A DNA stretch of 64,000 nucleotides from Paramyrothecium sp. XJ0827 (Eukaryota; Ascomycota; Sordariomycetes; Hypocreales; Stachybotryaceae): the NCBI GenBank assembly GCA_020881915.1, contig JAJFPB010000004.1, positions 3,038,001 through 3,102,000 on the forward strand, read 5' to 3'. Of this stretch, positions 1-64,000 are shown in pieces; the first letter of the stretch is position 1, and each line of letters begins with the position of its first letter. The position numbers and the translations under genes are program-made. Below the pieces are notes generated by a model. It had not been told where the DNA came from. It worked only from the letters and a program-made list of their open reading frames with translations, and ran no database searches.

Positions 1-315
1 ATGGAAGCGCTCTTGGGACCGTGACCAAAGTCCAACTGCTGGAGGAGGGGAAAAACAAAAAAAACCATTACCCAAGGTAAAGCTTCTCCCTCAACGATAC
101 ACGCACAGGTCGCGGACGTACATTCGACAAGAACCACTTTGCGCACCCCAGGAGCAAGCTACTGTCACCTACTGCAAGAGGGCACGAGGAAGAGTGTCGT
201 TGACCGGGATAGAAACATACGAACCGCCGCAGTCCGGCAGTCGTTAGCCCAGACCCGGGCCTCCAGCGCAAATCATTGCTCTTTCACAAAATCCCAATTC
301 AAGCCACCGCGCGCC

Positions 316-324
316 ATGAACTGA
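316..324 (+). promoter_or_regulatory. minimal upstream ORF (two codons plus stop)
   Basis: ATG AAC TGA sits 67 nt upstream of the start codon at 391, preceded by a favourable GCGCC context. If it lies in the transcribed leader it would be a minimal uORF able to lower initiation at the main start. Confidence 0.4.
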
Positions 325-357
325 CCTACGACAAACGAAAGACAACCCGCCGTCGCC

Positions 358-381
358 ATGACCCGCGACCCTCGGCTTTGA
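358..381 (+). promoter_or_regulatory. upstream ORF of seven codons close to the main start
   Basis: An ATG in GTCGCC context opens a seven-codon ORF ending in TGA at 379-381, only nine nucleotides before the main ATG at 391. Such closeness leaves little room for reinitiation, so translation of the regulator may depend on leaky scanning. This is inferred from sequence only. Confidence 0.4.
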
Positions 382-390
382 GATAAAGCC

Positions 391-3300
391 ATGTCGTCTG
401 GTCTGGAGCCCGGCCCCGATCACGACCTCGACCTGGCCATCCGCCAGCTGCTCGACCAGCAGGCCGGCATCCAGGCGAGGTTGGCCTCGTTGATCGCGGC
501 CAAACATGGTTTCGATCCGGGTCGGGAGCTCGACATGCTTCGCACCAAGCTGCACGTCCTCGAAAGTGTAGTTGAGAGCCACCGTATGTTTTGCCATCTT
601 CTCTCCTGCGCCGTTCGCAGTTTGCTGCGCAACGCGCTTGCGGGCGGCTTTTGCTTTCTTGGCGGGCTGGCCAGAGGAAACTTGCGCGAACTCATGCTAA
701 CACGTAAATTGCGCTTTCCAGATCTGCAACCTTACATATCGCACCCGCTATCCGAGGCCGAAGAAGCCCGCGCGCTGCAATATCGTTGCGAGTGCCTCGA
801 AGTTGCCTGTCTCCAGCAAAGTAAGTGACCCCACTACACGGCGCGCCACCCCGTCACTTCGGCTGGCTGATCTAGCGGCGCAGATGTGGGCGTCCGTGAG
901 CCTCTGCGTAGCTTCTTCAGCGCCGCGCCGACTTCTCGTTTCGGCTTGTGGCTGGAGAGCCATATCGAGCACCACGATCCATTCATCAACAGCCGGCGCT
1001 TCCGGGACGGCGGCGGGCAGACGCCGTCGCGATCCCGCGTTGCGCCAACAGTCAAGTGCTGGGATGAACGCTGCATACACTATATTTATGGATTCGAAAC
1101 GCATGCCGAGCGAGACCGTCATGCCGCGGCGCACAGTGCTTCGTCAAAGAACCAACAACCTCCGGGCATCGTCGCATCTCCACTGCCGACTGCTGCGCAT
1201 GCGCACCGTTCCCCACCCCGCCCAGACGGCCCGCTACCCAGTCGGTATCCCGTTCTCTCCGTCCAGCTCCCAGCTCCTAGTATCCCATCAACTCTGCCAC
1301 CGCTAAATCTTCCCTCGCAACCTGCGGACCCCTCGGATCCCTTCCGAAACTACTCGTTTGGTAGCAACAGAGCTACACAGGGCTCTGCCAACGATGCCGA
1401 ACCCGATCCCTTGCTTCCACCACTAAAGCGAAGTCGAGCTGGACAGCCCCGACTTGAATCTATAGGAGAGCTCAATCTACTCAAGGACAAGGATCCATGC
1501 TTGCGGTGCAAGTTGGCAAAATACGAGGTAAAATTTCTCACTCATGTATTTTTTTTTCATCTTCTTCGTGTGTTCTTACATACACTAGTGCGACGCAAAT
1601 CAGCCTTGCGGGAATTGCCCAGCAGAGTCCTTACGGAATGACGACATCGTAGGACCGTTGGGATGCTTTCGAGGGTCTGTAACGTTGTTTGTGGACATAT
1701 TCCTACCAGGTAGGATAATCGAAAGTCTCCCTCATGTCTTGACTGAGACAGTCCTAGGTCCTTTATCGCCTAGACAGACACGAACGCCGACTGCGTCGCC
1801 GCTCTCGCAGCGGCGTAGCGTCAATGAAATATTACAGAAGTCATTACCATCTGACCAAGAAGCAGCCGACGTTGTTCGTTTCAATCTTGATTTTCATGAC
1901 GATTTTTGGATATCAGGGTATCTCGATTCGAGAAATTACATCAGCAGTAGGACACAGGACGTGAGCCGTGACGAGTTGTCATTCTCCCCGCCAATTTTAC
2001 ACGCGTTGGCCTGTAGCCAGAATACGGCTCGCACAAATTACAGCATATTCAGACTGATAGGAGTTACAAAATCCCTGTCGACGTCACGCGAAGCTGAAGA
2101 AGCAGTGTATCCCGTGCTGTACCATGCGAAGCTACTTCTACGGGAAGTTGCCTTTTACGCCGTGTCATTGCCAGACCCCGCATTGGTCTTTCGACCTCAG
2201 ACTCAGCTCGTGTCTCCTGAGGATGTTGATATTGACGAGCATATACGTGCGCTGCACGAGTGCATGGGACGCTTTCTGCAATGCTTTGAGAAGATTGTGT
2301 CCACCAAATCGACACTTTCACCGAGAGATTGGCTCGCAGTGTTCTACAGTCTCTGCATTTTCAGCGCGGTTAGAACCATCCTGGTCGATATCTCCTCGAG
2401 ATCTGTTCGTGGATCTAGCCAACAGCACCGCGGTTATGCGAAAGCCTCACCTGAAATAGCAATGCATAGTGCCTACAAGGTCCTTGTGCACTTATTTTCC
2501 GCATCCGGCGCAATGCTCCTAGATGCTGATACGGCCACTCTGACACAAGATGAGGCTACCATTATCGAACGTACGAATGACATTATTCACAGAAACGTGT
2601 GGCCCAGATTAATTGGTTCCCCACCAAATCGACATACTTCTTTAACAACTCTCTTCCTACTCAATCTAGGTGAAGCCGCATCCGATGACTCAAGTTTCAA
2701 CGGATTTATCCACCAACTGAGGCAGACAGATGAGAGCTTGAGCAACCCCCATCTACCACCTGCGCTGAAGAGCGCTCACGGACAGCGGCGTTCAATACCA
2801 GGCTTCCAAGCGCTTGTCAATCCGCATAGTGCTCGTCTAGATCATATTGATAGCAGCGACGTTTCAGAGCGGCATGAACACGCTAACAGAAGAGGCTCGC
2901 CATCATTCGAGCAGGGGCGTGGTAGAAGGCATACTGTGTCTGAGGCACCCGGCTACCTGGGATCGCCTAGCTACTCTGCTGGCTCGCCGATGAGCCCCTC
3001 GCGTTTCAAGCCAGCTTATCAACGGCCGCCGCTTCGTCGAGTCTTTTGCAACAAATGCAACGAGAACCCCGAGGGCTTTCGCGGCGAGCACGAGCTGCGT
3101 CGCCATTGTGACGCCAAGCACGCTGCGCTTGTGAAGCGTTGGGTTTGCAGCGAACCCGAGGGCCTGTCACAGGCATCTCCGCAGCCTGTTGTTCCGCTCT
3201 CCAAGTGCAAAGCATGCATGACGCGGAAGCATTACGGAGCATACTACAATGCCGCTGCGCACCTCCGCCGTGCGCACTTCAACCCCCACCGCGGCGGCAA

Positions 3301-4243
3301 GGCCAGCGGCGACTGGCCACCAATGACCATTCTCAAGGATTGGATGCGTGAGGTGCGCCAACCTGTGGATGCGACGGCCAATGACTCCTCCAGCAGTGAC
3401 GAGGACGACGAGCTCAAAGTTCCAGACGATATGCCGGCCAGCTCTAGCGAGCGTGCATTGGTGTTTGATTCGGTGAAAATGGCGCCCCCGGAAGCGGGCG
3501 CGTCATTCTTCTCTTCGCCGTCGGATACTTCTTGGAGCGCGGGAGGGCAGACCAGTACGACGACTCGTACGGCCGAGAATCGGAGCCGCTGCCCTATTCC
3601 AGACTGCGGCCGAGTCTTCAAGGATCTTGCAGCCCATATGCTCACCCACCAGGAAGAGCGCCCTGAAAAGTGCCCGATCGAATCTTGCGAATATCATGTC
3701 AAAGGGTTCGCCCGCAAGTACGACAAGAATCGCCACGCTCTGACCCATTACAAAGGTACCATGGTCTGTCCGTTCTGCCTGGGCTCTGGCACAGCCCACG
3801 AGAAGACGTTCAACCGCGCCGATGTGTTTAAGCGGCACCTCACTTCCGTCCACCACGTTGAGCAGACGCCGCCCAACAGCCGTAAGCTCATCCCCAGCGG
3901 GATTAGCAGTGACGGGATGCCACACGCAAGAGGCACGGGCGATGGGCCCATGTGCTCCATTTGCCACGGTCGGTTCTCTGCTCCGCAGGACTTTTACGAG
4001 CATCTGGACGACTGCGTGCTCAATGTCATCGTCCCTACAGCGCCGAGGCCAGCGCAGCAGCCACAACAACAACAGCAACATCACCACCACCACCACCATC
4101 ATCATCATCCAAGAGGCAACGAATCACTCACACCAACAACGTCGTTCAGAGCGGAGGATGCCGACACCGCGGACCATGGGGAGAGAACGGTCCAAACCGA
4201 CGCACAAAGAGAAGATGCCATGGACCTGGACGCGCGGCCATGA
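391..4243 (+). CDS. atypical C6/C2H2 zinc-finger regulator
   Basis: Proposed exons are 391-583, 722-820, 884-1527 and 1589-4243, giving 1196 residues; all three introns have GT-AG ends and keep frame. A six-cysteine cluster lies at C303, C306, C313, C319, C322 and C338. The last gap (15 residues) is longer than in a classical Zn2Cys6 cluster, and intron 3 splits the cluster just before C313. From about residue 795 to 1120 come several C2H2-like fingers, followed by a ten-His run at about 1143-1152 and an acidic tail. Ser/Pro-rich linkers fill the middle. This arrangement is known in a fungus-specific family of presumed nuclear DNA-binding proteins; its targets are unknown to me. It converges on the transporter gene 417 bp away. 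Two uORFs precede the start. Confidence 0.8.
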
Positions 4244-4660
4244 CCGCCGGTAGAGAGAAAGTCGATGAATGATTCACGTACACGAAATGATCAAGTCAGT
4301 CAACGGTATTTTTAATGAATTTGTATGTGTGTGTTTTTCTTTTCCTTGGCTCGGATACCAACAAATACTTTTTTGTACTTTTCAGACCTACTACGCTGCG
4401 CATGCCGGCGTTTTGAGAATAAAAGGGGATCGCAAAGATACAAAGGTCGTTTGGAGTTTATCAGATAGGCGGTGGATTTGGGGAAACGGCAAACTTGTTT
4501 TTCGCCTTCGATTTACTCTGCAAGTCTGCATGCACCGAGCTGTCGAATCAAGTTCTTTTCGAGATGGAAACATTCATCATATCATTTTCAACGCTAGCAT
4601 TACTGTAAATGTCTATTCTAGGCCTGCTCAACTATCAAAATCTTATGACGTTTGCTGATA
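4244..4660. other. convergent intergenic spacer, 3' regions
   Basis: This lies between the ends of two convergent genes. The sequence is AT-richer than the coding parts and presumably carries both 3' UTRs. An AATAAAAG string at 4418 could be a weak polyadenylation signal for the plus-strand gene. No coding signal was seen. Confidence 0.4.
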
Positions 4661-6716
4661 TCAAGAGGAGCTGGATTGTTCCGAGGCCCTCTTCTCTGTG
4701 TTGAGAACTCCATTATTCGCAGCGTACGGCTTGGGACTCGAACGCTTGAAGTAGTCGTGTATCTCGGGCGAAAACTCGCCATCATCAGGCATGCCATGCT
4801 CCGTCTCCTTGGGTCCCATGGAGGCGTGGACAGATTCCCACTCGGCGCGCATGTCGTCAATCTTGGACTTCCAGTCAAGCTCAGGATCGTAGGCCTTGCC
4901 GACGCCACGAAGGCGCTCCCAGAGGCTAAGATGCTTTGGGTTGATGGCCACGCCATGATACTCGTGCTCAGCGCCTCGGCGAATGTACTGCCAGCGGCGC
5001 TCCTGCTCCTTCAAGTCCAGGCCGGTCGTGTCGGGGAGGAAAAGCCACGTGAGCAGCATACCAGCGAGGCCGAACCACGGGACGACGTAGAACTTGGTCT
5101 GGTCGTCGATGTAGTTGTAAAGGACGGCAGCAAGCAGAGCACCGGCCTTACCCATACAGGCGGCGACACCGTGAGCCGTAGCGCGGATAGGGGTGGGAAA
5201 GACCTCGCCCGCAACGAGGAAGGTGACAGAGTTGGGGCCGAATTGGTTGAAAAAAGATGAGATAAAGTACATGGCTTGGAAAGCGTGGATGCCACTGGGA
5301 CTCGTGTAATACTCGTAGTTGAAGGCGGGGATGACAAACATGAGGAAGCACATGAAGAAGCCAACCTGCTGCATGAGCTTTCGGCCGTAAAACTTGTTGT
5401 CGATCAACAAGCTGGCGAGATAATAGCCAACGAGGGACACGGCGATATTAACAAGGTTCCAAGACCACGTGGTCAGGAGACTGTCGGGGTTGTTGTAGAT
5501 GACCTTGATGAACTGACCCTGGAAGAGCTTGTTGCCATAGAAGAAGACGTCATTGCAGAACCATGTGCCAGCAGTAGCCACCAGACGGCTACCAAAGTGG
5601 GTGAAGCAGGAACGGAGGGCGGTAACATCGTATCCGGTCACGTTGGTGCGGCGCTTGGCATTCTCGAGCTGCTTCGAAGCTTGCGGCATCTTCCAGGTCC
5701 TGTAATAGACAAGCCAGAGTGTTCCGATGGCTGGGAAGGCGAAAGAGAGACGGAAGGCGTACTGCGCTGCGGACGTGCTGTACGGAGGGGAGCCGTCGCC
5801 TCGGTTGAAAATGACCAGGAGAACAATGAGGATGACCTGGTTGACAAATTGTCCCCATCCCTGCATGAGGAACGCCATGGTGACACGGCGACCGCGATGC
5901 AAGCGATCCTCTCGCGTGGACAGCTTACCGGCGGTGGCGGCGCTTTCGAGCGAGGAGGTTGCGGTGATGGGATACTCGCCTCCAACACCAAGACTGTAGA
6001 AGAAGAGAGACCAGGCATAGCAAATGACCCAGCCCTGCAGTGTCAAACCCCAGCTAGCAGTAAGCATGAGGAGACCGATGAACATGATGAGGGCATCTTG
6101 AATAAGACCCCAGCGACGACCGACCCAATCACCAATAACCTGAGAGTTCGTGTTAGCTGACAGTGAACTGAAACGGGTAAGCATGGGGAATGAGACTTAC
6201 ACCAACAACTACCTGGCCGACCATAATACCAATAATTTCCAGGTAGGTAACAGCAGCGACCCAGTTCTTGCTGCAAACTTCATGGCTGCTGCCCCAGCAT
6301 TCAGGCCAAACGTGCTTGAATAATGGCTCCAGGTTTCCAATAGAGAAGAGGACATAGCCCTCGAGACCGAGACCAGCACCTGGAATTACGGCGTGATGAA
6401 AATACCAAGAAATGGGGGAGAGCGGATCCTTTCGAACCATTTGGCCGATGGTGCGGAGTTCCTCAGATGCAGCTTGGCGATCGACATTGGAGACAAAGCT
6501 GAGGCGCTTGTGCCAGGGCAGGTCGGCCCAGTAAACGCCATCAGGAGTATATGAGTCGTCGGGGCGGGTTACGTGACTGAAAATACGGCGCTCGACCATA
6601 TCAGCATTCTGGTCGGGATAGTCGTCGACGAGGGCGCCGGGTCCGTGAGGCACAGGGATCTGGCCCGGGATGATGGGCGAGTGCGTGCCGGGCGGAGGGT
6701 TGGCTTCGGGCGCCAT
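4661..6716 (-). CDS. MFS transporter, phosphate/glycerophosphodiester (Git1-like) type
   Basis: Exons 6716-6201 and 6139-4661 join across a 61-nt intron (GTAAGT donor, GCTAAC branch, CAG acceptor) into 664 residues. The junction restores the MFS loop motif G-x-I-G-D-W-V-G-R-R after the second membrane segment. A G-G-E-Y-P motif follows in a later helix, as in the PHS phosphate:proton symporter family. Resemblance is closest to the Git1 branch, which imports glycerophosphoinositol or glycerophosphocholine in yeasts, so a plasma-membrane uptake role is inferred. About 110 hydrophilic residues precede the first membrane helix and the tail is also long, so the protein exceeds yeast Git1 (about 520 residues). 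The start at 6716 has a good ATCATGG context; an upstream in-frame ATG at 6857 would add 47 unlikely residues. The exact substrate cannot be read from sequence. Confidence 0.88.
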
Positions 6717-9322
6717 GATGGAGGTGGGCTGTGGGAGGTGACTGGACGAGGAGATCAGGGGCTTCGAGAGCCAGGCAGGGAAGCCAATGAAAAGCTTAAT
6801 ATGGCCAAAGATAACGTGTGGCCAAGATCTGGGGTTCCTGCCGTGGGTGTGGCTCAAGGGTACGCCGGAAGCGGTACAGGCGCAAAATCAGGCGTGGATC
6901 AAGGGATGTGACGGCCAGGCCTGTTGAGCTTGTGGAGGCGTGAGACAAGAAAAGTCCAGACTGCCTGACGACCCGAGGACAGGTTGTCTGGGAAGAAAAG
7001 AGAAACGGGTTTCCTCGAGTGAGATTATATTCGAGCTGTGGGAAGCTTTGAGCATTTCTTTATGTACGGTCTCGTCCATGGGAAAATCCACCAAGCTTTT
7101 AGGCCGCTTTCAACGACCGAGGGGACGGAGCGGCGGCGGGAACCAGAAAGGAAAAAAGCTTCTTTGCTCGACCAGTAAGACCATGGTGTTGAGCAGCGTG
7201 CTCGAACGCCTGGCCGACAGCGATTCAAGCTCGGCCCGATGGACCCGGCTGGGAAAGCAGGGTCCGCCACTGTTTGAAGGTTGTGGGAACGAGCTAGAGG
7301 GTGGGAAAGGCAAGGAAGAAGGGGAAGGGGGAAAAAAAAATAGCCCATCGTCCGATGCCATCAGGGATCTAGGCTATGGGGAAGGGCGGCCCATCGTTTC
7401 CGGGTCGGGTTTAAAGCAATGTACATTGCCAGACGTGGAAAGTGGCAGCAGGAGCGTGGTTCAGGCGCGTAATGAGAAGTCTCGTCTGTCATGTAGCCAG
7501 TTTCTGACTCGGGAAGGCCCAGGCCATACCATGCCAGGCTATACGTCTCTGTTGCTGTCTCTAAAGTACGTTATAGTTATACAAAATTAAAGTTTTGCAA
7601 ACACTTCGAGATGTGCAAAAGCCTGGGGAGCCACTGCCTCTTCCACGTGAGCCAGATGACTTGGAAGGTGCGAACACCGTGGCTCCGGGGGAAAAAATTT
7701 GATCAGACCAGAAAATCCAGGCAAGTCCAATGTCAGACCAAGCGTCCAGTCCAGTCGCTCCTGCAGAAGTTGAACCGGATGAGACGGCATGGCAAGTGCG
7801 GATCTTGCTCTGCACATCTCCACCGCAAACGTGACGACACCAAGCCGTAGCGCGGCACTTGCCAATGCGCGGCCCGCCTGCTAGTCGGTCGCCCTTGTAC
7901 TCGGTCATGCGAGTCCCATCAGTGTCGACGCAACCTCCAAGTGGTTTTTTTAAATTTTCGCCATCGTTCGTCGACGACCAGACGAGGGATACCAATCGGA
8001 TGGGTACAAATAGGCACGTTCCCCTACACTCCCACCTCGCACTACCCTCACATTCTACAGGGTGGCCTTACTCTGTTGCTGTTGCTGCGCCATGACGAAG
8101 CCCGTGCTTTCGAGGGGCGGTACTTCCGAGGCTTAAAGTGGAGGTGACCTCGTCGGTAGTCGTTCGTTGTTATCCGATGCGGAATCGCTTGGCAAGGCCG
8201 TCTGCTCCCGGTCGCTGTCCGAAACAGGAAATTGCTCGTGTGCCCTTTTTCCCGCTACGCTTTTCTTCTCCTCCACTCATCCACCCCAGCCCCAGCCCCA
8301 GCCCAGACCTGGTTGGATCCTAATAACCATTATACCTGCAAAGGGACCAATTGAGGAGGAACAATAGAACAGGGGTCCCGGAGCGATCAACGGCCGCCTC
8401 ATTCACAAACGCCCGATTTGTCTTCTCCCACACAACTAGCATCTGTGTGTGTTGGACGGGCAAATTCAGTTCTCTCGTACTTTGGCTGGCAATGCATGGG
8501 GCCGAAAACGTGCCATGCCAGATGAGCAGCCGAACATTCGGATTCAGACCGCGGACAAGTCCATCGAGTTCGCCTCGAGTGAAAGCTCAACCCAGCCCCT
8601 TGCCTACCGTGATCCACTGCTGCTGCTTCAGCCCCCGGTTTTGTCACGCTTGTCAGTTGCTAACGGTGGTGCCTCGGCTGCTCGCTTCTCTCGCCTCCTC
8701 ACAACTACTAGCCTACACGCCGCTCCAGTCTAGAAACATCTCGTACTTGTTTGTAGCTCTGTTATGTGTCGTACAGAATAAGATGTGTTTGTATCATACA
8801 TGGAAGAAAGGAAAGAATCGGGAACGATTTCTTGGTAAACAAAAAGAAAGGAAAAGTTGTGTGTGCCTTGCGGTCAAGTTGCAAACATAAACGCATGCTC
8901 GCTGCTGCTGCTCGCTCGCCTGCATCCGCATCTGCATCTGCATCCGCATTGCCACGAAAAGATCGGCTCCTCCGCCTGCTTCGTTCCATGCCCAACAAAC
9001 ACCCCGCCACATATCTCCATTTCCATCTGAACTTAGCTGCTGATTCACTCCACCGCTACGTCGCATACCATGGCTAGCCAATTCAATGGCTTCTCCTCTT
9101 CTCTTGCCGTGGGGAGATTCGAGAAAGTCCCTGGTCAAGATCGAGACTCTCATCAGACCACTACTCATCCGTATACGAGCCCCTCAGCCTTCTCCCCTTG
9201 TAACCTCTGAAACGCCACGCTTTCCAGCCATACAAAGGAAATAAGAGACAAAAGAAAAGAACAAAATGATATGAATAAAATATGCTTCTTCTTCTTCTTC
9301 TTCTGCTTCCCCACCCCCATGT
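6717..9322. other. intergenic region upstream of the transporter, downstream of RIM15
   Basis: No gene is supported. The part near 6717-7600 should hold the transporter promoter and leader. Simple repeats are present: CCCCAG-like copies at about 8285-8306 and CATCYG copies at 8921-8950. ORFs here overlap in several frames, are compositionally biased and look like no known family. The end nearest 9322 is the RIM15 3' region. Confidence 0.4.
9285..9304 (-). repeat. GAA-type trinucleotide tract in RIM15 3' region
   Basis: A run of TTC/CTT units on the plus strand, GAA on the gene strand, begins about 20 nt past the RIM15 stop codon, so it probably lies in the 3' UTR. A similar tract lies behind ABP1. 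Confidence 0.7.
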
Positions 9323-12300
9323 TCAATCTCGTTTAGCCAATGGTCGTGGGGTGGCTTCTTCGTCCCTCTGTTCCTCCCCAGTTGTATCGCCCTGTCTTTG
9401 GCTATTGTCTCCACCATCGCCGCGGAGGCCTGCTGAAGGTCGCGGTGTCGCTTCCACGCTGCGTGCTTTTGTTTCCGGTGGAGTCTGCGCCGTCTGCCCG
9501 AAAGCCTCGATACCAAACATCGCTGTACTCATCTCCTCCAACGGCGTCGTCGCAACCTGCGTCACTGCCTCGGGCGTGCTCTCAGATCCAAGGGTAACGC
9601 TGTCGTGGCTGTTCGCTCGCATCATCTCGATGCCTAGTTTCGAGCTGGGCAGCGCAGACTTGCTGAGCATGGACTTGCTGCCCCTTCCAACTTGCTGCTG
9701 CTTATCATGTCCATGTCCCAACTCTTCATCCTCGTCATCTGCCGACTCCGTGCCTTCTGTTGCCTGCTTCTCGATCCCTTCCCGCTTGTGCTTGAGCTTA
9801 TCCAGGGACCGTGGAGCGTTTTCCATGTATGCAGGCGCAGACTGCTGAGTGAGCAAATGAGGTATCGGCTTGCTAGCTCCTTCCGGCCCGCTTAAGAGAT
9901 CGGCTTCGGTGATTCCCAGTCCGCCTTCATCCCAGTCCCCCGTTGCCTTCCGTGAAACGATAACTGGCACATCATCGGTCGTCGCAGATTCTGAGTCGCC
10001 GAAGACGCTTGACGTAATGGAATCCTCCCGGCTTGACAGAATAGAAGATCCATGTCGCAACGCAAACATGGAGACGCTTGATGTAGGGCTGTCGTCTGCC
10101 CGGGGATTGGCTTTGCGGAGACCGGAAGGCATAGGGTGCGGAATGGGGATGGGACCAATATGGCTGGGGGATTCTGGCCGCCACTGGCAGAGACTGCGAA
10201 GCACCTCGGTCAACTTTGATGAGCTGATTGGCTTCTCAATCAAGGAATCGAAATAGTGAGGTGCCTGAAGTTCCTTCAGATAAGCCGTTATGGCTACGAT
10301 TGGCGTGTGGGAGTTGGCGTTCTTCGTCTCTCTGATCATCCGCGCTACATCTGCACCGTTGATCTGCGGAAGCCTGTACTCCAGGAAGATCACGTCGAAT
10401 TTAATCTCGCTCATCGAGTAGCGCACCGCTTCCGAACCGTTCGGTACAGAGATTGTGCGACAACGGAGCTTTTCCAACAACTTCTCCATCACCATCCGGG
10501 ACACAGGATGGTCTTCGCAGATCAGTACGTCAAGTGGACGGAAAGTTGGACCGCCATCAAATGCAATTTGTGATAATCGTCTTGAACTCTGTCTTCTGCG
10601 CTGCACACGTAACAGTGCGCTGTGTTTCTCTCCTTCGTTGTCGGAAGATGAAGGTGACATATCGAAAACTTGACTTCTCCGATTGCGGTGATGTTGCAGA
10701 ATTTCTGACGTAACAGGACTGCCTTCCTGAGACCCTACAGTCAACGATCTTGACCGACTTGTTGACGAGTTGCTTGCCTGCCGCGGCGTTGCCAATACTT
10801 TCTGGGGTGAGAGGGCGAGCGGCGGCGGCGCTGAACCTCGTCCCTTGATCGGGGAAGCGGCAACTGACGTCGCCGCCTTCTGTAAACTAGGTGGCACTCT
10901 AGGAATCTCAAATGCAGAATTTGGCTGCAGGGAGACACTAGACTGATGGGAAAGGCTGGATGAGTTGCTCGAGGCCTTGCGGCGTCCCTCAGCACCCTGC
11001 CCTGTGACAAAGGAGACCAAGAGTGGCGACGATGGCTGGGATATGCGGCTAGGGGAGGAATTCGCGTGGCTTAGTCCCGACGGGGATTGAGGGCGGTTCG
11101 CAGCCTTTGCGTTCGAGATTGTTCTCGAGATAGGGTTCGATAAGACGGGGCTCCCTTCAAGCGAGGGCACGGGAGAGACCGGATTAGCTCCCGGTGTAAG
11201 AGACGGTTGTTTGGTTTGGGCAGCCAAGGCCTCCGCCCGTAGTTTCTGGATGACGTCCTTATTGGCTTTTTCGAGCACAGGAAGGTTCTTGAATGAAAAC
11301 GAGCCGAAGTCATCCGTGGGCACTGGCTCGCTCAGACGTCTCGACTTGAGGTCTCGTACATGCGGGGGAATGTGTAGCGGCATCAGCTTCCGGTTGAGCG
11401 AATTCACTTGTGAGCGCACCCTTGATAATGCGTCATGCGGCCTTTCTGGGTAATCGGAGCCTGCCGTGGAAGATTGCGGTGACATCTGGTCTTCCATCTC
11501 CTCGGCAAAGGACTGGAGAACAGCGCCCCGAGCATCAAAATACTCGGTATCTTCAGGGTTCTCTGGTTGGGGAACAAACTGCGCTTCATCTTCCAACAAA
11601 GTAGTCCAGTTCACTCCTTGAAACCATGAGTGGCTGCGAATTTCTTCTCCGCCACAAGCATGCCTTTCGTCGCGATTAGAGCCCAAACGGGAAGGGGGAT
11701 CCATGCAGAGCAATTTGTTGATCAGATCCTTGGCCTCCTCGGAGACTGGCTCACATTCCGCGTCATCAGGCCACTGGATCTTTCGCGCAAGTATGTTTTC
11801 AAACACCTGCTCTGCTTCGCCGGCGTGGAAGGGCGGGAAGCCGTACAGAAACTCAAACATGATGCAACCTACAGACCACCAGTCACTAGTTTCATCCTGC
11901 TTATCGCCTTTAATGGTCTCGGGAGCGAGGTAGTCTGGTGTGCCAACAAACCGGCGATTTGTATCCTCCGGATCAAAAAGAGCCATCGGCGGCGGCATCA
12001 TGTTTGAAGGAGGTAAGGAGTGCCTGTTGTTGTCCGCGCTAGCTCTCGATCCCACCTGCGTGGCCAGGAGGTCCGGGGAGCCTTGCGATACAGCTTCCTC
12101 GTCAACGGAATATTTGGGGTTTGCAGCCTGTGAACCTGGATCGAGGTCGTTAAGGGAAAAGGCGCCAAGCATGTGAGTGAGAGTTTCGCTACCACCGCTG
12201 TCGCTGCGATGGCTGCTGGAGATGCGACGAGGTTCTGCCTGCATGGAGCCTAGGCTGAAGTATGAAGGCTGGCCGAGATTAATGATTTCCGAAGTAACCG

Positions 12301-15126
12301 AAGGTGTGGTCCCAGGGGAATGGGACGAGTGTGCATGTAAGTCCAGGGACGTCGAGCGAGAAGACGCCATAGAGGTAGAGCGAGCAAATGGCCCCTGGTT
12401 CAGGAGATCTGGTGTCGTGTCCGTGTTGTCGCTGTCGAGGGCACGTTTCTGTCGGCCTACCAACCCCATTCGTGAAAGTCCGAAGTCGGTGAGTTTAAGG
12501 TGACCTTTCTGGTCAATCAATAGATTGTCAGGCTTCAGGTCTCGATGAATGATACCTCTGCTATGCAGATGCTCAACACCCAATACGACCTCGCCGAGAT
12601 ATTTCTTTGCCCATTCCTCCGGAAGGCCTCCAAGCACCTTGATGAGTGAAGCGCAATCGCCGCCATTGAGATATTCCATGACGAGGTAGAGATAGTCTTT
12701 ACTAGAAAAAGTCCAGTAGAGCTTCGCCACAAACTCGCTCTGCCCTTGCCACATCATGATGGCTCGCTCGGCTTTCACATTTCCAACCTGATTCTTTGCA
12801 ACCATGTCGGCCTTTTTTAGAACTTTAATGGCGAAGTATTCACCAGTCGACTTCTTTTTTGATAGATATACGCTACCAAAGGCACCCTTGCTGATAGGCT
12901 TGATAATCTCAAAGTCCTTGATTGAGGGTTGCGTCGGGCGTGCTTGAGGAGGGGCTTGACTCGCGGATAGTCGAGGCGAAGGTGGAGGTTTCATGACAAA
13001 GTCGCAAATGGCTACCGACGATTGACGTCTATGGTGCCGCGAAGCCATAGCAGCCGGCGAGCCAAAATCACTGCCTGGAAGCATGGGTGATGCCTCGGGT
13101 GATGTCATTCCTTCCGAAGAAAGAGGAAGCCCCCGCGGTTTGATCCGCAAGGGACTAGATGGCTGGGTTGAACGTGAAGGAGATTCCTGTCGTCTTGGGG
13201 AGGATGTTCCGGGTAAAATCAAGCTCCGGCGGTGGTGTTGTCGAGCGCTGGCAGCACGCCTCAAGTCACCAAACTCAGAGACCGGCGAATCCGTCCGTGT
13301 TGCGGCTCTTGAAGCGACGGATGATGACCGTAAACTACCTTCGCTATCACCCGCATCGCTCTCAAACATCAGAGAAGACGACTCTCTCCGTGCTTGAGGG
13401 TGTCCTGTAAGCTGTGCAGCGGTGCCAAAGTGTGATCGCGGGGTCGGGCACTCCTTGGGACTGCTGGACCTTGTAGACCCCATCAAGGACGACGGACGAG
13501 ACCGCCGCCGACCCCCGGATGCTAAATCAACTTGTCGAAGAGCAGCAGCTAGAGCCGAGGGGCTCGTGAGAGTCGGAGCATACGGCTCCTCCGTCACGTG
13601 CTGAAGCTGGTCTGGTTCTCCGAACGCTTTGTCCTCGTGTCCGCCAATGAAACTAAGACCACCTTCTGTGCCTGCCCTATCCTCTTCATCTTCGGTGGAA
13701 TCGCTAAGCCGTCCGGCAGCGATGCGTGCTGCTTTCCTCATTGCTTCGTCAATGCAGTCTTGAACCAAGACGGCGAATTCAATACGAATACGTTCGGCAT
13801 ATTCGATGATTCGCCGATGGCGAAAGACGGCATCAACCTTTGCTCGAGCTACCTTCTCCGTGTCCGAACATAGAACGGCCAACCCTTGCTCCTGCTCCAA
13901 GGTGTTTGTACTGGGGGATTGCCACTGTAAAACTTGAGAAATCCGTGATTCTGATTGAGGCGACTGTGTTCGAAGCTCCCCAGTGCCCGGCTGTGCATCC
14001 TTGAGTGCCGGTATACTTACTTCAATGGCAGTATCACACAGGTCCATTAGTAATTCTACAATCCGGGCTTGAGGTCGTCGGATAGCAAATGAGCGGGCTC
14101 TAGCATGCCCAAACCCACCCGAGCGTTCCCGTGACCGAGAAAAGGAGGTTCCCGGTGATGACTGCGTTGAAGGAGGTGGCCCGATTGGTAGGCCTTTGTA
14201 CTCTGCTGCAGGAACTGTTTGCTGCTCGCCAGTCATGGAGCGACTCTTGCGTGCCTCCAAAGCATCAAGGACCTTGACGATTGCATGCCGATGCTCGGTG
14301 AGATTTTCTTGCGCCATCTGAACGTCCATCTCAGCACGGTGTTCTTGCAAACACAGATCTGTGTGCTTCTCAAACCACCAGGGCGTGATTTGTCGTTCAC
14401 AGATGCGGCAGAGTACATGAGGTGGAGGCGGATACTGGTCAATATCTTCCCCGGCTGTCTCGGCAAGTTGGGTGAGATAGCTGGCCAAAACTTCAGCTCC
14501 TGAGCCAAGGGAGTCCACGATGAGGCTTGGAAGGTCAATCTGGACCTCCTGAGGCGCTGTCCAAGGGCGCAACATCCACATGGTCTATTCCATTAGTCCT
14601 GAAATCCGGGCGTCGTTTCGCGGCAAGGTTCACTCACATGACTTTCGCCTCCTGAGGCACTGTCGTATACCATGATACCTTGAGCTTCCAGGTCGATGGT
14701 TTCAAATTCGGCTTGGGGCTCAGGGGCGTCGAGAGGCTGCTCATCATCACTCGAGTGTAGTTTAGCCAGTGGCCCTGATCGCATGGTGAATCGAACACGG
14801 TGGCTCTTGGAATCATCCGTCTTCATTGACTCGACAACATCAGTAAAGATGGTGGTGGGTTCGCTGACGACCAGCTCGGAGATCGGTTTGCCCTCAACAG
14901 ACTCGATCTGCGTGCCAACAACATCGGCCCACGACGGGCTAACCCATTTGATGGTCCCATCAAGATTCAGGTCCATGAGGGCATTGAGAGTCTGCTCTGC
15001 AGCCTCGCGGAGCTCCTCGCGCTCTTCCCTAATATCTTGACTCAATGATCGCTCCATGGCATTGCCATGTTGGGCCCGCAACGATGACAACGCTGGTGAG
15101 ACCAGCGGGGCACCGGGCGGCTCCAT
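9323..15126 (-). CDS. RIM15: RIM15-like serine/threonine kinase (PAS, AGC kinase, receiver domain)
   Basis: Exons 15126-14638 and 14584-9323 (53-nt intron) give 1916 residues. In order: a PAS-like domain at about 35-100; a Cys/His zinc-binding-like motif at about 221-242 (C-R-I-C ... H-T-D-L-C); an AGC kinase from about 720 with GAFGSVY loop, catalytic D845 (HRD), D863 (DFG) and APE near 1050; and a C-terminal receiver domain from about 1513. Roughly 190 residues separate DFG from APE, a split activation segment typical of the Rim15/Cek1 group. In yeast the family acts below TORC1 and PKA to trigger quiescence and stress programmes through Igo/endosulfine proteins. The receiver keeps its acidic pair (E1520, D1521), T1596 and K1614, but has E1565 where the phospho-accepting Asp should be. 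The start at 15126 matches the family N-terminus as I recall it. Confidence 0.93.
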
Positions 15127-18100
15127 CTTTTCCCAGTCGACTCAAATGCTTATATTGGGATCGGATACTTGGCTCCGGTGCAAGGCCTCGAGGGGATTGT
15201 TGGCTTGGCCGCTGGGAAAACAGAAACGAATATCGTAGATAGACTTGAAGGCTCTGGGCAGGCGCCAGAACTAGAACTCCACGAGACTTCGAGACATGAC
15301 TGGCGAGGGCCTGTGAGACTGGTACCCGCGGATTTCGACGAGGCTGGATCGGGAGCCAACAGGAGCACGCATGAGGGTCGCTGCTGGGTTCTGGCCAGCG
15401 GAGGAGGTAGTCGAGGCCAGACTGCGGGCGGGAACGATCCGCTCGATCGAGCGTCCCGGGTCGTTTTGTTGGCTATATGCGGCGTCTCGCAGATTTCCAA
15501 GTTCTGCTGAGAGAGGACCGCAAGGACACTGACACGCACGATAGTTGACAGAGGCCGAGTTCAGGGCAAAGAACAGGAACCGCTTCACGATGGTCGAGAG
15601 GTCGCGTTCCGTCCCAGAAGTCGTTAAGCGGGGAAAACGGCGGAGCGGGCCAATTACAAAGCAGCATTATGCTGCTAGCATCCCCCTCTAGAAGGATCAA
15701 ACACGGCAATTGACTGGTCATGAGATGCTCAATTATTTTCCCCGTCATTTCGGCAGACCCCTTCGTCCAAAAAACACCATCTTTCCCAAGTATCAACGAT
15801 GACCTTGAAACATAGGCAGGATATTTTCCAAGCGGGTCAATGCCTGGAGACAATTTTGTGAGATACCGCACGGTATCTCCATCATCAGGCCATTCAGAGA
15901 ATAAGCGCAGGCAGCACAGGCGTGGATACCACAAAATGCCCCCATTGGTTAATTGCTGCTCACGGAACAAATATCCTTGCACTGGCATTGATCGTGCTGA
16001 AGGCGCGGGCCCTGAGACTGCGCCGAGCATGCTCGGAATGCGCGGAGAACGTAGGAAAATAACGTGGAGAAGGCTATGAACGAGGAGACTTTGGACAAGG
16101 TTTGTTATGCCATGAGAATAGGCACCTGCGCCAATATCGTCCTGTAGATAAAGAACAACGTCGAAATCCCCTTGGCGCATCCGACGCGGAGCATGATCGG
16201 AAACATGTTGTCGCACACGTTCTATTTCGCACCGTCAATTCGGAATTCCCATGTAGAACGTATTCCAAGGGGACTTCTCGCGTATGCTGCTCTCTTGTCG
16301 CTAGTAGCGTGGCCTAGTCGCCTTGTGACCTGCAAACCAGCAATCGCCGCAGGCAGGCTGGCTGGCCGGCTGGCGGTGCTTGGTAGCGGTATCGCTGCAA
16401 CTCGGATAGCTACATCAGCATCACTACCTGCTGATTGCCGGCGGCCTGGCCACCGCCTAGTACGAGCTGCTGCTTTTGACAGATGAAGATGGCCACTCGC
16501 CGATCGTTCACAGCTCTTTAATCCCCGGCTTTCCTGGCTCCACGTTTACCGCTCACGCGAGAGGGTCGTCGTTTATGAAGCATTAGAAACCTGCGCTGGG
16601 GTTGATCATCTGTGAGCAATGATCTACATCAACGGACTGGGGCTAAGCCAAAATCTATATTTCGCGGCTTGCTTATGTCACTCGTAGACCACTTCTGCAT
16701 CTCAAGACCGTTGTGTCTTATGCCTGCTTTGTACATTTCAATTCGGAGCAATCTAACGTTCAATTGTCCGTGAGGTTGAGGGGCGTTCGGGGAGTGGGAG
16801 GTTTTGTAGTAAACACGGCAAAGTGGCTCTCCGACCTTGTTGCCTCGACAGGCACTTGATGATAACCGACTAATGGAGAAAAGCACACCATGGTCGGCAT
16901 CACAATCAGCCACCTTAGGTGACCGAGCGGTCTCATAAGCTTCGTGCCGCCAAGCGAGATCATTGGCATGATGTGCTACTGCTTTCAGAGATGCAGCTGT
17001 TTTAACGATATTTGCTTGCCGCGTGGCCTAGGTGCATCGGTCGCCGTATGCATTGCCTTTCGGCTGCAAACATGCAACCGATTGATAGGCCCACCTTGCC
17101 TATCCGTACTGTAAACAGATGTTTTGCGTTGCATGCTGGGTCAACCACGGAATGTGTGAGGTTTTTAGGCAAGAGGTAATCCGTCCATGGTTACATGCTT
17201 ACTGATTGTGGGCATGAGAGCCGCTCCGTGCATCAACAAGTGAGTGGCCTGACGCACCAGCTATAAGAGCTTGCCGTTGTCAGACACACAGCCCGGGTCG
17301 GTGGTAACCCACATCTTCTGGTTAACGGGACTGGTTCGTACTTGGATGTCGTGCTTAAGGTCGGTTCCGACTCACTTGAGTGCTTTACGCCAACGGATCG
17401 TAGTGACAGCGCTGCCAAGGACGAGCCAGGCATCCCTTTCAACATTGATCAACACATACCTTATCATTGAGGTTCATCGAGAGAGCCACAAATTCAGTCG
17501 AGAGGGCTCACTTTGGTTTCCTCTTCCGTTCTTTCCGCCTCCGAGCTGACGCTAAATCAGCCAAGAGGCCGACACTCAGGAAGCGCCAATCCATGACGAC
17601 ATGTACACGGCCGGCACGCGGGTTCGTCGAGTCCTGTTAAACTCTGCGGATGGTTCTACCTAAGGTAGTAGTTAGTGCCCACGAAGGCATTTTATTGAAA
17701 GAGGTCGATGGAGGGGCATAGTGAAAGCTCCTAAGGCAGTGCATAGTTCGGCATGTTGCTCGGTTATCCAGGCCCAGACTCGTTGTACTTCTCCCACAGC
17801 AGCCAATAGGTAAGCAAAAGTCGTACCAGGGAGGTTTTTTCAAAAGCTGTTGTCCCCCACTCGTCCTCAAAAACAGGACCCTAGTTGCACACACGCTATC
17901 AGGGATGTGGCTTGCGCCTGGACGTCCGGTGGAAAGGAGAACAGGGCTTTACGTTTTCCGCGTCGGCTTCTAGGCCTGTGGTCGGTCGGCTGTTACATGG
18001 GTACATGCCGCATTACTGAAATTGTCATGCAGGCCCCGTGTCCCTTGTCTCCGGGCGTGGCTAAGGTATCCGCACCTCGCCTGGCCTTAACTATTAGCTG

Positions 18101-18840
18101 AGACGTCAGCGAGGCTAATAAAGTACCTTGCCTTACCTGGGAAATCTGCGACTGGTGAGGCATTGCTGGTACCTGTAAGAAGCTGCGCACCGCTGCCATC
18201 GCAGTCACTTTCCCGATAAAGTCTATTTATTGCCCCAAGGACCTACCTACCTACCTTTCTTGCCTTCCCGTGCTGTGCCTTACGTTACCTGCCTACGTGC
18301 TTTGCTCGCGCGGGCTTAAATTAAAAATCGACCCCGCCATTCCACTCGGCTACTCTCATTTCCCTGCCCTTGCCGGATATTCTGCAGACACAAGATACTG
18401 ACCGTTGTATCCCATTCATCACCCGCCCGTTGCGCAGCCTCGTGCCGCCGTGAAACCTACATCGCTGTCCCAGCCGCCTCCTCAACGGGTTCAGTTAGCG
18501 CACATCCTGCGTTTGTCAGCGCAGCGCGGCGCTCATTGCCCGAGCGGACCGGACCTCCGTCGACTGACCTGTTTCCACTCAAGTCTCGACGTGCTCCGGC
18601 TAGTCACTTACATTGATTAAGTTCTGGACGCATCCGTACAATTGCCGGCTCGGTAGGCTCATCCCCTCTGAATGATCAATTGACTCATCAGCCTTACGTC
18701 TTGAGGACATGGTCTGATGTAATAAACTCTGAGCTAACACGGCAGGCGAAGCAGCCAAACGTCGTCGCCTAAAACCGACACGGCCGACATAATTTACTCC
18801 CACCCACTCACCTCTTGACCTACAATTGCAGCAAAATTCA
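15127..18840. other. 3.7-kb intergenic region between RIM15 and the bZIP gene
   Basis: The part near 15127 should hold the RIM15 leader and promoter. One long minus-strand ORF (15473-16180) is listed separately as doubtful. Further on lie TACCT-type motifs, including a palindromic CTACCTAAGGTAG at about 17658 and stacked CCTA units near 18241. A pyrimidine stretch ending in CAG just before 18841 may be the acceptor of a 5'-UTR intron of the bZIP gene. Nothing else coding was recognised. Confidence 0.4.
15473..16180 (-). CDS. doubtful ORF of 235 codons, unrecognised
   Basis: An uninterrupted ORF runs from an ATG at 16180 to a stop at 15473; the open frame extends a little further upstream without an ATG. 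I recognise no domain, signal peptide or membrane segment. It lies upstream of RIM15 on the same strand, so it could be part of a long leader, a relic of a gene, or chance. Its length is unusual for non-coding DNA of this base composition, which is the only reason to list it. Confidence 0.2.
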   Translation of the reverse strand: MRQGDFDVVLYLQDDIGAGAYSHGITNLVQSLLVHSLLHVIFLRSPRIPSMLGAVSGPAPSARSMPVQGYLFREQQLTNGGILWYPRLCCLRLFSEWPDDGDTVRYLTKLSPGIDPLGKYPAYVSRSSLILGKDGVFWTKGSAEMTGKIIEHLMTSQLPCLILLEGDASSIMLLCNWPAPPFSPLNDFWDGTRPLDHREAVPVLCPELGLCQLSCVSVSLRSSLSRTWKSARRRI

Positions 18841-20284
18841 ATGTCGAACCAGGCTTTTTCCAACTACTCATCAGCGTCGCCTGACGCTATCGAGCAGGAC
18901 AAGGAAGCACAATCGTCCCTCAGCCTCGATGCCTTGAAATCGTTGGCGGAGAAAAGAACAGCCCGGGGTGAGCTCACGGCCACATACCTTTGTGGAGACT
19001 CTTACGTGTATCCCCAGAACTGACGGCCAGGATAGATGGCAATCCCCCCAAGCGGCGTGGGCCCAAGCCGGACAGCAAACCTGCTTTGACTCGAAGACAA
19101 GAACTAAATCGACAGGCTCAGCGGTATGTTGTTCGCTTCGCAGATAGTAGGCGCCATGGTTGGCTGACTCGGCTTGTGCTTTTTTCTCGCAATCCAGAAC
19201 TCATCGTGAGAGAAAGGAGCAGTACATCAAGGCCTTGGAAGACGAGGTTCTTAGGTTGAAAGAAGTCTATACCACGGTCTCTCAAGCCCAGGATTATTTG
19301 TCGCACGAAAATCGCCAGCTCAGGGAGGCTTTAAAACTACACGGCATTGCTTTCCCATCATCCTCAACAGTGGATGACGCGATCAATCCTGCCAGCGGTG
19401 CTGCAAGTGTTTCGGGCTACAGCCAGAGTTCCGGTCCTCCAAACCCGCTCACACCAGGCTTGACCTCGCAATCGACCGCGCCTTCGATCCCGTCCCCGAA
19501 CCAATCAACGGAGCGGCGGCCCATGACGCGATTTCAACCATGCAGTGCGACGCTGGCAGCACAACAAGCAGCTCAGCAGGCATCGGGCAGGGCGGGTCTT
19601 GACTCTGAGCAAGCGGGCATTGATTTCGTTTTAACGTACGATAACCCCTCCTCGAAGGCTTATCTTTCACCTCCCCAGTAGTGACCCAAAGCCACTACAT
19701 CTCTGGAGGGACAACGATCGCAAAGCGATGCGTCATGTGGGCGGCCAGGCTAACGGTTGCGGTTGCGCACGGGTTCATGTAGTCTCGAGAAACCGTGTAT
19801 GGCGCACTTGCCATTCCTGGTTGACAGGGCCGCCGAGACGGGCGGAGACCCTTGTGGCCATGCGCTCATGGCAACATGCCCTCCGCACCCATTCGACAAA
19901 TTGACGACAGAAATCCCATTCGGCCATACACAAACCTATGGCGAAGAAACCTCGCCTCCTCAGCAGACGTGGGAACTGAGCAAAGGGGGGCTGTCGGTCC
20001 TCCTAGATCTAAGCCAACGACTCAATCTCGACGGCGAGATCACCCCCGTGATGGCGTGGCGCATGGTCATGGGCCATGAACGTTTCTACGAGCTGCAAGA
20101 AACAGACCTTCTCAAGCTTGCTGAGGAGCTGGGTCGCAAAGTCAGATGTTACGGGTAAGTGTCTCATCTCAATCACCCATTCCATATGACCTCGGCTGAA
20201 CGGTTGTTTGCAAGGTTCGGCGCCGTCATAGAAGAATTCGAAGTCCGGGATGCTATTGAGGGTGTCCTCTCCGTACAGGCATGA
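18841..20284 (+). CDS. fungal bZIP transcription factor (Yap/AP-1-like)
   Basis: Five exons, 18841-18967, 19018-19123, 19198-19635, 19783-20154 and 20215-20284, give 370 residues. The basic region appears only after splicing: N73-R-Q-A-Q-R78, then R81, satisfying the N-x7-R rule of bZIP proteins. The codon for R78 is split by intron 2. Heptad hydrophobics (L91, L98 and on) form the zipper. The C-terminal part from about 224 (L-E-K-P-C-M, W-E-L-S ...) is a conserved region seen in related fungal AP-1-like factors and supports the 147-nt intron 3. Reading through intron 3 would instead end after 14 extra codons. It is expected to be a nuclear regulator; the trigger and targets cannot be deduced. 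An upstream TTG-initiated frame was not chosen because the ATG at 18841 is the first. Confidence 0.87.
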
Positions 20285-20837
20285 AGTGATGTGGAAAGTG
20301 GAACAAGGTGTGACAGGAAGACATATGATACCATCTGGGTTAAAGTAATGCTTAAAACAGTGTTTGGAGTTGGGAATGGACGAGCATAGCCTAACGAAGG
20401 AGACGATGGGATTGTGATTTGGGACTTTTAATATTACAGAGATGAATCAGATAAGCAGTCCACGAAAGTATTGTTGAATATGAGCGGGCACGAAAGAAGG
20501 CTTCTCGTGCTGTCACAAAGCGTGGCACAAATGCGATGTGAAAATACCGTGCACAATTCTTGTGCATGCATGCCCGTTCCAAAGGTACCTCCACAGTGCC
20601 GTTTGACCACGCAATCTTCTAGGTACCGTCCTAGATGAGGCTGCCACCTGTCAGCAGCTGCCAGCCGCGGGGCTTTGGGGGAAAAAAGCTGGACAATGTA
20701 AGGTACCTCTCTACGATTCGGTAGAGAAATGCGCTTGCCCCACCCCCCACCACAAATTCGACGTGGGAATCCAAATTTCCAGCACCACAGCCTGGGTCTC
20801 TTCGCTACATCCACGACAACCCACCATCATCGTGAAA
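20285..20837. other. spacer between the bZIP gene and eIF3d
   Basis: This holds the bZIP 3' region and the eIF3d promoter. GGTACC-type motifs occur near 20584, 20621 and 20703. No ORF is supported. Confidence 0.4.
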
Positions 20838-22712
20838 ATGGCCGACTCGCTCGACTACGTCAAGGTTGTCGAGGCCTGCCCCCCTGGCGACGGCTGGGGC
20901 CCCTCAGTCACCACCGAAACCACCCTCGATGGCGTCCCCTACGCGCCCTTCTCCAAGGGCGACAAGCTGGGCCGCATGGCCGATTGGACTGCTGAGGGCA
21001 AGGATCGCGAGCGTGGCGGACGCCAACAGTACAACCGCAACTACCGAGGTGAGTGGTCCTCAAGAAGGAGAAGAAGCTTGTCCGGTATCCAGACGTATTT
21101 TAACCTCTTCCTTCTCTCTAGACCAACAAGTCTACGGTGCCAGCCACGCCATCACCTTCAATGCCCCCGTCGCCGAGGACGAATCTAGCTTCTCCGTCGT
21201 CAGCAACACCCGAGACACTACCAAGTCGAGGTACGGTCGTGGTGCTGTCTTCACCCGCGGCCGTGGCCAGCGCGGTGGACGCGGCGATACCCGCGGAGGA
21301 CGCGGTGGCGCCCTGCAGCGTACCGGTCCCGGCGGTCGCCAAGGTGGCTATGGCGGATACGATCGTGGCCGTGGTAATGCTGCTGGCCGCGGCCGTCGCT
21401 TCGGCTGGAAGGATTATGACAAGCCCACCCGCAACCGTGATGCCAGTATAAACATCAAGGCCGACTGGCAACTTCTGGAGGAGATTGACTTTAACCGTCT
21501 CGCCAAGCTGAACCTCGAGACTGACGACGGAGAGGACCTTGACGACTACGGTTTCCTGTACTACTACGACCGCTCCTACGACAAGCCTCCTGTCAAGGGC
21601 GCCGAGAAGAAGCTCCAGGCCATCGACCGCGCCGCCTACAACGTCACCACCTCTTCTGATCCCATCATCCAGGAGTTCGCTGAGAAGGACGAGGCCACCA
21701 TCTTCGCCACCGACAGCATTCTTTCCATGCTCATGTGCTCTACCCGCTCCGTCTACCCCTGGGATATCGTCATTGTCCGCCAGGGCAACAAGATCTTCCT
21801 TGACAAGCGCGACAACGCCACCCTTGACATGGTTACCGTCAACGAAAATGCCGCTGACGCTCCCCTTGACGCTGCGGACGGTGGCAAGGACACCGTCAAC
21901 CAGCCCGCCGCGCTTGCCGAGGAGGCCACCTACATCAACCACAACTTCGCTAACCAGGTCGTCAACGAGAGCCAGTCCTCCCAGGTCGTCATGGCCCACG
22001 CCAACCCCTTCTACAACTCGTCCGAGGACACCGATCCCCCGGCCAGCAAGGCCTACAAGTACAGGAGATTCGATCTATCTACCAACGACGAGGAGCCTGT
22101 CTATCTCATTGTGCGAACTGAGATCGATGCTGTTCAGAAGAACGCCATCAGCGGCGAGGATCAGCTCATGACCATCAAGGCGCTGAACGAGTTCGACAGC
22201 AAGGCCCAGGGAAGCGGCGGCGCTCTTGACTGGCGCAGCAAGCTGGTCACTCAGCGTGGTGCCGTCGTAGCCACCGAGATGAAGAACAACAGCTGCAAGC
22301 TGGCCCGCTGGACGGTGCAGAGCATCCTGTCCAAGTCTGACGTTATGAAGCTGGGGTATGTCTTCCCCCCTGATATATGTCGCGTGTTTTGACCTTGATC
22401 ATGCTAACCTGAGATTGTAGTTTCGTCTCCCGTGTGAACCCCCGGTCTAACGATAAGCACGTCATCCTGGGCGTCATCGGCTGGAAGCCTCGTGACTTCG
22501 CCAACCAGATGAACCTCTCGCTATCCAACGGCTGGGGTATCGTGCGCACAATTGCCGACATGATCATGAACCGTGGCGAGGGCAAGTACGTTCTCGTCAA
22601 GGACCCTAACAAGTCGATCCTGAGGCTGTACGAGGTTCCCGCCGGCAGCTTCGAGGATGATGACGAGCACGACGACGAGCCGATCCAGGAGCAGGAGGAG
22701 GCTGAGGAGTAA
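20838..22712 (+). CDS. eIF3d: translation initiation factor eIF3 subunit d
   Basis: Exons 20838-21048, 21122-22355 and 22421-22712 give 578 residues, close to the usual length of the family. The N-terminus ([12 protein letters not shown]), an Arg/Gly-rich stretch at about 110-175 that may bind RNA, and the conserved core ([23 protein letters not shown]) identify eIF3d. The subunit belongs to the eIF3 complex on the 40S ribosome and in animals has a cap-binding role; the acidic C-terminal tail is typical. Codon choice is strongly C-ending, as expected for a highly expressed gene, and produces a long antisense shadow ORF. Both introns have standard GT-AG borders. Confidence 0.96.
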
Positions 22713-23277
22713 AATAAAAGAGGAGATAGAACAGGAGTGTCATGACTTATTTGTAGACAGACGTACCAGCTTCGATGACATAATGATACGGAAGAGTGAA
22801 TGCCGGTTATTGTGTCACGTCTTTTGCTCATGGTACTCCAGTGAGTGGCAGGGGTTTCAGTAGCAACTGTTATGATCCCGAGGGGGGTTTCTCTTGATGT
22901 CTCAACTGTTCAATAACCACTCAGCGACCTAGCAAAACCCACACGCCCAATGCTCCTTGTGGAAGCAAAGACAACAATCGCAGTTGGCCCGTAACCCATA
23001 TCAACCAAGGCGAGTTTGCGTCCGACACTTCAGTAAATGCCACAACCACAAGTTATCCTAACATGCTCCTCCCAGCGGCAAAATGAAAAGAAAGAAGAAG
23101 AAGGGACATCGACTGCCCCTGGTCTCAAAGCCTTGTTCCCATGATCAGCGTATTCCCAAAAGTTATCACCCCGTTCCAGTTCCAGTTTCCCAGCCATTTT
23201 CCCCAAAACAAAGCCCTCCATCTCACAAATCCCATCGCCGTCGTCGATCAAACCATGCGTCGGCAGAAAGAAACCCA
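22713..23277. other. convergent spacer behind eIF3d
   Basis: Two convergent genes end here. AATAAAAG at 22713, immediately after the eIF3d stop, could be a polyadenylation signal but is very close. Nothing else was recognised. Confidence 0.4.
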
Positions 23278-25350
23278 TTAGGCAAGGTCGCCCGGCGCAG
23301 CATTTGCCTCCTGTTCCCGCAGGCGCCTCTGCAGCGTGAGGAGCCATTCCCGCAGCGCGCCGCTGGACTTTTCGATGCCGAGGCCCCCGCAGGCGTGGTG
23401 GGCGGCGGCGACCATGAGCTGAAAAGCGGCCACGTCGTCGGGAGCGCTCTCGTCGGGGGCGCTCGGGTCTGTGCCGAGCCCTTGGGCGAGGAACTGGCGC
23501 ACTTGGTCGCTGTCCCAGGCGTGCGCGGCTTGGTCGTGGAGGCACTGGGCGAGGGACCGCCCAGGGTGGGCGCGATACATTGCTTGGGCTCCTCGCTGAA
23601 GCGCTTGGCTTAGGAGCTCGACGTCCATCCGTACCCATGGCGAGGTTTGCGGGTTGCCATTTGGAATCGTCCTGTTCCGAGTCGGTTCAAGGCCAGCGAA
23701 CTGAGGCCCCTGATGTTGGGTTGGAGATCCAGTTCCCGTTGAGTGCAGCCATGGTCGGTCTCTTTCCCCGGTATCGTCCCTGTGATTAGGATCGGGGCTT
23801 GCAGCCAGGCCTGCACCTGTAGCGACGTTGTGGCTGTAAGAGGCAGCATGCTCGTTTGCCACGGTAATGAGACTGTTGATGGAAGGAAGTGAGACCCTTG
23901 GCCGGGCCACTTTATGATAGTCAACGGAGTTGGTGCTAGTCTGCACTTCTGGGTAGGTTGTCACCCGGTATCGAGAGACTCGGTGCGAGTTAGGCGAGGA
24001 TCGTAGGCGTGGGCGCTTCCGGCTCATCGTGCCGGGGGACTGGTCATCCAGCGGAGGTAGATAGTCCGTGATCGCTTCCATACCAGCAGTTCTCGGGAGC
24101 ATGGGCGAGTGTCGATCAGTATTGTTGCTAATCGTGGGAGCTGCATGAGAGCTCTCCGAACTACCCTCCCGCGAGAAGAGAGGCCCTGGGTTGAAGAATG
24201 CGGAACTAAACGATCTCTTGGCTTGGGTAGCAGCGTCTAAATCGTTGTTGACGCCGTCTGGCCCAGGACGTGTGGGCTCATGTAGAACAGAAGGCTGAGG
24301 CATTGGAGAGAATCGACTGCCCGACTTCATTTCGACGCCATTGTATCGAAGAGCCATTGGTTGCCAACGTGCGGCTCGTATGCCCATGGGAACCGGTTGA
24401 GACAAGTTTGTCAGGATGCTCGCGGCGACACCTACTTGTTCGCTCGATGCCTTGTCGTTACTGTTGCAATCCATGTCCGGGGTGGCTGGATCTTCACAAG
24501 AGCTGCTCTCCAAGAACATGGCCTCATCTGTCTCTTGTGTGAGGTTGGGACTCCCGAAGTCTACTGATCCATCACTGGGCAGTGTGAGGTCCGTGAGAGG
24601 GCTGTCGAGGGGAGTGTCCGGCGATGACGCCTCACTGGGCGAGTTGCATGATCGGCTCGCGCGATCACGAGCTCTGGTGGATGCCTGGCCCCTTGCACGA
24701 CCGGAGCCTCGACTCGACCGTCGTGCGCCGCGGCCCTTGCCTCGACGGGATCCGCGGCTTGTTGAGGACCTGATCGTTCCGTATGCCTTTGCCTTCTGGC
24801 TATCAGCAACAGTCCAGACAACGCTCCCCTCGTCCATTTCGTGAAGCTTGTTCTGGTCGAGCTTCCCGGCGTCGTAGCATTCGCGGCAGATGGAGAAGCT
24901 GCACTTGTTGCAGCTCTGGATCATGGGCCGGCGCTGCTTCTCGCAGCAGTCGCATTTGGCCATGGCGAACGTCGTTGGGGTCCAAGTAGTGTGCTTGGTA
25001 GACAGGCCATAGGATGGTGGCTGGAGATTCGGTGTGCCCTCGTGAGAGCTCGTGACAACCTCGCTCCTGGCAATTGCTTCGTGTTGCGTCAACATGGCGG
25101 CGTGGTTGTTGTTTGTTGTATTTGCTGCTTCCTCGACAGATATGATAGGGTAATAGCTGTGGTTTTCTTTTCCATCAGTCATATTCACGTTCGTGGATGA
25201 CGCTGACATGCACTCGGTGCCAGCAACTACGGGATGATCAGCCATGAGAAACCGTGCCTCAATAAAGCGGGCCTGGTATCCAGGGAGTTTGTAAGAAGGA
25301 TTGTTGGTCATGTAAGGTAAGGGAGGAGGGAGCATGCGAGATTGGGGCAA
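23278..25350 (-). CDS. fungal protein with N-terminal Cys-rich zinc motif, function unknown
   Basis: A single open frame of 690 codons. Near residues 131-157 lies C-x2-C-x10-C-x2-C-x4-C-x2-C, a pattern compatible with a small treble-clef or B-box/ZZ-like zinc fold. It is followed by a basic Arg/Gly/Ser stretch at about 195-235, long low-complexity Ser/Pro regions, a probable nuclear signal (R-K-R-P-R-L-R) near 450, and a helical, Ala/Gln-rich C-terminus from about 590. The layout suggests a nuclear scaffold or regulatory protein, but I do not recognise a named family. Several ATGs are possible starts; 25350 is the first, and a later one (residue 36, M-A-D-H-P) could be real. No intron is needed. 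It converges on eIF3d. Confidence 0.75.
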   Translation of the reverse strand: MPQSRMLPPPLPYMTNNPSYKLPGYQARFIEARFLMADHPVVAGTECMSASSTNVNMTDGKENHSYYPIISVEEAANTTNNNHAAMLTQHEAIARSEVVTSSHEGTPNLQPPSYGLSTKHTTWTPTTFAMAKCDCCEKQRRPMIQSCNKCSFSICRECYDAGKLDQNKLHEMDEGSVVWTVADSQKAKAYGTIRSSTSRGSRRGKGRGARRSSRGSGRARGQASTRARDRASRSCNSPSEASSPDTPLDSPLTDLTLPSDGSVDFGSPNLTQETDEAMFLESSSCEDPATPDMDCNSNDKASSEQVGVAASILTNLSQPVPMGIRAARWQPMALRYNGVEMKSGSRFSPMPQPSVLHEPTRPGPDGVNNDLDAATQAKRSFSSAFFNPGPLFSREGSSESSHAAPTISNNTDRHSPMLPRTAGMEAITDYLPPLDDQSPGTMSRKRPRLRSSPNSHRVSRYRVTTYPEVQTSTNSVDYHKVARPRVSLPSINSLITVANEHAASYSHNVATGAGLAASPDPNHRDDTGERDRPWLHSTGTGSPTQHQGPQFAGLEPTRNRTIPNGNPQTSPWVRMDVELLSQALQRGAQAMYRAHPGRSLAQCLHDQAAHAWDSDQVRQFLAQGLGTDPSAPDESAPDDVAAFQLMVAAAHHACGGLGIEKSSGALREWLLTLQRRLREQEANAAPGDLA

Positions 25351-27735
25351 GTGTTGAGGACGTCGAGATCAGCTTTACACTGGCCTTGCCATGCACGGAA
25401 AGAGATGGTGCAATGGAAAAGTGCAGAGGTCGCATGCATAGTATGAAAGTCGAAGGTTCAAAATTGGGCTTTATTATATTGGCTTTGAAGCTCTGTGTAT
25501 ACGAGTGAAACGTTGGAATTGGGAAACGGCCTGGCGTTGAAGGATTCACTGCAGCAGAAGACGGCCAGCTGCGGGCAGCCAAAAGTGGTGACTATGTGAT
25601 AGGGGGGTTTGGCCAGGAGAGCTTGTGATTCACGACCGATCGTTAGTGGTGTTGTACATATAAATAAAGACAATCATTCGGAGCTATTGAGACTCGTGAG
25701 TTTGATAGGTTATCGTTTGAAGCACCATTCATCGTTGAGGGGATTGCTCAGTATCAGGATAATTGTTGGAATACTTCCGAGAGCAATCATGATATAACGT
25801 GTGTGTCAGACCCCCAAGATGAATTAAATGTTATGACAAAAGCATGGCAAATGGCACGGGTCAAGACATGGGAGAAGCGAAGTCAGGGCCGGGGGAGTAG
25901 ATGGAGAGCCAGACAAAAGCTTGGCGCACTGGTGTAAGTGAGGTTCGCCAGGGCTGCAGGGTAGGCGGAGCGGAGGCCGGGGCCGCAGCGACCGCCCCCT
26001 TCCGACTCAACACCCGGTTCCGCCGGAAGGGTCCCCCTGTTGGCGATCTCGGCCGCGGCGACAGCTTCCCCGCAGGTGCAGCCATAAATCGAGCAGCTGG
26101 GCAACGGCCCGGAGGTAGGAAGATGGAAGGCCGACCGACCCGGCACCGAGCGGACACTTTGTCCATTCCACCGCCGCAGGCACAAGCACAGGGACAGGCA
26201 TAGCCGCGCGCGGTCGACCGTGGGGTGAATTTACCTACCTAGACCTTGGGCAGGCAAAGATCAATTACTTTCTTCTCTGGTGTAAGAAATTTAGTTACAA
26301 CCCCCCTGAACAGACTTCGGACCTTAGAATACCTTAACTGCGATTCTTATTTTTGTTGCTGGAAGTTCTTTTTCAATAGTATTTACTACTAGTTTGATAA
26401 TTTGGCACCACCTCTTTTTGGCTAACTGCTTGGCAAGACTCCCCTTACCTTGGATGGTGGTATCGCACGGGAAGAGCGCGTCAAGGTCTGGTGAAGGCCA
26501 ATCGAAGGACCGGCGGTCCGGCAGTTCGGCAATGGTAACAAGGGCAGGCCTGAGCAGACGCCCTCGCTGCACGTTTCGCCTCTGGCCTCCTCCTCGGCGT
26601 GTCCGCATTGCGCGGCCCCCTTCATGCGCCCAATTCGGTGGAGAAAGCGATGGTGAAGGGAGGCCGAGGAGCCGAAAGCCAATTCGTCCAATCGCCAAAC
26701 CTTCCGTCCACAGCATTCGCAGCCGCAATGTCTTTTTTTTTTTTTTTTTGGGAGGAAGAGAGCGGGGCCGGATCTGGACTTGGACACACAAAGGTTCTCT
26801 GGATTCTCTTGTCACACCACCTCCTGCTCGAGGAAAGATGATCGACAACAGACAACTTAATCCCATATGCGGGTGAACAACCGTTGCAGGAAAATGCCTA
26901 CTTCAAGAGTCATATGGAACAGCCCACGAAACGACAGCAACAATTGGACGTACCTAACACGTATGTCATTGTTGCAAGGTTTTCCCGGCTGGATGCGCGT
27001 CGCCCAATGTGTTCTGCGCCCGGTAGCCTTCACCTGTCTACAGATCTCGTGAGAGGAACAGAATTTGCCCGTTGCTCCGAGGGTGAGGGCTCCTCAATCG
27101 TGAGGTACGATTGAATATGAAGCATAGAGGTGCTGCATCCTTTTTGTTATTATAGTGCTATCACACTGACCTATACTTTGGCTTGCCTCACCTCAAGGGC
27201 CCTGTGTCTTTGCCTTACCTGCTCCATGCACCTGTAACCCTGCTGCCCACCATTTGCCCACTTTGTTTCCCACCGGGGGGTTCCTCAGTGGCGGTGGCTT
27301 CTGCCCTGCGCCAGCTCCAGCGTAGGTAAACTCTTGCCGCAAGGCGAGTCCATTGCCAAGGTAAGGTAGCTCGAAGCTACCGTGCCTCACCTCAACCTCA
27401 AGCTATCCTTTGCTAGAGCTCAAGCCCTTTCTCGCAGACCCGTGCCGGCATCCGACCGAAGGTAATTAATTGCAACTCACCACCTCGGTTCTAGCCTTAT
27501 TTTCGCTTCCTATTTTTGCTTTTTTACTTGATCGTCCCCAATTCCCTCTCTCTTTCTTCTTCCCTTCTTCTTTTTGCAGTAGCCCTTAATTCCTCCCGCC
27601 AACCACTTTCCATCACGGCATTCGCGCCCGCGTTCCGCATCCCGCGCCTTTTCGCTTCCTCTCTTCTTACTCGTCAGCCCCGCCCTGTGCCGCTTCGCTC
27701 GTTTAGCCTCACACACCTCCAACAAGCCCGCCATC
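25351..27735. other. divergent intergenic region, 2.4 kb
   Basis: This lies between two divergent genes. It contains a 17-T run at 26733-26749, a GC-rich stretch at 25950-26200 open in several frames, and TACCT/AGGTA motifs at about 26231 and 27360. A pyrimidine-rich block from 27500 to 27735 is typical of a fungal core promoter and leader for the gene starting at 27736. No coding region is supported. Confidence 0.4.
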
Positions 27736-28217
27736 ATGTCCGCTCAAGACTATTACCAGCAGCAGGGCGGTTACCCTCAGCAGGGCGGGTATCAGCAGGG
27801 AGGCTACCCTCAACAACCTCAACCTGTAAGCATTGCCTCCCCTCCCGACTTTGTCGCTTTGCTTTGCGGATCAATGCGCTGACCACGGCGACGGCGCGCA
27901 CTCTCCGTAGAGCTATGGCCCGCCTCAAGGACAGTACGGCCCGCCACAGGGACAGTATGGCCCTCCCCAGGGCCAGTACTACGGTCCTCCCGGTGGCCAG
28001 CCTCCCATGCAGTATCAACAGCAAGGTCCCCCACCCAAGCAGCGTCGCGGAGGAGGTGGCGGCTGTCTGATGGGATGTCTGGCCACCCTCTGCTTCTGCT
28101 GCGCTGTCGAAGAGTGCTGCGAGTGCTGGTAAGAGACGATGTGTACCATGGCTGACGCAACCGCAATACTGACCCCGTTCTTCTCCCAGCTTCGAGTGCT
28201 GTGAATGCTTCCTTTGA
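27736..28217 (+). CDS. small CYSTM-like protein with Gly/Gln/Tyr/Pro repeats and Cys-rich tail
   Basis: Exons 27736-27825, 27911-28128 and 28190-28217 give 111 residues. The N-terminal two thirds is built of Q-G-G-Y and P-P-Q-G-Q-Y repeats. It is followed by a basic spacer (K-Q-R-R), then a short hydrophobic, Cys-rich tail ending E-C-C-E-C-F-L. This is the pattern of CYSTM proteins, small tail-anchored membrane proteins linked to stress tolerance in eukaryotes. The last eight residues lie on a 28-nt third exon, which extends the Cys pattern and supports that splice. The cysteines are probably palmitoylated or metal-binding, which is inference. Confidence 0.85.
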
Positions 28218-28763
28218 GCTTCGTCACGCTTCTCGCGGGCGCTCGCCTACGAGCATCCCAAACAACCACATCCCTCTCACAAGCCCGCGTCGCTACCGCC
28301 CCTTCGGTAGACTCACGGCTCTACGAGGTTGCGTGGAAGGCGGATTCCGCCCTCGCATGAACCTCGACGGGCAAGGAGAGCGGAATATATCCGTACACGA
28401 GGACTCGGCGTCTCGGTTGCTTTCTTACGGGGCGCACTTTTTGTCACATGAAATTATGCGAACATCTGACTTTGCTTTGCCATGGTCCGTTTTCCACACT
28501 TGGATACGTTGTCTGACTGGGGGGTTTTCCATTGTTTTCTTTCTTTTCCCTTTTGGACACAATTGTATATTGTACATCCCTATAGCAGCAAGTCAATAGC
28601 TCTCTGGCCTTGCTGTAAACCTTGTAGTCTTTAATGACACAAAGTATTCATGGAGAATTCGGAGCTTGCTTTTCTAGGATCCCATATCAAGATATCAATC
28701 TTCTTCTTCTTCTTCTTCAGCAGTTCTTGGCTATATACAGTTTTGATGCGCCATGTCCCACGA
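28218..28763. other. convergent spacer, 3' regions of CYSTM-like gene and ABP1
   Basis: Two genes end towards each other. A TTC/GAA tract lies at 28699-28719. No ORF is supported. Confidence 0.4.
28699..28719 (-). repeat. GAA-type trinucleotide tract in ABP1 3' region
   Basis: Seven TTC-type units on the plus strand, GAA on the gene strand, start about 45 nt beyond the ABP1 stop codon and mirror the tract behind RIM15. Confidence 0.7.
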
Positions 28764-31290
28764 TCATTGGTCCAGCTGCACGTAATTGGCTGGGAACAGA
28801 CCGGATTTGCCCTGGAAGTGACCGAACCACCAGTCGTCGTCGGGGAACTCGAGGTTAGTAACCTTGGCGTCTTCGGGGAAGCTGAGTTCTATTGCATCGG
28901 GTTAGCCACCTTCACCGGATACTCCAAACAGTCGCTGTGGAGTTCTCTTCACTCACCATTGTCTTCGGCTGCCTCGTAGTCATACAAAGCCGTTGCCGTG
29001 GGTCCAGCCGCAGCCGCAGGAGGGGCCGCAGACTTCGCGGCGGGCGGCGGCACCGGTGCCGGCTCGGGCGAGGGCTCCCGCTGTGCCACAGGCGGCGCTG
29101 GTGGGGGAGCCGGAGCGCCAGCCTCGTCATCGTCGTCCTCGCCTTCCACCAACTCAACGTAGTTGCTGGGGAACAGGCCAACCTCGCCCTTGGAGTTCGT
29201 TCCCATCCACCAATCCTCGTCCACCATTTCAATGTCTGTAACGTACTGTCCCTCTACCAATTCGATTTCGTTGTCCTCGGCCTTCTCATAGTCATATTGG
29301 ATGAGTGCTCGCGTGCCGCCGGTGCCGGCCTTACCCGCCGCCACCTGTTCAGGCTCGAAGTTCTCCTCTGCAACCGCCTCGGCTGCGCCCCGGGCCAGGT
29401 GCGCTGCCTCCTGTTCATCAGTCAGATCATCCTCCTTGGGCACGTTAATTTGACTAGGTAGGACAGGTGGGGGAGCACGCTCCTCTTCTGGTTTCTCTAG
29501 TGGCGGCTCAGGACCACGGGCGACGGGAATGGCCACGCGGACAGGTGATGGCTCCCGTTCTTCCGCAACAGGCTGATACGCCGAAGGATCTTCGGGCTCT
29601 TCTTCTTCGTCGGCAGGGATGGGTCGACTTGGTAGTCCGGGCAGCGCAAAGCCACCAGAAGGCCTTGAGCTGTCTGGGACGGGTGGCGGTGGCGTCGGCT
29701 CGTCCTGGAAACCTCTTGTGGCCGGCTGAGGAGGTGCGGCCGCACCAATCGGAGCTGTATCCTTAAACCGATCCTTGAGAGCAGATATGCCTCCAGTCGT
29801 TGCAGGCTCCTGGTTACCCTCATCATGATCATCCTCATCCTGTGGCCCAGCGGAACCAGGTGTAGGACGTCCAAACTGGCCGGATGTCTGCACTGGGGCC
29901 CAGCTCTTTCCGCTGTAGCCGCTCTTCCACTCACTGCCACTCTTCTGCTCGCTAATAGGAGCCGCGGGAGACGGGGTGGACGCGTTTCCACCGTCACCGC
30001 CTCTCTCTCTGGCCTTCTTTTCCGCCCAAAGTTGAGCGGGTGTCTTACCCCCTTGATCGGCAAACGTTCGGCTAGCAGCTCCTACGGGAGCGGTGGATGG
30101 CGTGGTTGGGCCACCGAATCCGAGGCCGCCTGGCGTGGGCGCCTTTGTGCCCGTGAACGAGGATGCACCGCCAAACTTGTTGGCAACCTTTGGCTTAGGT
30201 AGAGAGGTTAAACGCTCAGATTGGCTCGGCTGAGAAAAGGCAGCGGTTCGGTCGGCCAATGCCTTCGGCTCCGATGGCTCTTCCTCAGCGGCAGGCTTCT
30301 GGGCCCTTGCGCGAATTGCAGCGATATCCACCTTGCCTATGGGTTCGTAGGCGCCCTTGACGGTTGTGGGTCTATCATCACTGCTCTTCTGCGCCTGCGC
30401 TCGGATGGCCGCAATGTCGACTTTTCCGATAGGCTGGTAGCCACCCTTGACCACATCACTGGGTCCGTCATCTTGTCGAGGTGCTCCGGTGAATCGTGCT
30501 GGCTCGGGTTTCTGTTTGGTAAGCTCCGCCATGTTGACCTTGGTTGGCTTATACGCAGATTCAACCTTTTCAATCTGCGAACGAGTAACAGGAGGCGCGT
30601 CGGCACCCCAGCCATCTTCATCGATATCCCCACCACGCTGGGATCGAGCAGTGACCAGGGGATTGCGGGCGGTGCTGGATGCCGTAGGTGTAAAGACAGG
30701 TTTAGATTTGATAGGGGGAGGTGCGGCTGCAGCGGCGCCGCCAGAGCTGCTCGATGAGTACTTGGCGCCCGAGGCATCGGCAACCTTTTGCATCACGGAA
30801 TCCGGTTCCAAATCGCTATCGGAGCGGGCAGTGATCTGGACGTGATATCCGTGAAGGATCTTGGAGACGGCGGCTAAATGGCTGGTGAAGTAGCCCTTGG
30901 TACGTTCAGGAACGCCGCCTCCGCACCAGGCAATGAGGACAAATTTAGGAAGGCCGGAGTTGGGGTCCTTGACTTTGACAAATGCGAATTGGACCCTTCC
31001 CTCGTTGAAGTCTTCGAACAAGTCAAGCAATTCGCCCTCTGCACAAGTTAGTGGGACACCAGACGGGGCCTTAGCCTATTCGGATCTCACGTACCACCCG
31101 TGCTCTGAACCTTGAGAACGCTCTCCTTGGAACCGCTGTCCTGGAAGGCATTCTGTAAGGGAGCTTGCACAGAAAACAAGGCCCATTGCGCGTATGTCGG
31201 AGAAGCGGACGACGGCGCAGCTCCGTTGATGACGCCGTTATAGCTGCTCTTTATAGAGGGGCCGTTTATCGAGAGGTTCAAGGAAGCCAT
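28764..31290 (-). CDS. ABP1: actin-binding protein Abp1 (ADF-H plus two SH3 domains)
   Basis: Exons 31290-31095, 31038-28957 and 28888-28764 give 800 residues. An ADF-homology domain (about 5-135) binds F-actin. The middle is disordered with an acidic D-E-D-G-W-G motif, resembling Arp2/3-binding acidic motifs of Abp1 proteins, and three related segments of the form Y-x-P-x-x-K-V. Two SH3 domains follow at 640-697 and 747-800. The second SH3 is split by the last intron right after the A-L-Y-D-Y core and is completed by the 125-nt exon 3. In yeast the protein coordinates actin polymerisation at endocytic patches and recruits Ark/Prk kinases and synaptojanin through its SH3 domain. Two SH3 domains instead of one is common in filamentous fungi. 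It shares a 578-bp divergent promoter with the glutaredoxin gene. Confidence 0.93.
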
Positions 31291-31868
31291 GTTGTGCAAC
31301 GATCGTGTCTTCGAGGTTGTTGGTCAGGGTGGAGAGTTAAGGGGTGAGAAAGGATGACGTTGCCAGTCCCTGGAAGCTCCACGCAATGTCGGAGAAGCTC
31401 TCGCAGCGACAACGGGGGTGAGAATGAGGTCGGGAGAGACGGAAAAGATCGCCTTGGAGCGCCGGTGCACTACAAAGACGCGCCTTTGAGATTGGGAGGT
31501 CAGAACCGTGATCTCGCCAGGTCTTCGGTGGTAATGGTAAGGTAGAACAGCTACCAAGTGTAGGTCCTGTGGTGCTCTTGGACGTTCGGCTGGGTAGATG
31601 GGAGGGGTGAGCGAGCGTTGACCTGCCTACTAGCATAACGATGTGGGCGCCCAAGCTCCAATGAGGCTGTGCAGCCACCAGGTATGCAACTAAGCGGGCT
31701 GTGCCACGTTGGCTGGGGATTCCGGATGAGCGCTGGGAAAGACCAAATGACGCAAGCCGGGGGGAAGGGGACCCCTCCCGACTCCCGACGTCGCAACTGC
31801 CCCGCCAAAAAAACCACAACTCTGACACTCACATTTCGCACCAGCACGCTTCCGAGACGCCACACACA
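31291..31868. promoter_or_regulatory. divergent promoter between ABP1 and GRX3/4-type gene
   Basis: 578 bp separate the two start codons. A CCAAT-containing string occurs at about 31656. ORFs crossing the region lack family features. Shared regulation is possible but unproven. Confidence 0.5.
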
Positions 31869-32698
31869 ATGTCGACGATCACCGAGATCACAAGCGTTCC
31901 CGAGTGGGAGCAGACGTTGGCTTCCGTGCCTGCATCGGCCCTGCTAGTCGTCTCCTTCCACGCACCATGGGCTGCGCCATGCGCTCAGATGGCAACGGTC
32001 CTTTCGACCCTCGCGTCCGAATATCCCGTCACCGAGCCATTATCCACGAAATGGGTCTCCATCAATGCCGAGGAGCTCAGCGATGTCAGCGAGACCTACG
32101 ACGTCACGGCGGTTCCCTTTCTCGTCCTCCTACGAAACGGTCAGGTAGCTGAGACTGTGAGCGGCAGCAGTGCCGTGAAGGTTCGGGCGGCGATCGAGAA
32201 GCATGCCCAGAGCGGAGGTGCTGGAGCTGCCGCGCCCGAGGGAATCAACGGCATCCAGCAGTCCAAGGAAGACTCAGCACCCGTGGACCCGGAGAAGCAG
32301 AAGGAGGAGCTGAACAAACGACTTGGCACGCTCGTAAAGGCGGCACCTGTCATGCTGTTCATGAAGGGAACACCTAGCTCACCACAGTGTGGCTTTTCTC
32401 GCCAGGTGGTTGGCCTTTTGAGGGAGAACTCTGTCAAGTACGGCTTCTTCAACATTCTGGCGGACGATGAGGTGAGACAGGGTCTCAAGGAGTTCGCAGA
32501 CTGGCCGACCTACCCACAACTGTGGATGGATGGCGAACTTGTCGGAGGACTTGACATTGTAAGATGCCCCGACCCCCAGGGGTTACGACCTCGTAGACAG
32601 ACACTGACACTTGACAGGTCAAGGAGGAACTTGAGAGCAATGCGGACTTTTTCAAGCCTTACAGCGTAGCCGGGAATGCCGACCCGGCTGCGGCCTGA
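31869..32698 (+). CDS. GRX4: monothiol CGFS glutaredoxin, Grx3/4 type
   Basis: Exons 31869-32558 and 32618-32698 give 256 residues. An N-terminal thioredoxin-like domain keeps W34-A-A-P-C38 with a single cysteine. A C-terminal glutaredoxin domain carries C174-G-F-S, the signature that ligates a [2Fe-2S] cluster with glutathione, and W-P-T-Y-P-Q-L-W, G-G-L-D-I. This domain pair defines cytosolic/nuclear Grx3/4. In fungi they sense and distribute iron and inactivate iron regulators such as Aft1 or HapX/SreA-type factors. The splice after G-G-L-D-I restores V-K-E-E-L-E. Filamentous fungi usually have one such gene, often named grxD in Aspergillus. The start at 31869 follows ACACAC and is the first ATG of the frame. 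Confidence 0.95.
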
Positions 32699-35542
32699 AA
32701 TTGACGACAAACCAAAACACGCATCAAGAATTGCCAATTGCAAGCTTTTTCATAATGCATGTCGCTCAAAATTTTCTCCTCCCATTTTGATGCAGACAGG
32801 CCGCAAGCGCATTCGATTAGTAGACCAATGTACAACGGACCCGTTTACGTCCAGTCACGAAACATCAGTGGCATCGGTACATCATTCCATTGCATGTATG
32901 CAATGCAGACCATGTGCTCAAGCACGCGATCTGATTGCTGTACGGTCATGCAGGAGCCAGAGACGCATAACGGCCAGACCGATGGGGGGGGTTGCATTGA
33001 TTGGGGATGTTGGCGGGAGCCCGCCCTGAGGAGCGGAAGTTCAACTATGATTAGAGCTCAGACGCAGTGACCCAGCTGCCAAAAAGGCGGTAAATTTTCA
33101 CAGTACTGTCTCGAAACAAGGCGGAAATATAATGTATGATCCAATGCTTGGCAGCCATCCAGCGCGCGCGTAGACGTGTTTGGGCATGCAGGTAAGACTT
33201 GTGTGACGCCATTGCTTGTAATCTCTTCCCCAGCTGTTGTGATGTGTTGTCGTTGAGAAGATAGACCTTTAATCAGCGGAAAAGTGAGGTACTCACGTAC
33301 CCTGCAGTGAGGTGCTTGGCTGAGGTGGTGAGCTTTATCCCGCTTACAAAGCTTTCGTCATTGCTAACCAAATGCCTCAGGGCACGTGCCTTACACTGGG
33401 GATCTTATGCGGGTTTTAGCACATCTTCCCTTTAGGTGAGGTAGCATTTGAATTACATCACAATGATTTGGCGGCCGATTTACCCTACCCACCCTACTGG
33501 TAGTGCTGTACTTTGCCCTATTACCGTTCTTTTTATTAGCCAGACACAGACGCGGCCATATCCATGCATGCTTAAGGTAGAGCGGGGGTTCCTTGATGAC
33601 TCTGCATCAACACTGGCGTTATGAGTCACACCAGTTGGCCCTAGGCGGAAACTCAACCGGAATTGTGTAACGAGAACAACGTAGTCTCATTGCAGCCTAA
33701 TCCAGACGGATAGAGAACAGTAGGGCTAGATACCTTCCATCAATGGTAGGAGGCTGTCTGTTATCCCATGCATGTATTGGATAGGATGAACTAAGGTCGG
33801 CGCAGCGAGAGCCACGTCGTATAACGCGTACACCCCTGCAATCCACCAAGCGGTTAGAGACGAGAGAGAAAGAAAAGTGAAAAAAGTGCAATAATATTTT
33901 CGATGAGTACCCTGCCGAGTGAAAAGCACCAGTGATTGTTAGTCTTTTCTATACCTCAGGAAAGTATAGACGACTTGATACAATGAAAGACATGATATGT
34001 GAGTTTCCTTTCGCCCATCCCAGAATATGAAAGAACTAAACCCATTGGTTACCTTAATTCTCAGGGTTACTATGATACCGGGTTGTCCAACTACCTCGCA
34101 TTAGGTTTTGCATTCGGCCCTGATTTACTCAAACCCTTGCCTACAACAACTTAGCTACTACCTTACCGTACCGCACGCTTGCCTCGAGGGACGTAGTGCC
34201 TGCTTGCGATCTAGACTATTCCAAAAGCAATGCATGATACAGAGGTACGGTCTCTGTAGATGAAAGAACCCGCTGACCACGGCGACTCGGCGAGTCACCG
34301 CTCCGAAGTTCTGCATGCCATGAATCCTCCATCTGGGCCCCCATGGGCAAGATCCGGTACCGAATGGCTCGCTTCAACGGCTCCCTTGCCGGAGCCAATC
34401 CTGGCGTGAGTACTTTGGCACCCACAAGGCGATGGAGTTTGGGGGCCGTTCGCCGAACGCATCTGGCTTACATTTGCCTTACGGCGGACGGACACAGCAG
34501 ACTAGACCCTGACGCTAGCGCACATCGACTGGGACAGGTGCCAAAGGCCCAAAAGGAAGCCATAGCCACCCCCCCATCCACGCCCCCCGTTCTCCCTCCC
34601 CCCCCCCTCCCCTCCCCTCCCAGGCTGTCGCTCGCGCGCGCGGACTTGGGCCCATCCATCGGATTTAATAAGCCATGCCGTAGGATGACATTCAGATTGA
34701 TAACCTTTGACAATCTCATTGACGATTTCCAATTTCCAACTTCCAACTTCCCTCGCCTTGGCCTGCGCCGGTCCGTTTACGTGTAGACCCGGTAAGTGAG
34801 CCCATGCGATCCACGGCCATCGCGATCTCACTTGCTAACACACCATCTTGTAGCGTAGCTAGCGAAGCTGAACGAAGCAAAGCGAACCGGCGCCTTGGAC
34901 CGTTCGCTCTCATTGAACCAGCCAAACTTGCTTCCCGGCGCCTCCGTTGCGCCGCATCGCAGCTTCATCCTTGCACCACGTCCGCGGTTGCCGACATTGC
35001 TGCAACTCGATTGGCCTCTCAATCTATTCTCTCACCCCATAATCCTCCTGCATCATCGCCGCCTCCATCATCATCATCTTCATCTGCCGAGCTGCGGCCC
35101 CCCCTCCGCAAGCTCGCCCGCCTTGCATTGGCCATCGGCCTTTTTGCCGCTTTCTAGAAGCACCAGTATCGACGCGGAGATCGCAGATCCCCTGGACCCT
35201 GGACTGCAGCCGCGCGGGACCTTGTTTGATGACTTGGTGAACCCAAGACGAGTTCATCCGACCCGTCTTGATTTGTGCGATCCCTTAGTGGAGTGGCTGG
35301 AATACCCACCGAGTCTCGGTTGAACGTTGCGGCCCTTTTCACCGGCACCAACCAGCAGGCTCACCGCAAAGCCTCGCTGACCTTGAGTTGCCACAAGGGG
35401 GTCGCATCCTTTGGGGTATATGGGCTTGCTGTCTCCTGACCGGACCTGCAGCCTGGCCTGACTGATTCGCATATGCTGAACGCGTAATCATTCTTGTCTG
35501 TCAAGCTATTCTGAGTCTTGCAAGCCCTTGTCCTTTGTCATA
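32699..35542. other. 2.8-kb intergenic region upstream of the Zn2Cys6 gene
   Basis: No gene is supported. TACCT-type motifs cluster at 33425-33500 and 34070-34180. A strongly C-rich strip lies at 34568-34621, listed separately. The stretch from about 34800 to 35542 is probably the promoter and leader of the regulator at 35543. Confidence 0.4.
34568..34621. promoter_or_regulatory. C-rich strip, possible i-motif / G-quadruplex on the minus strand
   Basis: At least five runs of four or more C on the plus strand occur within 54 bp, the longest about ten, giving G-runs on the minus strand. It lies about 920 bp upstream of the Zn2Cys6 start. Function is unknown. Confidence 0.35.
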
Positions 35543-38273
35543 ATGACCCCTACACCTCCCTCCACTACCAACTCTTCCACCGGCGGTCGCTCGCCCGAAA
35601 ACCAGTTTCGGGTCGTCAGGAAGAGGAATCGCGTGCCGTTGAGCTGCTACCCTTGCCGGACAAGGAAGTAAGTCCAGATCCGAGATCCTTCCCGCCTGCA
35701 TGCAGCGGTGCTGACCATTTCTTTCCAGATTGTGAGCTTCCACTACAGCCGCCACCCCTTGCTCATCGTGTACGTGCTGGCTGACTTGTTGCAGGAAGTG
35801 TGATAGGAGCCATCCATGCAGTAACTGTACGAAGCGCGAAGGTCAGGGCACCTCGTCCTGCACCTACGCCGCGCCAGTTACTCGCAGGAAGAATCAAAGT
35901 CAAGGAGAATCGAGCCCTGATGATATGCAAAGCCGTATTGACCGTTTAGAAGGCTTAGTTCTTTCATTGATGCATGGCGGAGCGAATATAGACCCTGCCA
36001 CTGCCTCAGCTGCCGGCGCTGACGCGCCCGGTTCTCGGTCGGTAACTGACAGCGGCTCATCCGCAAAAATAGACGAAGATGCAGGTAGGGGAGACGGCGA
36101 TGGCAACGAAGAGACCGACGACGAAGACGACCTCGCAACATCTTTGGGCGTCCTCAAGGTCGACAACACCCAAGGCAAATCCATGTACATCGGACAGGAG
36201 CACTGGCACACCATACTTGCCGATATCGCCGAGGTCAAGAATTACTTCATGACGTACGGCAAGACGGAGTTAGAGACGAGTTACGAGCGAATGCGGTCCT
36301 CAAAACCAGCTACAGCCCGCGAAGGCCCGACATTGCTGCTAGGCGCCGTGCCGGCCTCTGAAATCGAACTACGTGCGGAACTGCCCCCCAAATCGACAGT
36401 TATGGCGCTCTGCAGTCGCTACTTCAACTCCATGGATAACGCGGTCAACATTATTCATGGGCCAACATTTCAGAAACAACTACAGGCACATTGGGAGGAT
36501 CCATCCAAGACGCCTCTGATGTGGCTAGGCATGCTGTATTCAATCCTTTGTATAGCAATCCTGAGCTACCACAAGGCCGGTGATGAGCCGCCCGAGTGGA
36601 AGGGTCGGGCGATGGACCTCGCGTCGGAGTATCGACTTCGAACCGTGCAGTGTCTTATCAAGGCAGATTATACGAAGCCGGCTGAGTACACCATCGAGAC
36701 TTTGCTGCTATACGTTTTTGGCGAGTATTCGTCTCGGTGGGACGCCGACCTTGGTATTTGGCTCATTGTGTCGATAATCAACAGAACGGCTTTCCGTATG
36801 GGTTATCACCGGGACCCGAAGTGGTTCCCTTCCATACCTCCGTTCCAAGCTGTGAGTTCAACACTATTTCTTTCAAGCCGCGCAGCTGCTCGCACAGCAA
36901 GCTGCCATGTTGAACAATGTCTAATACGATGACAGGAACTGAGACGACGAGTGTGGGCCATGGTTCGCATGGCGGACGTCGTGTTCTCGCATCAAGTGTC
37001 TTTGCCCAGCATGATCCATGAGCACGACTGCGATACAGAGCTTCCGAGTAACATTTTTGACGAAGAGCTCCAGCCGGGAATGAAGGTTCTGCCGCCTTCT
37101 CGACCAAGTACTGAGCCAACACCAATTGCCTACATGATCGCCAAAGCGAGACTCTGCAACGAATTGGGGAATATTCTGCAAGCGACCACGAAGGTTGGGA
37201 AGCCCGTGCACTACGACGAAATCATTCGATTCGATGCCAAACTACGTCAAATAATGCAGGAGCTGCCACCGCACTTGAAGCTGACGCCACTTGAGGGGTC
37301 TCATGACCCTGTCACGCTGATTATATCACGCTTCAATATGGAGATCCTCTACTTGAAGATACTGTGCTTGCTGCATCGAAAGTACATGACAAGAGCGAGG
37401 CAGAACCCAAGATACGCCCATTCAAGACGCAGTGCCATTGAAGCCTCGATGCAAGCACTAAACCACCTCGCGATGCTGCACCGAGAGTCACAGCAGGCGG
37501 GACGATTACGGTCCCTGGCCTGGTTCATCAAGTCCATCGCGACCAAGGATTTCGTGCTTCCTGCCATGCTCATCGTTTTGGACCTCCACTATGACAACTT
37601 GGCCGTGGAGTCGGGACAAGTCGACCAGCACGAAGGTGCCGAAATATGGCCACCCGAAGAACGGGTCAAGATGGTCGAGGCCGTGCAGACGGCTGGAAAC
37701 ATCTGGAAGGATTTAGCCCATACTTCCATGGTTGCTTTCAAAGCGGGCAAGGTTGTTGACATCATGCTGAAGAAGATTCAGTACCCGTCACAATCAGAAG
37801 CGGAATCCGCAGGCTCACGAACGGAGTCCGCGGCATCGGTACCATCATTGGTCGCTAGCTTTGGACTTGATCCATCGCCAACGCTTTCTCAAGACTTCAT
37901 GTCGCCGGCCAGTGTCCCTCCATCCATTCCCCCGCCCGGCTTCAACCAGCCGTTGGACGTCAGCGAGTCAAGTGCCTTTATGGACTTTGGCCTGTACCCT
38001 GGCATGAGCGCTGACTTCCAGATGGAAGGGCTGACTGCAACGGGGCCGCAGTCTCCCTTCTCAATGTTGGCAAACCTCGGCGGGGGAGTAGGGACAACCC
38101 AGGATGTCCCCACGAATCTTGATTGGGTGAGTCAACAGCACTCTTCAACTGTAAAACTAGCATGAACTAACCCGCTCCAGAATGCTTTCGAGAACTATGC
38201 CCAGATGTCAAACTGGGGGGCTGATCAGAGCTTCCAAGTCTACGGGACCGGGGAAGAGCCAGGTTCCACGTAG
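35543..38273 (+). CDS. Zn2Cys6 transcription factor with a probable 3-nt micro-exon
   Basis: Proposed exons are 35543-35667, 35729-35731, 35795-36851, 36936-38126 and 38181-38273, giving 822 residues. With the 3-nt exon ATT the zinc cluster reads C35-x2-C38-x6-C45-x5-C51-x2-C54-x9-C64, the canonical spacing, with R-K-L-K-C before the third cysteine. If positions 35668-35794 are taken as one 127-nt intron, the gap falls to five residues and the cluster is non-canonical. Downstream come a linker with an acidic stretch at about 120-145, and a fungal-specific transcription factor domain from about 190 to 600 (for example E-L-R-R-R-V-W-A, W-L-I-V-S-I). A Pro/Ser-rich, presumably activating C-terminus follows. 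Binding-site preference (CGG triplets) is known for the family. The regulated pathway is not evident, and no biosynthetic cluster surrounds it. Confidence 0.9.
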
Positions 38274-39338
38274 GCGGCAGGACGTGGAGTTGATGGAAGC
38301 CACACCAGGGTGAAAAGGACGGAGATGTAGGAACAAAAGGCGTGTAAGAAAAACGTTTCATGTATCCTGATTTGATAGGTACGCGTCATGTCATGTACAC
38401 ATCAAGTATCTATACCAACCACACATACACTCCACTCATACCGGAAGGGAGGTCTTATAGTCAAATGGAAATTGCGCCACACAATCTACTCCCTGCATTG
38501 TTCAGCATGGCAGAGTGTAACAATAGTGAATTTGCACATCTGTTTTTTCTCATTTATATGTATACGAAGATTGTAAAGAGTAACTAAATTCTTATCATTC
38601 TTTCAGTCTGGTTTAATAAGCATATTATAGCTTATACGTATAATCCTATCTTTTTACTTTTCTAAAAATGGATGTTGAGATAGACTCATATTGTCCAGCT
38701 TTGAAGTCTACGATAGAGAATAATACGGGAGGAAAGACTGTATCTGTATTCAAGCAGAAGATTAAAGTGGCGGAGAGCTTCCGCGTGCCATATCGTCCTG
38801 GAGATAATTCACAGGCTGGCCGTCGAGACATCTCGTCACAAGCAAAATACGTGAGTCCTTTCAAGGCACGCCCATCATTGTGTCTATTCAAGAACGAGCC
38901 GCGATCGCAATATATACACTATACTCTTGGTTTTTTTTTGTGTTGGCCCTCCTTCTGTCAAGAGTGACACGCTGCTTGGAGATGTCTACGTATACATGCG
39001 CCATCTGTAAGGGTAGCGAGGCCGGTGCCGAGGAAAGAAAAAAAAAGGGAAGTGGAGGATACAGGTAGTGGTGAGGATAACGGGGGCTCCACGCTCTTGT
39101 GAGCATGTGAAATTTAAGTGGTGTACAGGTAGAACACTTTACAACAGATGAGACATGTGATCCATGGCCCCCTCCCAATCATCAAGATAACAAGAACGCC
39201 TTGTGCTTTGTTTCTTGCAGCCCGGTCTCGGTCTCTTCTACACCCTCATGACGCCTGACATATGCATCATATAGACGGACCCTTCTCTTCTTACACGCAA
39301 GGGCACAACGCATCCACACAACGCTCAGTGGGAGATGA
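38274..39338. other. convergent spacer between the Zn2Cys6 gene and DNM1
   Basis: An AT-rich stretch from 38360 to 38700 and a mononucleotide T run near 38931 are visible. It holds 3' regions only; no coding feature was recognised. Confidence 0.4.
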
Positions 39339-41914
39339 TCAGATGACCTCGCCAATGATCTTGGCGGCCTCGCGGTAGGTCTGGAGGAGCTTCTCGCACT
39401 TTTCGCGCTCCTTCTTGACTCCATCGTCCTCGTATAGGAGTTCCTCAAAGAGGGTCTCCTTGTAGAGCTCGGACACAAGACGGTTCTGCACGACATCCTT
39501 GCAGTGGTTCACCAGAAGGTGCATCACGGCCTTGGGAACTTGGTCTGCAATCGACTCCCGGACGATGTTGAAGTATGATGAAATGAGAGCGCGAATAAGC
39601 TCGGTTTCCATGGCCTCCCGCTCAGTCAGGGCTGGCTCGTTGGACTCTCCCTATTAAACCAATTAGCATGAGCATTTGGGCGGCAAAGCAGCTTTCTAGA
39701 AATCGGAGGCAACTTACAAAGTGCGAAGCAAGTCCGTAACTCCTTCCAGTGGGATCATTGTCGCCATCTCTTGATGGCGGAGGGCGCAGGGCCACCTTTT
39801 CTTCGCGACGCAAGCTTTGGGAGAAGATAGGTTCTGATGACTGGCTAACGTGCCTGGCGCCAGGTGCTGGGCTATGTGGCATGCCTGCTTGCGAGATTCC
39901 ATCCTTACCAAAGAAATAGTTGAGGAATGTGTCTCGAGCACCGCCGAGACCAGGGCCATTCAACCTGCTAGGCGAAGCTGACCGAGCGCCATTCACAGCT
40001 GCGGCCAAGCTACCCGTGCCATTTTCACGGACAGCTGGTGACATGCTTCGCGTGACCTTGGTCGCCTGCTTGCGGGCACCCGCCTCCGCCTTCTCTGTGG
40101 CGGCGACCTCGTCGTCCTCTTCAATGCCGTCTGTGCCGTTGGCACCAAGCTCCTTGAGACGTCGCTTCTCACGTCGCTCCCGCTCTTCTTGAATAAGTCG
40201 TTTTCGCTCACGCTCTTGTCGGGCGCTTACGACGTTACCCATTGCGGCCGCGGCTCCGAGGAAGTTAGGGTGGTTGGTGTTGATGTAGGCACGTTGGATG
40301 GAGATGAGAGATTCGACGTATTGTGAAGCGGGTCCTAGTCGTTCTCGGAGAAGATCTGACACCGTCTCGATGAGCTTTGCTTGCAGTCGCGGGAATCGTA
40401 GCAGTTCAGTTGAGCCACAAGTGTGGCAGATCTTGATCAACTCCTCGTACACAAGTTCAACGCAACGTTGGCTGGGAATTTCTAAGAGCTTAATCTGAGG
40501 CTTTACGAGAAGATCAAACGCCATCTCGGGAACGAACAAGCTGGGGCGGGGACCGGTGGAGTTGCGAATGGCCGTTCTAATGTCTAAGGCGGATAGGTTG
40601 GACGTGGGGTCGATGGTATCGAGAGAGCTCCCGAAAACGGAGTTGAAGATGTAGTAGATGCGAGCTCCTCCGCAGAGTTCCTTGGTAGAAATCTCGGTCG
40701 AGGTACCGTCGATTGATGATATGAATGAAGTGGCAAATCGTGTCATCAGCTGCAGAATGAGAGAGCCACGGTGCTCCTTGCCGCTGAAATGCATATCTCC
40801 ATAGCTAGCGAGTTCTTGCTGCGTCTGGCCCATCAAGGTGTTGAGACGAGCCTTGATGTCGGGCAGTCGCTCGCGGATATGGGCCATAAGCGTTGTGTTG
40901 AGAGTCTTGGCCAGGAACTGCGTACCACAGCGGGTGGCAATGTTGCGATAAGCAGGATGATGCCTGAAAAACTCAGACTCGTCCTTGAGAGCATCCTCCA
41001 TGGGCTTGTTGCCCTGGATGTCCTGTTGCGAGCGATTTACGACACCAATAAAACCCAGCTTCAGTGGATAAACACGCCCCGAGAGGATGTCCAGGGCGTT
41101 TGTGCCATGGTCCATAAGGTCGACCTTGGTGAGGACGCCAATTGTCCGCCTACCGAGGGCGTCGACATGACGGGCCAGTTTCAGAGCTTCGGAGTTGACG
41201 ATGTCGACATTGGCAGGGGAGACGGCGAGGATGATACTGTTGGGCTTGGCGATGTATTCAGAGATGAGATTTCGGGTCTGCTTCTCGATGTCGCTGGGTT
41301 GATCGCCGATGGGCACCTGCACAAACTGTCAGCGTCAATCTAGGGTCCCGCTCGCATGAAGATAGGCACCTTGGTCAAGCCGGGGAGATCGACAAGGGTC
41401 AGGTTGAGAACATGCGGCGAGTAGATCTTCAGGTTGATGGGCTGCCTGTTGATGCCCTTGTTGGTTCCTGCGATCCTGGCAGTTTCATTTTCGATCTCGC
41501 GCTTAACGTCGGAAAAGTCTGTGAATTTCCTGTTGGGGATGTGGTGGAATTCGGCCCATTCGGAGCGTCGTGCGGCGTCTGGAGATCTGTACGGGTCGGC
41601 AGTTGGGTCTGGAGCGTTCTCATCCTCGGGGACGTTGATGAGCTGCAGAATAAGGGGGCGTCGAGTGACGATGCCGCTTCCTCGGGGTAGGAAATCCCGG
41701 CCGACAATGTTTTCGAGGACGGACGATTTACCGGCAGATTGAGAACCGACAACAACCTGTGACCAGGTGAGAAAAGCGCCTTGGAAGCTGGAAGGGGGAG
41801 GGGGAAGCTACTTACAATCTGAGGCAAGTCAAGGGAGTCGCTGCCGATGGTGTTGAAGACGAGATCTTGCAACTTGTTGACGGTAATGAGCAGATCCTCG
41901 CCGAGGGCAGCCAT
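39339..41914 (-). CDS. DNM1: dynamin-related GTPase Dnm1 (mitochondrial and peroxisomal fission)
   Basis: Exons 41914-41816, 41756-41370, 41316-39718 and 39650-39339 give 798 residues. The GTPase domain has G37-S-Q-S-A-G-K-S-S (P loop, completed across intron 1), R-P-L-I-L-Q-L, D156-L-P-G159 and T-K-V-D. The dynamin middle domain follows, then a charged low-complexity insert at about 525-690 and a C-terminal GTPase effector domain (I-R-E-S-I-A-D type helix) ending K-I-I-G-E-V-I. The N-terminus and the long insert fit Dnm1 rather than the shorter vacuolar Vps1. Dnm1 assembles on mitochondria through Fis1/adaptors and constricts the membrane. Intron 2 has a weak GTGCCT donor, and its first nine bases nearly repeat the start of exon 3. 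The gene is divergent from COX19 (482 bp). Confidence 0.93.
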
Positions 41915-42396
41915 GACGACGAATGAAGCAGGTCAACCGCTTGCAAGAAGGAAAGGTGTAGCTTGCAAACAGTGCAGCACGGACACGGAGAGCAACGGAC
42001 TGTCTATCTGTGGGAATTGCAGGCCAGGGGCACTCAAAGGGCTCTGCGCTGCGCGTCGCAGACAATCTCAGGATTTCATGCGATGATGCTACAGCAGCCT
42101 TGTTTGACACTCCAGTTCACGTGTGAGGTCTGTTCTGGCATGGGACGGTACCTGGTAGTACCCACTTGCTGCTACGCACATTTATGCACATGCTCGTCAC
42201 CACCTGGTTTTCTTGGCTCAACCTGTTTCCCGGCTTCGAGGCACCGAGCCCCGCTAGCTTCATAGCGAGCGAAAATTCAGGTAGCCGGCATAATCGCTGC
42301 AGCGAGGCGAGCGGACGCAGGTACAGGACGGGACTCGCTCACGCCACGATGAGTTCGTGGAGCAATTAATTGCCTGTCGATACAGCCCTTCACGCA
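41915..42396. promoter_or_regulatory. divergent promoter between DNM1 and COX19
   Basis: 482 bp separate the two start codons, so both promoters and leaders must fit here. ORFs in the stretch are fragmentary. Both products act at mitochondria; common regulation is only a suggestion. Confidence 0.5.
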
Positions 42397-42919
42397 ATGA
42401 GCACGTTTGGAAGCCCAGGGCCGCTGCCGTCGACCAAGCCGACTCCGTAAGTCTTGAAAATCTGTGCCTCGCAAAACCGAGAGTGCGCTGTTACTGACCA
42501 GAGTGCTCCGTGTCTTGTACAACCAGACCTCAACGGGGAAGCTTTCCGTTGGATCATGATGGTCAGATATTACCGAGCTTTTCTTGATTTATAAAGAGCA
42601 AAATTCTCAATGATTCTCACAAACAGGCGAATGTAAACATGTAATGTCAACCTACCTTACTTGTATGAAAAAGGTCCGCGGCGTCAACGAGAACGAATGT
42701 CGCGAGCTGGCCAAGGCCTACCTTACATGCAGGATGGATCGGTAAGGCACTAACCCGCCGGAGCGCCACCCGACGCAACGAGAACGCAACTAACCTGGTG
42801 TCTCAAGAAACCTCATGGCGCGGGATGAGATGAAAAACCTGGGCTTCGCCGAGAAACCGCAGCCCAGCAAACCACAATCGGAGCCCGAAAAGGGTGTAAA
42901 AGGCGAACTGCAGTGGTAG
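42397..42919 (+). CDS. COX19: cytochrome c oxidase assembly protein Cox19
   Basis: No single ORF shows this gene. Four exons, 42397-42446, 42527-42561 (35 nt), 42627-42741 and 42808-42919, join in frame to 103 residues. The product has twin Cx9C motifs: C-K-H-V-M-S-T-Y-L-T-C and C-R-E-L-A-K-A-Y-L-T-C. The conserved R-G-S-F-P-L-D-H-D-G-E-C lead and M-A-R-D-E-M-K-N-L-G-F after the second pair match the Cox19 family as I know it. Cox19 is a soluble intermembrane-space protein imported through Mia40 that supports copper delivery to cytochrome oxidase with Cox11. The codons at all three junctions are split in matching phases. Intron 2 has a weaker GTCAGA donor; introns 1 and 3 have GTAAGT and GTAAGG. 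The C-terminal tail is charged and variable. Confidence 0.93.
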
Positions 42920-43346
42920 CGGAGCAAATGAGAGGAAGCCACGACAAAACACGCCGGGGATCCGCTTCGTGACGTTTCCGCCCGCAAAAAACGGCAGAGG
43001 CCACGCACTTGTAACATCTGTACTATTAGCTCTACTGCGTATAAATTATTCCACGGGAACAGGCCTGCCGTCATGCTTTGGCCAGCACATCACCTTGCCT
43101 TGTGCAATGCATGATCCCGACGGTAGTCGCTGTGGCTGGAACCGCCAGCCCGTTGCCTGGTCAACCGGCAGGTGGTGATTCACCCTCGAGGCCCTTCTTG
43201 GCGGCCCGACCGTCGGCTCGAATCGTTCCAAAGTCAACAACGCTATATCTACCTACCGACCTTGATCACTCCTACTTCCTCCTTCACATATCGCGCCGTG
43301 ACCATTTTCTCATAGATCCAGAAGTATTGCTATCGTGTCCGTCATA
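42920..43346. other. spacer between COX19 and PXL1
   Basis: This holds the COX19 3' region and the PXL1 promoter/leader. No further gene was recognised. Confidence 0.4.
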
Positions 43347-45790
43347 ATGAGAGCCATGGGGAGACCGACCGAGGGCAAGTCACGCAAGGTGACGCCGCCC
43401 TCGCCCTCCTACATGACAAACGACCAGTTTTGTGAGTTCTGTAGATGGAAGATGGACCGAGCCTCTCACTAACCCATTTCTCCCGTGCAGCAAAGTACCT
43501 ATCAGAGCTGCGGAGCAATCGCATAGCACGTCCTGGCGGTGCAAGACCTCAACCAGCTGGTGCTCGCCCGGCCCCCAGCCGATCCAGCACAGGCCGACCC
43601 AGCATCGATGCGGCTTCCCAGCCCGAGGCTCTCCCAGAGCAAGCCGCTGTACTCTCACGGGCGCCAAGCGCTATGGGCAGCATTTCCTCCCGCCAATCCT
43701 ACTCAAGCGTGCGAACGCGTGACTATTATCCTTCCCAGCCGTCGGTTCCCCTGAAGCCTTCCGAGGTCGTGCCTAGTGCGACGTACATAGAGCGCGGCCA
43801 CCGATGGATGGAGAAGGAAGAAGCCCATTCCCTTCGGGATGCCATGGAAGAGATGCAGTTGAGGGAGACGCCCAAGGAGGAAGCCCCGGATGACGAAACC
43901 CGAATATACAACGCCGCTCTGGATGAAGCAGCCGAACTTGTCTGGCAACATTGCAACGGCGTCCCGCCTCCTCAGCCCAACGCACCGTATCGCTACAAGC
44001 CACATCTTAGAAAGAACAGCTACGCGCATGCTCGTACCGCTAGTACGGGTAAATACGGACAGGATGCTGAGCCCAGCGGCTTGGCACGGGAAGCGAGCTC
44101 ACGTTCGGTTTCTGGAAGCTCTACAGAAAGCGATGGCGGGTCGCGACGAGCCCAATCTATGGACATGAAGCCAGCTGTCGCTGAGCCAAGCCGCAACCCC
44201 CCCAAGCCATATGGGAGCGTTGGGGCTCGCCGCACCAACCCCTTTAGTCGCCGCCGAAGCAGCTTGAAGCGAAACATATCCGGGGAGGTCGCGCGACCCT
44301 TTTCTGGCGACCAAATTTGGGAGGAGCCCGAGTCAAATGCAGGAAATGGGAGCACCAAAGGCGGCGCGGTACCGGAAACGTTGAGCAACACGACCCAAAA
44401 CCCATTTAGCCGTGTTCGCTTTGAGTCTCCCAAGCACGAGCTCGGCTCAACCAAGTCTCTGGATCGCATTGAAATTCACCGCAATCCCCCAACACGGTCT
44501 CGCAACCCTCTTTACACTACCAACTCTTCTTCTAGCCAACCGTCTGTTGACGACGAGATTGAGAGGAAGAATGGCGTTGAGGTCCGAAGTCAGGATATTC
44601 GCGAGGCGACCAGCATGAGGCTCAAAGACCGTAGTCCCAAGCTTCCCGAGCCCACCGCCGTCAGCGACAGTCCTGGACGGCCAATTGTAAGCTTCGATAC
44701 GAACTGGAAAGCCCCGGACGAGTCAACTGATAAACACCCAGACCGCTTCGCCTCCAAATCCTCTAACCCCAAAGCTCAGTCGTCCTCACAGCCTATGGGC
44801 ATCCCTTCTATCACTGTGGCGGAAGACGATTCGCCGTCGTCCCGTGCGGATATACCGTCAATCTCCATAGCTTGCCCAGAAGAGGCTACAAGTAGCGGAG
44901 TGCCAATCATCAATATTCCAACCATAGCAATCGATGAGGCGCCGAGCAGCGGCAGCAGCGCTTCCACAAACATACCGGTCATTGTGACGCCCGGTGATGA
45001 GGCTACCACAGGCGCAAGGCCTCTTCCCACCCCAGGCGCGAAGGGCAACAATTTCCGAAAAGCTCAGAAGCCAAAGGGGCACTGGTCGCCGGCTCCAGGG
45101 GCCGCAGGGCGAGCGACAGCAATTTGCCACGAGTGCGGGTTTCCCATCGAAGGCAGGTTCGTGGCCCTTGCCGGTAACTCGGAGAGATTTCATCCGCAGT
45201 GCTTCAGTTGTTACACTTGTGGGATAAGCCTGGAAGCCATGGAGATTAGTCCGGAGCCGGACCTCAACCGCAGTGAGCGCCTGCAGAGGATTCGTCGCCG
45301 CGAGGCTGGCGAAGTCTTGGAGGAGAAGCCCGGCATGACGGAAATGGAGGATGGAGATGATCGGCTCCGATTTTACTGTCACTTGGACTGGCATGAGCAA
45401 TTCGCACCGCGGTGCAAACACTGCAAAACTCCGATTCTAGGCGAGCATGTTGTGGCTCTTGGGGAGCACTGGCATTATGGACATTTCTTCTGCGCCGAGT
45501 GTGGTGACCCCTTTGAGCATGGCATGACACACATCGAGAAGGACGGATACGCCTGGTGTATCAACTGCCAGACGAAGCGCACAGAGCGGCGCGCCCCCAA
45601 GTGCAAGATGTGCAAGACGGCTGTCATCGGCCAGTACATCAAGGCGCTAGGAGGGGAGTGGCATGAGCATTGCTTCCGTTGCGCCGCCTGCCGAGGCGGG
45701 TTTGACGATGGGCAGATCTTCCCTTCGGAAGCTGGCGGGCGAATGGTGGTGCTTTGCACGGGTTGCCGAGCCAAAGAACTGAAGTCGTGA
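43347..45790 (+). CDS. PXL1: paxillin-like protein with three LIM domains
   Basis: Exons 43347-43431 and 43491-45790 (59-nt intron) give 794 residues. The splice rebuilds P-S-Y-M-T-N-D-Q-F-S-K-Y-L-S-E-L-R, a conserved N-terminal motif of fungal paxillin-like proteins. About 540 disordered Ser/Pro-rich residues follow, with a run of P-x-I-x-I segments at 440-505. Three LIM zinc domains occupy about 558 to the end, starting C-H-E-C-G-F, C-K-H-C-K-T and C-K-M-C-K-T; LIM1 has an extra loop. In yeasts Pxl1 localises to bud tip, polarised growth sites and the cytokinetic ring and restrains Rho1/myosin activity. A role at hyphal tips or septa is inferred. An in-frame ATG at 43356 is an alternative start. 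Confidence 0.88.
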
Positions 45791-46161
45791 GGGAGCATAG
45801 CCTGGGAGTTTGGTTGACGTTTGGTATCTGGGATTGAGGGTAGTCGGGAAACAAGGTGTTTGGGATGTTAGCGAATTGATTTAGAATGGCAGGCTCTATT
45901 CCTCATGCGCCTAACGCAGCCTCATGCCACGGGTGTGCTTGAGCTACTCTGGTCAAGTTCTCGAAGAATGCGATCATGGAAAGCCAAAACGAATGGGATG
46001 TGTGTGAAGTGTGCGTTCATCATAAAAAAAACCTTCGTAAATCAACGCCCGATCTCCTCGTCTTCCTTCTTTGCCAACGTACACAAAGCCATGGCAGTTA
46101 CAAGGCGGTTCGTGACCCCAAAATACTTGCCAAACGCCTCCCTACAAGCCCAGAATTATTT
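45791..46161. other. convergent spacer between PXL1 and the SUMO gene
   Basis: 3' regions of two convergent genes; no feature beyond an A-rich string near 46023. Confidence 0.4.
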
Positions 46162-46558
46162 TCAGCAGCGTCCCCAGGCTCCGCCGACCTGCTCCTGGTG
46201 TACTTCGAGAGTGTCGCCGTCGGCCATTTCGAGCTACGGGAAAACAAAGTCAGTAAACCAAATCGCTAGGGAATAGGAATAGGAATAGGAAGGAGGGTAC
46301 AAGCACGGGGGAGGGGGGGAGACGAACAGTGTCTGGAGTGTCGGAGGGCTGGACGCGGGAGCCGTCGAAGAGGAAGCGCACCGAGGTGATGGCCTTGCCC
46401 TGGCGTTCGCAGAAGGCGTTCATCAGCTTCTCTAGCTTGGTGCTGCGCTTGATCTTGAAGAAGATCTCATTGTTGTTGTCGGTGACCTTGATGTTCAGGT
46501 GCTCCGTAGGCGCAGGCTGGTCTTGCCTAGGGCTTCCGTTCTCGTACTCGCCAGACAT
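46162..46558 (-). CDS. SMT3: SUMO (Smt3) modifier precursor
   Basis: Exons 46558-46328 and 46233-46162 give 100 residues. The ubiquitin-like fold is recognisable by H-L-N-I-K-V, F-F-K-I-K-R-S-T-K-L, F-L-F-D-G-S-R-V and, after splicing, D-T-P-D-T-L-E-M-A-D-G-D-T-L-E-V. G94-G95 is followed by A-W-G-R-C, which a Ulp-type protease must remove before conjugation through Uba2/Aos1 and Ubc9. The 94-nt intron begins with the unusual donor GTTCGT, but the family sequence fixes this position. The intron holds three copies of a GGAATA-type hexamer on the plus strand (about 46269-46290). A CCCCCTAG string before the start could be the acceptor of a 5'-UTR intron. Confidence 0.97.
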
Positions 46559-47918
46559 GATGGTATTGATGACCTAGGGGGTAAAGTCTGGACGCGGGAG
46601 AAAACGGGCTGGTTAGTTTCTTTCCTGTGTGTAATGGTTTACGCGCGCAAGCCGCAGGAGCAGCAACTTACTGGAAGAGAGGGCAGAAGATGTTGGTTTC
46701 CCGGCAAACGTCAGAGACAAGCTTGTCGGTTGGAGTTGCGTGAATGGGAGACGTCAGTGGTTGGGTGCGGCCGAGTCCTATACGCGATCGTGTTGGAAAG
46801 GTTCCGGTTGTATCACGTTTGCTGGTGGAGGAATGATGGTGTTTGGGGGAAGAAGGGATGAGGCCGCGAGGGTGCGTAAGTGAGTAGCCAGATGGTGAAG
46901 TGAAGGCAGCGAGTGCGCACAACCGCCAAGGTGGGGAGCGGCCGTGATAATTGGTCAGGCTATCAGTTGGGAGGCACTTCAGCCTCTGGGGTACTCGAGA
47001 GGTACCTGCTTCACGTTTGTCCATCGGACGATGAAGGTAAATGCACGTAACCACCGCACCATGGTTGAATGGACGAGTTAATTTTCTCATGAAGCTCGAT
47101 TCCTTTCCTTTTGATTCTTTTTTTTTTCTGTTCACGGTTCTAGGTTCTCATGCTACCTTGAAGTCAGAAAAGGGAACACCTGCTGAATTTTAATCTACGG
47201 TACATTCCTCCTCTGAAGTTTCCGTTACACAGTAATACAGGGTGCAGATTATATGGGGGCATCGCGTTTCCCCGAAGCAGGAGTCCTTATCCAACAAAAG
47301 AGGTACAGTTCTCTCTGGCGGCAGTGCGTATCTACAGGTACCTGACGTGGAGGTTGGGGGCAGCTAATAGCATGCTTTACAAACGCAGCCGGTACCTTCT
47401 CACGAGCGCGCTTAAAAGACAAGGTAGCACTCCGTACATTGCGGCACCAACCAACAGCAAACACCTTATTCCAGGAATAAATCGACAGGATTTTTCATAA
47501 TTGTACTTTGACAAGCAATATGCTCTTGCTTGCTCGAGCACTCGCGCTTCGAAGCCTCCCTCAGGCGAAAAACAGGCGCTGCTCTTTACTACTTTGTAAA
47601 AGTATACCCTGGCATTGTCCATTTGTCGGAATCATCAATGCTAGTGCCGATGACATCAATATTGTCCCTCGTAACTCGGTAGCCGAACAAGTAGCCAGGT
47701 ACTCGATACATTTATTGTTATTATCTCCTGAGGCAGCACTCAAACAAGAACGTAGTGTACCCATTGTCCTCCATGACATACCTCTATCCGAGCTACCAAT
47801 CAAAGGCGCAACCAGCACTTGCAGCTCAGAGCCTCCAAAGCCACACTCCTGCTTCCTTCATTGAAGCTGACAGAACAAGTGCCACCGATTCATAGCTCTT
47901 TTATGCTGCCCGGAGCGA
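46559..47918. other. divergent region between the SUMO gene and CMC4
   Basis: 1.36 kb containing both promoters. ORFs here (for example 47508-47864) lack family features. A GGTACC motif occurs at about 47004 and 47338. No further gene is supported. Confidence 0.4.
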
Positions 47919-48355
47919 ATGATGGTAGGTCATTGGAGTAGTCAACCTGCGATTGGTAGTGACCAAGAAACTAACTCGTCGCGGGAAATAGGCTCCCTCC
48001 AAGAGCGACGATGTAGAGGCACGACCTCCGTGCCATCCACGCGCAGTGAGTTCCTACTGACCGAGCTTTTCAAGCCTGGACTGACGCACCAACTCACGTG
48101 CCTCATAGTGTGCGATTCAAGGTAGGCGGCAAATTGAGACCATGGCGAGAACTCCAATACTGAACTAGCTGACCGACCAAAGACTGTCTCACGCGGAACA
48201 ACTACAACGAAGCCAAGTGCCAAAATGCAGTCAAGGCTCTCTACGAGTGCTGCGCGAACTTCTATGATCGCTACGGCTATGATGCCACCACTCCAAGCTG
48301 TCCGAAGCCGAGCCTTTTGAGGTTGAAGCTGGAACAGCAGAAAGAGGGCAAGTGA
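47919..48355 (+). CDS. CMC4: twin Cx9C mitochondrial protein Cmc4
   Basis: The gene is invisible as an ORF. Exons 47919-47924, 47992-48045, 48109-48121 (13 nt) and 48183-48355 give 81 residues. The first exon holds only start codons: ATG ATG, or ATG alone at 47922. Splicing yields R-P-P-C-H-P-R-A-C-A-I-Q-D-C-L, with C-x9-C (C-H-P-R-A-C-A-I-Q-D-C), then C-Q-N-A-V-K-A-L-Y-E-C-C and P-S-C-P-K-P-S-L-L-R-L-K. These match the fungal Cmc4 family, a small intermembrane-space protein imported by Mia40 (human homologue p8/MTCP1NB). Introns of 67, 63 and 61 nt have GT-AG ends, with a clear CTAAC branch in the first and CTGAC in the second. An out-of-frame ATG at 47903 precedes the start and overlaps it. 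Its precise role is not settled in any fungus that I know of. Confidence 0.92.
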
Positions 48356-49098
48356 GATGGATCTGTGACGCTCGTCTTTTGGGCGTTAGCCAGTATGAGG
48401 AACTACTCAGGCAACAATTACGATGAGCGACAAATTTTTCTAGGCGATCATTGAGCACGCAGGAGATCCTCATGGGACCTGAACAAGCATTGACAATCCT
48501 GTTCCGAGACTCTAATATGAATGCCGATGACATTATGATGAAGAAGAGAAAAGAAAATGGAAAGCCCACGAAAATTTCCCTTGACTTATCGTGGACGGTC
48601 GTTCGGCTTGTTGCATAGACGCTAGACCTTAATGAGCTTAGGTTTAACTTGGAAAACTTAGTCATCAAAGAATGCGCTGTCCCGGCGACCAGCTGTAGCA
48701 ATTGCGTCCCATGAAGGTACTTTCTAGGCGTGGCTCATGCGTTAGAGAGATATCAGAACCTTGCAGAGAAGCTACAAGCTGCAGCGCGTTTGCTTGGATT
48801 GATACGGCACGATAGCAAGAATCTCGCCGCCATTGCGTAGCTCTCTTCGCGCCAACGTTTGAATTGTGTCGTTTGGCAGTTCTTTCAATTTAGTTCTGGC
48901 GGCCAGCGCCGCCTCGCATACCCAGTTCGCTTGCTTTCGAAACTGGGCATGTCGGGCAGCTTGGGAAACTTCTAAACATCGAGACGAATTCTGCATCCAC
49001 GAAACGCTCAACTTCCGCCTACGCCCATGAACATCAAACATTGATAGACAAGCTTCCCCTAAACCGTTCTTGTTGCCAGGACCTTCATCAAACTCAAC
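48356..49098. other. spacer between CMC4 and NUP84
   Basis: This holds the CMC4 3' region and the NUP84 promoter. An 89-codon minus-strand ORF (48772-49041) was considered and rejected. Nothing else was recognised. Confidence 0.4.
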
Positions 49099-51988
49099 AT
49101 GGAGCTCAGCAAAAAGGACAGCCTGGACGTCAAGGACGATCCGACAGAAAATGCCAGCCCCGAAGTCGATCCTTTCGCCCGCGCCTTGGACGATTGCCTC
49201 TCGAGTCGCGTTGCGCCGTCCGAGCAGCGGTCGAGAATACTAAATCTACCGCAGAGGTATCACGATATTGTCCTTCGGCGACTGGCGGACCTGCAACCGG
49301 CGCGCAGACGAGGCGGGCAGGATGACGTTGACATGGATGCGGACGACGCCGAAGCCAGCACATCGCCCACCGCGGACGATGAAGAAATCCAGCGTCTGGA
49401 GCGGGAAGTGCAAACCTGGGATCTCCTCCGCAGGATACTTCCTCTAAGATATTCACGTGTCAAGACGGACGCGGCCACCTCCTATGCCTTCGGAGGCGCG
49501 AAACCTGCCCCGAAAACCATACTGAACGATTTCCTCGAGAGCAACCCGGTGGCGCAGGAGAGACTCGCTGTCCTCCAATGGCTGCAGAACAATGCATCCA
49601 CAGGCCCGGACATTGACGAACTGGTCCGCGAGCTTCAACAGAATGCGGATCGAGGTGACATTATCGCCCATGGCTGGCTTCACACCCGATCCTCCATTAA
49701 GCTCAGGAAGAGTCTTACGCAATGGCCTCATCTCCTTGATCGCCAGTCCTCAAGCATTGGTACATCTCTCCAAAATTCAGCCGGAGCTCCGTTGGTCACC
49801 CAGCTGGACCCAGACGCAGTGACAAGGCAGGGCCGCAAGTTAGAACCCCAGGACGAATACTTCGAGCGAGCCATCTGGCTTGGTTGCTTCGAGCACATTC
49901 GTCGCGGTAGCAGCCTCGAGACTATTCGCGATTGGTGCCAAGAAAGGACAGAGATGTGGAGAGCCATCTCCATGTCTGCAATGCTTTTGTCCGCGGATGA
50001 CAAACGATCTGTTGGGGACTTGGATCCAGCATCACTAGCTCTGTGGCGTCGCATGTGCTTCGGGGTGGCCCGACAAGGCGGCAGCGATGACTATGAGCGC
50101 GCGGTGTATGGCATTCTTTGTGGCGACATCACGAGCGTCGAGAAGGTTGCCGAGACTTGGGATGACTTCCTGTTCGCCAACTACAACGCGCTACTACGGA
50201 CGCAGCTGGATGCCTTTGTCTTGAGCCGATGCCCCCCGGGCATGGCATCAAACCTTACGCAGCCCTTTTCTTCGTTCGATGCTGTGCAATACCATGGGGA
50301 ACAGGATGGAGTCGAGAAGCGACTGATACGGTCCTTGGAGTCACGAAGGAGCACCCATAACGAAGCGTTGGAGCCTGGCAAGGCCCTCCAAGCTGCTGTC
50401 ATCGCCAAGGACATTGGGCACCATCTCTACGAACAAGGGTTGGCGCTGACTCTGGACAAACCAACTGATAGCACAACAACGACATCACTTTTTGGCCTCC
50501 AGGATGCGCAGCCGAAAAAATACTTTTCCGAGAGTCAACGGGATGGGCTGCGTATTGTTGCCCACGTATACTCATTAGTAGCCCTCTTGGAGCGCCTGGA
50601 TCGTCAAGAAGGAACGTCGTCAGCCCAGCAAACGTCGCAGGAGTGGCGATACGCGCAAGGGAGCATCATAGCCAGCTACACAGACTACCTCCGTGATGCA
50701 AAACTCCCAGAACTGATCCCACTGTACTGCTCCATCCTCGAAGCCCCCAGGAGCTATGAGGTTCTCAGCAAAAGCACGATACTGCTGACCGATTCGAAGG
50801 ATCGGTTGACGCAGTTACATCTAATCAAGCAAGCTGGCATACAAGTTGTGACATTTGTCAAGACACAGGCATCCATTCTGTACGATACAGCATCTGCTCA
50901 CCAGCAGACATTCGCTGCCAAGGACACCTTTAAGATCATTGAAGAAGGGCCCCCAACCGCAAGGCATGGGCGGCTCATCAAGACTGATTTCATCAGCGAA
51001 GATGAGAATGCCGTGGATAAAAAGCATGAACACTTGGTTCGATCTTTGGAATGGCTATTGATGGTTACCGAGACCTGGCCTGACGTGTTTTCAATGGGAA
51101 CCAAGGTCTACAAATTCTTCCTAAGTATGTCCCCTGCTTGGAAATGAGTTGATGTGACGTGTATTGATATCTCACAGAACACATGCATCTTAATGCAGCA
51201 CGGAAACTCATGAAAAGTGTGAGCTTTACCAGCATTGTCCAAGATATGGTTGGCCAGGACGAATACGAGGACACTTGGTACGAAGACATCGGATTCTGGA
51301 CACAGCAGCTTGAGCACTACGGGCTTCAAGACGTAGACGCACAAACCGTCCTGAAAGACGCACGTACCTTCCGAGAGCTCGAGGCGCTTGTGAAGGCCCT
51401 GGACAGCTTGGAGACTGTCGCGTCTATGGTTGAAATTTCTATTGAGTAAGTCTGCGTTGCTCACCATACCTGAACAACTTGCTAATCCCTGCCAGCATGC
51501 CTGCCTCAAACCGTGTGTTCTGGGATGAGCTCGGGCGCAATATACTTGCCACCAAAGAGAACATGCAGCCGTTGCTTCGAAACTGGTTGTTACCAGAAAT
51601 TCAAGGTGTGTATAGCTTACCGGAGCATCAGAAGGTCTATCCCGCTGACGCCGTAGTAGAAGGCGACAAGGAGCTGGCGGAACTGCGCCGTGTCTTCCTT
51701 CCAGAGACCATGCTGGCATATGTCAGCGCACTGCACTTCGCAGGCACAGCGCTCTCCCGGGACAACCTATTGGAATGCATGGAACTTGCAGCCGTTGTAG
51801 CGGAGCGCAACTCGGACCTGGCGGCGAGCTTCGTCGAGGCTGGACGGATGAGGGAATTGGTAGAAGCCTTTGCGGCAGCCAGCAGAGCTCTGGCCGTTGC
51901 AACAGGCGACAAGAGAAGCACAGGCTCTGGTAGCAAGAAGCTGCGGGAGATGGGCTGGACTCGAGACTTGTGGTCTATCAAGTCCTAG
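49099..51988 (+). CDS. NUP84: nucleoporin Nup84/Nup107
   Basis: Exons 49099-51124, 51178-51445 and 51496-51988 give 928 residues, in the range of fungal Nup84/Nup107. The protein is almost wholly helical after an acidic N-terminal 100 residues, as expected for an ACE1-type scaffold nucleoporin. Recognisable family stretches include A-I-W-L-G-C-F-E-H-I-R-R-G and W-R-R-M-C-F, a trunk near 330-380, and the C-terminal F-W-D-E-L-G segment just after intron 2. It is a core member of the Y-shaped Nup84/Nup107-160 complex that coats the nuclear pore membrane. Both short introns (53 and 50 nt) lie in the last quarter of the gene. The ATG at 49099 is the first in frame. Confidence 0.88.
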
Positions 51989-52564
51989 AAGGGCAAAGCA
52001 CGGGTTTACTTGTAGGAGTAGCTGGCGAAAGGGATCAGGAAGGCCTCGGATACATAGTGTGCAACATCAAGAGTACGGGGAAGTAGAGCCTTGGAAGAAG
52101 ATCAAACGAGGAAAGATACCCCAGGGTTGTTAGTCGGGACAATGGCTGTGAGTTTGCCAACGTGAAGGTTGTACACGCGGGATGTTTGTAGGCCCAATCA
52201 CGATCCGGTTACCTCGGATAGGACACATCCTCACCCGGTGTGGTGTTTTGGAGACAAAGTGCCATATATGTACGACTTTCGTCCATCGTCCATACCGCTC
52301 ATAGCTCCGGGATTCCTAAAATTGATAGCTTACCTTAGGTGGGTGAGCGCCCACGTCATTACCCCAGACCTGAAGTTACCCTACAAGACTGGCTTCTAAA
52401 TGCCGTCACTACAGGTACCTCAGCTTGCTGTACCCCACCAATCCCCAGGCGCCCGCCAACCCGTCGGCTTTCAACGTCAACCTTCGAAGCTCGGCTCAAC
52501 CGCCGCATGAAGTCGACGCAACCACTCCGAAACCGTACCTTGCCTCCCGCCCCGTCCGCCCCAG
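51989..52564. other. spacer between NUP84 and VPS37
   Basis: A TACCTTAGGT motif occurs at about 52331 and GGTACC at about 52415, likely in the VPS37 promoter. No gene is supported. Confidence 0.4.
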
Positions 52565-53452
52565 ATGGCGAGCTTTCCTGCCGAGGCGCACGCTGCCACG
52601 CCGCCGGTGCCGCCGCCAAAGCCGGGCAGCCACGACACAAGCCGCATCGGCACGCCCGCGGCTGCTGGGAGCTTCCCGGCTGCGGACCCCGAGCGGAATC
52701 GCGGGCCCGGGGGACCAGCGGCGTCGATAGCGAGCGTACTGCCTGCCGCGGCCCCTATCCCGGATCCGGGCGACCAGTGGCTTCCAGAGATCCTGCGGGA
52801 TAAGTCGTACGTAATGCCCTGCGCCGGTATGCTTGTCAGCGAGTGCTTGTACGAGCAGCGGCTGAGAAGCATTCAACATTGCTTAGCTACATGCTATGTT
52901 GAACTGGATCTTGACGCCTGACGTGCCTACAGGAAGCAGGATCTTGCCGAGATTCTAGCCAGCCCGGAGCTACTCAATGCCCTGACGCAGTCCCCAGGCA
53001 CCGCTCACCCCTCGTTGCAGGCGTCGCACCAGACGCTGCAAGCCGCCCTCGCCGACAACATCGCGCTCGCCCAGCAGGTCGTCGATATTGAGGCCCGCCT
53101 GGCGCGTGAGCGCGCCACGACGCAGGCGCAGCTGATGGCGACACAGGCGCTCGAGCGACAGTGGCGCCAGCGGCAGTCGGACATGGACCACGCGCTCGCC
53201 CCGTTCTCGCCGGCCTCGCTGTACCAGCAGCTCAACCAGGGCGTCCAGGAGCAGGCCCTCGTGTGCCAGGCCATGGAGGAGAGCTTCCTCGACGCGAGCG
53301 GCGCCGGCGCCGGCGAGGCGGCCGGGGCTGCCGTCTCCGAGCGCGACGTGACGGACTGGATCCGCAAGTACCGCGAGGCGAGGGTCGCCTACTACCTACG
53401 GCACGAGCGCAAGCAGCGGTGGGATGAGGGCCGTGTGGGTGGCTGGCGATGA
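52565..53452 (+). CDS. VPS37: ESCRT-I subunit Vps37
   Basis: Exons 52565-52806 and 52933-53452 give 253 residues. A Pro/Ala-rich N-terminus of about 70 residues leads into the Mod(r)/Vps37 domain: L-R-D-K-S, L-A-S-P-E-L-L-N-A-L-T, then a long coiled coil (N-I-A-L-A-Q-Q-V-V-D-I-E-A-R-L) and a C-terminal helical part with V-T-D-W-I-R-K-Y-R-E-A-R. Vps37 links Vps23 and Vps28 in ESCRT-I and helps sort ubiquitinated membrane proteins at endosomes. The 126-nt intron is longer than most here; the splice rebuilds the expected D-K-S-K-Q-D-L-A order. Identification rests on domain pattern rather than strong sequence identity. Confidence 0.85.
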
Positions 53453-54148
53453 GAGAGCTGCCCACATTGGAAGTCCAGCATATGGGACGAATCACGAGCA
53501 ACGGACCGGCTCACTAGGAACTTGAGACCCTTGCGGGCCGTGGTCCCCCCTCGACGACTGCGTCAGGCATACAAGCCTGCCCACATGCATGTTGGAAGGG
53601 AGCTTACACGGCTCGAACAACTAATTTTCCCTTACTAGCTCCGCACCCTTCTGCCACCATGGGCTGCCCCTTTTTGGTGCAACGATACATGGATGAGGTA
53701 GCATATCGCTCGTCATGAACCAGGCAGCTTCGCATAGGGTATGTAGATGTTCGAGATGTGTACAAACCTTGGTGAACCTAGGGGAAATTACTCGGAGACG
53801 GGGAGTAGTAGGAGCAGATGACAGCGAAGAATAAGACTATTTTTCTATCCCGCTCGGACCAATGTCTCGTCCAAAACTCCACAACCCGTGTCTTGGATCG
53901 TCTATTTACTCATAAATACATACTGCAGGATGATACGTACTGACGACGCTCGCTTGCAACGTCACCAGGTGACAGGCACGGGAAACAATGCAAGCATCCG
54001 CCGAGCCGCGTTTCCATCCCGACCCTCCGACCTGGCTGTCCCAAGGATAATGCGACATGTCTGGGGGCTTCGCGGGAAAACGTGACGGCGCGCGCAGAGG
54101 GCAAAAAGAGGGGGGGGTCCCGCTCCGCCGTCTCTCGCACGTCAACGT
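53453..54148. other. convergent spacer behind VPS37
   Basis: 3' regions of two convergent genes; no coding signal beyond short multi-frame ORFs. The part near 54100 has a run of eight G. Confidence 0.4.
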
Positions 54149-55521
54149 CTATAATATGCTGAATGGGCTCTTCTTCATGTCAGGGCTGCGGGGGCTGATG
54201 GGCAAGGCGAAGAGATCGTCCTCGGTGTCTAGCGAGTCCGGGTGAGCGGCAGCGGCGCTCGGAGCGTCCCCGTGCAGGGCTGCGTTGAGAGACATTGGGG
54301 CGGAGCTGGTGGCGTTGGGCGGTCGTACGGGGAAGGACGAGACGGCAACGTCCCCACCGGTAGGAGACAAGGTGAGACTTTGCGCACCGATGCTGGTGAA
54401 TGTGTTTGCTAGACATGTAACGTTTCGTTAGACGAGACCAAGGCGAGAGGAGACTTTGCGGCAAGGGCAGCCAAAAACGTACCAGTAGGGCTGGGCACTA
54501 GATCCGACGAGGACGTCGCCAGGCGCAGCCCCTTGAGCTTATCGCTCAGGCGACCAGCTCCGGGCGAGCGCGGGGACCGGGGCGTAGCCGGGTCGCCCTT
54601 CTGCGCGGGAGAGGGAGGCGGGGGCGGCAGGAAGTTGTCGACGATCCACTGCCTCTCGGCGCGGGCCATTTCCAGCCCGACGCTCTCGGCGTTGGTCCTC
54701 AGCTCGGCGTCCATCTCGCGGTCGAGCTCGGAGAGGCGCTTCTTGGCCCAGATGGTGTGCAGCACGCCGCGGGGGCCGGCCTCGAAGTCGAAGCCCTCGG
54801 GGAAGATGGCGGGCAGGGGCTGCAGGAGGAGCGGCGGGCGGCCGCCGGGCCCGGCGACGGTGACGGTGGCGGGGACGGGGGCGTCGGTGGGCAGGAGGAA
54901 GTAGACGCGGCGGCGGCGGGCGCCGTCCTGGTCGCGGTCCGACTCGGTGGCGGGCAGGACAGTGGACTTGCCGGGCCAGGAGATCTCCCAAGCGGCGCTG
55001 TCATCGGCAGGGTCCGGGTCGAGCACGGAGGCCGGGGCTGCATCGGGGCCCGGCACGGCGTCGGTGGAATGCGGGGGCGGTGGGCGGTCGACGCCGCCAG
55101 CACTGCTACCTTGCTCAGTCACCGAGTCGGCGGCGCCAGCGACGACGCCGGGGTGCCATTCGACCATGAGGATTTTTGTGCCATGCTCGCTAAACTCGAA
55201 CCGAGCTAGATGCGCGGTGGTCATAGGCGCGGCGTCTGCGTCTGCGTCTACGCTGGCGTTGGGATCAAGGTCCGCCGGACCAGGACCGCCTCTAGCAGCA
55301 GCGGCAGCAGCACCGCCTCCAACAGCGCCAACGCTGCCATGGCCGGAATCAGGAGCAGCGCCAGGGACGACACCAGCACCAGCACCAGCACCAGCACCAG
55401 CACCAGCACCAGCACCAGGACCGGTCGGGGCTTGGGCCTGGGCCTGGGCGTCAGTGTCGGAGCGAGACTGCAACGACGCAGGAGGGGCGGCAGACCGAGG
55501 ATGGCCCGAAGAGGAATCCAT
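54149..55521 (-). CDS. conserved fungal protein of unknown function with Gly-Ala repeat
   Basis: Exons 55521-54483 and 54408-54149 give 432 residues. The N-terminal 100 residues are low complexity and include a G-A repeat encoded by a hexanucleotide array. A folded-looking core follows at about 105-310: H-L-A-R-F-E-F, T-K-I-L-M-V-E-W, W-E-I-S-W-P-G-K-S, R-V-Y-F-L-L-P, P-A-I-F-P-E-G-F, I-W-A-K-K-R-L-S-E-L-D-R-E-M-D and a helix ending Q-W-I-V-D-N-F-L. A Ser/Pro tail ends E-D-D-L-F-A-L-P-I-S-P-R-S-P. This arrangement recurs in filamentous ascomycetes as far as I recall, but I know no function. Without splicing, the frame would end in 24 other residues. The start at 55521 has an ACACCATGG context; an upstream in-frame ATG at 55548 is less likely. 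Confidence 0.8.
55371..55418. repeat. hexanucleotide CACCAG array, eight copies
   Basis: A perfect tandem hexamer lies inside the first exon of the conserved fungal gene and encodes alternating Gly-Ala on the minus strand. Copy number is probably variable between strains while always preserving frame. Confidence 0.9.
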
Positions 55522-55706
55522 GGTGTGAGGCAAGCGGGAAAAAAACACGCAACCAGCCGGATTAGCAACACGGGGCGGCGCGAACGAAAAAGCAATTCGC
55601 TCGAGACCGCTTGTGGCACCCGACGGTTCGACGGTCTGCTTTCACAACACGACACTGGCTACCCTTGGCCCCCCTAGGCTTCCTTCCGCTTAGGGTGGGT
55701 ATTCCT

Positions 55707-55744
55707 GGGGTTGGGGGTTCTTTGGGGGTGGATGGGGGGGGGGG
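55707..55744 (+). promoter_or_regulatory. strong G-quadruplex motif
   Basis: Four G-runs of 4, 5, 5 and 11 bases are separated by loops of 2, 6 and 5 bases. It lies about 190-220 bp upstream of the minus-strand start at 55521, on the strand opposite its coding strand. Confidence 0.6.
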
Positions 55745-58700
55745 ACAGACACGGAGAGGGTCACGCGGGGGCAGCAAAGGGAAAGAAGATTGGGTTTCCG
55801 GTCAGGCGTGGTGTCGCGGTAGTGGCGAGGACATCGTGGGCTTCCCGGAGGGTCGTTCGGGGGGTCTCGGCCTTTGTCGGTCGATACAATGTCAAAGGGG
55901 CATGGCCTGGGAAAGGTTCTGGTGGGCAAGGGAAGACGGGGATTTCGGTTCTGGCGGGGATCAGGGGGGTTCGCGATTTTGGCTGGGTTTATCCTTACCG
56001 CACTGGCTGAGGACGAGATAACGACGCGGCGGAGGATGCTGGTGCCATTGTTCTAGCGGCGGCCAGGTTTTGGGGGGGATTGTTCAGTGGTGCCAAGGCC
56101 CTGGGTCGTTGGCCTCAACTCGTCCTGCGCTCATCTCTGCGGTTGGAATGCCAGCAGAGCGTGGAGGGCGAGAGCAAGCACGTCAGGGGGTCACGGTGGA
56201 CGGTGGTACACGCGCAACTAGTGCTGTACATCGCAGCCTCTATTTGGACGTCCTTTTTTATTTTTATACCAATGCGTCCTCGCATTCATGGACTGACGCG
56301 AAACTGTATAGGATTCACGGAGCGTTTGCGTCATGCGTTGTTCCAGAAGGAGACGCAGACGCAGAAGCTGCAGCTGCAGCAGGTAATTAACTCCAGTAGA
56401 TGACAGAGCAGAAGAGGGGACAGGCCGTGGGAGAGGGGGGAATGGGGAGGAGAGGGGGGATCTTCGCGGCTGAGCAAGCATGAGCTTACTCATGGATGTG
56501 TGTCTCGTTGGGATTGCAACCATGCGTGGTAATGTTTTGCAACTATGCTGCAATCAACGAGGAGCAGGAGGCTGTCGAGGGCGGCTCTCCAGATCTAGCT
56601 GTGCCTGGCCGGGCTGTTTGGTGCTTTGATACACCGCCAACACGATTCGAAAGGCGCTGGAATGTGTGGAGCCGGCGAAATGTTGAACGTTCTTGTGCCC
56701 GCGCGTACGTGATGGAGGCTTGCCCCGTGATACTGGAGCGCAGCGGGTCCGTCTAAGTAGCAGCTTGGGCTTGGCATGGTAGCTCCTGGGCACATACTCG
56801 GTCTATGCCTGAAGTAGCAAGCCCCAGATCTGACAAGCTGCCACCCCCAGCTTCGCTCGGGTTTTCGGGTGAATTGGAACTCGATGCATGGGGATTATGG
56901 AGCTTCCAAAGGGCGCCCTTGTTTCCTCTCTCTTCATTCGGCTGCCAGCCGTCGGCTAAAAGCACCGAGATCCCCTGTCCAGCACAGTCCATCTATATTA
57001 GCCTAACAGTTCCCCAGCGTGGGCGTCACGGGTCAGGATCTATCGTCACCTTGCAGATATACTATACCGCCTACCGCACGCACTCTTTTCATTAATTTGC
57101 CCATATTCAATTTATTCGAGCAGCCCCATGAGGCGTCGGCAGGCTCGTGACTTGACTTGCCTCATACTGCTGCTGTAAGCACGGATGGAGGAGGCACTGC
57201 AGCTCACATTGAAAAATTAAAAAGAAAGAAAAATAACCACCGACATGGAGCCATGTAAGCTGCACCATGCACCGGAATGGGAGCCCGGGCAGGCTTGCTT
57301 TACCCACTCTCACTGCTAGGTGTCCCCCGTTCTCGGGGCCACTCGACAACAATCTAGCATCCGCACGGATCATCGTTCATACTTTGTCCACGGCACTCGT
57401 CGCACCTTTCTTCGGCCAAACACCACTGATCCACCGGCCGGAGCGGAGTAGTGCCGCCGAACTAAGCCTCTGATAGCTTGCATCGGGTCCGGGGGATGGA
57501 TGGTTTCGGGCGGTCCTATTCTTTCGGGCCTTTGCCCTTGACTCCTGGGGCCGATAGTCTGCGTGTCTTGCGATAAGCCCGTAGCATCGAACCAAGGGGA
57601 TTGGTGTTCACAGTCGGCCCAATTGAGGGTTCGTCTTCATCTCGTTGGGAAATGCCTGCCCGAATCAGGTAGGCCGCCTGATCTGACCCGACGGCAACGC
57701 TTACGAGGCCTGAAGGTCATGCATCGCGGAAAAGCACTGGACAGAGAAGCATGCGCTTCTTCTTCGGAAGGTGATGCCTTCGAAACATGCATGCATATCC
57801 TTGACGTCGATCCGTCGCAGTTTTGATTGCGCGGCACAGCCAACACCTTGAGCCTGGCATCTATGTCCAACGCTCACACAAGAGACACGGGCCAGCACCT
57901 GTGTAAGACCCACGTGCGGCGTCAGGCATTCTCGTCATTAAAGCTGGAGACTGAGACCAACGGTCTCGCTCGGAAGCGCCCGCAAAAGATAGGAGAGCGG
58001 ATCAAGCTGAGTGTGCTGAGCCAATGTCATGGTTCGAGTCGGTGGACACTGCGACAGGCATTCACAAAAACATCGACTCTGGAGCCACAGGGTCAACACT
58101 CGGGCAGAGGAGTCGACTTTATCGAAGGAAGAGCCTCTATCTCGGCCAAATCCTGGTCGAGTTGAGCCGATGAACTGAATAGCGTGCTTCACCAGACCGA
58201 GCGACCGGAAGGCCTGCTTGTAAGAGATCCACGGGCGCACCTGAGGTCATCAATCCTCCCAAGAATAGCTCCTCGACAAAACAGACTTGACCAATGACGA
58301 CACTGGTGTGGGAAGAAAGAAGAACGAGCTTCAGAGGGAAGCGGCTGGCACCTTTTCCCCTTCCCTATTCTTCTTCTTCCCCCCTCGGGCCGGAAGAGTC
58401 GCAAGACAAATCAGCGTCGACAGTTGAGCGTAGAAGAACCGTAGAAGGGCACCAGGGTTTGAAACGGTCGCCTCAGTAGGCAGAGAATTAAAGAAGGCAC
58501 AGTACAGCACTGTAACGCAAACGCTGGGGAGATGACCGGGGGGTGTGCTGAGTGAAAGGGTTGCTTTCTGGGGCGGATCAGCGCCGTCGAGACCATTTGG
58601 GCTCAGCAGGCCAAAGCTTTGGGCGGAAACCCCAAGCAGAATAAGCCGCGGTAGGGCCGGGGTGGCTTTTGGCGCCGCCAAAACACCGGCCAAGGGAAAA

Positions 58701-61680
58701 TTAAAATTTACGGTGAGGTACGTTAGGGCGGGACAGTAGGCCCGACAGAGGCCAGAGGTCAGATTCGGTTACGTTTGCAATGAAACGGCATGGCAACGTT
58801 ACGGAATGCCCGCGTCGCCATGGATCCGCAAAGCAAAGCCTGTCCGGCACGGCGGTAACCTCCATGCGCGCCGGGCCTTTGATGTCTGACCGACAGCGCA
58901 GCACCCCGAGCGGACCGAATCGACCACCCTTCTCATAGACTGGAGGTTATCGCGTGCCTCATGACATAGTGCTAACGTAAATCGAGTAAAGTATTTGCCC
59001 AAGGTCGCATTGTAGGCAGATTGCGCATCTGCTGGCCACAACAACTGCCGAACTCAAGCGCTTGGGACAGTGGCTCTACCACGAGTGATGTGCCCGTGTC
59101 CCGTGATGGTCAGACATGCATGCCCATTCGTCTGCATCGGCAGAGGGCTTTTCATTTGGTGATGTCAAGAAACACGGTTTATGCCTCCAGGCACAAAGAC
59201 GAAGAGACGCCACGAACAGCTAAATTAAGGTAAGTTGGATGGCTGCCAGTTGCATATCCGTTAGCGCGCCACGTTTTGGCCAATCCAGGTCTCGATCTAG
59301 TTGTGGCGGAAGGGAATATCTGCGAAGGGAACAAGGCATGCGCAGCTATCTCCCGGTTTTAGAAGACTTCACCGGTCCGTAAAAGATTAAAGAACCGCGG
59401 GAAGGGTGTGGACGGGTGCCGTAAAGGTGATATTGGACTGACGAACTCGCTCCAACACGAGAGCTGTCGGCTGATTCGGGCAATGCTCTGGTGCTGGCGC
59501 ATGCCACATTTGGCAAGCGTGCAAGGAAGGCAGGTACGTACCTAACATACCTAGATTCCTCTTGGGGTACCTTACCTTGAACGGCAGCGTCAGGGTATTG
59601 CGAAGGGTGCGGCGCCCGGCGAGCACAATGACGGGCAGATTCTCGGGATAATTCGAGGTGGAGGCGGCCTCCTGCAGGGCTGCGGATTCCAGAAGCAAAA
59701 AGTCAGCCAGTAGCCATGGCGCGCAGACCGTAACGTACGGAGAGAAAGCCTGGTCGCACTAACAGAGGGGAGAGGAGAGGAGAGGGGGGAGGGAAGGGCA
59801 ACAAATACTGCGCGCAACCCGACGGGAGTTTGCTAGCCCGGCCGTTCTGTCGTGTCCGGGCGAGGGGGCAACGAGCGAGAGCAGCCGGCGACGTAAAATG
59901 GCACGGATTTCGAAACGTAGGCAGCCTGGGGAAAACTGGACAGCTGCAAGCAAGTGGGGAGAAGGGAGGGCGCGCGGGCGGAGGGTGCAGGGTGGAGGAA
60001 CGCAGAAGCGTCGAACAGGGTGCGGCGCGGGGTGTCGCCACTGTGCGGTGCCCTCTGGGCCCCATGGTGCTTAGCTCGGGGCTACTAGGCGGGCCGATTG
60101 TCCACTAGGGCCCTTGTCCGGGAAAAGTCCCCTGATAAGGTAAAGCAGGGCAAAAGGCAGGGCAAAGTTGAAGCGTACCACTGAGAGAGGTGGCACCGTA
60201 ACAGTCGGGGACGCCCAAACGGAGCCGGGGCCTGAGCCGGGACTTGAGCCAAGAAGTCCTGGTTATGCGCAAAAGGCTGGATGGGACAGGATGAGATGTG
60301 CGTAGAGGGCGAATCCTTGGAATGAGAAACATCCGCGGGTGGCAGACGGAAGAAAAGTGAGGTTATTCAGGATGCCATGCACGAGCTTTACGCCGCGCAT
60401 GCACCTCGTGCTAATGGAAGAAGGGTGACGTTCAGCCTCCCATTCTCCTTCTATTCCCCCCTCTTCTGTGCGTTATCAGCACAAGAAGCTACCTACAGTT
60501 TTCTCTCTCTCTCCCTCTGGCCTTGCTGTTCGCTCCGCCAGCTTTGAACTCTAGATAGGCAAGGTGGTTGCAATACGTCAGGTCAAATGGCAACATCTAC
60601 CTCTAAAACCCCCGTCTCCACTCTCCGCGGTGAATGAGGGCCGACTCGGGGGTGACGATCCCGCCCATTCGATTGTGGACATGCCCAGGAGTACCGTACC
60701 TTTAGGTGAAGTGAGGTGCTGCTGGCCTGGGACGATAGGGACAGTACGGCACAGTGTCTCTCGACTCCAAGGTTGGTTCTGGCTTGCTACGTCTTGTCGC
60801 TGCCCCCGAGTCCTCCCACTGCAGCTCCATCGATCGGTGCTCTCTCCACTATTACGCCGGCCAATGCGCCGCTTCATCCAATCAGGCTGCGTCCTTGTAC
60901 ACCCGCCCACTCCCACTCTCCCAGGAAAACCCACGCATCCACATCGCCCTGCTTGCTGGCTCTCTCTCTCCTTCTCCTTCTCTCTCGCTCTCACTCTTCT
61001 TGCATCACGTCCACACTCGTTATTTTTCCTTCTCTCGTCCACCCCCCTCCCCCCCCCTTGACCCCCGTCGCCCAAATTCGTCAACCTAACTTAGTGCAAA
61101 CGCGGCGGCCACTCTACGCAACTGGATCCCCTTCTTTCCCTCCCCATCGCTCTCTACCACCATTTCGCCGACTGCGACCATTCGTTTGCACTGTACAACT
61201 TTTCTATCCCTCCGTCCACCCCCGTATGCCAAACTCGTCCAGTCGTCCAGTCGCTCGCCTCAACTCATCTGCCGTCCATCCATTCTATAGTTCACTCACC
61301 CCTTCTCAAACTCTCCCTGTACTCCCGCTGCTGCAGCACCACTACAACCTCTGTCGACCGGCACCAACCATCTTCCTCTCGACATCGAACTTCGTACCCG
61401 ATTGCATCCTCGTCCTCGTCCTCACCCAATCACTTCTCGGCACCCTCCTCCTCATCGACTTTCGGTCTGCTCTCCCGCGACATCACATAGTCGTACGCTC
61501 GCATCGAGGACACGCTTCTTCTCACGATAGCCTCCCTCGCCCACTCGTGTCTCGATCCAAACCGGTTGCATCACCAAGAGACTCTGCCGAGCCATCCGTC
61601 TCGCGACACTGCGCCATCTCACCGGTCGGCGCTGCCCACGATCTATATCAGCTATCCCAGCCCTGATTCTACCTCCCGCC

Positions 61681-61722
61681 ATGTCGAGCTCCTTCCACAG
61701 GTCTACCTGCGCACTTCAATAG
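61681..61722 (+). promoter_or_regulatory. upstream ORF of 13 codons before the F-box gene
   Basis: An ATG in CCCGCC context opens 13 codons ending in TAG, 98 nt upstream of the main start at 61821. If transcribed it should be translated efficiently and could damp F-box protein synthesis. Confidence 0.4.
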
Positions 61723-61820
61723 AGACGACCGTTGCCCTAGGGGCTGGCCGATCCGGGCCGTAACTCATCGTCAGCTATTGCTCTGTCGCCCCGTCACTCG
61801 TTCGTTTCACGTCGCCCACC

Positions 61821-63514
61821 ATGGCCAACAATCGCCCTCTACCGATGGACCCTCCTCATATTACCGAGTTCGCTTCGGACCGGTACTTCCAGAAGCTGAG
61901 CCAACTCAACGCTCAACAGCAGCAACAACACCAGCAGCAGGCCAACGTCTCTGCTGTATTTCCTCCCTCCCAGTTCATCCTTCCCCTACGTGAATCGAAG
62001 ACTTCCGACTATGGCTCCGTGAAGCAACCCGCGCCAAAACGAGAAAAGAGCGGGCTTTTTGGTCTTCGATCCAAAGTTACACTACCATTCCATCGCACCT
62101 CTCATGCCGTCGCTCCCGAACATGCCATCTCTCAACCACAACCCCACTCTTCAGTTGTTGTTCCCATTGTTGCTCCTCGGAAAAGGTACGTGTATAATTG
62201 CTTGTCCAATGATGATGCAATAATTGGATTGTAGTCTAACACTTGCTTAGCATTCCCTTTGATCAGTCATTCCTCGGACTGCCCAACGAACTACAGATCC
62301 AGATTCTCTCACTTCTCCCGCTTACCGACATACTCAACCTCCGACTGGCGTCCAAATCTTGGCATACACTGATCACACTCCACGAAACGCCAATCGTTCG
62401 TTACCATCTCGACCACCACATTCCCGCATACGCCATCCGCCTCTATCCCGTCACCGACCCTGCAGATATCAACTTCCACTATCTTTGTGGTCTGTGGCAT
62501 CGACTACATGTTGCTGCCAAGCTTTCGTCACTCATGTGCGAGTGGATTACGAAGGAGATCTTTTTGCGGAAGACAGATTTACAACGGCAGGGCTTCGCGC
62601 CTCAACGCGAACGCATGCGCCGCCGTTTAATTCCTATCCTCTTCACTACCTTCCACTTTTTCGAGACATACCGGAAGCTGCATTTGGAGTACATCGCCAA
62701 GAATGGCCATGGCCTTCAATGGGAGCCTTACACACAAAACCCTATCGAGGCACAGATCATGAGCATGTATGACGATCGGACACTACTAAGAGTTCACGAA
62801 GCTTTTCCACTGGTTATTTCTTCCTTCTGTCGTCAACTCCGTCCGCCCACGTACGTTGGTCGAGTCGAGAAAGCGATGCGCGGTTATATACATGACAAAC
62901 CATCTGACGATGTCCACGTTGCCATCCTCTGCATTGGTGGCTTGCGCCAAGTCGAAAGGTTGTGGGAGAAGAAGGGCTACAACAACCGGAGGGGAGCTGT
63001 CGACGAATGGTTCAACGGGCTTACGAAAGCATCTGTACCTATCGAGACGACGCCGAAGCAACGTCGCGGTATCATGGGCATTGGCTTCGGCCGTAAGAAA
63101 TCCGGTCTTGAATCAAACACCAACACCTTCTCGACCAGCAACAACCTGAAGAGGACTCGCAGTGCTTCCGGGTCTATGGACGACAACTACCCTCCCGAAT
63201 TCAGCAACTGGGTATTCAATACGAGCTTGGCTGCCGGTGCACCCATGTCGCCACTCAGCCACTACCACGCCCAGCAAATTCTCAATGATCTCCCGGCCCT
63301 CCAACAGATCTGGGTCGCTACTGCCGAAGCACTTGTTCTAGAACGGGGGATTGTTGAGAGGACGCAAGATATTAAGCGTGGACAACAAATGATGCTCGAT
63401 CTTATCCGCGAAGAAGGTCTCGACGACGAAGACGAATGGTGGTATGGTCGTAACAACCCCGATTCAGTGCGACCGCCGCCTGGGGCCAACGAAGACGAGG
63501 ACGATGTCCTATAA
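61821..63514 (+). CDS. F-box protein, fungal-specific
   Basis: Exons 61821-62185 and 62251-63514 give 542 residues. The N-terminus is charged with a Gln/His run at about 32-42. The F-box starts straight after the intron at about 129 (L-G-L-P-N-E-L-Q-I-Q-I-L, L-L-P-L-T-D-I-L-N-L-R-L-A-S-K-S-W). It should bind Skp1 and bring substrates to an SCF ubiquitin ligase. The long region after it is mostly helical with no recognisable substrate-binding repeats, and the C-terminus is acidic. A relationship to the Fusarium pathogenicity F-box protein Frp1 is possible from the overall layout, but I cannot confirm it. The start has an excellent CACCATGG context. A long pyrimidine-rich leader with uORFs precedes it. 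Confidence 0.88.
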
Positions 63515-64000
63515 CACGACACTCTAGACTTGCACGATTACTCTGCCATGCAGCTTTTTCCTATGTTCTCATTCCCTTTTCAATTCTTTCTCTATCCATC
63601 TATCAGAGGTTTCGATACCAGTCTCGTTGTCATCATGTAGTCGCACAGAATGTGCTTGGGGATTATCGACGGAAGACATGAAGCATTTACAAGGCGTTTG
63701 GGGTGGAGCTGACGGGGCCAGGAAAGGCACCCGTTCTTTGGGAGGTGGACGCCCACGTCCCTCATCAGGTCCTAATCGGCTCTTGTGTAACGCTTACAAG
63801 AAGGACGGCGTGGAGCCAAATGGTTTTTTTTTTTGGGAATTCATGTCAGGCATAGAGACGGCTCGTCTACTGTATGATGTCCAGCCACTACGGTCAATAC
63901 AAACATGCTTGACCATCATTCAGCGTTCATGCGTACCATTCATGTGATGTCGAAACTCACCTAGTAGTACTCATCGAATACATGCACTCTAGTCCGGGTG
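63515..64000. other. 3' region of the F-box gene to the window end
   Basis: No gene is recognised. A T run at about 63825 is present. The stretch probably includes the F-box 3' UTR. Confidence 0.4.

Follow-up and report, generated by a model that had tools for sequence, protein, structure and literature searches.

Does the interval at 35668–35794 of the analysed window, the whole stretch of 64,000 nucleotides from Paramyrothecium sp. XJ0827 (genome of 51.8 Mb in 15 contigs), hold a single intron of 127 nt, or two introns that isolate an exon of three nucleotides? The interval interrupts the zinc cluster of a regulator gene, and the answer decides whether five or six residues separate the second and third cysteines. 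We conclude, with a probability of about 0.93, that it consists of two ordinary short introns around the 3-nt exon ATT, which would be old, constitutive and often mis-annotated.

Gene structure and the zinc cluster with and without ATT

The regulator gene extends from 35543 to 38273 on the forward strand and comprises four introns and five exons including ATT. Exon 1 (35543–35667) runs from the ATG to the phase-2 AA of Lys42 and codes for the first two zinc-cluster cysteines. Intron 1 (35668–35728, 61 nt; GTAAGT...GCTGAC...TTTCCAG) is followed by the micro-exon ATT (35729–35731), which finishes Lys42 (AA/A) and provides two bases of Leu43 (TT/G), a residue between Cys2 and Cys3, and by intron 2 (35732–35794, 63 nt; GTGAGC...GCTGAC...TTGCAG). 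Exon 3 (35795–36851) contains the remaining zinc cluster (KCDRSHPCSNC...C), the linker and the start of the Fungal_trans domain; after intron 3 (36852–36935, 84 nt), exon 4 (36936–38126) codes for the remainder of that domain and the C-terminal part, and after intron 4 (38127–38180, 54 nt), exon 5 (38181–38273) ends with TAG. The coordinates proposed for the two introns and ATT in an earlier, sequence-only reading proved exact, and the GT donor, CTGAC branch site and AG acceptor that it assigned to each intron are present. The branch-like adenine is followed by 14 bases in intron 1 and 10 in intron 2, compared with 11 in intron 3 and 10 in intron 4, and the signals of the first two introns resemble those of the other two. 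Having its own acceptor and donor (CAG/ATT/GTGAGC), with a branch-like site in each flanking intron, ATT lies at the lower end of the 3–30 nt range of micro-exons.

The product has 822 residues with ATT and 821 without, as expected from the claim that skipping keeps the frame at the cost of one residue. A Pfam search of the 822-residue protein returned Zn_clus with 30.4 bits and Fungal_trans (PF04082, residues 250–470) with 61.1 bits, the latter being the middle domain that is usual, if not universal, in Zn2Cys6 regulators. The product is a predicted HAP1-like Zn2Cys6/Fungal_trans transcription regulator.

If position 35667 is joined directly to 35795, Cys2 and Cys3 are separated by five residues (C-x2-C-x5-C), as had been stated for a single 127-nt intron, and in a Pfam search of the resulting 104-residue N-terminal fragment the zinc cluster was not found. 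The 105-residue fragment with ATT matched PF00172 with 34.5 bits (cut-off 21), the sequence now reading RTRKLKC and the cluster C-x2-C-x6-C-x5-C-x2-C-x10-C. The proposed restoration of R-K-L-K-C and of the six-residue spacing thereby stands, and only the length given for the last loop had to be amended from nine to ten residues (TKREGQGTSS); ten is the commonest length, occurring in 78/97 listed homologues with a C-x5-C middle loop. According to the accessible text of PMC6471507, the Zn2Cys6 signature is C-x2-C-x6-C-x5..12-C-x2-C-x6..12-C, the C2–C3 spacing being always six per reports cited there; the product conforms to this signature only with ATT. Through the restored cluster, it is predicted to bind zinc and DNA.

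These results bear on the reading in which all 127 nt form one intron, ATT is never included and the five-residue spacing is genuine, the cluster being divergent or degenerate. Both the lost Pfam match and the reported constancy of the C2–C3 spacing speak against it, as do the other clusters of this genome: among 40 sampled zinc-cluster places, 37 were complete in one frame and 37/37 had six residues, in a non-random sample (20 best and 20 low-scoring of 150 genome matches) that was picked with a Pfam model itself built on six-residue spacing.

Splice-site enumeration and paralogues

Single-intron models were enumerated with GT or GC donors at 35640–35799, AG acceptors at 35690–35834 and introns of at least 35 nt. 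Of 142 GT/GC–AG pairs, 10 gave an open frame and none gave six residues, which rules out one intron with other splice sites among these pairs. With the outer ends fixed, GT donors and introns of at least 35 nt, three two-intron solutions exist, and only the one that isolates ATT has an open frame. The interval was also dinucleotide-shuffled 100,000 times, its six opening and three closing bases being held in place. An exon of 3 nt, complete with donor, acceptor and branch signals, arose in 24 of these shuffles, one coding for Lys-Leu in 4, and any exon of 30 nt or less that keeps the frame in 130; since the signal definitions were set with the case already known, these rates serve as guides and not as tests.

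Twin introns in which one intron is nested in a splice site of another (stwintrons) occur in Pezizomycotina according to the accessible part of PMC5639578, and two-step removal of such an arrangement would eliminate all 127 nt. This is scarcely credible here. Once 35668–35728 is removed, ATT directly precedes an intact GTGAGC donor, and the second step would therefore retain ATT; inspection of the sequence by eye showed that taking out neither of the two parts recreates a donor at 35667, although rebuilding of a splice site at the same exon boundary defines a stwintron, and full removal would again yield the five-residue spacing.

A genome search for two cysteines followed by AA/GT in a Lys codon revealed seven places, compared with five for a reversed-pattern control. 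Five of the seven are zinc clusters, namely this gene and four paralogues (L029, L030, L033, L034), all of which were also recovered by protein similarity. The cluster of each of the four is interrupted once, by an intron at the same phase-2 AA/GT site as the donor of intron 1, and has six residues between Cys2 and Cys3, which is further evidence against a genuine five-residue spacing in this gene; intron 2 is missing from all of them. After the intron, they read KMRC, KLKC, KRRC and KLKC, and in the paralogue at C10:672286 the second exon starts with G-TTG-AAG-TGC, compared with A-TT/G-AAG-TGT in this gene.

The phase-2 intron position inside the zinc cluster looks old in the subfamily. Because of the four paralogues and of protein traces in one Leotiomycete (see below), we infer that the family's old intron is intron 1 and that intron 2 would have been added three bases downstream of it, probably in the stem lineage of the Sordariomycetes other than Xylariales. 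An origin of the two as a tandem duplicate was set aside, as introns 1 and 2 are no more alike than shuffles, 51% of which matched their alignment score. Elsewhere in the genome, the open frames L055 (C14:296706-296963) and C14:83502-84008 each apparently contain two close Zn2Cys6 matches.

Homologues and traces of the introns in faulty models

Homologues were collected from the best 120 of 1035, 428 and 532 matches in three protein searches, scoring in the first being limited to the 7994 candidates sharing most words; this gave 166 different proteins, clustered at 90% identity, the assignment to orders being looked up for five taxa. Among the 93 listed named Sordariomycetes outside Xylariales, 49 models had five residues (x5), 22 had six (x6, including P0016, whose cluster is broken further on), 5 read through an intron and 17 had a broken or missing N-terminus. 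The x5 models lack precisely the micro-exon residue. Six residues were found in 36/36 listed Xylariales and 17/18 listed Leotiomycetes, and the 19 listed proteins derived from contigs comprised 10 x6, no x5 and 9 without cluster, the x6 protein P0145 being nearest to Leotiomycetes. The ATT triplet itself is known from this genome alone, its presence elsewhere being deduced from protein models; a search for orthologous fungal DNA in prokaryote and viral collections gave 104 and 17 pattern matches and no relative.

The closest among the matches listed, P0001 of Paramyrothecium foliicola (Hypocreales, Stachybotryaceae), is 95% identical, and its model is x5, without Leu43. Its precomputed Pfam list contains Fungal_trans only, and the label 'fusarisetin A cluster transcription factor fsa6' is its source's naming only. 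Near relatives disagree on the spacing in Coniochaeta (P0054, P0125) and in Colletotrichum (P0043 vs six others), and KLKC is read in P0121, a close relative of the x5 models P0113 and P0122.

The 49 x5 proteins match, on the surface, the orthologues with five-residue spacing and one intron that the sequence-only reading had named as evidence against itself, and they are also an argument for a genuine single intron. That explanation remains very improbable: the other zinc-cluster residues are strongly conserved in the homologues, and P0121 retains KLKC beside its x5 relatives. In line with the micro-exon, KLK occurs in 84/84 fully matched listed x6 homologues (85 x6 rows in the census, 84 under the stricter pattern).

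On a protein tree built without the zinc cluster, the x5/x6 label changed 18 times over 91 rows. The tree, obtained by a quick search with 19/89 inner branches weak, comprised 68/71 named x5/x6 rows outside Xylariales, 9/36 Xylariales, 6/18 Leotiomycetes, 8/10 contig-derived x6 proteins and the window protein; P0034, P0047 and P0085 (all x6) were left off, having no anchor for cutting rows. For the 68 named rows outside Xylariales, 13 changes were counted, compared with a mean of 16.7 for shuffled labels in a control added later, and 2/200 shuffles were as low as 13. The label thus appears near-scattered and partly tree-following, and would not be pure annotation noise. Its tree-following part, which would suit a genuine single intron, may reflect shared annotation pipelines or, in certain lineages, an actual loss of one of the introns. 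Because of the 18 label switches and the absence of x5 from the 10 contig-derived clusters, most x5 models look like prediction errors, and missed micro-exons would explain them best, since a strongly conserved cluster is unlikely to switch its spacing so often. The micro-exon itself, its part in restoring the cluster and the expectation that gene predictors miss it are all well backed by homologues, paralogues and enumeration.

Faulty models retain traces of the introns. An odd residue precedes KC in 13 listed models and is R or S in nine (P0012, P0014, P0022, P0037, P0050, P0058, P0154, P0159, P0160), as expected if the acceptor AG, read as an AGN codon, directly precedes the last Leu base at the place of intron 2. 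In P0161 (a Leotiomycete) and P0060 (Colletotrichum), the sequence extends one codon further upstream and reads RLKC, as it would behind intron 1. The residue before KC is T in P0004 and I in P0005, where exon 1 seems to be extended before a join, and YV or CV follows RTRK in P0004, P0005, P0019, P0022 and P0154, matching read-through of a GTAYGT or GTGCGT donor.

Two contig-derived proteins have the cluster in one unbroken frame. P0129 (80,275-base contig), which shares 81% identity with the x5 model P0073 over 401 residues, reads KLKC without interruption and diverges from its relatives just after FQA, where intron 3 lies in this gene; it therefore resembles genomic DNA whose cluster has no introns. 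P0121 (3,211-base contig), 84% identical to P0113, reads KLKC in an unbroken frame of 853 residues; short contigs of this kind would be cDNA or intron-free genes, and either way the presence of Leu is supported.

Further irregularities were seen in single models. P0048 (Claviceps digitariae) and P0070 (Ophiocordyceps camponoti-leonardi) read CRTRNNC, as a predictor would by taking the acceptor matching window position 35821 and losing half of the cluster. The Hypocreales-like P0058 (402,153-base contig) starts in apparent intron 2 and continues unbroken for 769 residues, which suggests a gene without introns 3 and 4. P0014 (Purpureocillium) is without Ala at the intron-3 junction (FQEMRRR vs FQAEMRRR) and carries additional residues close to the junction of intron 4, probably further signs of poor modelling of the gene.

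Inclusion of the micro-exon and comparison with known systems

As a 3-nt exon has no room for binding on both sides at once, the spliceosome would remove the two introns stepwise by intron definition, and either order of removal would leave working splice sites. Inclusion of ATT is probably constitutive and required, because the DNA-binding cluster is unrecognisable without it; constitutive inclusion is also the simplest reading.

A second isoform with a damaged cluster, as suggested earlier, might arise by skipping of ATT, and a switch could be built on it if the cell made a regulated choice between a form that binds DNA with six residues and one with five. The three nucleotides keep the frame, and Xlr2 of Trichoderma offers a precedent of another size. 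In this other fungal regulator, a micro-exon likewise lies within the Zn2Cys6 domain, was overlooked in gene models and occurs across the genus; it has 20 nt, codes for PCRRCE and is reported from RNA data to be regulated by glucose (PMC11121469, accessible text), whereas the present exon has 3 nt, codes for one residue and is known from sequence alone. Drosophila homothorax, also a transcription-factor gene, has a conserved 3-nt exon for which isoform-specific roles are reported; that exon, which undergoes alternative splicing and forms the start of an overlapping exon of 48 bp, lies between the MH and HD domains, whereas ATT lies inside the DNA-binding domain (PMC7392893, accessible text). 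Such a switch is nevertheless unlikely in this gene. Skipped forms (x5) are found in 0/10 contig-derived cluster proteins, the transcript origin of some being only surmised, the label changes 18 times on the tree, and in Xlr2 itself exons 1 and 3 were not joined by any reads (PMC11121469). Slightly more doubtful still is that the exon was kept through Hypocreales, Glomerellales, Sordariales, Diaporthales, Magnaporthales and Ophiostomatales, since the non-Xylarialean Sordariomycete stem, as a regulated one-residue on/off control of DNA binding.

Constitutive inclusion is therefore retained as the working reading, and the micro-exon is notable for its size, its place inside the DNA-binding cluster and the breadth of its apparent mis-annotation. 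If RNA confirms it, a conserved fungal regulator would contain a very small exon apparently common to several orders, which would explain the 71/93 listed models outside Xylariales without six-residue spacing; family censuses, domain searches and cloned 'coding sequences' that rely on such models would overlook the regulator or disable it. The gene would also be a clean natural case for studying how so short an exon is dealt with by an intron-defining spliceosome, and whether it acts as a burden or as a control.

No earlier report of this gene or of a 3-nt exon in a fungal nuclear gene was found among the titles and abstract starts listed from the open-licence literature, three of the listings covering 20 of 33, 12 of 96 and 12 of 407 papers. 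CZT-1 of Neurospora was considered as an orthologue and set aside, nothing in the accessible part of PMC4065252 tying it to this gene, and PMC8079791 and PMC10017718, matched as HAP1-like literature, concern other genes as far as their accessible text goes. In spread, the Xlr2 exon is described across one genus (PMC11121469, accessible text), whereas the presence of the ATT exon is deduced over several orders. CYP621A of Fusarium also has an ultra-short exon in a conserved motif, found by comparison and missed in annotation; it has 1 nt, lies in a P450 gene and is confirmed by RNA reads, and its omission upsets the exon phase, whereas omission of ATT drops one residue in frame (PMC12940212, accessible text). 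Finally, the HAP1/CYP1 sequence of the structures PDB 1qp9, 1pyc and 1hwt (RKRNRxPLxC...RKxKCD) aligns without a gap through the micro-exon residue, which is Val in HAP1/CYP1 and Leu in this gene.
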